NCBI GenBank assembly: GCA_017442315.1
Contig: JAFRZX010000004.1
Coordinates: 1 to 64,000, forward strand
DNA length: 64,000 nt
Reading direction: 5' to 3'
Source: Bacteroidales bacterium
GTDB taxonomy: Bacteria > Bacteroidota > Bacteroidia > Bacteroidales > UBA932
Below are positions 1 through 64,000 of this stretch, piece after piece (the stretch's first letter is position 1; every line of letters starts with the position of its first letter). Position numbers and translations under genes: made by a program. The notes below the pieces were generated by a model that saw only the letters and a list, made by a program, of their open reading frames with translations, did no database searches and had not been told where the DNA came from.

Positions 1-269
1 CCCACCTCCTAAATCCTCCTCCTCAGGATGAGGACTTTCTATCGCTTCGCTCCACTTCTATATGGCCAATAGTTTAAAGTTTGTCGTTGTGTTCGTCTGT
101 CTCTTTGTGTGAGTGTCGTGCAAGCATATGAAACTCCACATGATTGCGGGCGCAAAAATATAAAAAGATTAGAAAATATTTTATAAAAATATCTAATTTT
201 GCAAATCTTTTTCGGACGGGTTTTCCGGACGAGTGGCATTGTACAGCCAATTGATTAATTACTAACAGT
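1..269. other. Intergenic region upstream of typA
   Basis: No gene could be supported here. Short open frames on the minus strand are AT-rich and show no recognisable family. The first 60 bases contain a CT-rich stretch with a short TCCTC/GAGGA dyad around position 20-30. The region from about 150 to 200 is very AT-rich and leads into a -7-like box at 194-201. The left end may hold the tail of a gene outside the window, but I cannot show it. Confidence 0.5.
194..201 (+). promoter_or_regulatory. Bacteroidetes -7 box for typA
   Basis: TAATTTTG matches the TAnnTTTG consensus of the Bacteroidetes primary sigma factor and lies 68 bases before the typA start. No clear TTG -33 element is found at the expected distance, so only the -7 half is supported. 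Confidence 0.45.
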
Positions 270-2078
270 ATGCAGGATATCAGAAACATTGCAATCATAG
301 CCCATGTCGATCATGGTAAGACAACTCTTGTGGATAGGATGATATATCAGGCTCGGCAGGCGCGTGAACAGGAAAAGCTGGGAGAACTGATCCTTGATAA
401 TAACGATTTGGAACGAGAAAGAGGCATCACAATTCTTGCGAAGAATGTGTCTGTGGTGTATAAGGGTGTAAAAATCAATGTGATAGATACACCGGGCCAT
501 AGTGACTTCGGTGGAGAGGTGGAACGCGTTCTTAATATGGCTGATGGTGTTATCCTGCTTGTGGATGCATTTGAAGGCTGTATGCCACAGACAAGGTTTG
601 TGCTTCAGAAAGCGATTGAGATGGGCAAGAAACCCGTATTGGTAATCAATAAGGTAGACAAATTGAACTGTCGTCCTGATGAAGTGCAGGAGGAGGTTTT
701 CGATCTGATGTTTTCGCTTGGGGCTACCGAGGATCAATTGGATTTCCGTACCGTATATGGCAGTGCCAAGCAAGGATGGATGTCTTATGACTGGAGACAG
801 CCGGCAGAGGATATTACAGCTCTTTTGGATACGATACTTGAGGTTATCCCATCTCCTGAAATGAGGGAAGGTACGCCACAGATGCTGATATCCTCATTGG
901 AGTATTCACCATATGTAGGCAGGATCGCAGTCGGACGTGTAACACGCGGATCCCTCAAGGCGGGGATGAATGCAACTTTATGTAAGCGATATGATATCCA
1001 GCAGAAGCAGAAGATAAAGGAACTTATGGTTTTCGATGGCCTTGGAAAAGCCAAGGTTGACGAGGTCGTGTGTGGAGATATCTGTGCTGTGGTGGGACTG
1101 GAGGGATTTGAAATAGGTGATACGATTGCAGATTTTGAAAATCCGGAAGCTCTGCCGCCTATTGAAGTGGATGAGCCGACAATGAGCATGCTTTTCTGCA
1201 TCAACAATTCACCGTTCTTTGGAAAGGAAGGCAAGTTTGTTACTTCCCGACATTTGAAGGAAAGGCTTGAAAAGGAACTTGAAAAGAATCTTGCATTAAG
1301 GGTCAAGCCAGGTCCGAATGCAGACTCGTTCATTGTTTATGGACGTGGCGTGCTGCACCTGTCTGTGCTGATTGAGACTATGCGCCGGGAGGGTTTTGAG
1401 TTGCAGGTCGGGCAGCCAAAAGTACTTGACAAGGTTATCGGCGGACAGCGCTGCGAACCTATAGAGATGCTTACTATAGATGTGCCTGAAGAATTTGTAG
1501 GACGTGCAATCGAGATGGTTACACGCCGTAAAGGTGCCCTGATCCAGATGGAGGGCAGGGGAGACCGGACACATCTGGAATTCGATATTCCTTCACGTGG
1601 CCTTATGGGATTGAGAAGCAATCTTCTTACAGCTACTCAGGGTGAAGCGGTAGTTGCCCACAGGCTTAAGGGCTATGAACCTTATAAGGGAGATATAGAA
1701 CGTCGCACAAACGGCTCTCTGGTATCATTGGAGACGGGATTGTCTGTCGCTTATTCAATGGATAAACTGCAGGACAGGGGACGTTTTTTCATAGAGCCGG
1801 GAGTAGAAATATATGAAGGACAGGTTGTCGGAGAACATACCAGAGACAGAGACCTTACCATTAATATCTGCAAGACCAAGAAACTTACCAATATGCGTGC
1901 ATCGGGAAGTGACGATAAGGTGATGCTTCCACCTCCTGTCGTATTCTCCCTCGAAGAGGCATTGGAGTATATTCAGGAAGATGAGTTGGTGGAAGTTACT
2001 CCTAAATCGATGAGATTAAGGAAGATAATTTTGAACGAACTGGAACGTAAAAGAAAAAGTTCGGATATAAATTGCTAA
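270..2078 (+). CDS. typA: Ribosome-associated GTPase TypA/BipA
   Basis: A translational GTPase of the EF-G superfamily, which in studied bacteria binds the 70S ribosome and affects 50S assembly and stress adaptation. The 602-residue length is typical. The G domain shows AHVDHGKTT at residues 11-19 (P-loop), ERERGIT (switch I), DTPGHSDF (G3) and NKVDK (G4). It is followed by the beta-barrel domain 2, EF-G-like domains III and V, and the TypA-specific C-terminus. The ATG at 270 directly precedes the conserved DIRNIAIIAHVDHG segment. The gene is alone on its transcript or reads towards the DUF177 gene, which has its own promoter 17 bases after the stop codon. Confidence 0.97.
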   Translation: MQDIRNIAIIAHVDHGKTTLVDRMIYQARQAREQEKLGELILDNNDLERERGITILAKNVSVVYKGVKINVIDTPGHSDFGGEVERVLNMADGVILLVDAFEGCMPQTRFVLQKAIEMGKKPVLVINKVDKLNCRPDEVQEEVFDLMFSLGATEDQLDFRTVYGSAKQGWMSYDWRQPAEDITALLDTILEVIPSPEMREGTPQMLISSLEYSPYVGRIAVGRVTRGSLKAGMNATLCKRYDIQQKQKIKELMVFDGLGKAKVDEVVCGDICAVVGLEGFEIGDTIADFENPEALPPIEVDEPTMSMLFCINNSPFFGKEGKFVTSRHLKERLEKELEKNLALRVKPGPNADSFIVYGRGVLHLSVLIETMRREGFELQVGQPKVLDKVIGGQRCEPIEMLTIDVPEEFVGRAIEMVTRRKGALIQMEGRGDRTHLEFDIPSRGLMGLRSNLLTATQGEAVVAHRLKGYEPYKGDIERRTNGSLVSLETGLSVAYSMDKLQDRGRFFIEPGVEIYEGQVVGEHTRDRDLTINICKTKKLTNMRASGSDDKVMLPPPVVFSLEEALEYIQEDELVEVTPKSMRLRKIILNELERKRKSSDINC

Positions 2079-2102
2079 TAATAAAAGTTTTTGTTACCTT
2101 TG
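2072..2102 (+). promoter_or_regulatory. Promoter of the DUF177-rpmF operon
   Basis: A -33 TTG at 2072-2074 and a -7 box TACCTTTG at 2095-2102 are separated by 20 bases, the normal Bacteroidetes spacing. The -33 element lies inside the last codons of typA. The position of the -7 box rules out the in-frame TTG at 2091 as start of the next gene and supports the ATG at 2130. Confidence 0.75.
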
Positions 2103-2129
2103 CGGGCTCAATTCTATTTACGGGTCAAA

Positions 2130-2654
2130 ATGAACAATGGATTTATCATACCTTTAAATGAATTGACTGCCGGAGAAAATGTGTTTATCTGGCAGATTGG
2201 AAAAGAGTTCTTCGATAGCTTTGATAACTCGGAAATCCTTGATGCACATCTGGCAGCAGATGTGAAAGTGGATAAATCAAGCCGTTGCATCAGAATAGAT
2301 TGTGATGTGAGAGGGAATGTTGTTGTGGAGTGTGACAGATGCCTGGATGAACTTGATATGCCTGTAGGGGTTGGAATCAGATTAAGTGTCAAATATGGAA
2401 GCGGGGAGCAGGCGGATGATATGCAGGATGGTGAAAGGGAAGTTGTTCTTGTTCCCGAAGTCGATGCTGAGCTTGATCTGGGACAGATAATTTATGATTA
2501 TGTATGTCTGTCTCTCCCGATGCAGAGGGTACATCCCGCCGGAGGATGTAATCCTGATGCGATGAAGTACTACAGTGCTCCTGAAGGATTCGATGTTTTC
2601 AATGAGGAAGGGGAGATGAATCCTTTCTCTGTGCTTAAGGATATGTTTAAATGA
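2130..2654 (+). CDS. DUF177 (YceD-like) protein
   Basis: A 174-residue member of the DUF177/YceD family. The family is commonly encoded just upstream of rpmF and is linked to 23S rRNA or large-subunit biogenesis in bacteria and plastids; the exact reaction is not settled. The sequence shows the typical DUF177 CDRCL motif (ECDRCLDEL), a beta-rich middle, and an acidic C-terminal part with HPAGGCNPD, the second Cys segment of the family. The start is set at the ATG at 2130 because a promoter -7 box lies just upstream at 2095-2102. It is co-transcribed with rpmF, which begins 63 bases after its stop codon. Confidence 0.88.
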   Translation: MNNGFIIPLNELTAGENVFIWQIGKEFFDSFDNSEILDAHLAADVKVDKSSRCIRIDCDVRGNVVVECDRCLDELDMPVGVGIRLSVKYGSGEQADDMQDGEREVVLVPEVDAELDLGQIIYDYVCLSLPMQRVHPAGGCNPDAMKYYSAPEGFDVFNEEGEMNPFSVLKDMFK

Positions 2655-2717
2655 CATGTCTGTGACGGGATTGAGGAGCCCTTTGGCTGATTATTAATAA
2701 TTAAAAGATATAGAACA

Positions 2718-2900
2718 ATGGCACATCCAAAACACAAGGTCTCTAAGCAGAGACGTGACAAGAGAAGAACGCATGACGTTGCTGTAGTCCCTACACTTGC
2801 AACATGTTCAAACTGCGGTGCAACAATCATGTATCACAGAGTTTGTCCTGAATGCGGTTATTACAGAGGTCGTCAGATCATAGAGAAGAAGGCTGAGTAA
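2718..2900 (+). CDS. rpmF: 50S ribosomal protein L32
   Basis: A 60-residue L32 of the large ribosomal subunit. It begins MAHPKHKVSKQRRDKRR, the standard basic N-terminus, and contains a four-cysteine zinc ribbon made of CSNC and CPEC pairs. This is the zinc-binding (C+) form of L32. The DUF177-rpmF order is widely conserved in bacteria. The tRNA-Arg gene starts five bases after the stop codon and may be processed from the same transcript. Confidence 0.98.
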   Translation: MAHPKHKVSKQRRDKRRTHDVAVVPTLATCSNCGATIMYHRVCPECGYYRGRQIIEKKAE

Positions 2901-2905
2901 TTCAA

Positions 2906-2977
2906 GGCCCTGTAGTTCAACGGATAGAATGGAAGTTTCCTAAACTTTAGATAGCAGTTCGATTCTGCTCGGGGCTA
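2906..2977 (+). tRNA. tRNA-Arg (anticodon CCU)
   Basis: A full cloverleaf can be folded by hand: acceptor GGCCCTG/CGGGGCT (7 bp with G-U pairs at the end and sixth pair), D stem GTTC/GAAT, anticodon stem GAAGT/ACTTT with loop TTCCTAA, and T stem AGCAG/CTGCT with loop TTCGATT. Bases 2939-2941 form the anticodon CCT, which reads AGG, an arginine codon. The discriminator is A2977 and no CCA is encoded (CGA follows), so CCA must be added after transcription. A strong terminator hairpin begins three bases later. Confidence 0.95.
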
Positions 2978-2979
2978 CG

Positions 2980-3007
2980 AAGCGCGTGCATTCGCACGCG
3001 CTTTTGT
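2980..3007 (+). terminator. Terminator after tRNA-Arg
   Basis: A 10-bp perfect GC-rich stem AAGCGCGTGC (2980-2989) pairs with GCACGCGCTT (2994-3003) around an ATTC loop and runs into a short T-rich stretch (TTTTGTT). It ends the DUF177-rpmF-tRNA unit. Confidence 0.85.
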
Positions 3008-3031
3008 TATGTATGCATATCGGTGCATGCA

Positions 3032-3062
3032 TTGGATAATTGTCGGAATGTTTATATATTTG
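3032..3062 (+). promoter_or_regulatory. Promoter of the ridA operon
   Basis: TTG at 3032-3034 and TATATTTG at 3055-3062 are separated by 20 bases, an exact match to the Bacteroidetes consensus. It lies between the tRNA terminator and ridA, giving a leader of roughly 115-120 bases before the ATG at 3188. Confidence 0.75.
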
Positions 3063-3187
3063 CATGATTGTACTCATAGGTAGAAAAGGCTGGAATACTA
3101 TCTTTTTCAAAAAGTCAGTAAATCTATCCTTAAACATACCTCGAAATTTTATTGATGAAATTTAAACAACTTCTAAAACCAAAGAAT

Positions 3188-3562
3188 ATGAAGAAGGTTA
3201 TTGCAACTCCGGATGCACCGAAAGCGGTGGGCCCTTATTCACAGGCCATTGAAGTGAATGGAACGCTTTACATCTCAGGCCAGATTCCGGTGAATCCGGC
3301 AGACGGCAAGGTGCAGGAGGATATTGTTGAAGCGGCTCATCAGTCTCTGAAGAATATCGGTGCGATCCTCAAGGAGGCAGGCATGGGTTATGACAATGTT
3401 GTGAAGACAACGGTACTGCTTGCTGATATAGCTGATTTCAAGGCTGTCAATGAAGTATATGCCGAGTATTTTACGGGTGACAAGCCGGCAAGGGCATGTT
3501 ATCAGGCTGCTGCTCTTCCTATGGGTGTTAAGGTTGAAATCGAGGCTGTTGCTGTCAGATAG
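3188..3562 (+). CDS. ridA: RidA family enamine/imine deaminase
   Basis: RidA proteins hydrolyse reactive enamine/imine intermediates released by PLP enzymes, for example 2-aminoacrylate. From the ATG at 3188 the protein is 124 residues, the normal family length, and begins MKKVIATPDAPKAVGPYSQA. The YISGQIPVNP segment and the CYQAAALPMGVKVEIEAVA ending are characteristic; the arginine of the KPARACYQ segment is the expected active-site residue. In-frame starts at 3152 and 3155 would add 11-12 residues outside the family and are not preferred. The next gene begins three bases after the stop codon. Confidence 0.94.
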   Translation: MKKVIATPDAPKAVGPYSQAIEVNGTLYISGQIPVNPADGKVQEDIVEAAHQSLKNIGAILKEAGMGYDNVVKTTVLLADIADFKAVNEVYAEYFTGDKPARACYQAAALPMGVKVEIEAVAVR

Positions 3563-3565
3563 CAG

Positions 3566-5689
3566 ATGGACCGCAGGACCCTCATATTGTGTCTTGGCCT
3601 GCTATCCCTTATGATCATCGGTACTGGGCTTGCTGTTGCTTTCCTTTATTCTGGTGAAAATGAAGCGGGTAGGCAGGAGTATGAACGCTCCGTTGATGCA
3701 TTGGACTGCTGCCGTTTGTTCAATGCTGTCCCTTCGGATGCTGTAGCCGTGGGCTATCTGTCGGAATGCGATCAGCTGTTTCCTGACATGGCATCCTTTT
3801 TCGGGACGTCTCCGGTGGTATTTTCCCTGCATTATTCTGGAAAGATGATTCCTCTGCTTGTTTTTTCTTCTTCGCAGGAGGATGTTTCGTTGGAACGGAT
3901 GCTTCTGGAGAAAGGATATAAGACACAATCCGTTGATGGGTTCCTGGTTGCATCAGAGTCAGATGCCTTGATAAAGTCTGCATGCCGACATGTCGGTCAG
4001 GGCATATCCATACTGGATGACAGAAGTTTTGCGGAAGCTGCTGCGTCCTGCTCTTCCGATGACGTCATCTTTGTCTCCAATTCGGCTATAAGGCATCTCC
4101 TCCCGTTTATTGTGAATAAGGATCTGTCGAGGAAAAGCTCTGATTTCCTTTCCGGAGTGTCTCAGTGGATGAAGTTTGATCTGCATTCTGAAACTGCGTC
4201 CATTCTCGTGGAGGGATACATGCATGCCGATGATGACAAATCTTATTTCATATCTGTATTGAAGGATTCTGAAGCTTCAGTAAGCAGGATTACGGAAATT
4301 CTTCCGTCTATGACTTTGGCTGCGGTTTCCATACCAATGAAGGATCTTGGGAAATATATGTCGGCCTACGGTTCATACATGGATTCAAAGCAGAAACTTC
4401 ATAAGACATCGGTGATCCAAAAGGAACTTGGCAGCAGAATGGGCATACGCCCTGATGTATTCATGAAGACTCTTGATGTGCGTGAGGTCGCAGTTGCCAC
4501 GTTTGCCTCCGGGGATACTGTCGAGACTGTCAATCTCCTGAATATAGCTTCTCCGGATCCATCCCTTATCTTCAAAGGGACGGATGTGACTTCCTTGAAG
4601 GATTGGACACCTGAAGTCCATGCTTGGCATTATGCCTCTTTTGCCGCAGCTTCGTTCGGAGAACTTTTTGAGCGCAGGGATGAATCCTGCTTCACCTATA
4701 TTGACGGATGGCTTGTTACCGGATCGCTTGCAGCTGTCAATCTGTTTCTGAAGGGGCAGACATATACGTTGGAACAGTTCCTCTCTGATGCCGGATGTTC
4801 TGACATGCCTCCAGGAGATGCGTCATCGATGGTGGCTTATTTTTCTCTGACAGAGAACGATGTTCTGACAAGGAAGTTCTTAAGCAAAGAAGCATATGAA
4901 CGGCTGTCTTTCCTATATGACGGCAAGGATTGCAGCCATCTGTTCCTGTGTGTAGGTAAGGATGGTACATCGCTGAAACTGGAGGCACGCGGATGTGAGA
5001 TGGATAAGGTGCAGTCCGAAATCTTTGCAAGGGATACGCTTGTCCTGGTTCCTGAGGGGCCGTTCAAGGTGAAGAATTCACATACGGGCAAGACCAATCT
5101 GTTTTATCAGAACTCCAATAAGGCCATCTGCCTTCAGGATGAAAATGGAAAAGATCTATGGGGAGTTCCGTTTGGACAGCCTTTGTGCGGAAGAGTGCAG
5201 AATGTCGATTATTATGCCAACGGAAAGATACAGTTTCTGTTTGGTGCCGGCAGCAAGATATATCTGATAGACAGGCTGAGCAGATATGTCAAAGGCTTTC
5301 CGGTAGATCTTGGTAATGAGATACTTCTCGGACCGGACGTTTATGACTTTTCCGGAGCCGGAAAATACAATATCATGGTTCTTCATAAGGACGGGACTGT
5401 CCAGATGTATAATCTCAAAGGGAAGAAACCTGATTCGTGGAAAGGAATAAGGACCACAGGAGGCGTCATAAAGAATCTCCCAGAAAGGATTATAGTGGGA
5501 GGCAGCAGCTTCTGGGTGGTCAGGACATCGATACAGACTTTGATATTCCCGTTTTATGGCGGTGAGGCTATCACCAGAATGGATGGGAATCATATGATAA
5601 GGCCGGACAGTGTCATAAAGGTGCTTGATGCATCTTCTGTTGAAGTGACCTGTTATGACGGAAAGGTCAGAACGGTGAAATTGAAATAG
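3566..5689 (+). CDS. Membrane-anchored DUF3352-like protein with propeller-like C-terminus
   Basis: A 707-residue protein with one N-terminal membrane segment (about residues 5-28), so the rest is probably periplasmic. The segment following residue 48 (FNAVPSDAVAVGYLSECDQLF) resembles the start of DUF3352-type proteins seen in Bacteroidota. The last third has short beta repeats such as AICLQDENGKDLWGVPF, IYLIDRLSRYVKGFPVDLG and VQMYNLKGKKPDSWKG, which look like PQQ/WD-type propeller blades. The function is unknown. It lies in a tight run with ridA (3-base gap) and an acyl-CoA synthetase (24-base gap). The assignment to DUF3352 is by pattern only. Confidence 0.75.
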   Translation: MDRRTLILCLGLLSLMIIGTGLAVAFLYSGENEAGRQEYERSVDALDCCRLFNAVPSDAVAVGYLSECDQLFPDMASFFGTSPVVFSLHYSGKMIPLLVFSSSQEDVSLERMLLEKGYKTQSVDGFLVASESDALIKSACRHVGQGISILDDRSFAEAAASCSSDDVIFVSNSAIRHLLPFIVNKDLSRKSSDFLSGVSQWMKFDLHSETASILVEGYMHADDDKSYFISVLKDSEASVSRITEILPSMTLAAVSIPMKDLGKYMSAYGSYMDSKQKLHKTSVIQKELGSRMGIRPDVFMKTLDVREVAVATFASGDTVETVNLLNIASPDPSLIFKGTDVTSLKDWTPEVHAWHYASFAAASFGELFERRDESCFTYIDGWLVTGSLAAVNLFLKGQTYTLEQFLSDAGCSDMPPGDASSMVAYFSLTENDVLTRKFLSKEAYERLSFLYDGKDCSHLFLCVGKDGTSLKLEARGCEMDKVQSEIFARDTLVLVPEGPFKVKNSHTGKTNLFYQNSNKAICLQDENGKDLWGVPFGQPLCGRVQNVDYYANGKIQFLFGAGSKIYLIDRLSRYVKGFPVDLGNEILLGPDVYDFSGAGKYNIMVLHKDGTVQMYNLKGKKPDSWKGIRTTGGVIKNLPERIIVGGSSFWVVRTSIQTLIFPFYGGEAITRMDGNHMIRPDSVIKVLDASSVEVTCYDGKVRTVKLK

Positions 5690-5713
5690 AAATGTACTTT
5701 AACTTAGAACGAA

Positions 5714-7369
5714 ATGGAATTCACATCAGTAAACAAGATTTTTGAGGCGGCTTTCAAGAAAAACTGGGATCGCCCCGCAATATCGAACTATCAGGGGGTA
5801 ACCCTGAAGTTCGGTGATGTCGCACGACGTATGGCCAAGCTCCATATCATGTTTGAAGAATGCGGACTCGAAAAAGGTGACAAGGTTGCAATCTGTTCAA
5901 AAAATCAGGCTAATTGGGCTGTCTCTTTCCTTGCTACAATGACTTACGGTGCCGTACCTGTACCTCTTCTTCATGAATTCAAGTCGAGTAACATCCATCA
6001 CCTGGTCAATCATTCCGAAGCAAAGATCCTTTTTGTGGATGATGTTATCTGGGAAGGCTTGTCAGAGAGCGAAATGCCAGCTTTGCATGCGATCATCCAG
6101 GTGAATACATTCAAGCTCCTGTATGCTGCAGATGAAACGATAGTTCAGGCTCGTGAGCATCTGAATGAATTGTTTGGAAAGAAATATCCGATGGCATTTG
6201 CTCCTGAGACCCTGGATTATTACGAGGATTCAGCTGATGAGCTTGCCATCATCAACTATACTTCAGGAACCTCCGGATTTTCAAAGGGTGTAATGGTCCC
6301 TTATCGTGCCGTCCTTTCAAACATGCAGTTCGCACGGAAGGCACTTCCTCAGCTCAACCACACTTCCAGAGTCGTATCGATGCTTCCTTGCGCACACATG
6401 TACGGGCTTATGTTCGAGGTGCTTTATGAACTTAGCGTAGGCTGTCATGTTCATTTCCTTTCACGTGTGCCAAGTCCTAAGATCATCATGCAGGCATTAG
6501 CAGAGGTTAAGCCGAGTGTAGTGATTGCAGTGCCGTTGATTATAGAAAAGATCTACAAGAGCAAAGTTAAGCCTGTGCTTGAGAAATCAGGTATAAGGTT
6601 TGCCATGAAGGTACCAGGTCTGGATCAGGTGATACTTAATAAAGTAAGGACAGAACTGGTAAATGCTTTCGGCGGAGAGTTCTATGAGGTGATAGTGGGT
6701 GGCGCTGCTTTCAACAAGGAAGTGGAGGCTTTCTTCAAGAGGATGAATTTCCCTATCACTGTAGGATATGGCATGACGGAATGCGCTCCTATCATAACTT
6801 ATGACGATTGGAAGGAGGAAAAGCTATACTCATGCGGCAAGGTGGCTCCGAATCTTGAAATCAAGATTGATTCAGATGATCCGGTACACGTCTCAGGTGA
6901 AATACTTGTCAGAGGGGCAAATGTTTTTCTGGGATATTATAAGAATGAAGAGGCGACTAAGGAAGTGTTTACAGAAGACGGTTGGTTCCGTACAGGTGAC
7001 ATGGGAGTTATCGATGAAGACGGTTCCCTCTTTATAAGAGGACGTTCCAAGTGTATGATACTTGGTCCTAGCGGTCAGAATATCTATCCTGAGGAAGTTG
7101 AAACCGTGATAAATACTCGTCCATATGTGGTGGAGTCTTTGGTTGTAGAGGATAATGGAGGACTTACAGCCCTTATTTATCCAGATTTTGCCCAAGGTGC
7201 AAAGGACGGTATGGATCAGAGGCAGTTCATACAATATATGGAAGGTACTCTTGCTGATCTCAACAAGGAACTGCCTAATTATGCAAAGCTCAAGAAAATT
7301 GAGATCATGTCAGAGGATTTCGAGAGGACTCCTAAGAAAAGCATCAAACGTTATCTCTATCAGCGATAG
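5714..7369 (+). CDS. AMP-forming long-chain acyl-CoA synthetase
   Basis: A 551-residue member of the ANL adenylate-forming superfamily, which activates a carboxylic acid with ATP and transfers it to CoA. The family motifs appear in order: YTSGTSGFSKGVM (P-loop, A3) near residue 180, YGMTECAPIITYDDW (A5), WFRTGDMG (A7) and GRSKCMI (A8 hinge), with KKSIKRY containing the catalytic lysine near the C-terminus. The full-length domain with a short C-terminal lid resembles long-chain fatty acyl-CoA ligases of Bacteroidota. The exact substrate cannot be read from sequence. It overlaps no neighbour, and dCMP deaminase starts three bases after it. Confidence 0.9.
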   Translation: MEFTSVNKIFEAAFKKNWDRPAISNYQGVTLKFGDVARRMAKLHIMFEECGLEKGDKVAICSKNQANWAVSFLATMTYGAVPVPLLHEFKSSNIHHLVNHSEAKILFVDDVIWEGLSESEMPALHAIIQVNTFKLLYAADETIVQAREHLNELFGKKYPMAFAPETLDYYEDSADELAIINYTSGTSGFSKGVMVPYRAVLSNMQFARKALPQLNHTSRVVSMLPCAHMYGLMFEVLYELSVGCHVHFLSRVPSPKIIMQALAEVKPSVVIAVPLIIEKIYKSKVKPVLEKSGIRFAMKVPGLDQVILNKVRTELVNAFGGEFYEVIVGGAAFNKEVEAFFKRMNFPITVGYGMTECAPIITYDDWKEEKLYSCGKVAPNLEIKIDSDDPVHVSGEILVRGANVFLGYYKNEEATKEVFTEDGWFRTGDMGVIDEDGSLFIRGRSKCMILGPSGQNIYPEEVETVINTRPYVVESLVVEDNGGLTALIYPDFAQGAKDGMDQRQFIQYMEGTLADLNKELPNYAKLKKIEIMSEDFERTPKKSIKRYLYQR

Positions 7370-7372
7370 AAT

Positions 7373-7777
7373 ATGGAGAAATTTGACAGCAGCTATATTG
7401 AAATGGCAGGCATATGGGCCCGCAATTCTTACTGCAAGCGTCGTCAGGTGGGCGCATTGATAGTTAAGGATAAGATGATTATTTCAGACGGGTATAATGG
7501 TACACCGTCAGGGTTTGAGAATATCTGTGAGGATGAAAACGGGGTGACTAAGCCGTATGTCCTTCATGCAGAGGCAAATGCTATTTCAAAGATAGCGCAG
7601 TCTGGAAACAGCAGCAAGGGGGCTACACTGTATGTTACTGCATCTCCTTGTATGGAATGTGCGAAACTTATCATACAGGCCGGTATCAGACGTGTAGTAT
7701 ATCGCGATTCTTATAGATTGACTGATGGTATCGACCTTTTGATCCGTGCTGGCATAGAAGTGGAGCAGGTGGATTAA
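7373..7777 (+). CDS. dCMP deaminase family protein (ComEB-like)
   Basis: A zinc-dependent deoxycytidylate deaminase, 134 residues, which converts dCMP to dUMP for thymidylate synthesis. The zinc site is complete: HAEANA (His ligand and catalytic Glu) and PCMEC (two Cys ligands). The N-terminal ARNSYCKRRQVGALIVKD segment is typical of the family, as is DGYNGTPSGFENICED. It lies three bases after the acyl-CoA synthetase and about 40 bases before the S41 protease, so it is probably co-transcribed with both. Confidence 0.94.
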   Translation: MEKFDSSYIEMAGIWARNSYCKRRQVGALIVKDKMIISDGYNGTPSGFENICEDENGVTKPYVLHAEANAISKIAQSGNSSKGATLYVTASPCMECAKLIIQAGIRRVVYRDSYRLTDGIDLLIRAGIEVEQVD

Positions 7778-7782
7778 GATGC

Positions 7783-7802
7783 TATCCCGTATGTACGGGA
7801 TA
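7783..7802. repeat. Perfect 9-bp inverted repeat between dCMP deaminase and S41 protease genes
   Basis: TATCCCGTA and TACGGGATA flank a TG spacer. In RNA this would be an 8-bp hairpin with an ATGT loop, starting five bases after the deaminase stop codon and ending 18 bases before the protease ATG at 7821. There is no long T-run, so it is more likely a processing or attenuation hairpin, or an operator, than a full terminator. Confidence 0.5.
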
Positions 7803-7820
7803 TGTTTAAACGAATGCTTA

Positions 7821-9410
7821 ATGAAGAAGATAAACATCAATGTTCATGTGGCACTCCTGGGAATAGTCCTGGGAGTGCTTATTACCATGTTGGTCAATAA
7901 AGTAACGGATTCGGAAAAGAAGTTTGACGGGGATTACAACAGATGGCGAAAACTTAATCTTATCCTTCAGGAGGTTCAGAAGAATTATGTGGATACGATT
8001 GACATGGAGGGAATGACAGATGCCGCTGTTGTTGCAGCCCTTTCCGAACTTGATCCTCATTCCGTATATCTTCCCCCTGTTGAACTGACAGAGTCTGAAA
8101 CCGAACTGGCTGGAAACTTTGAGGGAATTGGCATCACTTTCAATGTCCCGAATGATACGGCGATTGTACTCAGTCCTGTCCCTGGAGGACCTTCCGAAAA
8201 GGCCGGACTGGTTCAGGGGGACAGAATTGTTCGTGTAAACGATATAGACATAGCCGGCGTAAAGATGCCTCAGGACAGTATGATCAGGCTTATGAAAGGA
8301 CCGTCAGGGACAAAAGTGAAGATTACGGTCTGCCGTGATGGGGAAATCATTCCATTCGATATTGTACGTGACAAGATTCCTATGCATAGCGTGGATGCTG
8401 CCTTCATGATTGATGATACCACAGGTTACATCAAGCTCTCTAAATTCACGAGATCCACCTACAAGGAATTCCGCGATGCATCTGCCAGACTCCTGGAGCA
8501 GGGAATGACAAGACTGATATTTGACCTGAGGAACAATACAGGAGGGTATTTTGATCAGGCCTGGCTGCTTGCAAATGAATTTCTCGAAAAAGGTGATGGT
8601 GTAGTATATATGGAAGGGCTTCATCGTCCTCGTCAGGATTATGATGCTGACGGCAGGGGAAAATTGAAGGATATAGAACTGTCTGTACTCATAGATGAAG
8701 GGTCGGCATCTTCAAGTGAGATATTTGCCGGTGCGATACAGGATAACGACAGAGGTGTGATTATAGGCCGTCGTTCGTTTGGAAAAGGACTTGTCCAGGA
8801 ACCTATAAACTTTACAGACGGATCCGGACTGCGTCTGACGGTAGCAAGGTTCCATACGCCTTCAGGCAGATGCATACAGAAACCTTATGATAAAGATTAT
8901 GCCTACGATATCATTGAGCGTTATGCCCATGGTGAAATGACATCGGCAGACAGCATGAAGGTTGATACCACATCGGTATATTACACCAGCAAGGGACGCA
9001 GAGTCTATGGAGGTGGCGGTATCATACCTGATATATTTGTTGCAATGGATACTACCAGGGCATCCTCTTTCTTTATAAAAGCTGGGAAAAAAGCGACTCA
9101 GCTGCGTTTCGCTTCCGCTATGTTCGACAGGTATAAGTCAACCCTTGCACCAATCAATGACTTTGATGAACTGGAAACTTATCTTGATGATATAGGACTG
9201 GAGAGTCTGTTTCTGGACTATGCGGAAAGAACTGACGGGATTAAGCCAGGCCCAGGGGAGTGGGAACAAAGCAAAGACTACATGATGCCCCAGATCAAAG
9301 GATTGGTCGGTAGGTATTCAAAGGTTGGTGAAGAGGCTTTCTACCGTTTCTATCTTCCTATTGATGATGCGCTCCAGGCTGCACTGAAGAATTCCGGTGT
9401 GGTGGAATGA
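7821..9410 (+). CDS. S41 family C-terminal processing peptidase
   Basis: A 529-residue periplasmic serine protease of the CtpA/Prc (S41) family, anchored by an N-terminal membrane segment (about residues 7-25, HVALLGIVLGVLITMLV). A PDZ domain follows (GLVQGDRIVRVNDIDI). The catalytic domain has the Ser motif EGSASSSEIFAGA and the Lys motif GRRSFGKGLVQ, which form the Ser/Lys dyad. Family members trim or degrade envelope proteins from their C-termini. The ATG at 7821 (MKKININ) is preferred over upstream ATGs at 7779 and 7791, because those lie in the 7783-7802 dyad and would add residues before the membrane anchor. Confidence 0.93.
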   Translation: MKKININVHVALLGIVLGVLITMLVNKVTDSEKKFDGDYNRWRKLNLILQEVQKNYVDTIDMEGMTDAAVVAALSELDPHSVYLPPVELTESETELAGNFEGIGITFNVPNDTAIVLSPVPGGPSEKAGLVQGDRIVRVNDIDIAGVKMPQDSMIRLMKGPSGTKVKITVCRDGEIIPFDIVRDKIPMHSVDAAFMIDDTTGYIKLSKFTRSTYKEFRDASARLLEQGMTRLIFDLRNNTGGYFDQAWLLANEFLEKGDGVVYMEGLHRPRQDYDADGRGKLKDIELSVLIDEGSASSSEIFAGAIQDNDRGVIIGRRSFGKGLVQEPINFTDGSGLRLTVARFHTPSGRCIQKPYDKDYAYDIIERYAHGEMTSADSMKVDTTSVYYTSKGRRVYGGGGIIPDIFVAMDTTRASSFFIKAGKKATQLRFASAMFDRYKSTLAPINDFDELETYLDDIGLESLFLDYAERTDGIKPGPGEWEQSKDYMMPQIKGLVGRYSKVGEEAFYRFYLPIDDALQAALKNSGVVE

Positions 9411-9417
9411 ACGGATT

Positions 9418-10152
9418 TTACTGCTCAATGAAGCGGTAGACTATCTGGCCGGTCTGGTTGTGCGGGGCTGTGCTGGATGCTGAGAAGCGTGACAGACGGG
9501 CTGCTCTGATTGCAAAGTTCCTCAGACACTGGTCTGTGGAGGATATCTGGTCCATGATCTTGGCTCCTACAACCATACCTGAGTTGTTGACTGTTATTAT
9601 GACGGTCACATCGCCACCGGAAATGCATCTGTATGCCGGTATTGGCAGATGGCTTGCCTTTCGTCCATCGAGAGTATATGAAAGTACGGAAGGTCCTGTG
9701 TATTCTTTCTGCTGTCTGTCTTCTTTCTTCTGCTGATGCTGCATTTCCACTGTTTCCTCCCTTGCATCTTCCTGCAGGGCATCTCTACCTCCGTCCTTTA
9801 GTTCGGTTGCAAGTCTTTCCGCATCCTTGTAGAGTTGCTCCGCATCTGTGCCTCGGTCATCTCTGAGCTGCCCGGAAGCGTCAGTCGCTATATTTCTTAT
9901 AGGTTTGCTTGAATTATGTGCTGCGGCAATCATCTCATCAAGCCTTCTGCTTATATCTTCCTTGAACTCTATCTCCTTTTCGCGTCTTTCCAGTTCTTCC
10001 TGCTTGGAGAAGTCAAGTACGAAACTTTCTTCTCTCCTTATTGTAGAATCTATCTGGTAGGCAAGCAGAATAATAATCACCGTGAGATGAAATATCACGG
10101 TGATGTATAGTCCTGCGCGGTCTTCCTTATTTTTGAAAAGATTCCTTGGCAT
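9418..10152 (-). CDS. TonB-like energy transducer protein
   Basis: A 244-residue protein with one N-terminal membrane segment (about residues 14-33), a highly charged, Glu/Lys-rich periplasmic middle, and a C-terminal domain (about 165-244) that looks TonB-like: GDVTVIITVNNSGMVVGAK followed by CLRNFAIRAARLSRF and a closing QTGQIVYRF strand. TonB proteins carry proton-motive force from ExbB/ExbD to outer-membrane transporters. The proline-rich linker usual in TonB is missing, and ExbB/ExbD are 4-6 kb away on the same strand. It converges with the S41 protease gene, with seven bases between the stop codons. Confidence 0.78.
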   Translation of the reverse strand: MPRNLFKNKEDRAGLYITVIFHLTVIIILLAYQIDSTIRREESFVLDFSKQEELERREKEIEFKEDISRRLDEMIAAAHNSSKPIRNIATDASGQLRDDRGTDAEQLYKDAERLATELKDGGRDALQEDAREETVEMQHQQKKEDRQQKEYTGPSVLSYTLDGRKASHLPIPAYRCISGGDVTVIITVNNSGMVVGAKIMDQISSTDQCLRNFAIRAARLSRFSASSTAPHNQTGQIVYRFIEQ

Positions 10153-10174
10153 ATGCCTTTAAAAAGACAGATTC

Positions 10175-10798
10175 TTACTTTTGCTTGCAGTTTGAAAGAG
10201 ATTTTTCGATTGTAGCGGAAATCACGTCTATGGCTACCTTGTTGTGCCCTCCTTGAGGAATGATAATGTCAGCATATCTCTTGCTCGGCTCAATGAATTG
10301 CAGATACATAGGCTTGACAGTCTTTGAATATCTTTCAATGACCCATTCTACAGTCTTACCTCTTTCCACTATATCTCTAGCCATGACCCTCATGAGCCTG
10401 TCATCATCGTCTGCATCTACGAAAATCTTGATGTCCATGAGTTTGCGCAGTTTTGGATCTGTGAATATGAGGATACCCTCCACTATGATGACATCAGCGG
10501 GAGTCACTGTCACGGTTTCATGCTTCGAGCGTCCGCATGTTATGTATGAATACACCGGCTGCTCGACGACCTTTCCGTCTCTAAGTTCCTTCAGTTGCGC
10601 TCTCAGAAGGTCAAAGTCAATGGAATCAGGGTGATCGAAGTTATGGACACGTTTCTGTTCCTCAGTATAGTGACTGAGATCCTTATAGTATGAGTCTTGA
10701 GGAATGACTACAACATTTTCCTTCAACTGTTCAGTAATGGCTTTGACTACTGTTGTCTTGCCTGATCCGGAACCTCCGGCGATACCGATAATCAACAT
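10175..10798 (-). CDS. udk: Uridine kinase
   Basis: A 207-residue uridine/cytidine kinase of the pyrimidine salvage pathway. It has a Walker A motif GGSGSGKTT at the N-terminus, the PQDSYYKDL segment, DHPDSIDFDLL, and the RLMRVMARDIVERGK lid region, all typical of Udk. It lies 42 bases downstream of asnS, separated by a strong hairpin at 10815-10835, and 22 bases upstream of the TonB-like gene. Confidence 0.95.
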   Translation of the reverse strand: MLIIGIAGGSGSGKTTVVKAITEQLKENVVVIPQDSYYKDLSHYTEEQKRVHNFDHPDSIDFDLLRAQLKELRDGKVVEQPVYSYITCGRSKHETVTVTPADVIIVEGILIFTDPKLRKLMDIKIFVDADDDDRLMRVMARDIVERGKTVEWVIERYSKTVKPMYLQFIEPSKRYADIIIPQGGHNKVAIDVISATIEKSLSNCKQK

Positions 10799-10814
10799 AG
10801 AAATATGTGTTGAG

Positions 10815-10835
10815 ATCCCCGGCCTGGCCGGGGAT
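10815..10835. repeat. Perfect 10-bp GC-rich inverted repeat between asnS and udk
   Basis: ATCCCCGGCC and GGCCGGGGAT are separated by a single T. On the minus strand it starts five bases after the asnS stop codon and ends 16 bases before the udk ATG. No T-run follows, so complete termination is doubtful; it may act as a partial terminator, an mRNA 3' stabiliser, or be one copy of a dispersed palindromic repeat. Confidence 0.6.
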
Positions 10836-10840
10836 GACGA

Positions 10841-12235
10841 TTAATATTCAGCGTTCTTTGGTGTACGTGGGAATGGAATTACGTCACGGATATTGCTCAT
10901 GCCTGTGACGAACAGAAGAAGACGCTCGAATCCCAGGCCGAATCCGCTATGAGGTGCAGAACCGAAGCGACGTGTGTCCAGATACCATTCGAGACCCTTG
11001 CGGCTCATTCCTGTCTCTTCGATGCGGGCTTCAAGTTTCTGAAGCGAGGCCTCTCTCTCGGAACCACCGATGATTTCACCGATCTTAGGGAAGAGAACGT
11101 CCATCGCACGTACTGTCTTTCCATCATCATTCTGCTTCATGTAGAATGCCTTGATGTCCTTAGGATAATCGGTAAGGATTACTGGCTTCTTGAAGTGTTT
11201 CTCGACAAGATATCTCTCGTGCTCGCTCTGCAGGTCCGTACCCCAGCTTACAGGATATTCCCACTCTACACCGGCAGCTTCAAGAATCTTGACTCCTTCA
11301 GTATAAGTAAGACGCACAAACTCAGTGTCTGCAACGCCTTTGAGGCGTTCAATGAGTTCGTTGTCATATCTGTCGTTGAGGAACTTTATGTCATCATAAC
11401 AGTTGTCAAGGGCATATTTCACCAGATATTTGATGAACTCTTCCGCAAGATTCATGTTATCCTTGATGTCATAGAATGCCATCTCAGGTTCTATCATCCA
11501 GAATTCAGCCAGGTGACGTGGAGTGTTTGAATTTTCGGCGCGGAATGTCGGACCGAAAGTATATATGTCGCCCAGGGCCATTGCTCCGAGTTCACCCTCA
11601 AGCTGACCGCTTACTGTCAGGCTGGTCTCTTTTCCGAAGAAATCCTTTGTGTAGTCAATGCCTCCCTTCTTATTGCGTGGCAGGTTCTCCATATCAAGAG
11701 TAGTCACGCGGAACATCTGTCCTGCGCCCTCGCAGTCGGATGCTGTGATGAGTGGAGTATGGATGTATACGAATCCCTTTTCATTGAAGAACTGATGGAT
11801 TGCATATGCCATTTTGCTCCGGATGCGGTAGATTGCTCCAAATGTGTTGGTTCTTGGACGGAGGTGAGCAACAGTTCTGAGGAATTCAAAAGATGTGTCC
11901 TTCTTCTGAAGAGGGTAGCGGACAGGGTCACACTCGCCATATACCTCTATGGATGAAGCCTGGATCTCCGTAGCCTGACCGCCTCCTACAGACTCAACAA
12001 GTCTTCCCCATACAGCGATGCATGCGCCGGTTGTGATCTTTGCAAGAACAGCCTCATTTTCAGGGGTCTTGTCTACGACAATCTGTATATTATTTATTGT
12101 AGAACCGTCATTAAGGGCAATGAATGCCACATTTTTGTTACCTCTCTTGGTTCTTACCCATCCTTTGGCAAGAACCTCTTTGCCAGCCTCGCTCCTGAGC
12201 AGGTCTTTAACTTTGGTTCTGATTATTGTTTCCAT
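10841..12235 (-). CDS. asnS: Asparaginyl-tRNA synthetase
   Basis: A class IIb aminoacyl-tRNA synthetase, 464 residues, charging tRNA-Asn. It has an N-terminal OB-fold anticodon-binding domain ([19 protein letters not shown]) and the class II core: [21 protein letters not shown] (motif 2 region) and the motif 3 segment [15 protein letters not shown]. The ATG at 12235 ([13 protein letters not shown]) is preferred. An in-frame start at 12289 would overlap the neighbouring phosphatase stop codon and place 18 extra residues upstream, and a -7 box at 12262-12269 lies between the two. Confidence 0.96.
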
Positions 12236-12261
12236 TATTTTTAGTAAATTTACAAACTCTG

Positions 12262-12269
12262 CAAAGATA
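12262..12269 (-). promoter_or_regulatory. -7 box for asnS
   Basis: On the minus strand this reads TATCTTTG, an exact TAnnTTTG match 27 bases before the asnS ATG. No TTG is found at the expected -33 position. It sits in the short gap after the phosphatase gene and supports the downstream asnS start. Confidence 0.5.
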
Positions 12270-12281
12270 ATCGTTTTGTGA

Positions 12282-13490
12282 TTAATCACCTAAGATTTTG
12301 CTCTTAATATCAGTGTTGTCCATTCTGCCGGCAAATCTTTCGGAGCCCTTACCTACGGCATAGACCGGCACGGATCCTCCAGTATGGTCATGTGTGGTCC
12401 AACCTATATTGGCCTTATCATTCAGCTCTGCATTTTCTTTAAGTGTAAGTGTGTTGGAACGTCCTGCCTGTTCCCATGCTTCTTCCAGATGCTTCCAGTA
12501 TACTTTGTAGTCGCAGCTTCTATCTCCAATTGAAATTCCTCCGGTTTCGTGGTCAGCCGTCACCACTATCAGTGTCTCGTTCGGATGCTTCAGGTAGAAT
12601 TCATATGCTTTTGAGATGGCCTTGTCAAATTCAATTATATGGTGAATCATCGGCATTGTCTTGTTGGCATGAGCCGCCCAGTCGATTTCTCCACCTTCGC
12701 ACATTATAAAGAATGGCTTATCCTCTCCAAGGAACTCAAGACAATATTCCAGCATATCTGTAAGACTGGTCTCCGTATCAGGCTTGCTCCCGCTTGATTC
12801 ATAATTTGAAGCCTCTTTTCCTCTGTTGTATTCCTGGCAGAATACTATTCTTTCGGACTCCGTCATTGCTTTTTTCAGCTCATCCTTTCCGAAGCAGACA
12901 TCCATGCCGTTTCTTTCCAGCCATTGTGCGGAATCCTCATCCTCTGACACACCGTTGTAATCTATGAAGCCGGCGGAAGCGAAAAACTCGAAGCCGCTTT
13001 CTGGAATCTCCCTGGTTATCAGACCATATTCGTCCCTCTTTTCCTGTGAAGCATAGAATGCTGCAGGTGTAGCATGATTGACTGGAACAGTCGAAATGAT
13101 ACCGATCTTATACCCATCATCTTTCAGCTCATAACTTATACTCTTGAGCCTGTTTCCATTGGTGTCTACCCCAATGCAGTTATTGTTGGTTTTGACTCCG
13201 GTTGATAGGGCTGTACCTGCAGCAGCAGAACAGGTACATTCATGTGATGCCGAATAGGTTGTTGCCGTTCCGTATACAGGAAATTGTGTCATCAGCAGTC
13301 TTTCGCCTCCCATTTTTCCTGCCTTATATGATAAGTATGACTCAGTCACATCAACATGCGGACTCCCCATGCCGTCTCCGATGAACAGAAAGATGTATTT
13401 AGCCTTAGGATCTTCAGCCATTTTCCTGCAACTGCAGAAGGAAAGACCGGCAAATGCTGTCAGTGCAATCAATAGAATATAACGTTTCAT
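12282..13490 (-). CDS. Alkaline phosphatase (PhoA family) lipoprotein
   Basis: A 402-residue secreted phosphomonoesterase of the alkaline phosphatase superfamily. It has a lipoprotein-type signal peptide ending SFCSC, with Cys21 the probable lipidation site. Metal and catalytic segments are visible: FIGDGMG (residues 36-42), the nucleophile Ser88 in [41 protein letters not shown], and [18 protein letters not shown] near the C-terminus. The residue before the nucleophile is Cys, where E. coli PhoA has Asp101. It probably releases phosphate from organic esters in the periplasm or on the surface. A -7 box lies at 13511-13518. Confidence 0.93.
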
Positions 13491-13510
13491 TGTCTCAAGT
13501 TTGAATCATA

Positions 13511-13518
13511 CAAATTTA
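13511..13518 (-). promoter_or_regulatory. -7 box for the alkaline phosphatase gene
   Basis: Reads TAAATTTG on the minus strand, 20 bases before the ATG at 13490. No good -33 TTG is visible. The leader would be short, about 15 bases. I saw no PHO-box-like repeat nearby. Confidence 0.45.
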
Positions 13519-13634
13519 TAAAAAAAACATGAATCGTATTGCATGGTAAAACAGTTTATCCTTATATGTACCGGTAATCTGTTTTAGATTAATGTTGATG
13601 TAGATTCAAGCTGCTTCTAAGACTGGTATTGATA

Positions 13635-13670
13635 AAAAGAAAAGCGGCTGATCTGCTTAATCAGTCGCTT
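13635..13670 (-). terminator. Terminator of the exbB-exbD operon
   Basis: On the minus strand, AAGCGACTGAT (13670-13660) pairs with ATCAGCCGCTT (13652-13642) around a 7-base loop, with one G-U pair, followed directly by TTCTTTTT. It begins about 25 bases after the stop codon of the last exbD gene. Confidence 0.85.
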
Positions 13671-13695
13671 CTCTAATGAATATCAAATGCTGAAA

Positions 13696-14166
13696 TTATT
13701 CTTCAGCTGGCTTTCTAGCTGTGTACATGATCTTAAGAGCCGAGCACTTGCGGAGCTCCTGCTTGACATCTGTAACGATACCCATACGTGTGGTTTCGTC
13801 AGCCTTGATTGCTACGGTCATGAATGATCTGTCTGCCTCTGACATCGCATCACGTTCAGCCGCGATAAAGTCGCGGATTTCCGCTGTTGTCTTGAATGAA
13901 TCGTTGAGCTGGATACGGGAATCGTTACCATACTGAGCCTGAAGACTGCGGATAGGTGTTCCGATGTTGATGTATGAAGTCAGGTCCTTTCTTTCAAGCT
14001 TTGCGATTTCTGATGCTTCAGGAAGTTTAACAACAACCTTGCTCTCTGTTTCGCGCATTGTCGTTGTCACCATGAAGAAGAAGAGCAGCATGAACACGAT
14101 ATCGGAGAGTGAGCCTGATGGCGGCTGTGGCACTGTCCTTTTCTCTTTCTGTTTAAATTTTGACAT
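13696..14166 (-). CDS. exbD: ExbD/TolR family biopolymer transporter (second copy)
   Basis: A 156-residue inner-membrane protein with one N-terminal membrane segment. SLSDIVFMLLFFFMVTTTM contains the conserved Asp that carries protons in ExbD/TolR. The remaining periplasmic domain is short. ExbB-ExbD complexes use the proton-motive force to drive TonB, or a gliding/T9SS-like motor in some Bacteroidota. It is the last gene of a four-gene operon, 14 bases after the first exbD, and is followed by a terminator. Its C-terminus (SALKIMYTARKP) is typical of the Bacteroidota paralogue. Confidence 0.93.
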   Translation of the reverse strand: MSKFKQKEKRTVPQPPSGSLSDIVFMLLFFFMVTTTMRETESKVVVKLPEASEIAKLERKDLTSYINIGTPIRSLQAQYGNDSRIQLNDSFKTTAEIRDFIAAERDAMSEADRSFMTVAIKADETTRMGIVTDVKQELRKCSALKIMYTARKPAEE

Positions 14167-14180
14167 ATCGCTATTCTCCT

Positions 14181-14756
14181 TTATTTTTTAGTGACATCCT
14201 TAGGCTCTGCCTCGGAAATGTTCTGAGGTACAGCCTTTCTTACGATACCCTGCTGATCTTCATCGAGTTTCATGTACAGTTTACCATAGTTGGCAATCGA
14301 GAACTCATCACGGAGTTCGTTGACAGCCTTTACTAGTTCATTCTGTACAGCTATGTATGCCTGGTAACTGGTACCACGGTCATTCTGAAGTGAAATCACT
14401 CCTTTTGAGACCATACATGGGCCGAATCCTTCGATTTCAATCTCTTCCTTTTCAGGAAGGTTCGGGTCGTTTGCAGGGTTTGACAGGAATTCCTTGATCT
14501 TATCCTTAAGTTGGCTGACGTGCATAGGCTCTGTACCAGCGAGAAGTCTGTCGGCTGAGTTAATCTTCACAACGATGATGTTACGACGATTAACCTTCTG
14601 GTCCTCCACTTTCTGATTAGGGTCAGGCATAGGAGGCAGACGACGCTGCAGACCTTTGTCCTGATCCATGGTGGTAGTCATCATGAAGAAGCAGAGCAGG
14701 AGGAATGCCATATCCGCCGTTGAACTTGAATTGATTTCTGGTGTTTTCTTTGCCAT
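14181..14756 (-). CDS. exbD: ExbD/TolR family biopolymer transporter (first copy)
   Basis: A 191-residue ExbD paralogue. The N-terminal segment SSTADMAFLLLCFFMMTTTM holds the conserved Asp in the membrane helix. A 'DKGLQRRLPPMPDP' linker leads to a periplasmic domain with a long insert (residues about 85-120) that the second copy lacks. The two different ExbD proteins are probably partners in one complex or alternative partners for the ExbB encoded upstream. It lies eight bases after the 4TM gene. Confidence 0.93.
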   Translation of the reverse strand: MAKKTPEINSSSTADMAFLLLCFFMMTTTMDQDKGLQRRLPPMPDPNQKVEDQKVNRRNIIVVKINSADRLLAGTEPMHVSQLKDKIKEFLSNPANDPNLPEKEEIEIEGFGPCMVSKGVISLQNDRGTSYQAYIAVQNELVKAVNELRDEFSIANYGKLYMKLDEDQQGIVRKAVPQNISEAEPKDVTKK

Positions 14757-14764
14757 GGCGTCAA

Positions 14765-15196
14765 TTATTTACGTGTTGCACCGACAATCCATCCTACAAC
14801 AAGTGAAAGGATTGCTGCTCCAAAAAGGAGGTAGGTAAGATTCAGAATGGTGTCTGTCAGTTTGAGTGTGCCGTCTGACACAGGTTCGCCGAGATATCCT
14901 ACGGCTGGAGTTCCTGGGGCAAGGACATATGCAACTGCAACAATGGCAACGATGGCAACAAGTCCTGCAAGGAGTTTCAGAAGACTCTTAGGATTGTTGA
15001 TGCCGCCTATCACAACCACGCCGAACAGAACGGCAAGGATTGCGATTCCTGCAAATGCATACGCGCAGTAAAGCATGTTGTCGACAGGTGCGTTACCGTT
15101 TGACTCAAATCCTACAGCAAATCCGTAGAAGCTGAAAACGATACCTACGACGAACAATACCGCCAGTACCCATTTGATTATTTTTTCGTATTTCAT
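14765..15196 (-). CDS. Four-helix membrane protein of the exbB-exbD operon
   Basis: A 143-residue protein with four hydrophobic segments (about residues 7-28, 44-66, 72-92, 115-138) and little else. I do not recognise a named family, but a small multi-helix protein in this position between ExbB and two ExbD genes is common in Bacteroidales. It is probably an accessory part of the same motor complex. It starts 16 bases after the exbB stop codon and ends eight bases before exbD. Confidence 0.85.
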   Translation of the reverse strand: MKYEKIIKWVLAVLFVVGIVFSFYGFAVGFESNGNAPVDNMLYCAYAFAGIAILAVLFGVVVIGGINNPKSLLKLLAGLVAIVAIVAVAYVLAPGTPAVGYLGEPVSDGTLKLTDTILNLTYLLFGAAILSLVVGWIVGATRK

Positions 15197-15212
15197 TGTA
15201 AAGAGTAGTCAA

Positions 15213-16001
15213 TTATTTGTTGTCCTGATACTTAACGAGAATATCCATGAGTGAGATTGAAGCATCTTCCATCTCAATAGTAAGAGACTCAACCTGTGAA
15301 AGGATATAGTTGTAGAAGATCTGAAGGATAACGGCAACGATCAAACCACCGACAGTCGTGATCAAAGCGACCTTCATACCACCTGCTACGACTGCTGGAG
15401 ACATGTCACCTGCAACCATGATGGCGTCGAATGCCTGGATCATACCGATAACTGTTCCCAAGAATCCGAGTGATGGTGCGATAGCGATGAAGAGGGAGAT
15501 CCATGAAAGGTTCTGCTCCATCTTGCTTGACTCAACTCCACCGTAAGATACAACTGACTTTTCAACTTCCTCAAGAGTCTGGCCGTCAGCAAGACGAAGG
15601 AATGCCTGAGTGAAGATTGATGCTACAGGACCACGGGTATTGCGGCACACTTCAGTAGCAGCGGCTACACCTTCAGATGCAAGAGCAGTCTCGATCTTTG
15701 CAAGAAGCTTCTTGGTGTTGGTCTTGGAGAAAGACAGATAAAGGATACGCTCTATACAGAGTGCGAGACCGAGGATAAGGCAGGCGATAACGAGAGCCAT
15801 GAAGCCGGCACCACCTTCGATGAACTTGGTCTTGAGGGCCTGGTGCATAGGAACTTCCTCCGGTCCGTCAAGAGTCTCAGCAGCTGGAGCTGCAACTTCA
15901 GTCGCTGTAGTGTCAGCAACAACCTCGTCCTGAGCTGCTGCATTCTGTGCAGAAAAGGCCATTACGCCCATTACTGCCAAAAACATGAAAAATTTTTTCA
16001 T
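15213..16001 (-). CDS. exbB: MotA/TolQ/ExbB proton channel protein with N-terminal signal-like extension
   Basis: A 262-residue ExbB/TolQ family proton channel subunit. The channel core shows an SLGFLGTVIGMIQAFDAI helix, and the VGGLIVAVILQIFYNYI helix near the end. Unusually for E. coli-type ExbB, it starts with a cleavable-looking signal sequence (residues 1-23, ending QNAAAQ) and a 30-residue acidic, Ala/Thr-rich linker before the first core helix at about residue 65. This extension is seen in other Bacteroidota. It heads the exbB-4TM-exbD-exbD operon. Confidence 0.94.
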   Translation of the reverse strand: MKKFFMFLAVMGVMAFSAQNAAAQDEVVADTTATEVAAPAAETLDGPEEVPMHQALKTKFIEGGAGFMALVIACLILGLALCIERILYLSFSKTNTKKLLAKIETALASEGVAAATEVCRNTRGPVASIFTQAFLRLADGQTLEEVEKSVVSYGGVESSKMEQNLSWISLFIAIAPSLGFLGTVIGMIQAFDAIMVAGDMSPAVVAGGMKVALITTVGGLIVAVILQIFYNYILSQVESLTIEMEDASISLMDILVKYQDNK

Positions 16002-16135
16002 AATTGTTTTTGTGTGTTTAATTAATTAAAATTTATTGAATTGTTATTAGTTAATAATCGCTTCAATTCAAGGTACAATATGCACCCGTCTCAAAATGCG
16101 GTGCAATTTAGCAATTAATTTTCAATAGACAATAA

Positions 16136-17188
16136 TTATTTTGATATTTCGCCCCTCAGGTCGGCCTCTAATCCGGCTGTCACTTCATGGTTGCTTTCAT
16201 ATCTTCCCATCAGGTAGAACAGTTTTGCCAATGCACTCTCTGTGGTGCTGTCGTATCCGCTGCATACACCTGCCTCTTTCAGGCTTTTTCCGGTGGCATA
16301 AATGTCCATATCGACACCTCCGGCCAGGCATTGTGTGACATTCAGCAGTATCTTGCCTTTTGATGATGCGCTCCTGATCAATGCAAGGAACCATTCCTTT
16401 GACGGAGCATTGCCGGCCCCGTATGTCTCGATTATTACAGCTCGGCTTTCTGTTCCGCCCAGTATGCTCTCCACAACCTGTGGCGTCATTCCCGGATGTA
16501 TCTTCAGGATGGATACCCTTGTATCGAGGCGCTTGTGGAATGTCGGTCTGATGTTCCATGACTCAGGCTTGCGTATGAGCTTTGTCTCATATTTGATATG
16601 GATGCCGGCTTCTGCCAGAGGAGGAAAATTCTCAGAACGGAATGCTCTGAAATTATCTGAGTTGACTTTTCTTGTTCTGTTGCCTCTCATCAGCACATTG
16701 TCGAAATAAATGCAGACCTCTGGCACCAATGCATTACCTTCGCTATCTTTGGCTGCGGCAATTTCGACAGATGAAATCAGGTTTTCCTTTCCGTCGGTCC
16801 TCAGTGTTCCGATGGGGAGCTGGCTTCCGGTAAAAATCACTGGTTTGGTCAGGTCTTGTATCATGAAGCTCAATGCAGATGCCGAATATGCCATGGTGTC
16901 CGTACCGTGAAGTATGACGAAACCATCGTAGTCATCGTATTTTTCTTCGATGATGGCCGCCATGGATATCCATGATGCCGGTTCTATGTCAGAAGAGTCG
17001 ATGAGAGGGTCAAAGGTATAGGTGTCGATCCTGTATGCAAACTTCTCCAGTTCAGGAACCTCGTCGAGTATCTGGCTGAAGTCGAAAGGAATAAGAGCCT
17101 TGATAACGGGATCTTCCTTCATTCCTATGGTACCTCCTGTATAGATTATAAGGATGGCGGCTTTGTCTTTAGAACATCCTGTCGTCAT
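16136..17188 (-). CDS. ansA: Type I (cytoplasmic) asparaginase
   Basis: A 350-residue L-asparaginase, hydrolysing asparagine to aspartate and ammonia. The two threonine motifs are present: IIYTGGTIGM near the N-terminus and VILHGTDTMAYSASALSFM about residue 95. The absence of a signal peptide suggests the cytoplasmic type I enzyme. Its ATG overlaps the tatD stop codon (ATGA at 17188-17185), so the two are translated from one mRNA. The tatD-ansA pair upstream of exbB is a common Bacteroidales arrangement. Confidence 0.94.
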   Translation of the reverse strand: MTTGCSKDKAAILIIYTGGTIGMKEDPVIKALIPFDFSQILDEVPELEKFAYRIDTYTFDPLIDSSDIEPASWISMAAIIEEKYDDYDGFVILHGTDTMAYSASALSFMIQDLTKPVIFTGSQLPIGTLRTDGKENLISSVEIAAAKDSEGNALVPEVCIYFDNVLMRGNRTRKVNSDNFRAFRSENFPPLAEAGIHIKYETKLIRKPESWNIRPTFHKRLDTRVSILKIHPGMTPQVVESILGGTESRAVIIETYGAGNAPSKEWFLALIRSASSKGKILLNVTQCLAGGVDMDIYATGKSLKEAGVCSGYDSTTESALAKLFYLMGRYESNHEVTAGLEADLRGEISK

Positions 17189-17952
17189 ATGTTGAAAAGT
17201 TTTAATGCGTTTTCTGTCGTGACAGCTGCCGTTTCTTCTATGCTTATGCCTTTGAGTCCGGACAGTGTCGCTGCAATCAATGGTATGTAGCTGCTTTCGT
17301 TGCGTTTGCCACGGTATGGTACGGGAGGCAGGTAAGGGGAGTCTGTCTCAAGGAGAATCCTGTCGAGAGGTATATCCTTCACTGTTTCTGCAATCGAAGC
17401 CCTCTTGTAGGTAAGAACCCCTCCGATACCTATGTACCAGTCTCCGAGGTTCTGCAGTTCCCGGTATGTTTCGATGCTTCCGCTGAATGCATGGAATACT
17501 CCTTTTATGTCGAGATGCCTGCATTCTTTCAAAACGTTGATTATAAGGCCTGTGGATTCCCTTGAATGGATAATGACCGGAAGAGAGAGCCTGTCTGCAA
17601 GTTCAAGCTGTGTTCGCAGGGCGTCCTCCTGCTCTTTGATGAATTCTCTTGACCAGTAGCAGTCCATGCCGATTTCGCCGATTGCGTAAATCTTGTGCGA
17701 CAAGTGTCTTTCCATGTCGGCCACGTCTTTTTCCCAGTCTTTTCCTACTGAGGTCGGATGAAGGCCGAGGCAGGGGAACAGGTGGTCGGGATGCCTTTCT
17801 GATAGTGAAAACATTGCCTCTCGGTAAAGGGAGTCGATATCAGGCAGAATCATTCTGGTGACTCCTGCCTGGACAGCCCTTTCTATTGCAAGGTCTTCTT
17901 CTTCTTTGAATGCCTCGTCATATAGATGGGCATGCGTATCAACGAATGTCAT
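17185..17952 (-). CDS. tatD: TatD family metal-dependent hydrolase / DNase
   Basis: A 255-residue TatD-type TIM-barrel hydrolase, a 3'-5' exonuclease/quality-control nuclease in studied bacteria. Metal ligands are seen in order: VDTHAHLYD, GEIGMDCYW, IIHSRES, GVFHAFSGS and ETDSPYLPP. The ATG at 17952 (MTFVDTHAH) is chosen over the ATG at 17973, because a -7 box at 17978-17985 would put the transcription start at or near the upstream ATG. It overlaps ansA by four bases. Confidence 0.94.
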   Translation of the reverse strand: MTFVDTHAHLYDEAFKEEEDLAIERAVQAGVTRMILPDIDSLYREAMFSLSERHPDHLFPCLGLHPTSVGKDWEKDVADMERHLSHKIYAIGEIGMDCYWSREFIKEQEDALRTQLELADRLSLPVIIHSRESTGLIINVLKECRHLDIKGVFHAFSGSIETYRELQNLGDWYIGIGGVLTYKRASIAETVKDIPLDRILLETDSPYLPPVPYRGKRNESSYIPLIAATLSGLKGISIEETAAVTTENALKLFNI

Positions 17953-17977
17953 TGGCTTCGGATTTATACACATTCTG

Positions 17978-17985
17978 CAAATTTA
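17978..17985 (-). promoter_or_regulatory. -7 box for tatD-ansA
   Basis: Reads TAAATTTG on the minus strand, 25 bases before the preferred tatD ATG. No matching -33 TTG is found. The dprA gene ends about 50 bases upstream. Confidence 0.45.
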
Positions 17986-18034
17986 GTATTTTTATTGAGA
18001 AGCTGTATGCCGATTCGTGTTCTTTTTGACTTAC

Positions 18035-19204
18035 CTATATCCTTTCGGTGAGTATGGAGCATCTCTGCATTATGTCTATTGAAATGAATCCGTCGGTCTC
18101 CAGCATTACTGCGAGTTCGGATGTGACGCTATAGCTGAATCCGCAGACAGCGGCAAGTTCTTCGACTGAAATTCCGCGGTTGTTTCTTATCGTAAGCAGA
18201 ATTGTCGACATCATGCCTATCCGATCCTTCATTCCGTCGTTTCCGTATGTCTTTTGCAATGCGTCATGCAACGTAGGCTTTGAACTGCATGTGGCTTTTC
18301 CTAGTCCTATGCTTTCCAGCAGATCGCCGACGGAGATGATTGGCTCGGCAATTTTAGATTTTATCAGCTTGTTGCATCCTTGAGAACAAGGATCGTCAAT
18401 CCTTCCGGGCAGTGCGTAGACTTCTCTGTTGTAGGAAAATGCAAGTCTTGAAGTCATCATTCCTCCGCCTTTTATTTTGGATTCTATCAGAATCGTGGCT
18501 TTACTCAAGCCTGCAATTATCCGGTTCCGTCTCAAGAAATGTATGGGAAGGGCCTTTGTGCCTGGAGGGTAGTCTGTAATTAGAGCGCATCCCGGCGACC
18601 CGGCTATTGCTTCGGCATCTTTCCTGTGCCGCATGGGATATATCTCGTCCGTTCCTGTTGCCATGACAGCTATTGTCGGAAGCCCGTTTCTGAGCGCATT
18701 CCTGTGGGCGCAGATGTCCGTCCCCAATGCAAGCCCGCTGATAACCAATGGTTTTGCAGGGACGGATGCCATACCTTCAACTATTCTTGCACACCATTCC
18801 TGGCCATATGGGGAAATGTCTCTGGTGCCTATGACGGCAATGTTACGGGAACATTCTCCGAAGAGGTCTTGAACAGGGGTGCTGCTTCTAATGTACAGGC
18901 CGACGGGGGCATCTTCGCACTCTTTCAGCAGTTGAGGGTAGGCCTGTTCGCTCCATCCGACGAAACGGACTCCAGTCTTGTCCAGTCTTTCCAGCTCCCT
19001 CATCGTTTCATCCAGAATGCGTGCAGATATCAGCGATGCTTCTTTCGGATAGTTGCCTATCATTGTTTCCTTATCTTTTGCACTCATGCGGAAAAGTTCT
19101 CCGGCTGACCCGATATGTGACAGGAGTGCCAAGGCGATTGCAGGCTTGAACCCGAATGCCTTGTTCAGTGTGCATAGACATGCTTTTTCATAAAAATCTT
19201 CCAT
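18035..19204 (-). CDS. dprA: DNA processing protein DprA
   Basis: A 389-residue DprA/Smf protein, which loads RecA on incoming single-stranded DNA during transformation. Residues 1-90 form the helix-hairpin-helix/SAM-like region. The Rossmann-like core carries IAVIGTRDISPYG, ISGLALGTDICAH, and a RRNRIIAGLSKATILIESK segment. The C-terminal 60 residues look like the winged-helix domain (RGISVEELAAVCGFS). The start is the ATG at 19204. It is separated from queA by a terminator hairpin. Confidence 0.95.
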   Translation of the reverse strand: MEDFYEKACLCTLNKAFGFKPAIALALLSHIGSAGELFRMSAKDKETMIGNYPKEASLISARILDETMRELERLDKTGVRFVGWSEQAYPQLLKECEDAPVGLYIRSSTPVQDLFGECSRNIAVIGTRDISPYGQEWCARIVEGMASVPAKPLVISGLALGTDICAHRNALRNGLPTIAVMATGTDEIYPMRHRKDAEAIAGSPGCALITDYPPGTKALPIHFLRRNRIIAGLSKATILIESKIKGGGMMTSRLAFSYNREVYALPGRIDDPCSQGCNKLIKSKIAEPIISVGDLLESIGLGKATCSSKPTLHDALQKTYGNDGMKDRIGMMSTILLTIRNNRGISVEELAAVCGFSYSVTSELAVMLETDGFISIDIMQRCSILTERI

Positions 19205-19216
19205 GCCTCAAAGTAA

Positions 19217-19257
19217 AACCAAAATCAGCTTCCCGGAAATACCGGAAAGCTGATTTT
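19217..19257 (-). terminator. Terminator after queA
   Basis: An 11-bp stem AAAATCAGCTT (19221-19231) with AAGCTGATTTT (19247-19257), extended after one mismatch by a CCGG/CCGG pair around an AAATA loop. On the minus strand it lies about 60 bases downstream of the queA stop codon and is followed by GGTTTTAC. Confidence 0.75.
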
Positions 19258-19316
19258 AGGTTTTTTATATGAAGAAATTTCTTTTTCTTTAAGAAATTCA
19301 TTTTTTTTTATATTTC

Positions 19317-20366
19317 TCAGACAATCAGAAGGGCGTCACCATAAGGACCGAACCTGTAATCTGATTCCAGAGCAGTCTTGTAAGCCTTCATCACATTCTC
19401 ATATCCTCCGAATGCTGCCACAGACATAAGCATTGTCGAACCGGGACGGTGGAAGTTGGAAACTATGGCATCAGGCACGGCAAACCTGTATGGCGGGAAG
19501 ATGAACTTGTTTGTCCATCCGTCATAGGCGTTTACTTCATCGTTTGTGGTGGTGTAGGTTTCAAGACCTCTGATGGTGGTGATACCCACGGCAAGAACCT
19601 TATGTCCGTTTCTTCTTGTGGAGTTGATCACTTCTGCTGCCTCAGGTGTGATGATCAGCCTTTCGGAATCCATCTTGTGTTTTGAAAGGTCTTCTACGTC
19701 CACTTCCCTGAAGTGTCCTATACCCATGTGAAGGGTGATGAATGCCTTGTTGATGTCCTTGAGGATCATTCTGTTGAACAATTCACGGCTGAAGTGCAGA
19801 CCTGCAGCTGGAGCAGATACCGCACCTTCGTGCTTAGCGAAAATTGTCTGGAAGTTTTCGGCATCTTCTTCTGTTACCTCCTTCTTTACCCAATCAGGAA
19901 CAGGTGTCTGTCCAAGTCCGAACAATGTCTCCTTGAAGTCTTCGTAACTGCCGTCATACAGAAAACGCAGGGTCCGTCCTCTTGAAGTGGTGTTGTCTAT
20001 TACTTCCGCTACAAGGCTTTCGTCTTCGCCGAAGTATAGCTTGTTCCCGATCCTTATCTTCCTTGCCGGATCTACTATGACATCCCAGAGCCTCTGCTCG
20101 CGGTTAAGTTCCCTGAGGAGGAAAACCTCGATGTCTGCACCTGTCTTTTCTTTGTTGCCATAGAGTCTTGCAGGGAAAACCTTGGTGTCATTCAATACGA
20201 ATGTGTCTCCTTTTTCAAAGTAGTCGAGGATATCTTTGAAAAGCTTGTGCTCTATTTCCCCTGTCTTCTTGTGCAGAACCATGAGTTTGCATTCGTCACG
20301 CCATCTTGTGGGTTCGACTGCTATCTTTTCTGCAGGAAGATTGAATTGGAATTGTGAAAGTTTCAT
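19317..20366 (-). CDS. queA: S-adenosylmethionine:tRNA ribosyltransferase-isomerase
   Basis: QueA, 349 residues, transfers and isomerises the ribosyl group of S-adenosylmethionine onto 7-aminomethyl-7-deazaguanine in tRNA to form epoxyqueuosine. Characteristic segments are [11 protein letters not shown] with [48 protein letters not shown] and FNRPG-like [13 protein letters not shown]. The length is normal. It is transcribed alone, with a terminator downstream. Confidence 0.97.
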
Positions 20367-20454
20367 ATATGTGTTATCGTTTATACTGCAAAATACATTA
20401 CATTATACGATATTTCGGATATTTTGTTTCATTTGTATGCTGATTTTTTTAAAA

Positions 20455-21066
20455 TCATATTTTTGCTTCCCGAAATACCTCGACTATGGATGGATATGTA
20501 TTGAGCAGGAAAGGGGGGAGGCTTGATTTTGCAACCCATGCAGCCTTGGATATGTCCTCTTCCTTTTGCGGGATCAGCTCTGTAGGCGCGGTGTATAGCA
20601 TGTCGTACCACCATGTGTGCTTGAGATGCCATGCGCCGTTGCGCATGTAGCAGTGGTCGGTGACGCAGATCAGTTTCCGCAGGACTATATCGTTTATACC
20701 GGTTTCTTCACGTACCTCTCTGAGTGCTGTGACACTTATGTCTTCTCCTGGATCCTGATGGCCTTTAGGCAGATCCCAGAGCCCGTTCCTGTTTATGAGC
20801 AGCACGTCTCCTCTTCTGTTGGATACAAGTCCTCCACCTGCGTTGACTTCGATGAATCCGCTGCATATCTTCTTGTATGTGCCATCTGTATCTGATGTGG
20901 GAATGAAAATGCGGTGAAGTGAAGACGAAGATTCAAACATTTCTATCAGAGAAAGTATTCCAAAGGTTTCTCCCGGCCTGAAAATGATGGCATTAGGGTC
21001 TGACAGGCAGCTTTCCTCCTCAGGACATATCACTATACTTCTGTTTTCAAAATATATCTTGTGCAT
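20455..21066 (-). CDS. Nudix hydrolase
   Basis: A 203-residue Nudix protein. The Nudix box is complete at about residues 102-124, GHQDPGEDIS...REVREETG, after the strand NRNGLWDLPK. The N-terminal 70 residues form an extra domain of unknown role, also seen in Bacteroidota homologues. The substrate cannot be predicted. The ATG at 21066 is chosen; the open frame continues 44 codons upstream, but that part overlaps the pyrE promoter and the pyrE start and has no similarity to the family. Confidence 0.9.
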   Translation of the reverse strand: MHKIYFENRSIVICPEEESCLSDPNAIIFRPGETFGILSLIEMFESSSSLHRIFIPTSDTDGTYKKICSGFIEVNAGGGLVSNRRGDVLLINRNGLWDLPKGHQDPGEDISVTALREVREETGINDIVLRKLICVTDHCYMRNGAWHLKHTWWYDMLYTAPTELIPQKEEDISKAAWVAKSSLPPFLLNTYPSIVEVFREAKI

Positions 21067-21089
21067 TTTTTGCGGTTTTATTATCTTTG
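21059..21089 (+). promoter_or_regulatory. Promoter of the pyrE operon
   Basis: TTG at 21059-21061 and TATCTTTG at 21082-21089, 20 bases apart. It overlaps the first codons of the divergent Nudix gene, whose ATG is at 21066. The leader to pyrE is about 65 bases; I saw no attenuator hairpin in it. Confidence 0.75.
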
Positions 21090-21160
21090 CAGGATATGCG
21101 CTTATGTGGCGTATGGTATGTGACTGCAAATATAGGCAGAAGAACTGAAAAACAATCAAA

Positions 21161-21808
21161 ATGCATGATATGGAATCTGTAGAGAAATCTGTGGCCAAGT
21201 CTCTTTTGGATATAAAGGCCGTTCTATTGAGACCGGAACAGCCGTTTACATGGGCTTCTGGCTGGCGTTCGCCGATTTATTGTGATAACCGAAGGATATT
21301 GTCATATCCTGAAATAAGAGAAAATGTGTGCGGATGGATGGCAGACATCATAAGGAACAGATATCCGGAGGTAGAGGTCATTGCCGGTGTCGCTACCGGA
21401 GCCATCGCGCATGGGTATCTGGTAGCTCATATGCTTGGCAAGCCTTTCTGTTATGTGAGACCGAAGCCAAAGGATCATGGTACGGGCTCTCAGATAGAGG
21501 GTATTGTTGAACCGGGCTCCAAGGTGGTAATTGTTGAGGATCTCATTTCCACCGGAATGAGCAGTCTTGCAGCCAGAAACGCTCTTGTAAGCGCAGGGGC
21601 AGATGTGATGGGAATGGTAGCCATATTCTCATATAACTTCAACCAGGCGAGGAAGGCATTTGAAGATGCCAATGTGGAACTGACAACATTGTCCAATTAC
21701 GACACTCTTGTTGAGGTTGCATGTGAGACCGGGTATGTCAGGGAGTCTGACCTGGAGGTGCTTAAGGAGTGGAGGTTCTCTCCTTCTACATGGGGTAAGA
21801 TCGAGTAG
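21161..21808 (+). CDS. pyrE: Orotate phosphoribosyltransferase
   Basis: PyrE, 215 residues, joins orotate and PRPP to give orotidine 5'-phosphate in pyrimidine biosynthesis. The PRPP-binding loop is VVIVEDLISTGMSS, and the substrate loop region YVRPKPKDHGTGSQIEG is intact. The ATG at 21161 is used; an in-frame ATG at 21170 is also possible. The following gene starts two bases after its stop codon. Confidence 0.96.
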   Translation: MHDMESVEKSVAKSLLDIKAVLLRPEQPFTWASGWRSPIYCDNRRILSYPEIRENVCGWMADIIRNRYPEVEVIAGVATGAIAHGYLVAHMLGKPFCYVRPKPKDHGTGSQIEGIVEPGSKVVIVEDLISTGMSSLAARNALVSAGADVMGMVAIFSYNFNQARKAFEDANVELTTLSNYDTLVEVACETGYVRESDLEVLKEWRFSPSTWGKIE

Positions 21809-21810
21809 CT

Positions 21811-22254
21811 ATGGCAGTTGAGATAAAAAGTAAGAGAGCTGTTGTGTCGAAGCCACCTTATCAGCTTTACATGGCGTTTACGGATATGCGTAATTTTGTC
21901 CAGTTTCTTCCTGAGGATAAGAAGGAGGGGGTCACGGCTGACTATGATTCGATTCAGGCTGTCGTGCAAGGTTTCAACATAGGTGTGAAAGTGACTGAAA
22001 GAGTTCCTTATTCACGTATAGGGTTTGCTGATGACGGAGCTCCTTTCAGGTTCTCTCTTACTCTCCATTTTGATCCTGCGGCAGATCCGGACAAGACTGA
22101 TTTCCAGATAATGCTTGATGCCGACCTCAATTTCATGATGAAGACACTTCTAGGCTCCAGGCTAAAGGAAGCATTGGACAAGGTTGTGGATACTTTGGTC
22201 GATATGTCAGAAGGCCGGATGCCTGAGGGCTTTGATTCATATGCAGGTAAGTGA
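21811..22254 (+). CDS. SRPBCC-fold (START-like) protein
   Basis: A 147-residue protein that looks like the SRPBCC/Bet v1-like fold: an N-terminal strand EIKSKRAVVSKPPYQLYMAFTD, a helix, long alternating beta strands and a C-terminal helix LKEALDKVVDTLVDM. Similar small proteins follow pyrE in Bacteroidales. The ligand and role are unknown. It overlaps the next gene by 14 bases, so translation is probably coupled. Confidence 0.75.
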   Translation: MAVEIKSKRAVVSKPPYQLYMAFTDMRNFVQFLPEDKKEGVTADYDSIQAVVQGFNIGVKVTERVPYSRIGFADDGAPFRFSLTLHFDPAADPDKTDFQIMLDADLNFMMKTLLGSRLKEALDKVVDTLVDMSEGRMPEGFDSYAGK

Positions 22255-23632
22255 GTCATTCAGAATCCTTTTGGAGAAAGCGATAGGACATGATAATATG
22301 CTTGTCGCTTTATCTGCATTAGATACACCGGCTTCGGTGTCAGTGCGGCTGAATCCTTTCAAGAAAGGGTTTGCTCCGGAAGGTAGAATGATACCATGGA
22401 GCAGATATGGAAGGATTCTGGAACATCGTCCTTTGTTTACTTTGGATCCGATATTCCATGCCGGTGGATACTATGTGCAGGATTCGTCATCTATGTTTGT
22501 CGGACATGTGTTCCGTTCGCTGATGAAGGACAGGAGGTTGCCGGAAGGCAGACCTTTGAGGGTACTGGATCTATGTGCTGCTCCAGGAGGGAAGACGACG
22601 GATCTTGCCGCATCCTTGAGGGAAATATGTGGAGACAGGTTCCTGTTGGTTGCCAATGAGGTCATGAAGTCCCGTGTAGGTGTCCTTGCGGACAATGTTG
22701 CTGTTTGGGGCGATCCTAATGTTATGGTCACATCAGATGATCCGGCTGCGTTTGCTTCGCTGGAAGGATTCTTTGATGTCATAGTTGCTGATGTTCCATG
22801 CTCAGGGGAAGGAATGTTCCGTAAGGACGAGCAGGCCCGGATGCAGTGGTCGGAAGATAATGTGGCATTATGTCAGGCCCGTCAGAGGAGGATCATAGCG
22901 GATGTATGGCCTGCCTTGGCGACAGATGGGGTACTGATATATTCTACATGTACATTCAATCGTAATGAAAATGATTCCAATGTAGAGTGGATAGCGGAGA
23001 ACCTTAATGGAAAATATCTCCTTCCGTCCGAAGGACTTGAAGATTATGACGGGGTGATCAGGACAGATCGCGGATATAGCCTCGTTCCCGGTCTGGTTGA
23101 GGGGGAAGGACAATATTGTTCGGCCCTTGTCAAAGCTCAGTCAGATGGTCAGAATGTAGGTTTTGCACGTAGGGAACGGACAGCTGGCAAGGGAAAGGAA
23201 TCTTGTGTACCTTGCGGAGTCAGGGAAATGCTGTCAACCGATGTTGAATTAAGGTGGAAAGGCGAGGTCCTGACGGCGGTTCCGAAGGGGATTTATCCGC
23301 ATGTCGCACTGGCAGAATCGGTTCTTCATGTGGTGGCGGCAGGGTGTGCCTTAGGTACGGTCAAAGGAAAGGATTTCATACCCGATGCTGACCTGGCTTT
23401 GTCACTGATTCTTGAAGCGGATGCATTTGTTGCTGTCGATGTCGATCTTGATACGGCTCTGGCTTTTCTCCATCGGGATGCTATTGTACTTGCAGATGCA
23501 CAGAAAGGTTTTCTGCTTGTGCGTTATGAAGGACTCCCATTGGGATTTGTGAAGAACCTTGGTAACAGATGCAATAATCTGCATCCTCAGGGAAGGCGCA
23601 TTAGAATGGATGTAAAAAGAAGGGAAACATGA
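22241..23632 (+). CDS. RNA m5C methyltransferase, RsmF/NOL1-NOP2-Sun family
   Basis: A 463-residue SAM-dependent cytosine-5 RNA methyltransferase, resembling RsmF/YebU. The SAM motif LDLCAAPGGKTT lies at residues 109-120. Two catalytic cysteines are visible: Cys187 in ADVPCSGEGMF and Cys237 in IYSTCTFN. A C-terminal PUA-like region with HPQGRR ends the protein. The ATG at 22241 (MQVSESFRILLEKA) is preferred over the upstream frame opening at 22184, which lies inside the SRPBCC gene. It overlaps the next gene by ATGA. Confidence 0.93.
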   Translation: MQVSESFRILLEKAIGHDNMLVALSALDTPASVSVRLNPFKKGFAPEGRMIPWSRYGRILEHRPLFTLDPIFHAGGYYVQDSSSMFVGHVFRSLMKDRRLPEGRPLRVLDLCAAPGGKTTDLAASLREICGDRFLLVANEVMKSRVGVLADNVAVWGDPNVMVTSDDPAAFASLEGFFDVIVADVPCSGEGMFRKDEQARMQWSEDNVALCQARQRRIIADVWPALATDGVLIYSTCTFNRNENDSNVEWIAENLNGKYLLPSEGLEDYDGVIRTDRGYSLVPGLVEGEGQYCSALVKAQSDGQNVGFARRERTAGKGKESCVPCGVREMLSTDVELRWKGEVLTAVPKGIYPHVALAESVLHVVAAGCALGTVKGKDFIPDADLALSLILEADAFVAVDVDLDTALAFLHRDAIVLADAQKGFLLVRYEGLPLGFVKNLGNRCNNLHPQGRRIRMDVKRRET

Positions 23633-24540
23633 AATATATTGCAATGATGCTGTTGTCTCTGCTGACTTTTTCTGCAGCGGCTCAGTCGGAGAGATATGAA
23701 CAGAAATACAATCTTCTGGTCTCGCAGCTTGGTCCTGCAGGAGTGGGAGTCGAGACTGTCCTGGACAATTGGGCCAGGGTTGACTCAACTGATGTGAAGA
23801 TGCTTGTGGGACGCTTCAGCTATTTCTTCAATAAGGCTCAGTCTGACAGGGTGGTGGAGAAGCAGAAGAATAAATATCTGGGGATGGATCCTATTTTGGC
23901 TCTGAAAGACAGTACCGGAACGGATATATACTATTTTCAGGAGATTGTTTATGATGATAATCTATATGGACAGGCTCTGAAGGCAGCAGACAAAGCCATA
24001 AGGCTTTATCCGGATATGCTGGAACTTCGCTTCTTGAAAGCCAATGCCTATATAGCATATGAAAAGGAAAGTCCGGATATGGCCTCTGCATATCTTCTGG
24101 ACCTTGTCAGACAGAACCGTACGCGCCGGACTTCATGGATATATGAGGGAGAGCCTGCTGGTCAGGAGTTCTTTTCAGATGCTATGATGGAGTATTGCTA
24201 TACATTCTGGACTATTGGTTCTTCCGAGGCTATGGATGCTTTCCTGCATCTTTCGGAAGCGATGTATGAAGCATACCCCGATGATTATGCATTCCTGAAC
24301 AATATAGGCTCATATGACCTGATGGTCAGAAACGACCCGAAGGCTGCTCTCAAGGCTTATGGGAAAGTGCTCAAGGCAAAGCCTGACGATTACACTGCCA
24401 TCAGAAATTCCGTAACAGCTTCTCGCAAGCTTGGCAATATGAAAGCCGAAAAGAAGTATCTTCACATGCTTGTCAAGTATGGTCCTGAAAAGGACAGGAA
24501 TACTGCAAAAGCCAGTTTAGATGTCATTGATGCGATGTAG
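23629..24540 (+). CDS. Periplasmic TPR-repeat protein
   Basis: A 303-residue exported protein with a signal peptide (residues 1-18, ending SAAAQ). Helical repeats of TPR type follow, clearest at AYIAYEKESPDMASAYLLDL, YAFLNNIGSYDLMVRNDPKAALKAYGKVLKAKPDD and the next helix pair. TPR domains mediate protein contacts; the partner is unknown. It starts inside the stop codon of the methyltransferase gene and ends three bases before the ABC permease gene, so it belongs to the pyrE operon. Confidence 0.82.
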   Translation: MKYIAMMLLSLLTFSAAAQSERYEQKYNLLVSQLGPAGVGVETVLDNWARVDSTDVKMLVGRFSYFFNKAQSDRVVEKQKNKYLGMDPILALKDSTGTDIYYFQEIVYDDNLYGQALKAADKAIRLYPDMLELRFLKANAYIAYEKESPDMASAYLLDLVRQNRTRRTSWIYEGEPAGQEFFSDAMMEYCYTFWTIGSSEAMDAFLHLSEAMYEAYPDDYAFLNNIGSYDLMVRNDPKAALKAYGKVLKAKPDDYTAIRNSVTASRKLGNMKAEKKYLHMLVKYGPEKDRNTAKASLDVIDAM

Positions 24541-24543
24541 AGT

Positions 24544-25707
24544 ATGGATATATCTTTGTTCATAGCACGTAGATTGCACTTTAAAGGGAACCTTTCGACT
24601 GCTGCTGTCGCTATCAGTTTTCTGGTGATGATAATCGCTATTGCTGTATCATCAGGTTTCAGACATGAGATACGCAGTGGTCTTTCCTCAATATCCGGTG
24701 ACATACAGATAACACCTCCTGATCTGAATGTCTTCGATCACAATGCTCCCATAGAACGATATCCTTCCTATCTGAGCAGTCTGGAAAGCATTGAGGCTGT
24801 GGATGAAATCGTTCCTGTTGTCTATCGCGCAGGAATTGTAAAGCATGGCGGTGAAATTCATGGTGTCATATTCAAAGGTGTCCCTTCATCAGATACGGTT
24901 GCATTGGGAGTTTCAATACCGGTACGTCTTTCCGAAATCACCGGTATCATGCCCGGAGACAAAATGCTGACATATTTTGTCTCCGACAAGGTCAAGGTCC
25001 GTCAGTTCAATGTAATTGGTGTGCATGATGCGCTTGTTCAGACGGATGATCGTCTTGTGGTATACGCCGACATAGCAGATCTTCAGCGTCTGGACGGATG
25101 GACTGACGGTCAGGTTTCGGCCTTTGAAATATTGCTTGGCAGAAATTCAAAATCAGAGTCCGACATAATTGCGGCTTCGGAAGAAGCAGGGGCATATATC
25201 AATGCATTTTCATCTGAAGATGAGGCCGATGTTATCGCCATGTCTTCGGTAATGCGTTATCCTCAGCTGTTTGACTGGTTGAAGCTGATAGATTTCAATG
25301 TCATCTTCATCCTTGCTCTGATGATTATTGTGGCAGGCTTCAATATGATTTCAGGACTCCTTATAATGTTGTTTGAGAACATTTCCACCATTGGTATCCT
25401 TAAGGCTATGGGAATGCGTAATCTTGCCATTTCCAAGGTGTTCCTGGCCAGTTCGTCTGTCATAGTCATGCGAGGTATGTTCATTGGAAACCTGCTTGCC
25501 CTGCTGTTCTGTCTTATTCAAGGTACAACGCACATCCTCAAGCTGAATCCTGAGAATTATTTCGTGTCATATGTTCCTGTGCATGTGGATATTGAACTGA
25601 TCCTTGCCATTGATGTCATCGCTTTTGCCGTCATACTGCTCCTTATGTTCATTCCTTGCATGTTCATTACGAGAGTGGATCCGGCTCAGACTGTGAGAGT
25701 CAGATGA
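24544..25707 (+). CDS. FtsX/LolE-like ABC transporter permease
   Basis: A 387-residue inner-membrane permease of the MacB/FtsX/LolC-E type. It has an N-terminal membrane helix (about residues 17-40, AAVAISFLVMIIAIAVSSGF), a large periplasmic domain, and three C-terminal helices with the NMISGLLIMLFENISTIGILKAMG segment typical of LolC/LolE. In these families the permease works with a LolD-like ATPase in lipoprotein release. No ATPase gene is adjacent, so the partner must be elsewhere. Its last eight bases overlap the convergent transglycosylase gene. Confidence 0.88.
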   Translation: MDISLFIARRLHFKGNLSTAAVAISFLVMIIAIAVSSGFRHEIRSGLSSISGDIQITPPDLNVFDHNAPIERYPSYLSSLESIEAVDEIVPVVYRAGIVKHGGEIHGVIFKGVPSSDTVALGVSIPVRLSEITGIMPGDKMLTYFVSDKVKVRQFNVIGVHDALVQTDDRLVVYADIADLQRLDGWTDGQVSAFEILLGRNSKSESDIIAASEEAGAYINAFSSEDEADVIAMSSVMRYPQLFDWLKLIDFNVIFILALMIIVAGFNMISGLLIMLFENISTIGILKAMGMRNLAISKVFLASSSVIVMRGMFIGNLLALLFCLIQGTTHILKLNPENYFVSYVPVHVDIELILAIDVIAFAVILLLMFIPCMFITRVDPAQTVRVR

Positions 25708-26782
25708 CAGGGCATATCGAGCATATTGCCTGATAGTGTGACATCACGTTTTCTACATATGCGATGGTTTCGTGCCCTTGAAACTTGCCCAATCTTACAG
25801 ATTCTTCTTCAAGTATGGCATCTTCCCTCATTAATGGGATTATTTTGGTAATCTCATCCCAATTTGTATTGTCCACGCCTATTGCACTGGCAAAATTGCG
25901 GCAGTCAGCGACTCTCCCTTCTCCGGCATTATAGGCTGCAAGCGTAAATTTTATCAGTTCATCTTTTTGCAGATCATATTTTGCAAAGATCTTCTGAAGT
26001 CTGAGAAGGTGGGAAGTTCCTGCCTTCAAGTTCTTTTCCGGGTCAAGCAGATCGTCAATCCCGTAGTATAGGCCGGTCTGAGGCATAACCTGCATAAGAC
26101 CTTGTGCACCTCTGGACGACCTTGAGTTTATTGAGAATCGGGATTCCTGATAGAGTACTGCTGCGAGCATTCTCCAATCCCAACCAAGGTCGGCGGCATA
26201 TTTCCTGATCAATTGGTCATAAGGACTTGCCATGTCAGTCCGTATCCCTTTTTCTGCCATCCTGTGAGGGTTGTATGATTTGCTATATCTGTTATGCATT
26301 TCCTTGAAATCATCAGAATTGAGCATGTAGGAAATCCAGTTGTCAAGCTGTCTTGTTTTATTCTGCCCGGCGTCTTTTATGGCCCAGACAGAACAGCCCA
26401 TCATCTTTTTCAGGATGTTTATGCCGTCTTGATCAAGTGAGTCTACTTCGTGTGTGATGACAATGTCAACCTTTCCGTTGAGGAGAGAGTCTATGTAATC
26501 TTCGTTTTTCCCTGCGGCAATTATTCTGACATTGCAGTGATTGTCCTTGGAAAATCTGCCCAGAAGTTCATAATTGAATCCTGTCTCAAGGCCATGTGAA
26601 CCATACATGTCGTCTCCCAGGTCTATGGCACATGTGATGTCTTTTCCTGCAAACACATTGCTTGAATGTGCTCCGTTCAGCATTCTGCCCTTTTCACAAA
26701 GAGGAGTAATGCATATAATCATAACCGATACGGTAAGGTATCTCAATCTTGTTTTTGTCTTTTCCGCTAATAATCTCATCAT
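25700..26782 (-). CDS. MltF-like membrane-bound lytic transglycosylase
   Basis: A 360-residue murein hydrolase with two domains. Residues about 40-170 resemble a periplasmic substrate-binding (SBP_bac_3) module (YELLGRFSKDNHCNVRII, VDIVITHEVD). Residues about 185-330 form a lysozyme-like SLT domain with the catalytic Glu in YQESRFSINSRSSRGAQGLM and the AAYNAGEGRV motif. This is the MltF architecture. The ATG at 26782 overlaps the stop codon of the upstream porin gene (TGATG); a TTG one codon earlier is possible. An N-terminal hydrophobic segment serves as export signal. Confidence 0.9.
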   Translation of the reverse strand: MMRLLAEKTKTRLRYLTVSVMIICITPLCEKGRMLNGAHSSNVFAGKDITCAIDLGDDMYGSHGLETGFNYELLGRFSKDNHCNVRIIAAGKNEDYIDSLLNGKVDIVITHEVDSLDQDGINILKKMMGCSVWAIKDAGQNKTRQLDNWISYMLNSDDFKEMHNRYSKSYNPHRMAEKGIRTDMASPYDQLIRKYAADLGWDWRMLAAVLYQESRFSINSRSSRGAQGLMQVMPQTGLYYGIDDLLDPEKNLKAGTSHLLRLQKIFAKYDLQKDELIKFTLAAYNAGEGRVADCRNFASAIGVDNTNWDEITKIIPLMREDAILEEESVRLGKFQGHETIAYVENVMSHYQAICSICPVI

Positions 26783-29442
26783 CAATAATTTGAAGCACCA
26801 TTCCTGCCTCCGGACAGACCGGAAGGCATTCCAGCAGTATTGCCCCTGCCGCCTCCCGCGGCTTTACTGCTGCTTGTGCTTGTTGCATTCTTCTTACCCG
26901 GCAATACCCAGAATGGCCACGAAATACCGAACTTAATGGCTCTCTGCGGTGCTATGTATCCTGCAGCTGAGAAGTAATCCGCAGACTTGTTTGGCCAGCC
27001 CATGTTCAGGTTGACACCTTTTACGAATATACTTGCCCTTTTCCATTGGATGTTCACGAAAACATCAATATATGGGCAGTTTCCGTATTCTTCTGCGTTC
27101 TGGTTATGGAACACTCCCAGTACCGGGTTGTATGCGGGCGCATACCATTTTGTTGTGAATGTTCCATTGGCACCTATCTGCATCTGCATGACGTTCTTTA
27201 CGACATCGAATTCGATATAGTACCTGAAGTTGAGTGCCAGCATAGGCAGTGGCATCACATCGGTATTGGATGAAAGCTGGAACAAAGCCTTGTGGTCCAG
27301 ATGGAACTTCCATAGCTTGAAGTCCTTGCGCAGTGATGCCGTCATGACACTCATCGGCTCTGTGTTCTGTCTGACGATACCGTAAGTGTCGTAATATATA
27401 TTGTTGCCCAGCAAGGCATAACCGAATGATGCATCAAGTTTCAGGCGAGGAACGTGAAGTGATGCCTTGAGTTTTGTGGTAGATATCTTGCTGAAGTCAT
27501 TGTCCCATTTGAAATGGTTTGTATATAGATGCTGTTCGTAGTAGTCCGGCTCTTTGAGGCTAGTCTCGAAATGGACGTTCAATGTGAGGGGACTGTTGCG
27601 GTCCTTTCGGAATGGGTATGCACTGAACGACATGTTCGCGTCAATACCGAAATCATTGATTTCATGACCCAGGAAAGTGTAGCTTCCTTGTGCATTCCAT
27701 GTCAGGTACTTCTTGTACTGTCCGTTGGCTCCGGCATATATGTATACGGAGTTCTGCACGACGTTGCTGCTTCCTTCCAGATAATCGGTAGGCTTGAAAC
27801 TGTAGTGGTTGACGAGTTTGTCTCCGATACCTACATCGAGCTTGGATACGATACCGTCGCTTTTCCATGGCTGAAGCCTGATGAATGCCCTGTTCTCTAT
27901 CCTCATCACCCGAAGGGAGTCCTTGCTCTTGGTCGGATTCAGATAGAACCTGTCATCATAGAACTGCCTTCCAGCACTGTCTGATTTGGCAATGTTGTCC
28001 TGATAGGTCTTGCGGAATACGGAATATTCGCTGCTGTGACCAATGAATGCTGTGGTTATGTCGGTGTTGATGGAAGTTGTGTCAGTTTCGGTAAGGGCAG
28101 GAAGTTCCATCATGCCGTTGTTCTGTCTTCTGGCATCCCTTCGTTCTTTCAGTCTGTCAAGAAACGTGAAAGGAATCCTATATGTCTGGTCAAGGAATAC
28201 CGTGTTTTTCTTGATTAGATTGCTGGCATCCTTCAGGTATACCTCTACCTCGCGGGCATCCACCGTCGTGTCCCTGATCCAGAATGGATCGATGACTCCT
28301 CCGTTTTCGCTTCTCTCGATCTTGTTGTATATGAAGCCGGCATGCATCATGTATTTCTTGCCAAGATAGTTGGTGGCTGCAACGAACGTTCTGTTGTCGG
28401 TGTCTTCCCTTTTCAGCATACCGTTACTTCCGAAACGATGATATTCAAGCATTATGTTCAGTTCCGGAGTTATGTTCTGTGTTGTCAGGATCTTGATGTT
28501 CGACTCCTCCTTCTCCTGATTTGCAAACAAGGTACCCCAGTATGCAAGCTCCGTGTATGCTGTCTTTGTGTTGTATTGAGGAAGGTTCTCAGGTGTGTAG
28601 CCGTATATCTGATAAGGGGTATAGAAGATGACATTGTCCTCTTCCTGTCTCTTGAAATAATCATACAGCTGTGTCGGAGAACCTATTACTCCCAGCCAGT
28701 TTGCGTTCAGGTCCTGCTGGAAGAACGGGTATTCATGAAAATGCGTGTTGTATGAAGTGTCGGGAATCTCTATTGAGAGATTGTGGAAATGTCTTTCATG
28801 CTTCCACATTATTATCCGCTTGTAGTGAAGGGAGTCCTCTATTGCAAAGGTCTCAAGGATGCGGGGTGTAGCTTGGATTATACTGTCTTTGTGGGCTCTG
28901 ATGCTGTCCTTGATCTCCATCTTTCTGTTTGCGGCGGCGATAAGGGCCGGAAGTGCCTGTTCTGCATCATATTTTTTGCGCTCTCGTCTGGTCAGAGACG
29001 AATACCATGCGTTGAATCTGGCTGTAGCCACCTCAGTCGAATCCTTTATATAAAGGGAATCCAGCTTCATCAGTTCGAGAGTGTCACCGGCTTGAATCAG
29101 GGAATCGCGGACTTCTTGTCTGGTGGTTGAATCCTTGACTGCAAGGTAATATTTGTAGAAGAAAGGATCTGTGAACCGGAGTGAATCGGGGATTCGGATC
29201 GTATCTCTTGCTGCTGTTGCCAATGTATCTGCAATCAAAGAGTCCAAGGCCAGGGTGTCCTGTACCAATGAATCCATGATGGCGGAACCTGTCGTAACAC
29301 TGTCGGACAGAACCTGCAGTACGAGTGAATCGGCCTGTTTCCTCAAGCCTGTCATTCTGCCTGCGTCAATGCCGAATGACTGCAGTGCAGCCACTGTCAC
29401 GATGAGGAACGGGACCCATATTTTCGCCAAAAGATTCTTCAT
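26782..29442 (-). CDS. Large putative outer-membrane porin (Porin_10-like)
   Basis: An 886-residue exported protein with a signal peptide and a long N-terminal region (about residues 25-190) rich in SLVQDTLALDSLIADT-like segments. A beta-barrel region with alternating aromatic and polar strands follows (from about residue 230). The barrel has FATNYLGKKYMMHAGFIYN-like strands and ends in AAGYIAPQRAIKFGISWPFW. This matches the large 'putative porin' family of Bacteroidota. The C-terminal 35 residues (Ser/Ala/Gly-rich) after the final strand are unusual. It is co-transcribed with the transglycosylase gene. The promoter at 29453-29483 leaves almost no leader. Confidence 0.86.
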   Translation of the reverse strand: MKNLLAKIWVPFLIVTVAALQSFGIDAGRMTGLRKQADSLVLQVLSDSVTTGSAIMDSLVQDTLALDSLIADTLATAARDTIRIPDSLRFTDPFFYKYYLAVKDSTTRQEVRDSLIQAGDTLELMKLDSLYIKDSTEVATARFNAWYSSLTRRERKKYDAEQALPALIAAANRKMEIKDSIRAHKDSIIQATPRILETFAIEDSLHYKRIIMWKHERHFHNLSIEIPDTSYNTHFHEYPFFQQDLNANWLGVIGSPTQLYDYFKRQEEDNVIFYTPYQIYGYTPENLPQYNTKTAYTELAYWGTLFANQEKEESNIKILTTQNITPELNIMLEYHRFGSNGMLKREDTDNRTFVAATNYLGKKYMMHAGFIYNKIERSENGGVIDPFWIRDTTVDAREVEVYLKDASNLIKKNTVFLDQTYRIPFTFLDRLKERRDARRQNNGMMELPALTETDTTSINTDITTAFIGHSSEYSVFRKTYQDNIAKSDSAGRQFYDDRFYLNPTKSKDSLRVMRIENRAFIRLQPWKSDGIVSKLDVGIGDKLVNHYSFKPTDYLEGSSNVVQNSVYIYAGANGQYKKYLTWNAQGSYTFLGHEINDFGIDANMSFSAYPFRKDRNSPLTLNVHFETSLKEPDYYEQHLYTNHFKWDNDFSKISTTKLKASLHVPRLKLDASFGYALLGNNIYYDTYGIVRQNTEPMSVMTASLRKDFKLWKFHLDHKALFQLSSNTDVMPLPMLALNFRYYIEFDVVKNVMQMQIGANGTFTTKWYAPAYNPVLGVFHNQNAEEYGNCPYIDVFVNIQWKRASIFVKGVNLNMGWPNKSADYFSAAGYIAPQRAIKFGISWPFWVLPGKKNATSTSSSKAAGGGRGNTAGMPSGLSGGRNGASNY

Positions 29443-29452
29443 AACAAGAGGG

Positions 29453-29483
29453 CAAAGGTACGAATAATCACTGATATACGCAA
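29453..29483 (-). promoter_or_regulatory. Promoter of the porin-transglycosylase operon
   Basis: On the minus strand, TTG (29483-29481) and TACCTTTG (29460-29453) are separated by 20 bases, a perfect Bacteroidetes consensus. The box ends only 10 bases before the ATG at 29442, so the transcript would have a leader of only a few bases. Confidence 0.75.
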
Positions 29484-29493
29484 ATAGTCCCCT

Positions 29494-30081
29494 TTACTCA
29501 ATACTTATGCCCATATGCTTCATCTCTGAAATTGCCTTGTCATGTCCATCCTTATCCACATAGGCAACGCACTTTTGGAGAAGATGGACATTTAATCCGG
29601 CCTTCATAAGATCCAAGCATGTGTTCATGACGCAGAATTCCGTAGCTATTCCGCATACATATACATCTGTGCAGTCCAGCAGTTCCAGTATCTCTCCCAA
29701 GGACTGGCCTGCTCCGTTGCGTCCGTCATAACCGGAATACTGTTCTGTATCTGAGGCGCATCCTTTGTCGAATGTAAGTTCTTCTTTGACATAAGGCTTC
29801 AATAGGTCATGTATCTCGCCTCCCCGCGTGCCTCTTACACAGTGGACTGGCCATGTTCCGCCATTTTCGATAAATGATGAATGGTCGGCAGGATGGCAGT
29901 CACGTATGAAAAGGATAGGATATGTGTCAAGAATCTCGTGATCTTCTCCGTTTTGTCCTTTAGTCTGTACGTCAATATAATCCAATGTTTCCTTGACTGC
30001 ATTTTCAGCATTATGGCATGCAAGACTTCCGTCTATGAAGTCATATAGCATGTCAACTATGACAAGTGCACTGTTGTTCAT
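29494..30081 (-). CDS. pncA: Nicotinamidase
   Basis: PncA, 195 residues, deamidates nicotinamide to nicotinate in NAD salvage. The catalytic triad is visible: Asp10 (VDMLYDF), Lys106 (FDKGCASDTEQYSGYDG) and Cys150 (GIATEFCVMNTC). The metal site Asp61-His63-His67 lies in RDCHPADHSSF. It directly follows pncB on the same strand (42 bases between), and its product is the substrate of PncB. A 20-bp element shared with the region upstream of pncB lies at 30101-30120. Confidence 0.96.
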   Translation of the reverse strand: MNNSALVIVDMLYDFIDGSLACHNAENAVKETLDYIDVQTKGQNGEDHEILDTYPILFIRDCHPADHSSFIENGGTWPVHCVRGTRGGEIHDLLKPYVKEELTFDKGCASDTEQYSGYDGRNGAGQSLGEILELLDCTDVYVCGIATEFCVMNTCLDLMKAGLNVHLLQKCVAYVDKDGHDKAISEMKHMGISIE

Positions 30082-30100
30082 ATCAATCTTCTTTTGAATC

Positions 30101-30120
30101 TTTGAGAAAATTTTAAACAG
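30101..30120 (-). promoter_or_regulatory. 20-bp element upstream of pncA (copy 1)
   Basis: The 20 bases at 30101-30120 are identical to those at 31675-31694 upstream of pncB, in the same orientation. They lie between the pncB stop codon and the pncA ATG, 20-39 bases before the ATG. GAATCT and AGCTTC flank the core in a partly inverted arrangement. The role is unknown; a shared operator, RNA element or a dispersed repeat are all possible. Confidence 0.55.
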
Positions 30121-30123
30121 CTT

Positions 30124-31608
30124 CTATAAGTTGAAGTCTTTGATTTCTTCCACAAGCCTGTTGATTATGCTCATCTTCAGATTATAAAGGTCGTCTGAAA
30201 TGTCTACCTTATAATAATGAGGATTGATCAGGCGTCTTTCACTTGGACTGAAGTGCATGAGAGTGTTGTCATAATATGCTTTCTTCTGGGCAAGTGTATG
30301 GAACGGAACGCATCGTTTTCCGTTTTCCATTACCTTGTGCTGCAGAGCGATGGCTGTATATTCGCCGGCTTCAAAGGTCTTGTATTTATAGCGGTCATAT
30401 TCGTCACATACGGTGAAGCCTTCTCCAGCCTCTATCTTCCTGCTGAGTTCATCTCCTCTCAGACAGGTAACATCCACTTTATATATTTCCCCTTTCTGAG
30501 GATCGTTCTTCATTATCCTGTATGTTATCTGGAATCCTGGGTTGATAAGCTTTATCTTGTCTTCAGAGCGTTTTAGTACGGCCTCTCCGTCTATTTCGAC
30601 CAACTTGTATACATTGCCGAAGCAAGGATTTGCCTTGCTGGTCGCTATGGCATCGCCGACTCCATATGAATCTATGCATGCTCCCTGACGTTCAAGGTCG
30701 GTGATGAGGTACTCGTCAAGTGAATTGGTGGCGAATATCCTGCATTTCTTCAATCCGTTTTCATCTAAGATCGTGCGGCATTCTGACGACAGGTATGCGA
30801 GGTCTCCGCTGTCCAGCCTGATTCCGTATCCTGCACCATAGCTGTCATCTATGCCATTGTCCCTGAATGCTCTGACTGCATTCCTGATACCGCATCTCAG
30901 AGTGTCGTATGTGTCGATCAACAGAATCAGAGGCTCGTTCCTATGTGTCTTTATATATGTGTCGAATGCATGGTATTCTCCTTTTACGGAGCATCCGAAA
31001 GAGGTTACGTAGCTGTGTGCCATGGTTCCGGTTGAACCATAGTCGAAGATGGCTCCGGTCAGGATGTTTGATGTTGCGCTGCATCCTGCTATGATGGCTG
31101 CTTTGGCACCATATGTCGCTGCCCATGGACCATGGGCTCTCCGTGATCCGAATTCGCTTACAGGACGGTTGGTGGCCCTGCATACCCTTGATGCCTTTGT
31201 TGCTACAGCCATCTGGTGGTTCATTATGCATAACATCGGAGTCTCCAGTACCTGGGCTTCGATAAGAGGTCCTTCGATAATGATGATCGGCTGGTTTGGA
31301 AAGGCGATTTCACCTTCTCTCATTGCATAGACATTGCCGGTAAACTTCATTGCAGAAAGATATCCTCTGAACTCGGCATATTCCTCTCCAGGGAGGAATT
31401 TCTCAAAGAATGAGGGATCCATGTTGCCGAGGTTGCCGATCATTTCGATGACTTCTTCGACGCCGCTGACCACTGCCCAGTTGTTATTCTCAGGAGCTTT
31501 TCTGTAGAATAGATTGAAGACGGCGTGGCAGTCTTTCATCCCGCTGTCATAAAAGGATTTTCCCATTGTGTACTGGTACTTGTCCGAGCAATAAGCGTAG
31601 TTGTGCAT
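30124..31608 (-). CDS. pncB: Nicotinate phosphoribosyltransferase
   Basis: PncB, 494 residues, converts nicotinate and PRPP to nicotinate mononucleotide, the second step of the Preiss-Handler NAD salvage pathway. The N-terminus YAYCSDKYQYTMGKSFYDSG, the FGSRRAHGPWAATYGAKAA region, the RLDSGDLAYLS segment and the FATNSLDEYL segment are family features. The ATG at 31608 (MHNYAYCSDKYQYTM) is preferred over the ATG-like position 24 bases upstream, because a -7 box lies at 31630-31637. It forms an operon with pncA. Confidence 0.95.
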   Translation of the reverse strand: MHNYAYCSDKYQYTMGKSFYDSGMKDCHAVFNLFYRKAPENNNWAVVSGVEEVIEMIGNLGNMDPSFFEKFLPGEEYAEFRGYLSAMKFTGNVYAMREGEIAFPNQPIIIIEGPLIEAQVLETPMLCIMNHQMAVATKASRVCRATNRPVSEFGSRRAHGPWAATYGAKAAIIAGCSATSNILTGAIFDYGSTGTMAHSYVTSFGCSVKGEYHAFDTYIKTHRNEPLILLIDTYDTLRCGIRNAVRAFRDNGIDDSYGAGYGIRLDSGDLAYLSSECRTILDENGLKKCRIFATNSLDEYLITDLERQGACIDSYGVGDAIATSKANPCFGNVYKLVEIDGEAVLKRSEDKIKLINPGFQITYRIMKNDPQKGEIYKVDVTCLRGDELSRKIEAGEGFTVCDEYDRYKYKTFEAGEYTAIALQHKVMENGKRCVPFHTLAQKKAYYDNTLMHFSPSERRLINPHYYKVDISDDLYNLKMSIINRLVEEIKDFNL

Positions 31609-31629
31609 GACTTTATCAGTTAAATCCAA

Positions 31630-31637
31630 CAAATTTA
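31630..31637 (-). promoter_or_regulatory. -7 box for pncB-pncA
   Basis: Reads TAAATTTG on the minus strand, 22 bases before the pncB ATG. No TTG at the expected -33 position, which may mean an activator is needed. Confidence 0.45.
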
Positions 31638-31659
31638 CTCTTTTTTGTTTAAGTATTAG

Positions 31660-31698
31660 GAATCTGTTTGAGTTTTTGAGAAAATTTTAAACAGATTC
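31660..31698 (-). promoter_or_regulatory. 20-bp element (copy 2) within a 10-bp inverted repeat upstream of pncB
   Basis: The core at 31675-31694 repeats the 20 bases found upstream of pncA. It is framed by a perfect inverted repeat, GAATCTGTTT (31660-31669) and AAACAGATTC (31689-31698). It lies in the divergent region between pncB and the AmgK-RapZ gene, about 40-60 bases beyond the pncB -7 box, a position that fits an operator or activator site. Confidence 0.55.
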
Positions 31699-31768
31699 TT
31701 AGTAAATTAGCGGAAAATTTCAGGGTTGCTTGAATTTTCAAAATGCTACTGATATCTGGAAATCTATT

Positions 31769-33211
31769 ATGGAACGATTGGAAAGTCTGTATATTTCGTT
31801 ATTCGGTTCTGCTCCGCTGAGCATTATTCCTTTGAACGGGTCTGCCAGCAACAGGCAATATTTCCGCATGACTTCTGCAGGTGGGACCTGCATCGGTGTT
31901 GTCGGCACAGATCAGAAAGAGAACAATGCATTCATAACCATTGCGCGTCATTTCAGATCAAAAGGAATAAATGTTCCGGAAGTGTATGCCTGTAGCGATG
32001 ATTTCATGTGCTATCTTCAAGAGGATCTTGGAGAAGAATCCCTCTTTGATCTTGTGGAGGCAGCATGTCATTCAGGGACCATGGCTGAAGATGCCAAGCT
32101 GAAGGAACTTTTATGCAGGACGATTGCAATGCTTCCCAAGATGCAGTTTGAAGGAGCAGATGGCCTGGATTTCAGCATATGCTATCCTCAGAGTTCTTTC
32201 GACCACAGGATGATAATGTTCGATCTGAACTATTTCAAGTATTGTTTCCTTAAACCTTCAGGAGTCGGTTTTGATGAAATGAAGCTTCAGCAGGATATGG
32301 AGGATTTTGCGGATAAACTTCTGGCATGTTCATCTTCCGGAGTTCTGTCTGGCAGAGCAGTCTTCATGCACAGAGATTTCCAGGCCCGTAATGTGATGCT
32401 CCGTGATGGTGTTCCGTATTTTATCGATTTCCAGGGAGGTCGGCGTGGGCCGGTCCATTATGATGTAGCTTCGTTCATATGGCATGCCAGGTCAGGCTAT
32501 CCTGATGTCTTCCGGGAGGCTATGCTTGACAGTTATCTGGATGCGTTGTCTGAATACGTCGGAACAGATCGGGCAGGATTTGTGCGGGAACTGGAGCTTT
32601 TCGTACTATTCAGGACACTCCAGGTTCTCGGTGCTTACGGCTTTCGTGGACTGGTGGAGCAGAAATCGCGTTTCGTGATAAGTATTCCTGCCGTACTTGG
32701 CGATCTTTCAAGCCGTCTTTCTCCGGAAATAAGAAAATCATTTCCATATCTGTGCAGTGTTCTGGATGAACTGACCATGTCTCCTTATGCCGGATACGGC
32801 ATGTCTCAGGATGGAGTCCTTACTGTGGCAGTGAACAGTTTTTCATATAAGAAAGGTATTCCGCGTGATCTCTCAGGTAATGGTGGAGGATATGTGTTTG
32901 ACTGCCGTTCCATACATAATCCGGGACGCTATGAACCCTACCGCAATCTTACCGGAAAGGATGAGCCTGTAATCAGGTTCCTTGAGGATGATGGGGAGAT
33001 CCAAGGCTTTCTTGAGCACGTGTATGGAGTTGTGGACCCGCATGTTGATACTTTCCGTCATCGTGGGTTCAGGCATATGATGGTAAGTTTCGGATGTACG
33101 GGAGGTCAGCACCGTTCTGTTTATTGTGCAGAGCATCTTGCATCTCATCTGAAGGAAAGGTTCCCGGATGTGCGTGTATGTCTTACTCATCGTGAACAGC
33201 AGGGATTATGA
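31769..33211 (+). CDS. AmgK-like sugar kinase fused to a RapZ C-terminal domain
   Basis: A 480-residue two-domain protein. Residues 1-340 are an APH-type phosphotransferase resembling AmgK, the anomeric kinase for N-acetylmuramate/N-acetylglucosamine: SASNRQYFRM (nucleotide loop), MHRDFQARNVML at 200-211 (catalytic Asp203) and YFIDFQGGRRGPVHYD at 217-231 (Mg site). Residues about 351-480 match the RapZ C-terminal domain: VNSFSYKKGIPRD, YVFDCRSIHNPGRY, and RGFRHMMVSFGCTGGQHRS at 432-450. RapZ in E. coli senses glucosamine-6-phosphate and binds the sRNA GlmZ through this domain. The RapZ N-terminal P-loop domain is absent. The ATG at 31769 is preferred over a TTG at 31730. It overlaps murU by ATGA. 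Confidence 0.9.
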   Translation: MERLESLYISLFGSAPLSIIPLNGSASNRQYFRMTSAGGTCIGVVGTDQKENNAFITIARHFRSKGINVPEVYACSDDFMCYLQEDLGEESLFDLVEAACHSGTMAEDAKLKELLCRTIAMLPKMQFEGADGLDFSICYPQSSFDHRMIMFDLNYFKYCFLKPSGVGFDEMKLQQDMEDFADKLLACSSSGVLSGRAVFMHRDFQARNVMLRDGVPYFIDFQGGRRGPVHYDVASFIWHARSGYPDVFREAMLDSYLDALSEYVGTDRAGFVRELELFVLFRTLQVLGAYGFRGLVEQKSRFVISIPAVLGDLSSRLSPEIRKSFPYLCSVLDELTMSPYAGYGMSQDGVLTVAVNSFSYKKGIPRDLSGNGGGYVFDCRSIHNPGRYEPYRNLTGKDEPVIRFLEDDGEIQGFLEHVYGVVDPHVDTFRHRGFRHMMVSFGCTGGQHRSVYCAEHLASHLKERFPDVRVCLTHREQQGL

Positions 33212-34011
33212 AGGCAATGATATTCGCAGCCGGTCTGGGTACCCGGCTCAAACCTTTGACGGATAATATGCCCAAAGCTCTTGTGCCGGTTGGTGGAATC
33301 CCTCTCTTGGAACATGTGGGAAAGAAACTCCTTTCTTCCGGTATAGATGAAGCGGTTATCAATGTTCATCATTTTGCCGGTCAGATTGAAGAATGGTGTG
33401 CCCTTCAGGACTGGATGTCTGTATTCCCGCATGTGAAGCACCCTGGGAAGCTTGCGGTTCGTTTCAGTGATGAAAGGGAGATGTTGTTGGAGACAGGTGG
33501 CGCGGTACTTCATGCACGGCCTTTACTTGAGGGCTGCGGCAGTTTTCTGGTCCATAATGTGGATATCTTGTCCAATCTTGACATCTGTTGGCTTGAAGCC
33601 AGGGTCAGGCCTGATGCCATGGCAACCCTTCTTGTCAGTGATAGGAAGACTTCGCGCTATCTGCTGTTTGAACCTGATACGATGAGACTGGCCGGATGGA
33701 CAAACTTAAATACAGGAGAAATACGATCTCCTTATCCGGGTCTTGACCCGCAGAAATGTGTCAGAAAGGCATTCTCCGGTATACATATCATGTCAGATAA
33801 AATATTCGGAGTATTGGAAGATTATGCACGCTCCGAAGGATTGTACCATCTGTCCGATACCCCGAAATTCTCTATAATCGACTTCTATCTTTCTGTCTGC
33901 GCCACATCTGGAATCTATGGCGTTCCGGCAGATTCCCTTCAGTTGATAGATGTCGGCAAGTCAGACATATTGTCGACTCTGTCACATCCGCCAAGGTTTC
34001 CCTCTTTCTGA
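33208..34011 (+). CDS. murU: MurU-like N-acetylmuramate-1-phosphate uridylyltransferase
   Basis: A 267-residue sugar nucleotidyltransferase of the MurU/GlmU-N type, expected to turn MurNAc-1-phosphate and UTP into UDP-MurNAc. It shows the signature FAAGLGTRLKPLTDNMPKAL, then INVHHFAGQIEEW, ETGGAVLHARPLL and the metal Asp in VHNVDIL. The pairing with the AmgK-like kinase, with overlapping stop and start codons, strongly supports this substrate, since AmgK-MurU is the known peptidoglycan-sugar recycling shunt that bypasses fosfomycin-sensitive MurA. The gene's last 73 bases overlap the convergent CPBP gene. Confidence 0.85.
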   Translation: MKAMIFAAGLGTRLKPLTDNMPKALVPVGGIPLLEHVGKKLLSSGIDEAVINVHHFAGQIEEWCALQDWMSVFPHVKHPGKLAVRFSDEREMLLETGGAVLHARPLLEGCGSFLVHNVDILSNLDICWLEARVRPDAMATLLVSDRKTSRYLLFEPDTMRLAGWTNLNTGEIRSPYPGLDPQKCVRKAFSGIHIMSDKIFGVLEDYARSEGLYHLSDTPKFSIIDFYLSVCATSGIYGVPADSLQLIDVGKSDILSTLSHPPRFPSF

Positions 34012-34868
34012 GGAATAGCCTGTATGATTATGATGGCACAGGCCAGTATCAGCACGAATGCGATATAAGTGCATGCATATGCCCAAGGACTCATTACATC
34101 CATGAGTGTGTCCGCCTCCTTCAGGAATGGAATCTGAGCAAGCACCACTGCCATGGTGTTGTTGACGCAATGCATAAGCATAGTGAGTTTGAGCGAACCT
34201 GTCTTGTAATAAACGTAGCCGAAGAGCAGACCTAATCCGAATGCCGGGACAGCTTGCCATGGGTTCATATGAAGGATGGCAAAGAAAACAGCTGAGATGC
34301 AGATTGCTGCGGCAGGACTTGTCTTGCTCAGAAGACCTCTCAATACAATACCTCGGCAAAGCCATTCCTCGAAGAAAGGTGCAAAAACTGATACGGAAAT
34401 CAATGTGGCCCACAGCGGACTGCCTTCCATCAGCTGGTTCATGATTTTCTCAAACCATTCCGGCATCTGCGGAAGCAGTGTTGTAACAGGTTCCATCAAG
34501 CATGCAGCTGCTATAGTGGCTAAGGAAACGGTTATGGCTGCTACAAGGCCGCCACGCTCTCCGAAGTTGGAACTGTCCAGAGCATAGGCTTTGTCGAAAA
34601 TATTGCTCATCCGGCTCTTTACTGAAGCGTAAAGCATAGGAGGAATGAACATGACTGGATATGATATAAGTGTTCCGTATTCCAGCACAAAATCCTGACC
34701 AAGAACAAGTTGCAGTCCGGCAGTGACAATGCTGCCCAAAAGCGAACCTATAAGGAAAAGGCCGAACAGCATGAACATGCCTCCTATTCCCGGAAGATAT
34801 CGGTTATAATTAGAGAAGAGGTCGTATGAACCTCTTCCCTGATGTCTTTTGAAAAAATGTTTTCCCAT
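33939..34868 (-). CDS. CPBP family intramembrane glutamic endopeptidase
   Basis: A 309-residue membrane protein with about seven hydrophobic segments and the CPBP (Abi/CAAX-like) motifs: FEEWLCRGIVLRG (motif 1, EExxxR), FAILHMNPWQAV (motif 2, His), and MHCVNNTMAV (motif 3, HxxxN). Members cleave membrane-bound substrates or act in peptide maturation; the substrate here is unknown. The ATG at 34868 (MGKHFFKRH) is preferred over the open frame start at 34922, which would overlap the upstream gene. It ends inside murU by 73 bases. Confidence 0.9.
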   Translation of the reverse strand: MGKHFFKRHQGRGSYDLFSNYNRYLPGIGGMFMLFGLFLIGSLLGSIVTAGLQLVLGQDFVLEYGTLISYPVMFIPPMLYASVKSRMSNIFDKAYALDSSNFGERGGLVAAITVSLATIAAACLMEPVTTLLPQMPEWFEKIMNQLMEGSPLWATLISVSVFAPFFEEWLCRGIVLRGLLSKTSPAAAICISAVFFAILHMNPWQAVPAFGLGLLFGYVYYKTGSLKLTMLMHCVNNTMAVVLAQIPFLKEADTLMDVMSPWAYACTYIAFVLILACAIIIIQAIPQKEGNLGGCDRVDNMSDLPTSIN

Positions 34869-34878
34869 TTCAGAATAA

Positions 34879-35814
34879 TTATTTCTTGTAGAGAGGAGTA
34901 GGGTAGATGCCCTTGTCGGCAAATTCCTGGAATTTTGCGACTACTCCCGGACGGTCTTCCTTGAATGTGACACCGAACCACCGTGAAGGAGTTGACAGCA
35001 TTTCGCATTTGCCGATTCCCTCCTTGATTATGCAGTCGATTGCATAAGGAATATAGAATTCTGCCTTCAGAGCGTTGATGTTCTTTTCGAGGAATTTTAC
35101 GAAAATCTCTTCGCTCTTGTCGAAATAGTCAGGTGTGAAGCCCCACATGTTCATTGAACAGAGTGCCTTAGGTGCAAGTTCTACAGTCTCGCCTGTATTA
35201 TTGTTCTCTCCATAGATCTTACCGTCTTCAGCCCTTGCTATCTTATGATGTTCTACTACTTCGGTGAGAAAACCTGTCTGGTCTGCTGTTCCGATGCCCC
35301 TTGATACCGCCCCTGATTCGGAAAGGGTGTTGTCCAGTTCAAATCCTACCAGTGCATATTCTCCTGTCTTGCCTTCTTTTTTCCTGAGCCAGTCTCCTAT
35401 TATCTTGAAGGATTCCTTTCCATAATAGTCGTCACCGTTGATAACAGCAAAAGGTTCCTTTATGGCGTCCTTGCCCATTAATACCGCATGAGCCGTACCC
35501 CAAGGCTTCTCGCGTTCAGGATTGAGAGTGAACTGAGACGGAATCTTGTCGAGCTCCTGTGTTACGAACTGGAATTCCAGTGGCTCTCCGTCTACACACT
35601 TGACGCCGCTGTATTTTTCCTTGACCACCTGCTCCATTTGCTCGCGGAAATATTCCCGCACTATATATACTACCTTGCCGAACCCTGCTTCTACGGCATC
35701 ATATATGGAATAGTCAATGATGGTTTCTCCATTAGGACCTAGCCCATCCATTTGCTTCAGTCCACCATAACGGCTGCCCATTCCGGCAGCAAGTACCAAA
35801 AGTGTAGGTTTCAT
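34879..35814 (-). CDS. Sugar nucleotidyltransferase
   Basis: A 311-residue NTP-transferase of the GT-A fold. The N-terminal LAAGMGSRYGGLKQMDGLGP motif and the GDDYYG metal-binding segment are complete. This subfamily, with GxGSRYGGLKQ, is common in Bacteroidota and is usually annotated only as nucleotidyltransferase; a UTP-dependent hexose-1-phosphate substrate is likely but not shown. It lies 10 bases upstream of the CPBP gene on the same strand, and its neighbours on the other side encode a divergently transcribed DivIC-like protein. Confidence 0.88.
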   Translation of the reverse strand: MKPTLLVLAAGMGSRYGGLKQMDGLGPNGETIIDYSIYDAVEAGFGKVVYIVREYFREQMEQVVKEKYSGVKCVDGEPLEFQFVTQELDKIPSQFTLNPEREKPWGTAHAVLMGKDAIKEPFAVINGDDYYGKESFKIIGDWLRKKEGKTGEYALVGFELDNTLSESGAVSRGIGTADQTGFLTEVVEHHKIARAEDGKIYGENNNTGETVELAPKALCSMNMWGFTPDYFDKSEEIFVKFLEKNINALKAEFYIPYAIDCIIKEGIGKCEMLSTPSRWFGVTFKEDRPGVVAKFQEFADKGIYPTPLYKK

Positions 35815-35864
35815 AATGAAAAAATATTTTGCTGTTGTTTTATGAAAAATTTTTCAAAAATAAC

Positions 35865-35872
35865 TATTTTTG
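35865..35872 (+). promoter_or_regulatory. -7 box for the DivIC/FtsB-like gene
   Basis: TATTTTTG matches TAnnTTTG, 50 bases before the TTG start. The -33 region is only a weak match. Confidence 0.4.
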
Positions 35873-35921
35873 TCGATAGTAAGAACATATTCTGTCTAAA
35901 CTTATTTAAATCTATTCTGGC

Positions 35922-36224
35922 TTGGGAAAAATAAGAGATATATTTCATGGCCCTCATCGCAGGTTTGCGTGGTATGTAGTTGTAAGTACCTTGGTATTTG
36001 TCGTTCTGTGGATGATAGGACCTGGCAACACTTTCATCAATTGGGCTAAGGCCGGAATTGAGATATCACGTCAGGAACGTTTGATTCTGGAATACGAAGA
36101 GAAGAATGCTGAGCTTGACCGCAGGATAAGGCAGATCAGGACAGATAGGGATACATTGGAAAAATTCGCCAGAGAACAGTTCCGTTTTGCTGCCCCTGGC
36201 GAAGATGTATATGTGCTGGAATAA
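35922..36224 (+). CDS. FtsB/DivIC-type septum formation protein
   Basis: A 100-residue protein with one membrane segment (about residues 17-36, WYVVVSTLVFVVLWMIG), followed by a coiled coil (RQERLILEYEEKNAELDRRIRQI) and a short C-terminal domain ending FRFAAPGEDVYVLE. This is the layout of FtsB/DivIC, which joins FtsL and FtsQ in the divisome. The start appears to be TTG at 35922: an in-frame stop codon lies at 35907 and no ATG occurs before the membrane segment. It converges with purB, with 14 bases between the stop codons. Confidence 0.87.
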   Translation: MGKIRDIFHGPHRRFAWYVVVSTLVFVVLWMIGPGNTFINWAKAGIEISRQERLILEYEEKNAELDRRIRQIRTDRDTLEKFAREQFRFAAPGEDVYVLE

Positions 36225-36238
36225 AAGCTCTTCAACGT

Positions 36239-37579
36239 TTAGAATCCCGTGTACGTCCAAGGGCTGATTGCTCTGAGTTCTTCTTTTACGGATTCGCTTA
36301 CATCCAGTGTTTCTATGAATTCAGCTATGACTTCATGGTTGATGCCTGCTCCTGTGCGCGTCAGGGCTTTCAGTGTCTCATATGGGTTAGGGTAGTTTTC
36401 CCTTCTGAGGATAGTCTGGATGGCTTCGGCTACAACTGCCCAGTTCCTTTCGAGGTCTGCGCGTATGGCGTCTTCGTTCAGTATGAGTTTACCGAGACCT
36501 TTTTTCAGGGAATTCAACGATATGACGGAGTGGGCAAGAGGCATTCCGATGTTGCGCAGAACTGTAGAGTCTGTGAGGTCACGCTGCAGTCGGGACACAG
36601 GCAGCTTCATTGACAAGTGAGTATAGATCGCATCTGCAACTCCGAAATTGCCTTCGGCATTCTCGAAATCTATAGGATTGACTTTATGTGGCATTGCTGA
36701 CGACCCCACCTCCCCGGCCTTTACCTTCTGACGGAAGTATTCCATTGAAATATAAGTCCAGATATCCCGTGAGAAATCTATCAGTATGGTATTGATCCGT
36801 CGCAGGCAGTCGAATAGAGATGCCAGATTGTCATAGTGCTCTATCTGCGTGGTCGGGAACGATCTCTTCAGTCCAAGGGATGAGACGAAATCGTTGCCGA
36901 ATCCGATCCAGTCTATCTGCGGATATGCTACCTTGTGGGCGTTCATGTTGCCAGTAGCTCCACCGAATTTCGCAGGATAAGCCAGCTGCGTGAACTGCCT
37001 GATCTGCTCATCAAGTCTAACTGCAAAGACATTGAATTCCTTTCCCACACGGGTAGGGGATGCCGGCTGGCCGTGTGTCTTTGCAAGCATGGGTATGTCT
37101 TTCCAATCCTCTGCCATGCCTTTTATCAGGTTCACCACCTCTTTCAGCAACGGCATGAATACATCCTCTACAGCCTCCTTGAAAGACAAAGGTACAGATG
37201 TGTTGTTTATATCCTGGGATGTGAGCCCGAAATGTACGAATTCGCCCCACTTCATTATTCCCAATTCCTTGAAACGGTCCTTTATGTAATATTCAACCGC
37301 TTTGACATCGTGGTTTGTTACCTTCTCGATTTCCTTGACCTTGGCAGCATCTTCCGGGGTCATCTTCCGATAGATGTCCCTGAGTGCCTCGAATGAGGAG
37401 TGATCGAAATCTGCCAGCTGCGGAAGAGGTATCCTGCACAGGGCAATGAAGTATTCAATTTCTACGCGAACACGATATCTGATCAATGCGTATTCGCTGA
37501 AATATTCCCTTAATGTTTCAGTCTGACGTGAATAACGTCCGTCGACAGGCGAAACTGCCAGAAGTGAGTAAGTGTCCAT
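36239..37579 (-). CDS. purB: Adenylosuccinate lyase
   Basis: PurB, 446 residues, cleaves SAICAR and adenylosuccinate in purine synthesis. The fumarase-superfamily signature SSAMPHKVNPIDFENAEGN is present, with HFGLTSQDINNT and KTHGQPASPT upstream and a C-terminal LTRTGAGINHE segment. The ATG at 37579 (MDTYSLLAVSPVDGRY) is used; the frame also opens at a TTG three codons earlier. A promoter lies at 37606-37634. Confidence 0.97.
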   Translation of the reverse strand: MDTYSLLAVSPVDGRYSRQTETLREYFSEYALIRYRVRVEIEYFIALCRIPLPQLADFDHSSFEALRDIYRKMTPEDAAKVKEIEKVTNHDVKAVEYYIKDRFKELGIMKWGEFVHFGLTSQDINNTSVPLSFKEAVEDVFMPLLKEVVNLIKGMAEDWKDIPMLAKTHGQPASPTRVGKEFNVFAVRLDEQIRQFTQLAYPAKFGGATGNMNAHKVAYPQIDWIGFGNDFVSSLGLKRSFPTTQIEHYDNLASLFDCLRRINTILIDFSRDIWTYISMEYFRQKVKAGEVGSSAMPHKVNPIDFENAEGNFGVADAIYTHLSMKLPVSRLQRDLTDSTVLRNIGMPLAHSVISLNSLKKGLGKLILNEDAIRADLERNWAVVAEAIQTILRRENYPNPYETLKALTRTGAGINHEVIAEFIETLDVSESVKEELRAISPWTYTGF

Positions 37580-37605
37580 ATATTTCAAGTGATGCTAACC
37601 GGCTG

Positions 37606-37634
37606 CAAAGATACAAAAATATGCCGTTCTCCAA
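37606..37634 (-). promoter_or_regulatory. Promoter of purB
   Basis: On the minus strand TTG (37634-37632) and TATCTTTG (37613-37606), 18 bases apart, slightly short of the usual spacing. A second TAnnTTTG match lies directly beside it at 37614-37621. I saw no purine riboswitch in the short leader. Confidence 0.55.
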
Positions 37635-37663
37635 GCTATGAGCGTTTCTTATAGAACACATAA

Positions 37664-37693
37664 TTGGAGATTTTAAAAAAAAGTTTAACTTTG
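37664..37693 (+). promoter_or_regulatory. Promoter of the first Omp28/lipoprotein unit
   Basis: TTG at 37664-37666 and TAACTTTG at 37686-37693 are 19 bases apart. The leader to the 902-aa lipoprotein ATG is about 40-45 bases. It is divergent from purB, with the two -33 elements about 30 bases apart. Confidence 0.7.
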
Positions 37694-37741
37694 CCGTGAT
37701 ATGCTTATGTACAAGTAATTATTAATCAGTGATACAAGTAA

Positions 37742-40450
37742 ATGAAAAGTAAAATCTTAAACATGATCTGGCTCCTGGCCGTTCTGTCCGTTGTTTTCGG
37801 ATGCAAGCAGCCTGAGGAGGAAACTCCGGCAGGAAAGGAGCCTGCCCTTGAAGTTACATTGGAAAACATTACTCCGTCTTCAGCAGATCTTCTGATCAGG
37901 ACGCAGAACATCATGGAGGTTGCCTATGTAATCAATGACCATGAAATGGATAATATGACTCCTATGGTAGTTTTCAAGAGTGGTATTACCCAGAAGGCTT
38001 CCGGAACGGACCGTATAACTGTTTCAGACTTGGAATCCGAATCGGATTATGTTGTCTATGTAGCAGCGAAAGTTGACGAAAGTACGCAATATGACGATGT
38101 TGTAATGCTGGAATTCTCCACTGCAGCATATGAATTCACGGACCTGGTCACTGTCATAGAAAAAGATATGGATTCCTTCAAGGTTCATATCAAGACAGGA
38201 GACAATATCGGTCCGGGACAGGATCAGAATGCCATCCGTTATGGTGTCATCACATTGCCGTTCTATCTTGATCTGCTTTCAACCGGACGTACCGATGCGG
38301 AAGCTCTTACGGATAACGGAAGGATGAAGGTTACTGCATCCCGCGAACTTTATTACGGACCGGACAATGTGTATGTGGACGAGAATCTCAACCCGGTTCC
38401 GGAAGATGAAGCGGATCCCCTTGAACATTATTATTTACATGATTATTTTTCTCCTGGCGAACCTCTTGTCTTTCTGGCAGGAGAATTTGAGTGGGGTGAA
38501 GATGAATTCGGGCGTGGATGGGACCATTTCATTCCATTGTTCGATTATGAGGCTTGGTTCGCTCAGTACATACCTCCGACAACGCCTCTTCTTGAGGTTG
38601 CTGAAATGCAGGACCAGTATTGGTCAGGCGAGTTCCAGAGGACTTTTATAACCCTGGATACTCCGGCTCTGCTTGATGGAGGCGTGACAATCGAACCGGT
38701 ATCTTCAAGTGCAATCGATGCCTCATTCAATGTGATTCCTGATGATAATGTGTATTCTTATCATGTCGGAATCATGGATCAGGGAATTTATGAAGATGTG
38801 CTTAAATTCTTGGGAGGCAACGAAGATTATCTCCAGTGGTTCCTGACAAGTTATTATGCATGGCGTTTCGGTCTCGCTCAGACTTATATGGGAGGTCAGA
38901 AGATAAATCTTACCAATCAGATATATGCGCAGCCTAATACGACTTATCATGTCATGGTGACATGTTTCGGAGATCAGGGTGGTACTGTGCAGAGCTTCCA
39001 GAGGACAACGATTTCAACCACAGGATATACTCTGCCACTGCCGGATGTGGATGTTACGGCTGTTGAGGACGGAAAGTATTCCGATAGAGTGAAGTTCAAC
39101 ATCAAGGCTCCTGCTGGGGATCTTGTCAAAGGATTTTGGGCATGTAATTATGTCAGGGAGTTTGAACTTCTGAGAAATGTGGAATATACTTATCCTGATA
39201 TAATCAGCGGAGGTGTTGCGTTGACACCGGCAGAAATTGCAGCGATAAACTCTCCTGAGGGATATGACATATGGTTTACATCTCCTCCAGCTGAGACATG
39301 GAGACTCGGTGTTCTCGGATATAATGCGGAAGACAGGACAAATACTTTTGAGCGCGGTGATAACTCTTTTGCTGACTGCAGCACAAGGCAGCTTGACCCA
39401 GCTGTATATGTAAAGACAGATCTGTATGACAAGCTTGTCGGAGACTGGACGGCTAAGGCGAGGATTCTTTCCGTATATGATGAGAATGGAAATACTGAAT
39501 CCACTGAAACAGGTTATAAGAGTTTCGAGAGGGAGATAGAGTCCAAGGTGACGATATCACGTGGTGTAGATTATGTCTCTCCTATGCCTGAGAGTCTGTT
39601 TGATATATATAAGCCTCGTGTTGATGAAAACGGGAACCAGATCGAGTCTGATGAGGATTTCAGACGTAGGGTTACTGATGTCTATAATGGATTCTGCACT
39701 ATGGCAGATGATTTCACCAAGTATAACGTAGATTGGCAGAACCGTCTGCTTTGCACTGGATTCGCTCTGGATAAGTACGCTTATGGACTTAACGTGGCTT
39801 CTCCATGGGATCTGTTCACATCTTCTACATATGGAAGCTATGATAATGGACAGATATTCTACGATTTCGGCCCTAAATGGTATCTTGAGTTCTATAAGGA
39901 AGATGGAGTGGTTAAGGCGAGGGTGCCGATGAATACGGAACTCATGTATCCGTTCTCCAACTGGGACGGGTATAACTATCATCTTCTACCATATTCTTCA
40001 GAGAAGAATGAAACTTTGGGCTCGTTCGGTTACGATGATGGGGATATGCCTTTGTATGGATATTCGCCGGTAGAGATTTCTGCTGATGCCCAGACAATAA
40101 CCTTGAAGGCATTGATTGCTGATGGAGCAGAGTATTATCTTACTCCTCAGTATTTTACATATGGCAGTCCTAGCATGGCATATGCGGTGGTTTCCGAAAT
40201 TGTCCTTACAAAGGGTTGGAACGGAGACGGACAGCAGCAGGATGCCGTTCCTGGTGTTGCAAGCCTTGCAAGGCCTCGTATGGTTGATCCTGACAATAAT
40301 TTGATGACAGGAATCAAGATGATGACGGCTCCTAAGGCAATCACTCCTCTCAAAGCCCCTGTGAAGCTGAATGTTGCATATCAGGCCCCTGCAACCAGAG
40401 AGACTTTCAACAGGGCACGTGAAGAATATTATTCGGAAAAAATAAGATAA
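37742..40450 (+). CDS. Large surface lipoprotein, Fn3/Ig-like modules (902 aa)
   Basis: I do not recognise a named family for the whole protein. It has a lipoprotein signal (VVFGC, Cys21) followed by KQPEEE, a charged stretch like the Bacteroidota surface export signal. Residues about 35-125 look like a fibronectin-III-type module (NITPSSADLLIRT ... ESDYVVYVAAKV). Further beta modules follow, one with a long helical insert (DVLKFLGGNEDYLQWFLTSYY). From about residue 560 the segment LVGDWTAKARILSVYD begins a lipocalin-like beta domain. It forms a two-gene unit with the Omp28-like gene, two bases downstream. Confidence 0.8.
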   Translation: MKSKILNMIWLLAVLSVVFGCKQPEEETPAGKEPALEVTLENITPSSADLLIRTQNIMEVAYVINDHEMDNMTPMVVFKSGITQKASGTDRITVSDLESESDYVVYVAAKVDESTQYDDVVMLEFSTAAYEFTDLVTVIEKDMDSFKVHIKTGDNIGPGQDQNAIRYGVITLPFYLDLLSTGRTDAEALTDNGRMKVTASRELYYGPDNVYVDENLNPVPEDEADPLEHYYLHDYFSPGEPLVFLAGEFEWGEDEFGRGWDHFIPLFDYEAWFAQYIPPTTPLLEVAEMQDQYWSGEFQRTFITLDTPALLDGGVTIEPVSSSAIDASFNVIPDDNVYSYHVGIMDQGIYEDVLKFLGGNEDYLQWFLTSYYAWRFGLAQTYMGGQKINLTNQIYAQPNTTYHVMVTCFGDQGGTVQSFQRTTISTTGYTLPLPDVDVTAVEDGKYSDRVKFNIKAPAGDLVKGFWACNYVREFELLRNVEYTYPDIISGGVALTPAEIAAINSPEGYDIWFTSPPAETWRLGVLGYNAEDRTNTFERGDNSFADCSTRQLDPAVYVKTDLYDKLVGDWTAKARILSVYDENGNTESTETGYKSFEREIESKVTISRGVDYVSPMPESLFDIYKPRVDENGNQIESDEDFRRRVTDVYNGFCTMADDFTKYNVDWQNRLLCTGFALDKYAYGLNVASPWDLFTSSTYGSYDNGQIFYDFGPKWYLEFYKEDGVVKARVPMNTELMYPFSNWDGYNYHLLPYSSEKNETLGSFGYDDGDMPLYGYSPVEISADAQTITLKALIADGAEYYLTPQYFTYGSPSMAYAVVSEIVLTKGWNGDGQQQDAVPGVASLARPRMVDPDNNLMTGIKMMTAPKAITPLKAPVKLNVAYQAPATRETFNRAREEYYSEKIR

Positions 40451-40452
40451 AA

Positions 40453-41556
40453 ATGAAAATATATAAAATGATATTGCTTTTTGCGGCAGCCGTTTTAATG
40501 GCTGCCTGCGAAAAGTCAGGCGATGAAAGCAACAGTAAGACTCCGGCTGCCGATTCAGAACTGGTTCTGAAGGTGGATAAGATCTATATCCAGAGCAAGG
40601 TTGATGCTGCAAACTTTACACTTACCCTCGCAGGTGAGCCTGTTACAGAGGGCGTTACCTTTTATGATGGATCGACAAATGCAGTTGTCGATATCAAGGA
40701 TATGAAGTTCACTGCAGATGCAGATGGTACATATTCTTTCTGGGCATCTTATATGACATTCACTTCCAATACGGTTGTGGTCAAGGCTATCCCGATGGCA
40801 GTACCGTCAAATCCGGTGGACGAAGATAAATCCAATACTTCATTCAGGCGTCGTGTTCTTATGACTCAGTTCACAGGAACCGGATGTCCGAATTGTCCTT
40901 ATATGATATCTGCTCTTCATAAGGTGTATGAGAAGGAGGCTTATTCTTCAAAAGTCGTCCATGTTTCATCACATACATCTTGGGCATCGACTTTTTATCT
41001 TGAAAAGGATGTTCATGGGTTCATGGGGGTAAGCGGTGCGCCTTGGCTTGTTGCGGATTTTGACAAGTCTTCAAAAATCGGTGCTTACAGTGACACAGAC
41101 AGGACAGCCATGGATATTGAATATGTTATAGACGAGTGGTATGATGCTCAGGAACCGATGGCCGGAATAGCTGTCAACTCAGTGCTTTCCGGAAAGACAC
41201 TTGCTGTAAAGGCTCTTGTCAAGGCAGCCGAAACTGCTGAATATCGTGTAGGAGCGTGGCTTCTGGAGGATGATCTGATATCAGAGCAGGCCGGTGCATC
41301 CCAGGAGTGGATGAATAAACATAATAATGTGCTGCGTATAGCTGACAGTGAGATATCCCAGTCCAATTTTTCCGGTCATAAGCTAGGCCAGATAAAGGCT
41401 GGTGAATACAGCGAATACGTTTTTGTGATGGAGCTTGACCCTTCATGGCAGGAGGAAAATCTGCATCTGGCAGTCTTTATCACCAACGGCGGTCTTGTCA
41501 ACAATGTGGTAGATTGCAAGGTAGGAGAAAGCATAGGATTCGATTATGCCGAGTAA
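40453..41556 (+). CDS. Omp28-related lipoprotein with CPNCP motif
   Basis: A 367-residue member of the Omp28-related family of Bacteroidota outer-membrane proteins. Order of parts: lipoprotein signal (LMAACEKSG, Cys19), an Ig-like beta domain (about residues 35-115, with SNTVVVKA at its end), a thioredoxin-like domain with Cys145 and Cys148 in GTGCPNCPYM and a cis-Pro-like loop (VSGAPWLVADF), and a C-terminal beta domain (about 235-367). Whether the CxxC is redox-active is not known for the family. It is followed by a strong bidirectional terminator. Confidence 0.87.
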   Translation: MKIYKMILLFAAAVLMAACEKSGDESNSKTPAADSELVLKVDKIYIQSKVDAANFTLTLAGEPVTEGVTFYDGSTNAVVDIKDMKFTADADGTYSFWASYMTFTSNTVVVKAIPMAVPSNPVDEDKSNTSFRRRVLMTQFTGTGCPNCPYMISALHKVYEKEAYSSKVVHVSSHTSWASTFYLEKDVHGFMGVSGAPWLVADFDKSSKIGAYSDTDRTAMDIEYVIDEWYDAQEPMAGIAVNSVLSGKTLAVKALVKAAETAEYRVGAWLLEDDLISEQAGASQEWMNKHNNVLRIADSEISQSNFSGHKLGQIKAGEYSEYVFVMELDPSWQEENLHLAVFITNGGLVNNVVDCKVGESIGFDYAE

Positions 41557-41575
41557 AGTAAAGGCATAGGTCATA

Positions 41576-41626
41576 TACAGAATCAGCCACCGGAAGAATC
41601 GCGGATTCCCGGTGGCTGATTCTGTA
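41576..41626. terminator. Bidirectional terminator between convergent units
   Basis: A perfect 18-bp inverted repeat, TACAGAATCAGCCACCGG (41576-41593) and its complement at 41609-41626, with an inner GAATC-GCG-GATTC hairpin in the loop. It lies between the stop codons of the Omp28-like gene (+) and the DoxX/MauE-like gene (-). The lack of long T-runs on both sides is unusual, but the stem is exceptionally stable. Confidence 0.8.
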
Positions 41627-41637
41627 ATGATGACGTT

Positions 41638-42819
41638 TTACAGAAGAAGCATGACTGCAAATACATATAGGAGAAAACTCTGGAATATGAGACTGCTCTG
41701 ACTGCTGTGACCAATTATGGTTTCTGTGGCGTCTCCTTCATAAAGTTCTTTCAGCTCTTTTCTGTCAGGCAGAGATCTTGCCGACCATTTCCGGATGAGG
41801 AATCCGTCATTGAAAAAAGTTGCCCCACCGTTGGCTCTGTTCAGAGATAGCAATGTCTTTCTGTCTGCATGGAAGGCAGTTCTTCTCAATTCTTCAGGAA
41901 TATCCTCCATTTTACCGGAAAACAGAGTGACAGGCGTGAATCCTTGCTCTTCAGATGCATTTATAAGTGCTGCAGTCCTTGCCCATTGGGAAGCTTTTAT
42001 GTCAGTATCATATAGTGATATGACCATTACCTTGCCTATTGTTGCAAGAGAGTCCTGATATCGTCCCATACTGTCGTGGAAAGACAGGTTGACCAAGGAA
42101 TTGTCGTATCCCTCCTTGAGTCTGGTCTCTGTGCTGACGAATGTCCATGTTGTGTCAGGGAGGTGGCCGAGTGTGAAGGCCTGCTGCTGTCCATCCTTTT
42201 CATATAAGAACACCGCTTCATACATATCTTCCTGCGGAGTTCCGAAGGCGTTGCCGGCCTGTAGCGCTGCGGCAGGCTTGAAATCTGTGAAATCGGTCAA
42301 TGGAATATGCATCCATGAATAGATTGTGAACAGGAATACTGATGTCAGCACTATAGAGAATGATACATATTTGCGTCTTCGTGTTTTGCCCAGATGTTTT
42401 GCGGGGATGTAGTATGTAAGGAGCAGTACAAGCATCAGGATGTTCTTTACAAACGTTTCCATGTGTGTGAGATGAATGACCTCTCCGAAGCATCCGCAAT
42501 CCATCTGGGGGTTGAAAATGACCAGCAGTAGTGTCACAAGGGTGAAGAAACCTTGAATAGCGATGGCTGCAGGTGCAATGATCCTGCGCCATACTCCGGT
42601 TATCAGCCCGGCACCCAGAACTGTTTCGGTCAAAGCCAGCAATGTGCCTGTTATTTTTGCTGCAGGAGCCATGAAATCCACATGAAGGAAATTGAAATAC
42701 TCCTCCATTACAAGTCCGGCTCCCACCGGATCCAGTAGCTTGAATATACCCGAAAGGAAGAAAATGAAACCTGTGATGAACCCGCAGAAACGTTTTAGTC
42801 TTAAAAGAAGATACCTCAT
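41638..42819 (-). CDS. BT_3928-like DoxX/MauE-type membrane protein with thioredoxin-like C-terminus
   Basis: A 393-residue protein. Residues 1-145 hold four membrane helices of the DoxX/MauE type, with the motif MDCGCFGE (Cys108, Cys110). After a fifth hydrophobic segment (about 152-170), residues 185-360 form a periplasmic domain that resembles a thioredoxin fold (KVMVISLYDTDIKAS ... GGATFFNDGFLIRKW) but lacks CxxC. A final hydrophobic helix ends the protein. MauE-type proteins are linked to electron transfer for periplasmic disulfide formation. It overlaps tmk by ATGA. Confidence 0.82.
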   Translation of the reverse strand: MRYLLLRLKRFCGFITGFIFFLSGIFKLLDPVGAGLVMEEYFNFLHVDFMAPAAKITGTLLALTETVLGAGLITGVWRRIIAPAAIAIQGFFTLVTLLLVIFNPQMDCGCFGEVIHLTHMETFVKNILMLVLLLTYYIPAKHLGKTRRRKYVSFSIVLTSVFLFTIYSWMHIPLTDFTDFKPAAALQAGNAFGTPQEDMYEAVFLYEKDGQQQAFTLGHLPDTTWTFVSTETRLKEGYDNSLVNLSFHDSMGRYQDSLATIGKVMVISLYDTDIKASQWARTAALINASEEQGFTPVTLFSGKMEDIPEELRRTAFHADRKTLLSLNRANGGATFFNDGFLIRKWSARSLPDRKELKELYEGDATETIIGHSSQSSLIFQSFLLYVFAVMLLL

Positions 42820-43508
42820 TGCAACATTTGTTTGATTGCTGTGTCTACAACTGCCTGGATCTTGGCAAAAATCGATCCCGGAGGAAGCATCTGGCCATAT
42901 TCGTCAGAGCAGTCGATCCTTATGAATCTGGGGTCCAGTTCGCATTGCTTCCTGTAGATGTCGCGTACGCGCCTTTGAAAATCGATATCCGCTTCGTGTA
43001 TATCCTGTCCGCCTTCAAGGTATTCCCGGTCTGCACCTCTCCTCTGACTTTGCAGTCTGGACTCCACAAATCCGATAGGAACGTCAAGAAATATGTTCAG
43101 GTCCGGTTTCGGAAGCTCGAAATCACCATATTCCGTGCATATGATCCACTCTCTCAATCTTTCGGCCTCTTCTATGTTGCCGAGCTTGGCGCATTGGTAT
43201 GCAATATTGGAATATACGTACCGGTCCAGAAGGACATTGCATCCCTCTGCCAGTTTTTTCTTGATGACAGGTGCAGCACCATGCCTGTCTTCGGCAAACA
43301 GCAATGCCACCAGCTGCGGGTGGACCGTTTCATTTGATCCGAAATCTCCTCTAAGAAAACGGCTTATGAGATCTCCGTAGACGGGAGCATCATATCGCGG
43401 GAAATGAATGTATTCGAGTTTGCCGGAGGCCTCTTCAAGATATTTTTTAAGCTTCTTTACCTGTGTGGATTTGCCGGCTCCATCCAGACCTTCTAAAACA
43501 ACAAGCAT
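42816..43508 (-). CDS. tmk: Thymidylate kinase
   Basis: A 230-residue dTMP kinase, making dTDP for DNA synthesis. The P-loop LEGLDGAGKSTQVKKL opens the protein; the DR(Y/H) motif is LLDRYVYSNIAYQ, and the lid region RRGADREYLEGG follows. The length is slightly above that of E. coli Tmk. It is the first gene of a two-gene unit with the DoxX/MauE-like gene, overlapping by four bases. Confidence 0.96.
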   Translation of the reverse strand: MLVVLEGLDGAGKSTQVKKLKKYLEEASGKLEYIHFPRYDAPVYGDLISRFLRGDFGSNETVHPQLVALLFAEDRHGAAPVIKKKLAEGCNVLLDRYVYSNIAYQCAKLGNIEEAERLREWIICTEYGDFELPKPDLNIFLDVPIGFVESRLQSQRRGADREYLEGGQDIHEADIDFQRRVRDIYRKQCELDPRFIRIDCSDEYGQMLPPGSIFAKIQAVVDTAIKQMLQ

Positions 43509-43529
43509 AGGGTTACAATTTGAAAGTCA

Positions 43530-43537
43530 CAAAGATA
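43530..43537 (-). promoter_or_regulatory. -7 box for tmk
   Basis: Reads TATCTTTG on the minus strand, 21 bases before the tmk ATG. No TTG at the expected distance. It is back-to-back with the tlpA-like promoter at 43565-43595. Confidence 0.45.
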
Positions 43538-43564
43538 ATAAAATACTTTTTCACAGAAAAAATA

Positions 43565-43595
43565 TTGATTTAAAAAATATTATTACGTACTTTTG
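43565..43595 (+). promoter_or_regulatory. Promoter of the TlpA-DUF6029-Omp28 operon
   Basis: TTG at 43565-43567 and TACTTTTG at 43588-43595 are separated by 20 bases, an exact consensus. The leader to the first ATG is about 22-25 bases. No further consensus promoter was found before the end of the seven-gene unit at 53.67 kb. Confidence 0.75.
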
Positions 43596-43624
43596 CCGGT
43601 TCGTACCATTAATTTAGAAATGTA

Positions 43625-44116
43625 ATGAAAATGAGAACATTCCTATTGAGTATCGCACTCTTTATCACTGTAGCGGCAGCTGCTCAGATCCCTTCTGTAA
43701 CTGTTGAGAACGCAAAAGGAGAAACTTTCAATACGAAAGTGCTTCTTGAAGAAGGTACTCCTATGATCGTATCCTTCTGGTCAACATCATGCAAACCATG
43801 CATCCGCGAACTGGATGCGGTATATGATGCACTTCCTGATTGGCAGGAGGAGGCTTCTTTCCGCGTAGTTGCGGTGTCTACGGATGACAGCCGCCTGATG
43901 GCTAAAGCAAAGTCTTTTGCGGAAGGACGTGGCTGGGGCGAGGATTTTACGCTTCTGTTTGATAAGAATCAGGATTTCATGAGAGCAATGAACGTATCTG
44001 TGGTTCCTCACGTGTTTGTTGTTGATGGAAACGGTAAGATAGTCTATTCCCATACTTCTTATGTACCGGGAAATGAACTTGAACTGTTTGAGGCGGTAAA
44101 GAAATGTTCAAAATAA
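43625..44116 (+). CDS. TlpA-like thioredoxin family protein
   Basis: A 163-residue exported thioredoxin of the TlpA/ResA type. It has a cleavable signal peptide (residues 1-21, ending VAAAAQ), and the active site Cys56-Lys-Pro-Cys59 in VSFWSTSCKPCIREL. A cis-Pro loop VSVVPHVFVVDGNG lies near residue 130. CKPC is typical of reducing thioredoxins of this group. It heads a seven-gene operon whose later products carry further CxxC motifs, so it may service them in the periplasm. The gap to the next gene is 13 bases. Confidence 0.9.
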   Translation: MKMRTFLLSIALFITVAAAAQIPSVTVENAKGETFNTKVLLEEGTPMIVSFWSTSCKPCIRELDAVYDALPDWQEEASFRVVAVSTDDSRLMAKAKSFAEGRGWGEDFTLLFDKNQDFMRAMNVSVVPHVFVVDGNGKIVYSHTSYVPGNELELFEAVKKCSK

Positions 44117-44129
44117 TGGATGACGACTT

Positions 44130-45773
44130 ATGAAAAAAGTTATTCTTCTTTTGGGATTGGTCGTCTTTGGTCATGTATTGGCAGCTCAGACGGATAAAGG
44201 TTATCTTACAGGAAGCCTGGAGTCTAACAGCTATTATTATATGGATGACAAGAAGACGGGTGCATTCATCGGTGATACGGACCCGTTTGCAACAGCCAAT
44301 TATCTGAAGCTGGACTATTATAAGGGACGTTTTTCAGCCGGCATGCAGCTGGAAGGTCATCTGCCTGCAGTGCTGGACCTGCGTCCGTATCTTCATGGAT
44401 TCAACCTGGGAAACATCTATGCCACATGGCAGGATGATGATTTCTCCGTAACAGCAGGAACATTCTATGAGCAGTTTGGAAGCGGACTTCTTTTCCGCAG
44501 CTGGGAGGATCGTGCCCTTGGACTGAATAATGCCGTAATCGGAGCTCGTTTTACCTATAATTACAAGGATATCGTTTCTTTCAAGGCCCTGTGGGGACTT
44601 CCTCGCCTTGGCATGGGAATCTTTACAAGTAACGTCCAGAGAGAACTTTATCCGACCAATAAGGATACTCAGGTGCGCGGAGCAGATGTCAGTTTTGCCA
44701 TTTCCAATCTTGTCGGCTGGACAGATCTTTATCTTGCAATCGAAGCATCCGGGCTCAACAGGTATGAACCGGACCTGTCTCCTGATTATGTGGAACTTGG
44801 AGGAAAATCCAGCACATTCGGATGGTCAGGACGTCTGAACTTCGAGTGCAGCGGATTCTTTGCCAAGGCCGAATATGTGGATGCGGGCAACAAATACCAT
44901 TCTGATGGAGCTGGTGAATATTTCATCAAGAAGGGTAATGCTCAGCTCATAGATTTCGGGTATAACGGCAAGGGATTGGGTGTCACAGTCACAGGACGCC
45001 GTCTTGAGTGGATGAGGTCGGAGATCCTTACCGGAAACAATTCGCCTTTGAATATGATGAATTATGTGCCGGCTCTCTGTACCCAGTATACCTACATGCT
45101 TACCAATCTTCATCCATACAGTTCCCAGGTGGGAGAATATCTGGGTGGTTTCATGAACAGCGGTGAAATCGGAGGACAGATTGATGCTTTCTACAATTTC
45201 AGACGCGGTACAGCCTTAGGAGGTAAGCGCGGTATGAAGATACATGCGAATTTCTCTACTTATTACACTATTGATGAAGAAGGTACGTACAAGGCTGGTG
45301 CGCTTGTGTTCCGTGATTTCAGCTTTGATATAGAAAAGCAGTGGAACAAGAAATTCAAGACAATGCTCCTCTATTCTCATCAGGAGTATAACAGTTCCAA
45401 GCCTGCAGGATCTCTCAATGAGATGATTAATCAGGATATATTCGTTCTGGACATGCTTTACAAGTATACAGATCGTTTTTCTACTCGTCTGGAACTCCAG
45501 TATCTCCTTACCAAGGATGATGACAAAGACTGGATGGCAGCCCTTCTTGAGGTTAATTTCGCACCACGTTGGAGCCTTTTCGTAAGCGATATGTTCAATC
45601 ATGGAAGTACCAAGGTGCATTATTATAATGCGGGTGTAAGCTATACCAAGTCGCGCACGCGTCTGGCTTTGGGATATGGACGGTTTAAAGGTGGATTCAT
45701 CTGCTCCGGAGGTGTTTGCCGTGAGATCTCTCCATATACAGGAGCCAATCTTACCCTTACCACTTCATTCTGA
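44130..45773 (+). CDS. DUF6029 family outer-membrane barrel protein
   Basis: A 547-residue exported protein with a signal peptide (residues 1-19, ending VLAAQ) and continuous amphipathic beta strands through the C-terminus (YTGANLTLTTSF, ending in Phe as outer-membrane barrels do). Features such as GFNLGNIYATWQDDDFSVTAGTFYEQFGSGLLFRSWEDRALGLNN mark the DUF6029 family of Bacteroidota. Its function is not known. It sits between the TlpA-like gene and three Omp28-like genes and overlaps the next gene by one base (TGATG). Confidence 0.85.
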   Translation: MKKVILLLGLVVFGHVLAAQTDKGYLTGSLESNSYYYMDDKKTGAFIGDTDPFATANYLKLDYYKGRFSAGMQLEGHLPAVLDLRPYLHGFNLGNIYATWQDDDFSVTAGTFYEQFGSGLLFRSWEDRALGLNNAVIGARFTYNYKDIVSFKALWGLPRLGMGIFTSNVQRELYPTNKDTQVRGADVSFAISNLVGWTDLYLAIEASGLNRYEPDLSPDYVELGGKSSTFGWSGRLNFECSGFFAKAEYVDAGNKYHSDGAGEYFIKKGNAQLIDFGYNGKGLGVTVTGRRLEWMRSEILTGNNSPLNMMNYVPALCTQYTYMLTNLHPYSSQVGEYLGGFMNSGEIGGQIDAFYNFRRGTALGGKRGMKIHANFSTYYTIDEEGTYKAGALVFRDFSFDIEKQWNKKFKTMLLYSHQEYNSSKPAGSLNEMINQDIFVLDMLYKYTDRFSTRLELQYLLTKDDDKDWMAALLEVNFAPRWSLFVSDMFNHGSTKVHYYNAGVSYTKSRTRLALGYGRFKGGFICSGGVCREISPYTGANLTLTTSF

Positions 45774-46849
45774 TGAATATGATGAGACAGCGGTTTTATA
45801 TGATTGCATTCATGATGACCATTATGGTATCATGTGAATCTCCCGTTTCTGATAGCCTAGCGGAGGATGGTTACACTATCAGTGCCGACAAGACGGTCAT
45901 ACAGGCCGACGGTAAGGATATGGCTCTTTTCACTATAAAGGATCCGTCCGGAAAGATTGTTTCTACAGATTCGGAAACCGGTGTCATATATTTTGAGAAT
46001 GTAAAGACGGGCAAAAGATTGCCTCGACGTTCAAAAGGCTTTGTGTCTATGGATAACGGCGAGTATGAATTTGTCGGAATATACAGAGGAACTTATACTT
46101 CCAATACTGTCAGGATAAGTGCGGTAAACAGAGGAAAATACGAGAAATTTCACCGAAATGTAGCTATTTTCAAGCTTACAGGAGCCTGGTGTCCTGCATG
46201 TCCGGGAATGACGGAAGCCCTGCATGATCTGGAAGATGATGTGCGGAAACATGTTGTGGTTCTGGCATGCCATTATAACGATATCTATTCGGCTCCAGGA
46301 TTGGGGGAGGCCTTGAGTGTTGATTTCGATAATAACTCTTTTCCGGCAAATGTCTATGATCTGTATATGCTTGACCGTTCTGTCACAGATATCGCATCCA
46401 TTGTTAATGAGCGTCGTGCAGACAGTCCGGCTACATGCGGGATCCGGATTTCCGGATTCGGATGCATCGATGGTAATCTCAGGGTAGATGCGGCCCTGAC
46501 ATCATCGGAAGGAGGCAGCTATGATCTTGCATGTGCAATACTGAAGGATAATAACTACCTTGCCTATGACGGCAGGACTTCATATGCCCCGGACGGATAT
46601 TATCACGATATTGTGTGGGCTGCTAGTGAGAATGTAAGGGCTTTCAAGGGGAGTACGTCAGTGACTTTGGAAAAGGACGGACAGATGGAAAGGACATTTA
46701 CTTTTGCCTATGGCGGTAATGATGCCATGCTTGATGATCTGAAGGCTGTTGTCTTTGCCCATAGAAAGGATGCTGATGGAGGGACATCAGTCGACAATGC
46801 CGTCCTATGCTGTTTTGGGGAAACAAAGGATTATATATACAATGAATAG
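45773..46849 (+). CDS. Omp28-related lipoprotein with CPACP motif
   Basis: A 358-residue Omp28-like lipoprotein (lipid Cys21 in IMVSCESP). Its N-terminal Ig-like domain (about residues 33-118, ending TYTSNTVRISAVN) resembles that of the protein encoded at 40453. The thioredoxin-like domain follows, with Cys140 and Cys143 in GAWCPACPGM and a NNSFPANVYD cis-Pro-like loop. The C-terminal domain is beta-rich. The gene begins in the stop codon of DUF6029 and overlaps the next Omp28-like gene by eight bases. Confidence 0.86.
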   Translation: MNMMRQRFYMIAFMMTIMVSCESPVSDSLAEDGYTISADKTVIQADGKDMALFTIKDPSGKIVSTDSETGVIYFENVKTGKRLPRRSKGFVSMDNGEYEFVGIYRGTYTSNTVRISAVNRGKYEKFHRNVAIFKLTGAWCPACPGMTEALHDLEDDVRKHVVVLACHYNDIYSAPGLGEALSVDFDNNSFPANVYDLYMLDRSVTDIASIVNERRADSPATCGIRISGFGCIDGNLRVDAALTSSEGGSYDLACAILKDNNYLAYDGRTSYAPDGYYHDIVWAASENVRAFKGSTSVTLEKDGQMERTFTFAYGGNDAMLDDLKAVVFAHRKDADGGTSVDNAVLCCFGETKDYIYNE

Positions 46850-47702
46850 ATTGTTGTTGCATATAGCGTCTTTGCTGACCTTGATTTTTCTTGTCTCATG
46901 CAGCGGCAAGGAAGATGCGAAGTCTGCTGAAGATGTGCAGCAGGGACAGACAGCACCGGTAGGGCAGAAGAATTATGTGCAGAAGGTTTTAGGCTTGCAG
47001 TTCACCTCAGCTTATTGTCAGGCTTGTCCGGGTCTTGCATCTTCATTGAAAGAGGCAGAAGAACTGATGCCGGGAGTCTTGGTTCCGATATCTTTTCATC
47101 TGGACTACAATGATATGTCGGATCCGATGGCAGTTTCGGCATCTTCAACATTGATGAGAAAGTACGGATTCAATGTACTTCCTTATTTTGTAATCAACTT
47201 CAGGGATGGAGAGATCGGTGTCGGTACGGATGTCGATTCGGTGCTGGAGGCTGTCCGGTATGAACTGGAACAATGGCCGGTAGAATGTGGAGTTGCCGTG
47301 AAGTCTGAATATGATGCTCAGAACGGCAAGGTGACCGTGACTGTCAGAGTGGCTTCCAATGTAGAAGGCCGTTATCGTTGCAATGCATTCCTCGTTGAAG
47401 ACGGCATAGATTACCTTCAGGTCGGGGCAGCGGACGGAGAGGCATATCTCCATGATAACGTTGTAAGGAAGATGATGTCTGTCAGCATCGAAGGCAGCAA
47501 TCTGGGCTCCGGTCTTGCTCTTGAAGCAGGAACCGAATACCCGTTGACTTTCTCGTCCCAGCTGGACCCGTCCTGGAATCCCGATGCGATGAGAGTCGTA
47601 GCTGTTGCAATGGCAACAGAAGACCAAGGACGTACATATTATTGTGCAAATGTCAACTCCTGTGCGTTGCAGGATGGGGAATCAGATTATTTGACGGAAT
47701 AA
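46842..47702 (+). CDS. Omp28-related lipoprotein with CQACP motif
   Basis: A 286-residue lipoprotein (lipobox FLVSC, Cys20, then SGKEDAKSAED). It lacks the Ig-like domain: the thioredoxin-like part begins at about residue 45, with Cys59 and Cys62 in SAYCQACPGL and the NVLPYFVINF cis-Pro loop. The C-terminal beta domain contains RYRCNAFLVED and QLDPSWN, which recur in the two other Omp28-like proteins here. The frame opens 31 codons earlier, inside the previous gene, but only the ATG at 46842 gives a signal peptide. Confidence 0.85.
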   Translation: MNRLLLHIASLLTLIFLVSCSGKEDAKSAEDVQQGQTAPVGQKNYVQKVLGLQFTSAYCQACPGLASSLKEAEELMPGVLVPISFHLDYNDMSDPMAVSASSTLMRKYGFNVLPYFVINFRDGEIGVGTDVDSVLEAVRYELEQWPVECGVAVKSEYDAQNGKVTVTVRVASNVEGRYRCNAFLVEDGIDYLQVGAADGEAYLHDNVVRKMMSVSIEGSNLGSGLALEAGTEYPLTFSSQLDPSWNPDAMRVVAVAMATEDQGRTYYCANVNSCALQDGESDYLTE

Positions 47703-47705
47703 GTG

Positions 47706-48566
47706 ATGATGAAAAGAATTGTATCCATATTGATTGTCTCAGCATTGACGGTTTATGCATGTTCGGATGATGTTGCTCTGGAGACCTTGCAAGATCCTTC
47801 TGGGACTCAGGAGATTGTGATTGCTGATGTACCTGAGGATTTTGAATCGGCATACCAGAAGCAGGTAGCTGTATGGGATTTTACAGGTGCTTCCTGTGTA
47901 TATTGTCCTGACGGATATTCCAAGATAAACTCCTATCTGACCATTATGGGGTATAAGGAAATAATCCATCCTATGGCTTTCCACTCGAAGGCTCAGGGAA
48001 GTGGTGACCTGGCATTGGAAGAGACCGACCAGATTCATCAGGCATTCAGACTGACTTCATATCCGGCTTTTGTGACAGATATGCTCTATTCAGGCGGACT
48101 TGGAAACGACAGCAATGAATTCGCCGAAAGCATAGAGGATAATTTCATAGATAATATATGTCATTGCGGTGTGGCTGTTTCTTCAAGAGTAGATGGCACA
48201 ACTGCTTCGGTGACAGTAAAGGTCCTGTCTGAGTGGACTTCAGAGTATAGGGTGGCTCTGTATGTGGTGGAAGATGCTGTCAGATATCCTCAGCTTACAG
48301 CTGCTGGAGTGGATGAGAATTATATCCATCGTCATGTAGTCAGACGCATAGTGTCATCCTCATACAAGGGAGATTCAATGAGTGAAAACGGTGCTGTCAT
48401 CAATGCCGGAGAGGAAAAGACCAAGGTCTATGAAATAAGTCTCGACAGCAGGTGGAACCTTACAAACACATCCGTATATGCTCTTGTCATAGGTAAGGAC
48501 GGATATGTCAATAATATGAATATATGCTCTGTTTCAGACGGAGATTCTGGATATAAAATGAAATAA
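47706..48566 (+). CDS. Omp28-related lipoprotein with CVYCP motif
   Basis: A 286-residue lipoprotein (lipobox TVYAC, Cys19). CSDD follows the lipidation site, like a Bacteroidota lipoprotein surface-export signal. The thioredoxin-like domain has Cys64 and Cys67 in GASCVYCPDGY and a TSYPAFVTDM cis-Pro loop. Its C-terminal beta domain includes YRVALYVVEDAVRYPQ and SLDSRWN. ATGs at 47706 and 47709 and a GTG at 47703 are all possible starts. The next gene follows after one base. Confidence 0.85.
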   Translation: MMKRIVSILIVSALTVYACSDDVALETLQDPSGTQEIVIADVPEDFESAYQKQVAVWDFTGASCVYCPDGYSKINSYLTIMGYKEIIHPMAFHSKAQGSGDLALEETDQIHQAFRLTSYPAFVTDMLYSGGLGNDSNEFAESIEDNFIDNICHCGVAVSSRVDGTTASVTVKVLSEWTSEYRVALYVVEDAVRYPQLTAAGVDENYIHRHVVRRIVSSSYKGDSMSENGAVINAGEEKTKVYEISLDSRWNLTNTSVYALVIGKDGYVNNMNICSVSDGDSGYKMK

Positions 48567-48567
48567 A

Positions 48568-50784
48568 ATGAAAAAGCTTTGCTTATATCTGTCAGTTTTG
48601 TCCGCTGCTTTTGTGTTTTTTGCATGTAGCAGACCGGAAGTACCGGAAAACGGAGGTGAAGAAGTTGCCGGTCCGGTTGTCGACTATCCTGATACGATCC
48701 TTGTTGAAGGAGATTATCCTGTACCGCATCCCAGAATACCGATGCTTGTTCATGACGGAAAATACAATGCATCTGCTGACGGAGTGTCAGTGGAGGTTAC
48801 GGAAGTGGAGGACAAGAACATCACGTTCGTATGTCGGCCAGGATCCAATATTGAATCTTATGCTGTCAATGTCTATCCTCTGAGTCTGCTGTATAACATG
48901 CTTATGGACAACGGTGCATTGGATACGGACGTCGCCACTGTTGAGGATCTTATCCTTCAGATAATGTTCGGAAGCTCTTTGTCCGGGTATGCGTTCAATA
49001 AGGAATCCCTGGATGCATCATGGGACGAGATGGAGTTTGATTGGATGAATACCGAATATTCTGCATACCTTGGTATTGTTCCGGATGCGCAGTATATAAT
49101 TGCTGTGGCTGCCTCATATGATGATGTCCCAGGCATGACGAATGTGGGTGAATTGACATTGGTGTATGTTGAATCCGGTTCTCAGGAACTTGTCGGTGAT
49201 CCTAAAGTGGATATTCAGGTTCTTACAGGCTATACGGCCTTCCGTGTCAATCATTTCCCTAATTCCGATTGTGCCGGATTCTATTACTTCGGTACAGATA
49301 CCTATCAGGTTGAAGAATATGTAGAGATATTCGGTGACAGAATGTTCCGTGACTTCATCCGTCATTGCAGCTCTCCAAATATCCCTGTTGATGCAGCGGC
49401 AACAGACCGGCACTCATATAAATATGAGTTTCCAGGACTTCCGGATCCTGATCATTCATTCATCACAGTCGCTGTGGCTGTGGACGTGAACGGTACTCCG
49501 GAAAAAGGTTATGGCAAGGAGATATTTACCGTCAAGGCTACACCAGGTGATGCAGATCCTGCCGAACTGTCTTATGGCATAAAGGAGGTTGGAGCCAGCT
49601 ATGCCATATATGAGATGAATCTTGAGGCTTCGTGTGAAGTGGGCTTCCACCGTGTAATGACCAGACACCAGGCCGATTCTATAAAGAATGACTGCTCGCC
49701 AGAGCAGCAGGAAGCATTTGCAAAAGCTCTTTCCAAAGGAGGATGGGCAACCGTCAATGAGAATTATGGAATGGATCCGGATGCCGGACTGCTGACGGGA
49801 TCATCTTTCGTGTCGACCATGACGGATATATCTCTTGAGCCTGAAACAGAGTATGTCATCGTATATGTCGGGCGCAACTATTATATGAGTATCAGTGACC
49901 TGCACTTCAGCGAGCCTTTTACCACCAAGGCCAGAGTTCTGGATGCTCCGCAGTCATGTCTGGCTGACTTCAAGTTCTCATTTTCGGATGCGACCCGTAC
50001 TTCGGTCACCTTTGATTTCCAGTATGATCCGTTCAATACAGCCAAATTCTATTTCATTGCCAATGAATATATAGAGTTTGCATATGATCCTTGGCTTCCG
50101 GCAAAGGATGCTTCGCGTGAGGAATGGATGCATTTCTTCTTCGGAAAATGGCCTGATGATTTTGATGTCAGCGGGGTTTCAGCTGAAAATCTTGAAAAAG
50201 GGGATCCTCGTCTGATAATGGTATGGGAGGCAGATGATCCATCCGGTCATGAAGTCTATAATCTCCCTGGTTTCGGCCCTGGGGAATATGTGGAGTATGC
50301 GTTGGTTGCCGAGGATAAGAATGGAGTCGTAAGCGAAGTCCTGTTTGCAGACGTAACCACAACAGAAGTCATTCCGGGACCGGATCCGCAAGTACATCTC
50401 GATTACGTGTTTGATAGTGTCCTGAGTGTCTGGACTGTCACGATCAAGGCCGGTAAGGATACGGGTAAGATGAGATATGTGGTGAGTGATGACAGTGCCT
50501 TTGCGCTTAATTATTTCCTGAGTGAGACCAATTACAATTACTACCGCGATAAGGAATATTACCAGAAATGGTATACATATGTCTCACAGCAGGGATTGCC
50601 GACAGATAGTGAATCCATTGTCATTCATACTGAGCCTGGCCAGAACTGCGTGGCTGGAGTTGTCGGATTCGGAATGGATGGAATAGATGAAGTCATTACT
50701 CCTCTCAACTATATAGTGCTTACAGCAGATGGAAGAGCATTGAAGATCAGTGATATATTTCCGAATTACGTAGAACAATTATAA
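48568..50784 (+). CDS. Large surface lipoprotein, Fn3/Ig-like modules (738 aa)
   Basis: No named family is recognised with confidence. The protein has a lipoprotein signal (VFFACSRPE, Cys20) and about five beta-rich modules. Several end in a stretch such as LEPETEYVIVYVGRN or PGPGEYVEYALVAEDKNG, which is the closing half of a fibronectin-III-like module. Long helical inserts occur between strands (SPEQQEAFAKALSKGGWATVN, FLSETNYNYYRDKEYYQKWY). The same style is seen in the 902-aa and 946-aa proteins of this region. It is probably anchored in the outer membrane and surface-exposed. Confidence 0.78.
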   Translation: MKKLCLYLSVLSAAFVFFACSRPEVPENGGEEVAGPVVDYPDTILVEGDYPVPHPRIPMLVHDGKYNASADGVSVEVTEVEDKNITFVCRPGSNIESYAVNVYPLSLLYNMLMDNGALDTDVATVEDLILQIMFGSSLSGYAFNKESLDASWDEMEFDWMNTEYSAYLGIVPDAQYIIAVAASYDDVPGMTNVGELTLVYVESGSQELVGDPKVDIQVLTGYTAFRVNHFPNSDCAGFYYFGTDTYQVEEYVEIFGDRMFRDFIRHCSSPNIPVDAAATDRHSYKYEFPGLPDPDHSFITVAVAVDVNGTPEKGYGKEIFTVKATPGDADPAELSYGIKEVGASYAIYEMNLEASCEVGFHRVMTRHQADSIKNDCSPEQQEAFAKALSKGGWATVNENYGMDPDAGLLTGSSFVSTMTDISLEPETEYVIVYVGRNYYMSISDLHFSEPFTTKARVLDAPQSCLADFKFSFSDATRTSVTFDFQYDPFNTAKFYFIANEYIEFAYDPWLPAKDASREEWMHFFFGKWPDDFDVSGVSAENLEKGDPRLIMVWEADDPSGHEVYNLPGFGPGEYVEYALVAEDKNGVVSEVLFADVTTTEVIPGPDPQVHLDYVFDSVLSVWTVTIKAGKDTGKMRYVVSDDSAFALNYFLSETNYNYYRDKEYYQKWYTYVSQQGLPTDSESIVIHTEPGQNCVAGVVGFGMDGIDEVITPLNYIVLTADGRALKISDIFPNYVEQL

Positions 50785-50825
50785 TTTCTATAACTTATTT
50801 ATTAACCCTTTAAATTATTAGTGTT

Positions 50826-53666
50826 ATGAAAATCGGACAAATTTTCAAGAAGATGGTCGGAGGATCCATGATCCTTGCGGCTCTCGCATGTCCTATGTTC
50901 ACATCGTGCTATGATGATGAAGGTCTGAAACAGGATCTGGATGAGATCAAGGAAAGCCTTGAGTCACTTGAGGACAGGGTCGCTGCCCTTGAGACCAGGT
51001 TGGAAACAGAGGTTTCTGCCCTTCAGAAGATGATCGGTGGCCTTGTGACAGTAAAGTCAGCTGAGAAGGACGGAGCTAACTGGAACATCGAGCTTTCAGA
51101 CGGTACCAAGTTTACTGTTTACCCTGAAACCGTGATTCCGGATGCACCGACTTATCACGAAGGAACAGTTACGATTACAGAAGTTGACGGCGTAAAGGTT
51201 TGGGCTGTCTACAATGCTGATGGAGAAGCAGTTCCTGTAACAGATGCTGCTGGTAACAATGTACCTGTGGTTCCAGAGGCGGAGGAAGTTGAAGTTGTTG
51301 CTCCTCAGGTGCGTTTCAACGATGAAACCAAGGCTTATGAGATTTCTTTCGATGGTGGTCAGACATGGACAGTGACAGGTTATGAACCATCAACAGGTGA
51401 GACGGAAGGATGTACTTGCGAGAGCATCTTTGAAGATGTCGAGCTTGTCTATGACGAGGGACAGTATGATTATACTTCAGTAATCTTCACCCTCGTTGAC
51501 GGCTACACGTTCTCTGTCACTCTCAGCTCTGAATGGTCGACATTTGCATTCTTCAGTCATTACGCGGGAGCTATTGACAGATGCTACTTTGCACCGGGAT
51601 CAAAGAGAAATGAAGTTCCAGTACAGTGCCTGGGATATACTATCGAGGATTGGATGGTTGATCTACCTCAGGGATGGAAGTTTGAATTCGAGTATGATGA
51701 TATGATGCAGCTCTGGCAGGCTTATGTTACCGCACCTTCTGCTGCTGATATCGAAAGCGGTAAGGCTGCTGCAGCCGGTGACCTGAAGCTCCTTGGCGTA
51801 ATGAAGGGAGGAAGCACAAAGGTCGCATCGATGTATGTGACTACGTCTGCGTTCAAGACTGTAAAATATGATGCAAAGACGAATATATGTACTGTAGCCC
51901 TTGAGACTGGTTATGAAGGAATGTACATGTTCGGTATCGTGCCTGCTTCCGGGTTCAGTGCTGAATCAGTAGCTGAAAAGTGCCAGAATGATATACTTTC
52001 CGGAATGGGTATGCCTTATTATTATGACATGGAAGTTGATGCCGATGATCTTTATATGCAGGAGATAGAGGCAGGAGTGCCTATGGTTCTCTGGGCTGTA
52101 CCTGTAGTTCAGGGTGAATGGAATGATGCTCTTTGGTCCTATGAATACGAGGTTTCTGCTGATGCATTGGTAGCTGTAGAATTTTCTAAGGTTATGCTTT
52201 CCATTGAGGCGACATCTGTATCTGCTGTGGATATCCAGATCAGGGCTGAGCTCAAGGGAGTGGATAAATTCTATGCAGGACTTCAGACTGTCCAGGATTT
52301 TGCGGATTTCGAGTCGTATGATCTGCCATATACAAAATATTGGGACGTATATGAGAATGACGGACAGGTATATACAGGTTCCATCCTTAATTTCCCGACA
52401 GCTCTCGAAGCTTCGGTTGAGCCGGGAAATGATTATATATATTGGTTGATCATTTATGACGAGACCAAGCAGACATATACGATGGATGATGTCTATACAT
52501 TTGAATTTTCATCTGAAATGCCTATTCCTGGCGGTACTGCGGAGCCTGTATTCAGCAATGCCAAGATTGACTATTCTTCGATAAGGGTGACTCTTGGCTG
52601 CGATGCTGCTGACTGGAGCATCATCTATTGCGCATATATGGAGGAAGCTGAACTTCTGAGATATCCGGATGATGAGATGAAAGCTGAGTATCTGCTGGAA
52701 AATGGAACCATGTTCACTCCGGACAGCTGGTTTACAAATCTTACCGCTTCTCCTCTTGGTCAGGGAGAAACCCGTGTCCTTGTTGCAATGGTTCTTGATT
52801 CAAATGGTATGTATGGCCCTGTGAAGACAGAAAAATATACAACTTTGAAGGCAAAATATAACGAAGATATCAAGGTCAGCATTACTCTGGATCCTGAATT
52901 CCCTTCAAATAAGGGTGGTGCCAAGTTGACAGCTACCGGTGGAACTCCTGTAAGCTATTGGTACTGGTATGGTCCTACAAATGAATATATGTGGACTTCA
53001 AGCATGGGTGGTACAGAAGAGAAGGTTGAATCGTATGCTTCTACCAATACATATGCTCAGTACTATTTCAAGACTGCGGCAGCTGCTGATGGTGTTGCAG
53101 AAATTGAAATGACCAACCTTTCTATAGGTGTTGAATATGCTCTCGTTGTGCTTGCGAAGGATGTTGACGGCGTATATTCCCGTGCTTCATTCAAGTACTT
53201 CACACCTGCATTTGACCTTGGAACAATCGTTTATGCTGATGAAGCCGCATATGGCAACTACAAGCCGACAGTGGAATTCATCAGTGCAGAGGATTTTGAG
53301 TTCTATGAGTATAAATTCAGTGTGACAGCGCCAGCTGGATGTGCTGCGGCATATGTGGTTGCAGAGCACCCGGATTATAATCCTGATAAAAAGGTAGCTA
53401 CACGTGACCTTATCAACTACATAATTGCAACAGCGGATGTAGAGGAAACTGCATACCATTATGTGGAAAACGAGGATGGCGGATATGATACAATTGAGGT
53501 ATATTATCCACATGGCAACTATACCCGTGGTTATGGTGTGGTATTCGAGGGTGAGACTGTTACATTCACACAGCCTTACGGTAACTCGACAGACCTTGTC
53601 TACATCACCTGGAAGGATGCTGCGGGCAATTTCCATGAGCCTCTCCAGCTCTCGCTCCAGTACTAG
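50826..53666 (+). CDS. Lipoprotein with PL29-lyase-type N-terminal domain (946 aa)
   Basis: The N-terminus has a lipoprotein signal (FTSCYDDE, Cys28) and then a coiled coil LKQDLDEIKESLESLEDRV, VAALETRLETEVSALQ, and the segment TVKSAEKDGANWNIELSDG. This is the module annotated in Bacteroidota as the PL29 lyase family N-terminal domain; no lyase catalytic domain is visible after it. The remaining 700 residues are Fn3/Ig-like modules with helical inserts (DILSGMGMPYYYDMEVD, EEAELLRYPDDEMKAEYLL), like the 738-aa protein before it. It is the last gene of the operon and is followed by two terminators. Confidence 0.82.
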   Translation: MKIGQIFKKMVGGSMILAALACPMFTSCYDDEGLKQDLDEIKESLESLEDRVAALETRLETEVSALQKMIGGLVTVKSAEKDGANWNIELSDGTKFTVYPETVIPDAPTYHEGTVTITEVDGVKVWAVYNADGEAVPVTDAAGNNVPVVPEAEEVEVVAPQVRFNDETKAYEISFDGGQTWTVTGYEPSTGETEGCTCESIFEDVELVYDEGQYDYTSVIFTLVDGYTFSVTLSSEWSTFAFFSHYAGAIDRCYFAPGSKRNEVPVQCLGYTIEDWMVDLPQGWKFEFEYDDMMQLWQAYVTAPSAADIESGKAAAAGDLKLLGVMKGGSTKVASMYVTTSAFKTVKYDAKTNICTVALETGYEGMYMFGIVPASGFSAESVAEKCQNDILSGMGMPYYYDMEVDADDLYMQEIEAGVPMVLWAVPVVQGEWNDALWSYEYEVSADALVAVEFSKVMLSIEATSVSAVDIQIRAELKGVDKFYAGLQTVQDFADFESYDLPYTKYWDVYENDGQVYTGSILNFPTALEASVEPGNDYIYWLIIYDETKQTYTMDDVYTFEFSSEMPIPGGTAEPVFSNAKIDYSSIRVTLGCDAADWSIIYCAYMEEAELLRYPDDEMKAEYLLENGTMFTPDSWFTNLTASPLGQGETRVLVAMVLDSNGMYGPVKTEKYTTLKAKYNEDIKVSITLDPEFPSNKGGAKLTATGGTPVSYWYWYGPTNEYMWTSSMGGTEEKVESYASTNTYAQYYFKTAAAADGVAEIEMTNLSIGVEYALVVLAKDVDGVYSRASFKYFTPAFDLGTIVYADEAAYGNYKPTVEFISAEDFEFYEYKFSVTAPAGCAAAYVVAEHPDYNPDKKVATRDLINYIIATADVEETAYHYVENEDGGYDTIEVYYPHGNYTRGYGVVFEGETVTFTQPYGNSTDLVYITWKDAAGNFHEPLQLSLQY

Positions 53667-53672
53667 TCTATG

Positions 53673-53692
53673 AGACCACCTTCGGGTGGTCT
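53673..53692 (+). terminator. UUCG hairpin after the 946-aa gene
   Basis: AGACCACC (53673-53680) pairs with GGTGGTCT (53685-53692) around a TTCG tetraloop, starting seven bases after the stop codon. The T-run is short (TTC), but the UUCG loop is very stable. Confidence 0.75.
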
Positions 53693-53696
53693 TCAT

Positions 53697-53745
53697 AAAA
53701 AAAGCTGTATTCCTTGGAAAAGTCTTGGAATACAGCTTCTTTTTT
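53697..53745. terminator. Bidirectional terminator between the lipoprotein operon and infB
   Basis: A 12-bp stem AAGCTGTATTCC (53702-53713) with GGAATACAGCTT (53727-53738), preceded by a run of seven A and followed by CTTTTTTG, so it works in both directions. On the minus strand it starts about 20 bases after the infB stop codon. Confidence 0.88.
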
Positions 53746-53759
53746 GTTGGTGTCCGGAC

Positions 53760-56564
53760 TTAAAGCGTCCTCTTGATCTCTTCGATTGTGTAGGCTTCTA
53801 TGATGTCGCCGATCTTAATGTCGTTATAGCCTTGAATATTCAGACCGCAGTCCATTCCGTTGAGCACTTCCTTGACATCATCCTTGAATCTCTTGAGGGA
53901 TCCGAGTTCTCCGGTGTAGACTACAATACCATCGCGTATTACGCGCACTTTTGCTGTCCTTTGGAGCTTGCCCTCGCGTACGATACATCCGGCAATTGTT
54001 CCCACCTTGGATATCTTGAAGGTCTCCTGAACTTCTGCAGTTGCGGTAACGACTTCTTTCTGCTCAGGTTCAAGCATGCCTTCGATACCACTCTTGAGTT
54101 CGTTGATACAGTCGTAGATGACAGAGTAGAGACGGATTTCGATCTCTTCCTTTTCGGCAAGTTTTCTTGCAGAAGGCATTGGACGAACCTGGAAGCCGAT
54201 GATGATGGCATCTGAAGCGGCTGCAAGCAGGATGTCTGACTCGGAAATCGCTCCGACTGCCTTGTGGATCACATTTACGCGCACCTCTTCTGTAGAAAGC
54301 TTGATGATGGAATCTGAAAGAGCCTCCACCGAGCCGTCCACGTCTCCTTTGACGATGACGTTAAGTTCCTTGAAGTTGCCGATGGCTATGCGGCGTCCGA
54401 TCTCTTCAAGGGTCATGTGCTTCTGAGTCTTGATTCCCTGGATGCGTATCAGCTGTTCGCGTTTGTTGGCAATATCCTTGGCCTCCTTCTCGTCGGCCAT
54501 CACCACAAATGTCTCTCCTGCGGTAGGCGCTCCATTCAGACCGAGGACAGATACCGGTGTCGACGGCCCTGCTTCATCTACTTTCTGACCTCTTTCGTTG
54601 AACATTGCCTTTACCTTACCGGTGTAGCATCCTGACAGCATGACATCACCCACTCTGAGTGTTCCGTTCTGTACGAGGATAGTTGCCAGGTAGCCCCTGC
54701 CCTTGTCGAGTGATGACTCGATGATTGCTCCGGATGCTCTCTTGTTCGGATTGGCCTTGAGTTCAAGCATCTCGGCTTCAAGAAGTACCTTGTCGAGGAG
54801 CATGTCTACATTGATGCCTTTCTTGGCGGACACTTCCTGACACTGGTATTTTCCTCCCCAGTCCTCCACAAGGATATTCATCTGTGAAAGCTGTTCACGG
54901 ATCTTGTCAGGGTTGGCTCCCGGCTTGTCTATCTTGTTGATGGCAAATATCATCGGTACTCCTGCAGCCTGAGCATGGTTTATAGCTTCGACAGTCTGAG
55001 GCATGATGCAGTCGTCTGCCGCAACGATGATGATGGCAACGTCTGTCATCTTGGCACCTCGCGCACGCATGGCTGTGAAGGCTTCGTGGCCTGGGGTATC
55101 AAGGAATGTGATTCTCTGTCCGTCCGGCAGTTCCACGTTGTAGGCACCTATGTGCTGTGTGATACCACCTGCTTCACCAGCAATTACGTTTGCCTGACGG
55201 ATATGGTCGAGCAGGGATGTCTTGCCATGGTCAACGTGACCCATGACAGTAATCACCGGTGGACGTGGAAGGAGATCTTCATCAGTGTCTTCTGCCTCTC
55301 CCTGAGCAATGGCGTCAGTAAGGTTTGCTGTAACGAATTCCACCTCATATCCGAACTCTTCTGCAACGAGCACGAGTGTCTCTGCATCAAGGCGCTGGTT
55401 GATGGATACCATCATACCCAAGCTCATGCAGGCTCCGATGACCTTGGTCACAGGAGTATTGTTCATCAGAGTCGCAAGGTCGTTTACAGTAACGAATTCT
55501 GTGACTTTGAGGACCTTCTGCTCAAGTTGCTGCATTTCCATCTCCTCCTGCATCCTCTGTGATGCAGCTTCTCTCTTCTCTTTCCTATGCTTTGCACCGA
55601 AGTTACTTTTCTTTCCTTCATTCATGCGGGCATATGTCTCCTTGATCTGCTTCTGGATTTCCTTCTGCATCTCTTCCTGCTCGGCTTCAGTCATTGCCGG
55701 CTTGAACTTGTCGCCTCCGCGGTCACGGCGGTTCTTCTTGTTCTTGCCACCCTGGTTCTGCTGCGCCTGCTGGTTGCCTCCCTTATTCTTTTCTTTCTTT
55801 GGTCCATTGGATGCCTCTACCTTAGTGACATCCACTTTCTGACTTGCTTCCTTGCCGATTCTCTCCCTCTTTTTCTTTTTCTTCTTGTCGAACTGGGAAA
55901 GGTCTATCTTGTCAACTACCTTAGGGCCACTGAGCTTTTCCACCTCAATCTTTACCTGACGTGGTTCCTTAGGCTTCTCCGGCTCTGCAACAACTTCAGG
56001 CTCTGCAGCTGCTTCCGGTTCCGCAACCACTTCCGGTTCCATGACAACAGGCTTCGGCGCTTCCGCTGGGGTTGGAACGGTAGCAGGCTTTTCTTCAGCC
56101 TTGGCCTCAGCCGGTTCTGCTGCTTCTGTCTTTGCAGGTTTCTTTTCAAATTGAGACAGGTCTATCTTATCTACAATCTTGATCCCGTTCTCCGGTTTTG
56201 GAGCTTCAACAGGTGCCGGTTGTTCTTCAATAGGTTCTTCCTTAGGCTGAACCATAGGGGCCTTTGTGTTCAGAGTGTTGGTCTTGATGACAACCTCCTT
56301 TTCAATCTGCTCATCTTCCTGAGGTGCCTTTTTCTTGGAACCCATTTCAATGATCTCTTTGAGTTTGATGGTCACCTTTTCTGAGTCTTTCTTCAGTTTC
56401 AGGTCTTCACCGAACTTTGCCTCTATTGCCGGAAGATATTCGTCCGAAACCTTTGCATTCGGATTCATCTCCACATTGGCTCCCTTCTCATTGAGAAAAT
56501 CAACGAGTCTGGCAAGTCCGATGCTGAATTGCTTTGTAAGTTTGCTTAATCTTATTTCTGCCAT
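53760..56564 (-). CDS. infB: Translation initiation factor IF-2
   Basis: A 934-residue IF-2, which places initiator tRNA on the 30S subunit. The first 60 residues form an IF2_N-type domain; residues about 75-330 are a low-complexity charged and Pro/Glu/Ala-rich linker. The G domain starts near residue 435 with [32 protein letters not shown] and NKIDK. Domains II-IV follow, with a C-terminal [19 protein letters not shown]. It closes the rimP-nusA-infB operon, 23 bases after nusA, and ends at a bidirectional terminator. Confidence 0.97.
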
Positions 56565-56587
56565 ATTCTTACCCCGGTTTTAAATTC

Positions 56588-57835
56588 TTATTCTTCGTCT
56601 TCAAATTCAGCACGGAGAATTTCCAGAATCTCCGCGACAGTCTCATCTTCAAGGTCTGCTCTCTTGGCTATGTCGGCAGCAGAAAGTGCCAGGACGCTCT
56701 TGGCTGTGTCGCATCCGATTGCCTGCAGCTTTTCTATGATCCAAGTGTCTATCTCGTTGCTGAATTCGCTAAGGAGTACGTCTTCTTCCTCCTCCTCGTC
56801 AACCTTAGGAAGTTCTCTCCATACTTCGATTTCCTTTCCTACGAGCATTCCGGCCAGGCGAATATTGCATCCACCCTTACCGATACCTTTCTTCACTTCG
56901 TCAGGAAGCATATATACCTTGATCTTTTCGTCTTCGCCTCCGATTATGATGGATGATATCTTTGCCGGGCTAAGAGCTCTCTGGATAAGAAGCTGGGTGT
57001 TGCTTGTCCACTGGAGGACATCTATGTTCTCATTACGAAGTTCGCGAACTATTCCGATTATACGTGAACCTTTTACACCGATACATGCTCCGATAGGATC
57101 GATTCTCTCGTCATATGACTCCACTGCAACCTTGGCACGTTCACCAGGTACGCGTACGACTTTCTTGATGGTGATAAGTCCATCGTAGATTTCAGGAACT
57201 TCCTGCTCGAAGAGCTTTTCGAGGAATTCCGGAGTCGTTCTGGAAAGAACTATGTATGGAGTCGTATTGTTCTTCATCTCCACACTTTTGATGATAGCCC
57301 TTACGGTATCGTTCTTCTTGAAGTGTTCTCCTGGAATCTGCTCTGACTTAGGCAGTCTGAGCTCGTTGCCGTCCTCGTCGAGGATAAGCACTTCCTTGGC
57401 CCATGTCTGATAGACTTCTCCTGTAAAGATCTCTCCTATCTTGCCGACATATTTATTATATAGGTTGGCTTTCTCTATGTCCATGATACGTCCCTGAAGA
57501 TTCTGGCGGATATTGAGTATGCCGCGGCGTCCGAAATCCTTAAGTTCGATCTTCTTGGCGAAAGTTTCTCCTATTTCGTAATCATCGTCTTCCAGATCCT
57601 CAAGAGATATCTGTGTATTTGGGTCTTCAACCTCTTCCACAACTTCTCTGTTCCAGTAGATCTCGCAGTCTCCTTTGTCGATGTTGATGATGATGTCAAA
57701 GTTGTCTGCCGATCCGTAAGTCTTGGTGATCTGAGTTCTGAACACATCTTCCAGTACACCCATCATGGTCGGTCTGTCGATGTTCTTCTGGTTCTTGAAC
57801 TCGGCAAAAGCGTCTTTAAGTTCGATCTTTTCCAT
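56588..57835 (-). CDS. nusA: Transcription termination/antitermination factor NusA
   Basis: NusA, 415 residues, binds RNA polymerase and modulates pausing, termination and antitermination. The N-terminal domain is followed by an S1 domain and two KH domains (GVKGSRIIGIVRELRNENIDVLQW and GKGGCNIRLAG). The C-terminus is acidic (DEEEEEDVLL) and ends in a short helix-hairpin-like segment; the two acidic repeats of E. coli NusA are absent, as is normal for Bacteroidota. It lies 90 bases after rimP and 23 bases before infB. Confidence 0.96.
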   Translation of the reverse strand: MEKIELKDAFAEFKNQKNIDRPTMMGVLEDVFRTQITKTYGSADNFDIIINIDKGDCEIYWNREVVEEVEDPNTQISLEDLEDDDYEIGETFAKKIELKDFGRRGILNIRQNLQGRIMDIEKANLYNKYVGKIGEIFTGEVYQTWAKEVLILDEDGNELRLPKSEQIPGEHFKKNDTVRAIIKSVEMKNNTTPYIVLSRTTPEFLEKLFEQEVPEIYDGLITIKKVVRVPGERAKVAVESYDERIDPIGACIGVKGSRIIGIVRELRNENIDVLQWTSNTQLLIQRALSPAKISSIIIGGEDEKIKVYMLPDEVKKGIGKGGCNIRLAGMLVGKEIEVWRELPKVDEEEEEDVLLSEFSNEIDTWIIEKLQAIGCDTAKSVLALSAADIAKRADLEDETVAEILEILRAEFEDEE

Positions 57836-57925
57836 TTTTATGATTATTACCGTTATTGTTTATTTATACTTATCCATATCTTCTCACATTGTCATGCTCC
57901 TGAGCTTGGCAGTGAGTTATTCTCT

Positions 57926-58390
57926 TTAGAATGCCAGATGCGGTCTGACCGTGTTTATCTGCTCCATTGTGAAGCGGTCCGTATGCTCTACCGTTTCCTT
58001 TTTCTTTTTGCCTTCTACCGTTTCTCGCTGCGAGTATTGCAATGTTATGCTGTCTTCATCTGCATCGGTGAGCAGAGCTATCATTTTTTTTCCACCTTTG
58101 AACTGCACTTCTACTTTGGAACCTATCGCTTTCTGATACTGCTTCAATATCTTGAACGGCTGATCCAGACCGGCGGAAGATACGGTCAGAGCATAATCTT
58201 CCTTCTCCCTGTCGAAACATGATTCAAAGAAACGGCTTATGGCCACACAGTCGTCAAGCTCCACTTTCCCTTCTTCCGACTCGATGGTGACTTCGATTTC
58301 ATTGTCTTTGCTGATAAAAATGTCAACAATATAGCATCCGCGTGCAACGATTTCGCTGCTTATTGCATCTTTGATTTCTGAAACGTTCAT
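57926..58390 (-). CDS. rimP: Ribosome maturation factor RimP
   Basis: RimP, 154 residues, assists maturation of the 30S subunit. The sequence has the family features ARGCYIVDIFISKDNEIEVTI, LDDCVAISRFFES, the core YALTVSSAGLDQPFK, and the C-terminal Sm-like segment KKMIALLTDADEDSITL. The ATG at 58390 (MNVSEIKDAI) is chosen; the frame is open 19 codons further, but that part would include the promoter region and lacks family similarity. It is first in the rimP-nusA-infB operon. Confidence 0.94.
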   Translation of the reverse strand: MNVSEIKDAISSEIVARGCYIVDIFISKDNEIEVTIESEEGKVELDDCVAISRFFESCFDREKEDYALTVSSAGLDQPFKILKQYQKAIGSKVEVQFKGGKKMIALLTDADEDSITLQYSQRETVEGKKKKETVEHTDRFTMEQINTVRPHLAF

Positions 58391-58451
58391 TTGTATCCTG
58401 TAAATGCATAAAATAAGGGGGCTTGCTGCCCCCTGAATCATTCTCACGATG

Positions 58452-58481
58452 CAAATGTACGAATGTTTTCAGAATAAACAA
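58452..58481 (-). promoter_or_regulatory. Promoter of rimP-nusA-infB
   Basis: On the minus strand TTG (58481-58479) and TACATTTG (58459-58452) are 19 bases apart. This places the transcription start within the upstream part of the open frame and supports the rimP start at 58390. The divergent lpxD gene begins 28 bases beyond the -33 element. Confidence 0.7.
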
Positions 58482-58508
58482 AAAAAATGAACCTGAACCT
58501 GTAAAATC

Positions 58509-59498
58509 ATGGAATTCAAAGCAAAAGAGATTGCTGAGATTCTAGGTGGCACCGTTGATGGAAACCCTGAAGCGGTTGTTACTGCATTTGCGAGAATCGA
58601 GAGCGGTAAGCCGGGAACAATCTGTTTCTTCGCCAATCCCAAATATGAGCACTATGTGTACAAGTGCAAGGCGGATATAATCATTGTCAATAAGACGTTT
58701 GAACCAAAGGAACCTGTAAGCGCGACCCTTGTACGCGTGGATGATGCCTATGCTGCGGTAGCTGCATTGCTGGATTATGTCACCTCAAGGAAACGTTCAT
58801 ATAAACGTTATCGCGGATGCCGGAGCAAGGTGGCGTGGAGTTCGAGGATTGGCAGGAAAGTCTATGTCGGAGATTTTGCATATGTAGGACGCAGGGCTGT
58901 CATCGGAGATTATACCAGGATTTCTGAGCATGTATATATAGGCGATGATGTCAAGATCGGTTCTCACTGTGTGATATATCCGGGTGTGAGGATCTATCCT
59001 GGAATGGAGATAGGAAACAATGTCATAATTCATGCAAATGCCGTTATCGGTGCTGATGGCTTTGGATTCGCTCCTCTTGAGGACGGTACATGGAAGAAGA
59101 TAGAGCATACGGGCAATGTTGTTATAGAAGATGATGTCGAGATAGGAGCCAATACCTGTATCGACAAATCCCAGATGGGGTCGACTGTAATCCGCAAAGG
59201 AGTGAAGATAGACAATCTCTGCCAGATAGCGCATAATGTGGAAGTAGGCCCGAATACTGTCATGGCTGCACATACGGGGATCGCAGGTTCTACGAAGGTG
59301 GGCACACATTGTATAATCGCCGGCCAGGTAGGAATCGCCGGCCATATTACAATAGCAGACAATACAACTATTGGCGCTCAGGCAGGTGTGCTAGGGGCTA
59401 TCAAGGAAGAAGGAAAGGTGTGGCTGGGAACTCCTGCTATTCCTTATAAGGATTACCTCAGAAGTTATGCCGCTTTTAAGAAAGCCGGTAAACAATAG
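58509..59498 (+). CDS. lpxD: UDP-3-O-acylglucosamine N-acyltransferase
   Basis: LpxD, 329 residues, adds the second acyl chain in lipid A synthesis. The N-terminal uridine-binding domain ([32 protein letters not shown]) is followed by the left-handed beta-helix of hexapeptide repeats ([36 protein letters not shown]). The DGFGFAP segment is typical. The catalytic His is expected in QIAHNVEVG. It is divergent from rimP and precedes lpxC with about 90 bases between. Confidence 0.96.
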
Positions 59499-59517
59499 GG
59501 ATATAAGAAAAAATAAC

Positions 59518-59525
59518 TATCTTTG
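59518..59525 (+). promoter_or_regulatory. -7 box for lpxC
   Basis: TATCTTTG, 63 bases before the lpxC ATG, with no clear -33 TTG. A small hairpin (GTCAGG/CCTGAC, 59548-59565) lies in the leader. Confidence 0.45.
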
Positions 59526-59588
59526 CAGGCTGATTTGTAGACTGCTTGTCAGGAAAATGCCTGACTGTGAATTAGAAAAGAAAAAGTG

Positions 59589-60494
59589 ATGCAATTGCAA
59601 CAGACTGTTAGAAAAAACTATTCATTTGAAGGGAAAGGCCTCCATACCGGAAAGGTAGCCAGGATGACCATATGTCCGGCACCGGTTGATACGGGTATCA
59701 GGTTCAGAAGGATTGATCTTGGAGAGGATGCCTATGTGGATGCCTTGGCCGAAAATGTGTCAAATACTGCCAGAAGTACAACCATATCATCAGGTCAGGC
59801 TTCAGTTTCGACAATAGAACATGTGATGTCTGCTCTTACAGGTATGGGAGTGGATAATGCTCTTATCGATATAGACAATGTAGAAGTGCCTATACTTGAC
59901 GGAAGTGCCAAGCCTTATATTGATGCTATCTGGGCAGATGGCTTTCAGCAGCAGGATGCTCCTCGCAGATATGTTGAAGTCAAGGAAGTCATTGAGGTCA
60001 TTAACGAGGAGAAGGGATCGGTAGTGCGCATAGAGCCAGCCGATGAGTTCTCTTATGAGATAAAGGTTGATTTCAATTCACGCGTGCTTGGGGTGCAGAC
60101 TGCAAGATGGGATGATTCCGTAGTATATGCGGAGGAAATCGGAGTGTGCCGTACGTTTGTTTTCTTCCATGAGCTGGAGTTCCTGTTCAATAACGGCCTT
60201 GTAAGAGGCGGTGATGTTGACAATGCCATCGTTATTGTCGAGCATCCTGTGACTAAGGAACAGGTGGACAAGATGTCAAAGCTTTTTGATGTGCCGGCTC
60301 TTACTGTCATGGAAAACGGCTACCTGAGCAATCTTCAGCTTCGTTTTCCTAACGAATGCTCAAGACATAAGCTTCTTGATCTGATTGGCGACCTGAGACT
60401 TGTCGGTGGTTTCCTTAAGGCAAAGGTCACTGCAGAAAAGGCCGGACATGGAATCAATACCAAAGCAGCGGCAAAAGTAAGATTATCGAAATAA
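59589..60494 (+). CDS. lpxC: UDP-3-O-acyl-N-acetylglucosamine deacetylase, not fused to FabZ
   Basis: LpxC, 301 residues, removes the acetyl group from UDP-3-O-acyl-GlcNAc, the committed step of lipid A synthesis. Zinc ligands are in place: His78 (TIEHVMSAL), His260 and Asp264 (CSRHKLLDLIGDL), with the catalytic His287 in KAGHGINTKAA. The protein ends 14 residues later. In most Bacteroidota LpxC continues into a FabZ dehydratase domain; here that is missing, and lpxA starts after 16 bases. The ATG at 59589 is preferred to the GTG one codon upstream. Confidence 0.94.
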   Translation: MQLQQTVRKNYSFEGKGLHTGKVARMTICPAPVDTGIRFRRIDLGEDAYVDALAENVSNTARSTTISSGQASVSTIEHVMSALTGMGVDNALIDIDNVEVPILDGSAKPYIDAIWADGFQQQDAPRRYVEVKEVIEVINEEKGSVVRIEPADEFSYEIKVDFNSRVLGVQTARWDDSVVYAEEIGVCRTFVFFHELEFLFNNGLVRGGDVDNAIVIVEHPVTKEQVDKMSKLFDVPALTVMENGYLSNLQLRFPNECSRHKLLDLIGDLRLVGGFLKAKVTAEKAGHGINTKAAAKVRLSK

Positions 60495-60510
60495 ATTAAA
60501 ACCAGATATT

Positions 60511-61323
60511 ATGGCAAACATTCATCCTCTTGCAACAGTTCATCCGAATGCAAAACTTGGTGAGAACGTCGAAGTCGGACCATATGCTTACATTGAAGAA
60601 CATGTGGAGATCGGCGACGGGTCGAAGATCCTTCCTCATGCGACAATCTTCAACTATGTGAAGATGGGAAAGAATTGCTGTGTGTTTCCTGGAGCCGTGA
60701 TCGGTGCTGTGCCTCAGGATCTGAAGTTTGATGGTGAAGTCACTTACGTCGAAATTGGTGACAATGTAAACATACGCGAGTGTGCTACCATCAACCGAGG
60801 TACCAAGGCAAGCGGAAGAGGAGTGACCAAGATCGGAAACAACGTTCTCCTTATGTCATATACTCATGTGGCTCACGATTGCTGTGTAGGCAACAACTGT
60901 ATACTTGTCAGTTATGTGGGCATTGCAGGTGAGACGGATGTGGATGATTGGGCAACAATAGGAGGCAGCACAGTGGCTCACCAGTTCTCACGAATCGGCA
61001 AGCATGCGTTTGTGGGCGGTGGCTCTAAGATCAATAAGGATGTCCCTCCATATATCCTTTGTGGACGTGACCCGCTTTCATATGCAGGCGTAAATATAGT
61101 GGGACTTCGCAGAAGGGGATTTACCTCAGATCAGATCCGCAACATCAAGGATATGTATGATATAATCTACAATAACGGAACCAACTTTTCTGATGCTCTT
61201 GCAAAGATTGAATCCGGTTTCCCTCAGTCGGAAGAAAGAGACACTATCGTGACTTTCATCAGGAATTCAAAGCGAGGCATTATCAGAGGTGCGGGTTCCG
61301 ATGTGAAAGGCAATATAGACTAA
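60511..61323 (+). CDS. lpxA: UDP-N-acetylglucosamine acyltransferase
   Basis: LpxA, 270 residues, transfers the first 3-hydroxyacyl chain to UDP-GlcNAc in lipid A synthesis. Hexapeptide repeats fill residues 1-190 (HPNAKLGENVEVGPYAYI, VFPGAVIGAVPQDLKF), with the catalytic His in SYTHVAHDCCVG. The C-terminal helical domain starts with RRRGFTSDQIRNIKDMYDII. It lies between lpxC and the WbqC-like gene, which begins one base after its stop codon. Confidence 0.96.
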   Translation: MANIHPLATVHPNAKLGENVEVGPYAYIEEHVEIGDGSKILPHATIFNYVKMGKNCCVFPGAVIGAVPQDLKFDGEVTYVEIGDNVNIRECATINRGTKASGRGVTKIGNNVLLMSYTHVAHDCCVGNNCILVSYVGIAGETDVDDWATIGGSTVAHQFSRIGKHAFVGGGSKINKDVPPYILCGRDPLSYAGVNIVGLRRRGFTSDQIRNIKDMYDIIYNNGTNFSDALAKIESGFPQSEERDTIVTFIRNSKRGIIRGAGSDVKGNID

Positions 61324-61324
61324 G

Positions 61325-62059
61325 GTGCCTAAGCTTTTATCCACAGCATATTTCCCGCCGGTCTCCTATTTTGCGGCAATGGCTCAGGAGATGGCGGGAT
61401 TGTCATATGTCAGAGGGGAGGGCGGTTCTTTGGAACTGTCTCCCTCTGTCGTTTATATAGAGGCTTTTGAGAATTATCAGAAGCAGTCCTATCGCAACAG
61501 ATGCCGTTTCTATGCGGCAGATGGTGTCCAGTCATTGATGTTTCCGATTGTCCATGAGGGCGGAACTCATAAGCACCTGATATCTGATGTCAAGGTGGAT
61601 TATTCAAAACCTTGGATCCTTCAGCATGAAAGGGCTATTGTCTCGGCTTATAGAACATCTGCCTATTTTGAATATTATCAGGACGAACTGTTTGAAATTC
61701 TGGAGAGCCGTTTAGAGAAACTTCTAGACCTTAATATGGCTCTTCTGAGATTCTTTATCGAGAAGACCGGCATAGCGGTGGACCTGAGACTGACCGACTG
61801 CTATAGTACCGACGGCGTACTGGTTTCGGAAGATGGAAAGAAGATTGTCTGTGAGGACCTTCGTGAAGTCATCCATCCAAAGAGGCCGGATCGGATTCTG
61901 GCCGGATTAGGCCTGGAAAAGCCGTATTTCCAGGTTTTTGCCTCGAAATACGGCTTTTATGGCAATCTGTCAATCATGGACCTGCTGTTCAATGAAGGCC
62001 CGGACAGTATACTTTATCTAAAATCTCCATCCGACAGTAAGCAGGACTTTCCAGAGTGA
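61325..62059 (+). CDS. WbqC-like family protein
   Basis: A 244-residue protein of the WbqC-like family, found in polysaccharide and lipid A-related gene sets of Bacteroidota; its biochemical role is unsettled. It begins LLSTAYFPPVSYFAAMAQ, with the characteristic EAFENYQKQSYRNRCRFYAADG and HERAIVSAYRTSAYFEYYQDE segments. The start is GTG at 61325, one base after lpxA; no ATG is available before the conserved N-terminus. Its last 42 bases overlap the convergent FadL-like gene. Confidence 0.85.
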   Translation: MPKLLSTAYFPPVSYFAAMAQEMAGLSYVRGEGGSLELSPSVVYIEAFENYQKQSYRNRCRFYAADGVQSLMFPIVHEGGTHKHLISDVKVDYSKPWILQHERAIVSAYRTSAYFEYYQDELFEILESRLEKLLDLNMALLRFFIEKTGIAVDLRLTDCYSTDGVLVSEDGKKIVCEDLREVIHPKRPDRILAGLGLEKPYFQVFASKYGFYGNLSIMDLLFNEGPDSILYLKSPSDSKQDFPE

Positions 62060-63625
62060 TTTTCTTATGTTTACAAGTGGTGCTGGTGTGATGACCTTGC
62101 CATCTTCCCCAACTATATAGTCCTGATATGGCATTATGTCCTGACTTGCTAAAAAGGTTTTCTTGAGGGCAAGGTCCGCGAAGAATGACCCTTTGCTGCT
62201 GAATCCTACGCCTGCTGAAACATTGTGGGTGAATGTCACGGGCAGTTTGAGACCATATCCGTCTATGACTTCAGGCGCACTTGTCATGTTGTATCCTGCT
62301 CTGATGGCCAGACACTGAATCGGTTTTCCTTCAACTCCGAATCTGAACATATGGGATGTAGTGAAACGAGCCTTCATATCTGCGTTTTCGCCTTCAAAAT
62401 AATCCCTGTAACTGTTGTTGACGCCATATTTCATCTGACTGTAGTCGCATATTTCGTAGTCGGCACTGATTAAGGCATATTTGCCGAATGTATATGCGGC
62501 TCCGAAATTTGCCCTAAATGGTGAAGTGAATGTATAGGAACTTTCACCGTAATCGCTTGTAGCAGATGCGTTGAATTCCGAGTCGGAGAATATTGTCTGA
62601 CCGGAATATCTCCATGTCTCATTCACATTGTTCAGTATAGGTGTCTGGATGGCAGCCCCTAATCTGAGTCCGGCTACAGGTGTTGCAATTACACCTAGTT
62701 TGACGAAGAATCCTACAGCGGACATCTCGTAGTTGTACTGGTACTTCATGTCCTGGAAATATGTCAGGTAGGTGTTGCCATCCTGATCCGCGAACTCGTT
62801 AGGGAAGTCTTCCGGGTTCTGCGCTCTTTCCTTGAAGTATTCACTGTATGTGTAGTTGGTGGAACTTATCCCTATGTTTGCTCCTATGTATATGAAATCC
62901 GAGAAGTTTGCTCCGACATTAAAGATGTATTCCTGTCGGCTTCCGTTCTTCCTGTAGCCCATAATCTGGTCTATCGGGCCACCTAAGGCTATGTCATAGG
63001 TTCCGTCGCTCCTTTCATATATCTGTTCGCTGGCTCCTACGAATGAGCTTCCGAAAGGAGATATCATGCCGCTTTCGTATGCTGTAGTATAAAGCCAGGA
63101 TGATTCCAGCCCTTCTTTCTCGGCTCCGACTGCAAGAGCTCCCATGAATGAGGTCGTGTGATTCTCTCCTGTAGCATATACATCCTCGTTCCAGCTGTTG
63201 GTCGTGCTGGCTACGAAGCCGAATGTCATGTTCTTCAGACCGTTCTTGCGGTTGGTGTCCCAGTTGAATACAAGGCCGAAGTTGGGAATGGAGAACCTTG
63301 TCATGTTGCTTCTCATCCTGTTCTGAAAGTAAGGAATATTCCCGTCAGAATAGGGTGATACTCCGTGAGATGTTGTTGATGAAATTGTCAATGAGGGAGT
63401 TATGGAAAATTGTGAATATTTGGCTACAGCACTTCCTGCTGGGTTGATTGTGACAGCACCAAGATCTCCTCCCAAGGCGGTGAAGGCGTTGCCCATGGCC
63501 ACCGTTCGTGCTGTCCCCTCATAATTGTTTTCACTGAGCAGCATTGCTTCATATGCGGATTGAGCATTTGCACATAAAGCAGATGTCAATGTCAGTAAAA
63601 TAATGATTGCCGTCTGTCGTTTCAT
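62018..63625 (-). CDS. OmpP1/FadL-type outer-membrane transport protein
   Basis: A 535-residue outer-membrane barrel protein. The signal peptide (residues 1-22, ending ALCANAQS) is followed by the FadL-like plug segment (RTVAMGNAFTALGGDLGAVTINPAGSAVAKYSQFSITPSL). Many strands alternate aromatic and polar residues and the last is WKVLLTVGWRF, ending in Phe. FadL-type proteins take up hydrophobic compounds. The ATG at 63625 is set by the signal peptide; the open frame continues 83 codons upstream, but that part is the wrong frame of the repeat region of the neighbouring gene. Confidence 0.88.
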   Translation of the reverse strand: MKRQTAIIILLTLTSALCANAQSAYEAMLLSENNYEGTARTVAMGNAFTALGGDLGAVTINPAGSAVAKYSQFSITPSLTISSTTSHGVSPYSDGNIPYFQNRMRSNMTRFSIPNFGLVFNWDTNRKNGLKNMTFGFVASTTNSWNEDVYATGENHTTSFMGALAVGAEKEGLESSWLYTTAYESGMISPFGSSFVGASEQIYERSDGTYDIALGGPIDQIMGYRKNGSRQEYIFNVGANFSDFIYIGANIGISSTNYTYSEYFKERAQNPEDFPNEFADQDGNTYLTYFQDMKYQYNYEMSAVGFFVKLGVIATPVAGLRLGAAIQTPILNNVNETWRYSGQTIFSDSEFNASATSDYGESSYTFTSPFRANFGAAYTFGKYALISADYEICDYSQMKYGVNNSYRDYFEGENADMKARFTTSHMFRFGVEGKPIQCLAIRAGYNMTSAPEVIDGYGLKLPVTFTHNVSAGVGFSSKGSFFADLALKKTFLASQDIMPYQDYIVGEDGKVITPAPLVNIRKSLWKVLLTVGWRF

Positions 63626-63644
63626 ATCTTGTATAAGGTTATTG

Positions 63645-64000
63645 TTAACGTCTTGGACCTGCGGAACCTCCGCTTCTGCTGAAACTTCCTCCTGAAGATG
63701 ATCCGCCTCTGCTGAAACCGGAACTGCTTCCGCTTCTGTTGTAGCTTGGTGAACTGCTCCTGTTGTAGCTTGGCGAACTGCTCCTGTTGTAGCTGGATGA
63801 ACTGTTTCTGTTGTAGCTGTCGGACGGGGTTCTGTTGTAGCTCTGTCCTGATTCCTTCTTGTCGGTTGCCGCACCTGTCCTTCCAGAGTAAGGGTTTCTG
63901 CTGTAGCTTTGTCCTGCAGAATTTCCAGTTGCCGGACCTGAGTGTGTACCTGATGTATGTGTGGTTACAGTCGGCTTTCGGTGATTGACCGGTCTGGAAA
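63645..64000 (-). CDS. C-terminal part of a Ser/Arg/Asn/Tyr-repeat protein (partial)
   Basis: The last 117 residues of a protein running off the right edge, read directly from the minus strand; the stop codon is TAA at 63647-63645. The visible part is low-complexity: a Thr/Ser/Gly-rich stretch, then SYNRSSSP-type repeats, then GGS/FSR-rich sequence ending AGPRR. It is basic, with no membrane segment visible. The coding DNA has 24-bp tandem repeats (63723-63842). I do not recognise the family. The FadL-like gene starts 19 bases after its stop codon, so the two probably share a transcript. Confidence 0.8.
   Translation of the reverse strand, partial: SRPVNHRKPTVTTHTSGTHSGPATGNSAGQSYSRNPYSGRTGAATDKKESGQSYNRTPSDSYNRNSSSSYNRSSSPSYNRSSSPSYNRSGSSSGFSRGGSSSGGSFSRSGGSAGPRR
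63723..63842. repeat. 24-bp tandem repeats within the partial CDS
   Basis: About five imperfect units of 24 bases. Units at 63747-63770 and 63771-63794 differ by one base; those at 63795-63818 and 63819-63842 are more diverged. Each unit encodes an eight-residue repeat of the form SYNRSSSP. The unit length is a multiple of three, so gain or loss of units would keep the frame. Confidence 0.85.

Follow-up and report, generated by a model that had tools for sequence, protein, structure and literature searches.

Thiol chemistry in Gram-negative bacteria has been described for the cytoplasm and the periplasm. The inner-membrane thiol transporters DsbD and CcdA move reducing power through the membrane by means of cysteine pairs and feed TlpA-type proteins; we know of no route or machinery that takes reducing power across the outer membrane, and among the matches listed in a search of the open-access literature (with few subscription papers) there was no paper on a DUF6029 module or on such a route. 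Electrons are carried across the outer membrane by porin-cytochrome conduits of the MtrCAB type, in which a beta-barrel works with one redox protein inside and another outside.

The thioredoxin activity of HBP35 from P. gingivalis depends on two active-site cysteines, and one form of the protein is found on the surface (PMC2907840). The Discussion of that paper describes the thioredoxin domain's role as unknown, suggests upkeep of the cell-surface redox state and names nothing that recharges HBP35; in the available part of the article, its authors report no positive finding for a protective role under oxidative stress. An HBP35-like surface thioredoxin has also been described in Muribaculaceae in a 2026 preprint, whose accessible text contains neither the word Omp28 nor the word TlpA (PMC13404670). 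According to the accessible sections of another report, Paraprevotella clara 00502, annotated as Omp28-related, recruits trypsin at the surface and acts on it without genes 00503-00508, and beads coated with 00502 alone suffice for trypsin degradation (PMC9477747). An Omp28-related protein can thus act outside cells, also without a relay. By title, the Omp28 papers among the matches listed mostly concern Brucella or other proteins so named.

The window, by which we mean the whole 64,000-nucleotide stretch analysed here, is part of contig C172 of a 2.8 Mb assembly (G000; 173 contigs, 88.6% complete) and encodes a TlpA-like protein, a predicted outer-membrane beta-barrel of the DUF6029 family and several Omp28-like proteins. 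The relay that we propose for them shares with DsbD/CcdA the transfer through a membrane by cysteine pairs, and DsbD itself lies in the gene run of some related loci; DsbD and CcdA are helical and sit in the inner membrane, whereas DUF6029 is predicted to form a barrel in the outer membrane, with a single cysteine pair in its terminal hairpin. The proposed module resembles MtrCAB in having a barrel with a redox protein on either side, but MtrCAB conduits are haem wires and the window proteins lack CXXCH, their CxxC being followed by P or I and never by His. In its model DUF6029 is similar in size to the ushers FimD and PapC, with which it shares 10% identity, and it differs from them in its conserved cysteine pair; no usher families (plug, terminal domains) were found in the DUF6029 protein by Pfam at E 1, and, unlike chaperone-usher systems, the named DUF6029 neighbours include no pilus genes. 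A profile of the Omp28-like proteins near DUF6029 matches HBP35 (5y1a, 6.6e-20) and Omp28 (2r2c, 9.6e-26), both of P. gingivalis; capsid matches of the same profile in the PDB were taken as spurious. The C-terminal domain of HBP35 is of the T9SS type (PMC2907840), whereas the window's Omp28 proteins look like lipoproteins and come from a genome in which SprA was not found.

Gene content of the locus

Among named records, the nearest relatives of the window's DUF6029 protein come from gut and rumen Bacteroidales, chiefly Rikenellaceae/Alistipes (9 loci, 42-70% identity). The initial annotation had read the region as two plus-strand units, and the open reading frames confirm its genes, their places and their spacing, with two genes in unit 1 and seven in unit 2, each unit on one strand. 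The features are as follows.

37686..37693, plus strand: TAACTTTG, candidate -7 element of a Bacteroidota-type promoter for unit 1 (from sequence)
37742..40450, plus strand: giant lipoprotein of unit 1, 902 aa, loosely linked (relatives in 4/90 loci including the window)
40453..41556, plus strand: Omp28-like lipoprotein of unit 1, 367 aa, CPNC (PF11551, 1.1e-22)
41570..41632, plus strand: terminator-type hairpin after unit 1 (fold z -9.5)
43588..43595, plus strand: TACTTTTG, candidate -7 element of a Bacteroidota-type promoter for unit 2 (from sequence)
43625..44116, plus strand: predicted TlpA/ResA-like thiol oxidoreductase, CKPC, signal peptide by eye (AhpC-TSA, 7e-18; PDB 2m72, 2.7e-45)
44130..45773, plus strand: predicted outer-membrane beta-barrel of the DUF6029 family, modelled with 24 long strands (Pfam, 3.8e-172)
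45702..45719, plus strand: codons of C525-S-G-G-V-C530, the barrel cysteine pair (pair present in 112/114 DUF6029 proteins)
45773..46849, plus strand: Omp28-like lipoprotein 1, CPAC (below the Pfam cut-off; BLAST)
46842..47702, plus strand: Omp28-like lipoprotein 2, CQAC (PF11551, 2.4e-24)
47703..48566, plus strand: Omp28-like lipoprotein 3, CVYC, its lipobox Cys followed by acidic residues (PF11551, 3.1e-26)
48568..50784, plus strand: accessory giant lipoprotein (nothing in Pfam at E 1)
50826..53666, plus strand: giant lipoprotein with N-terminal DUF4988, accessory (PF16378, 2.3e-11)
53666..53748, plus strand: terminator-type hairpins after unit 2 (fold z -8.5)
L007:2302-5175, L008:11609-14470 and L013:11609-14467, in related loci: triple Omp28 fusion ORF, 952-957 aa, collinear with the window genes

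Unit 2 is spaced, in gene order, by 13 nt, overlaps of 1 and 8, 3 nt (0 from the GTG), 1 and 41 nt; the 46842-47702 frame is nested in a longer TTG frame from 46749, and 47703-48566 may start at GTG 47703 or ATG 47706. All seven products of the unit carry a signal peptide or lipobox when read by eye, as had been claimed, with what looks like signal peptide I on TlpA and DUF6029 and the other five resembling lipoproteins, and the four CxxC products are indeed TlpA and the three Omp28 proteins. Between the two units, the minus strand (41638-43508) encodes a BT_3928-type MauE/DoxX protein (219.6 bits against a family cut-off of 250) and a thymidylate kinase. The MauE/DoxX gene was considered as an electron donor and set aside, a MauE relative occurring in only 3 of 114 stretches (L005, L006 and the window).

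A consensus promoter and a strong terminator had been proposed for each unit. Sigma-70-type promoter matches in the window are at chance level (37 versus 31.7 +- 5.7 in shuffles). A candidate site with the pattern TAnnTTTG, which we take to be the Bacteroidota-type promoter consensus, lies ahead of each unit. The terminators stand, despite a pattern scan at chance (12 versus 11.2) whose list contains neither unit-end hairpin: none of 200 shuffles folded as well as either of the two.

The protein encoded from 43625 combines a redoxin/thioredoxin profile (AhpC-TSA over its cut-off; ResA model 5.1e-15, below the NCBIfam cut-off) with a CxxC motif, the features by which we assign proteins to the TlpA/ResA thiol oxidoreductases, and is predicted to be one of them. 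Four Omp28-like proteins had been named. Those from 40453, 46842 and 47703 exceed the PF11551 cut-off of 34.9 bits; the one from 45773 falls below it and is joined to the group by BLAST (6e-12 to 40453), the further ties from iterated profiles (1e-56, 1e-82) not being independent because the iterations could include this protein itself. C65, C68 and P121 are invariant in all 24 aligned Omp28 proteins, a hand-chosen set that includes the four from the window, and CxxC is kept in 112 of 113 Omp28-like proteins near DUF6029. In L007, L008 and L013 the window's three unit 2 Omp28 genes match, in order, three parts of one fused protein, each part with its CxxC. A further Omp28 gene lies elsewhere in the window's genome (L003, G000:C76:89789-90319). 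In another genome an Omp28 match with one in-frame TGA (G179:C41:85208-85687, in L117) could reflect selenocysteine or a frame break; NCBIfam holds an Omp28-related selenoprotein model.

The three giant lipoproteins fared less well than the initial annotation had supposed. The Fn3-like label is weak, resting on an fn3 match to 37742 at E 0.05, below the cut-off; 48568 has no Pfam match, and 50826 matches DUF4988 (2.3e-11) and, at its N-terminus, the BT3328 family (6.5e-22, far below that family's cut-off). Among the three, BLAST gives a best E of 0.45. Their relatives, the window included, occur in 8 (48568), 8 (50826) and 4 (37742) of 90 loci, and a place for them as an integral part of the system is not supported. 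They are a local accessory that may bind substrate; the surface end is more probably Omp28 itself. Unit 1 has no tie to the DUF6029 system other than its Omp28.

The DUF6029 neighbourhood across Bacteroidota

The comparison covered 90 loci (nine nearest-relative loci, 80 other stretches, and the window) and, with 24 further loci, 114; L191 and L195-L199 were left out, L191 before the count. Gene calls in these loci were mechanical, and the loci are not phylogenetically independent. TlpA lies immediately upstream of the barrel gene on the same strand in 65 of the 90 loci (median gap 8 nt) and on the other strand in 5, and in 56 loci Omp28 directly follows the barrel gene on the same strand (median gap 9.5 nt). 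Within six genes TlpA is absent from 17 of the 90 and Omp28 from 9, some stretches ending at contig edges. All 24 further loci have a TlpA-like CxxC protein at -1, and over the 114 loci a TlpA-like gene is directly upstream in 89. A thioredoxin-type CxxC protein, TlpA included, occurs within four genes of the barrel in 112 of 114 loci (the exceptions being L082 and L113), and two or more in 89; among 219 gene-centred control windows on stretches from 20 of the genomes, 8 contained one such protein and none contained at least two. Besides the barrel and the thioredoxin-type cluster, no neighbour family exceeds 17 of 114 loci by BLAST clustering, which may split divergent families.

Omp28 is not the sole partner. 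In 18 loci without it, other thioredoxin-type proteins follow the barrel, 17 of them with CPHC. A T9SS type A sorting domain was found over the cut-off in 9 of 10 partner proteins tested, the nine positives, from clades with T9SS, having been picked for their tailed look and the tenth being negative. Upstream of TlpA, L108-L112 and L114-L117 encode another protein, in most cases 236-270 aa long, whose CF..CF cysteine pair is conserved; the L108 version has 495 aa and carries this repeat three times. The one tested by Pfam, from L114, has a T9SS sorting tail. An iron-dependent repressor in 14 of 114 stretches and FeoA/FeoB in 3 belong to a set without Omp28 (L171-L188).

One locus fuses TlpA and DUF6029 naturally into a single 667-aa protein (L083:8439-10442, the sole fusion seen), which places TlpA at the N-terminus of the barrel. 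Furthermore, 13 of the 90 loci include DsbD in their gene run (Pfam-checked for four of these), and none of the 20 control and 30 weak-set stretches does. Twelve of the 13 have it upstream of tlpA and belong to the window's own family (genera g6, g17, g19); L076, from another family, has it directly downstream of the barrel. DsbD_TM was found in 133 of 149 family genomes, among them every one of the 25 with DUF6029; the window's genome has a copy on C164, outside the window. With almost the whole family carrying DsbD_TM, its presence is unspecific, and the information lies only in its place.

Across genomes the barrel and Omp28 travel together. DUF6029 and Omp28 each occur in 25 of 149 family genomes, and the 25 are identical. 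Among 296 phylum genomes DUF6029 was found in 80 and Omp28 in 62, with both in 58, DUF6029 alone in 22, Omp28 alone in 4 and neither in 212 (Fisher 4.5e-38); without the 21 genomes that have weak DUF6029 matches only, Omp28 accompanies DUF6029 in 58 of 59 (Fisher 1.4e-55). The genomes were treated as independent, so both Fisher values overstate significance, and the line between strong and weak (best E below 1e-17) was drawn after the table was known. The genomes with both are spread over many families (f1 to f49), and one scored as DUF6029-only by Pfam (G271) has an Omp28-like protein at its locus L189 by custom profiles. The weak matches without Omp28 were considered as chance hits, a reading we rejected: in 20 of the 21 cases the protein carries the cysteine pair and a TlpA-like gene directly precedes it, and the remaining case, L191, was dropped. 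Another genome of the window's genus (G118) has three DUF6029 copies, on contigs C5, C17 and C27, and six Omp28 matches. The absence of conserved co-occurrence that the initial annotation named as refuting was not seen. Its idea of TlpA acting on Omp28-like proteins at the DUF6029 barrel is strongly supported as a conserved system through co-occurrence, adjacency, one fusion and a barrel cysteine pair that it had not mentioned. The TlpA-DUF6029-Omp28 module is solid.

SprA was found in 228 of the 296 genomes from the phylum and in 48 of the 149 from the family, but of the 25 that have DUF6029 in this family only two (G023, G059) carry it, indicating that the module works without T9SS in the window's family, where the Omp28 proteins look like lipoproteins. 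T9SS was rejected as an export route in the window's genome: SprA was not found in this 88.6% complete assembly, and none of nine window proteins scanned at E 1 has a TIGR04183 sorting tail.

A possible thiol relay and its rivals

The 44130 protein matches DUF6029 (PF19494) over its full length (574 bits, 1-538 of 538, over the cut-off), and Pfam at E 1 finds DUF6029 alone on it, over residues 1-547. Its model consists mostly of strands with short helices rather than the transmembrane helices of a DsbD-type protein. The conserved barrel cysteine pair is a new observation of the present analysis: C-x-x-G-[IVA]-C occurs once per barrel in 112 of 114, 17-18 residues from the C-terminus, and the two barrels lacking it in the frame read (L101, L102) are broken copies, one frame-broken and one truncated. 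The model, of moderate confidence, gives an usher-sized barrel with the pair between the last two of 24 strands; the cysteine hairpin is among its poorest stretches (pLDDT below 50 at 524-531). A PDB search with one DUF6029 sequence gave no match, and RecA matches of the DUF6029 profile, covering 36 residues of long RecA constructs, were taken as spurious. PG0534 of P. gingivalis was dropped as a known DUF6029 protein, since the available portions of two papers describe it as a TonB-dependent receptor (PMC5445135, PMC5053529).

We lean towards a trans-outer-membrane thiol-disulfide relay made up of TlpA, DUF6029 and an outer thioredoxin-fold partner, here Omp28. DsbD would carry electrons from the cytoplasm to the periplasm, where TlpA, through its CKPC, would accept them and dock where the barrel opens to the periplasm. 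At the outer end, the C-x-x-G-[IVA]-C hairpin would then become reduced and in turn reduce the CxxC of surface Omp28 lipoproteins, which would reduce disulfides in surface, host or dietary proteins. Against this reading, a cysteine pair on the outer face would be distant from TlpA in the periplasm unless the two can meet by way of the lumen; TlpA may reach the outer loop through the lumen, or the loop may fold inward. Also counting against it are the loci that lack TlpA, Omp28 or any thioredoxin-type neighbour, the action of 00502 on trypsin without the genes next to it, and the lack of a positive finding on oxidative stress for HBP35. We infer that the barrel pair is redox-active and reachable from both sides, and that the module transfers electrons. 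An outward orientation of Omp28 in the window's bacterium and the nature of the substrate are likewise presumed, and it is DsbD that suggests the outward direction.

The main rival to this relay takes the C-x-x-G-x-C pair, which could be structural, as a disulfide of an usher-sized barrel that exports or displays Omp28 and other surface proteins, with TlpA as its dedicated folding or isomerising helper, much as DsbC helps LptD. Consistent with this are the usher-like size, the compact operon with lipoproteins and the fusion of TlpA to the barrel N-terminus in one genome. However, what the partners have in common is a thioredoxin fold and not membership of one family (they are Omp28 or, in 18 loci, TlpA-like CxxC proteins), and they keep their catalytic CxxC, and some have a T9SS export tail of their own, so that those need no DUF6029 barrel to get out. 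We regard this explanation as unlikely, though worth keeping in view. Thiol exchange is reversible, and the chain could be imagined to run inward, with outside oxidants setting the thiol state of periplasmic TlpA or the surface redox state being sensed; DsbD, a source of reductant, in the gene run of 13 of 90 loci argues against this, and we give such a sensor or oxidising chain only a small chance.

Polysaccharide secretion has been suggested for DUF6029 from HHpred similarity, in the accessible part of the one paper found that names this family (PMC9603273). A Wzi-like export channel with the thioredoxin proteins as bystanders would leave the conserved cysteine pair without explanation and sits poorly with the lack of any further neighbour family above 17 of 114 loci (with divergent families possibly split by the BLAST clustering); we consider it highly improbable. 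Acquisition of iron or heme, in which the module would reduce ferric iron or free heme at the surface, draws on the iron-dependent repressor and FeoA/FeoB genes in 14 and 3 of 114 stretches and on HBP35, which in the available text binds hemin and whose loss slows growth in hemin-depleted medium (PMC2907840). The iron genes are, however, confined to the set without Omp28, one other clade, and none was found in the window's stretch. As a separate explanation it seems improbable, and rather than competing with the relay it would be something the relay is used for.

Returning to the relay, the chances appear evenly balanced that Bacteroidota own a system exporting reducing power and breaking extracellular disulfides, built from DsbD, TlpA, a 24-stranded barrel that has a single conserved cysteine hairpin and enough width for a thioredoxin-sized domain, and surface thioredoxin-fold proteins. 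The conserved three-part module, with its redox-type barrel cysteine pair, offers a candidate function for DUF6029 and a testable answer to the role of the HBP35 thioredoxin. If true, the relay would explain how surface thioredoxins such as HBP35/Omp28 are recharged, and gut and environmental Bacteroidota could, at their own surface, cleave disulfides of mucins, antibodies, enzymes or plant proteins.
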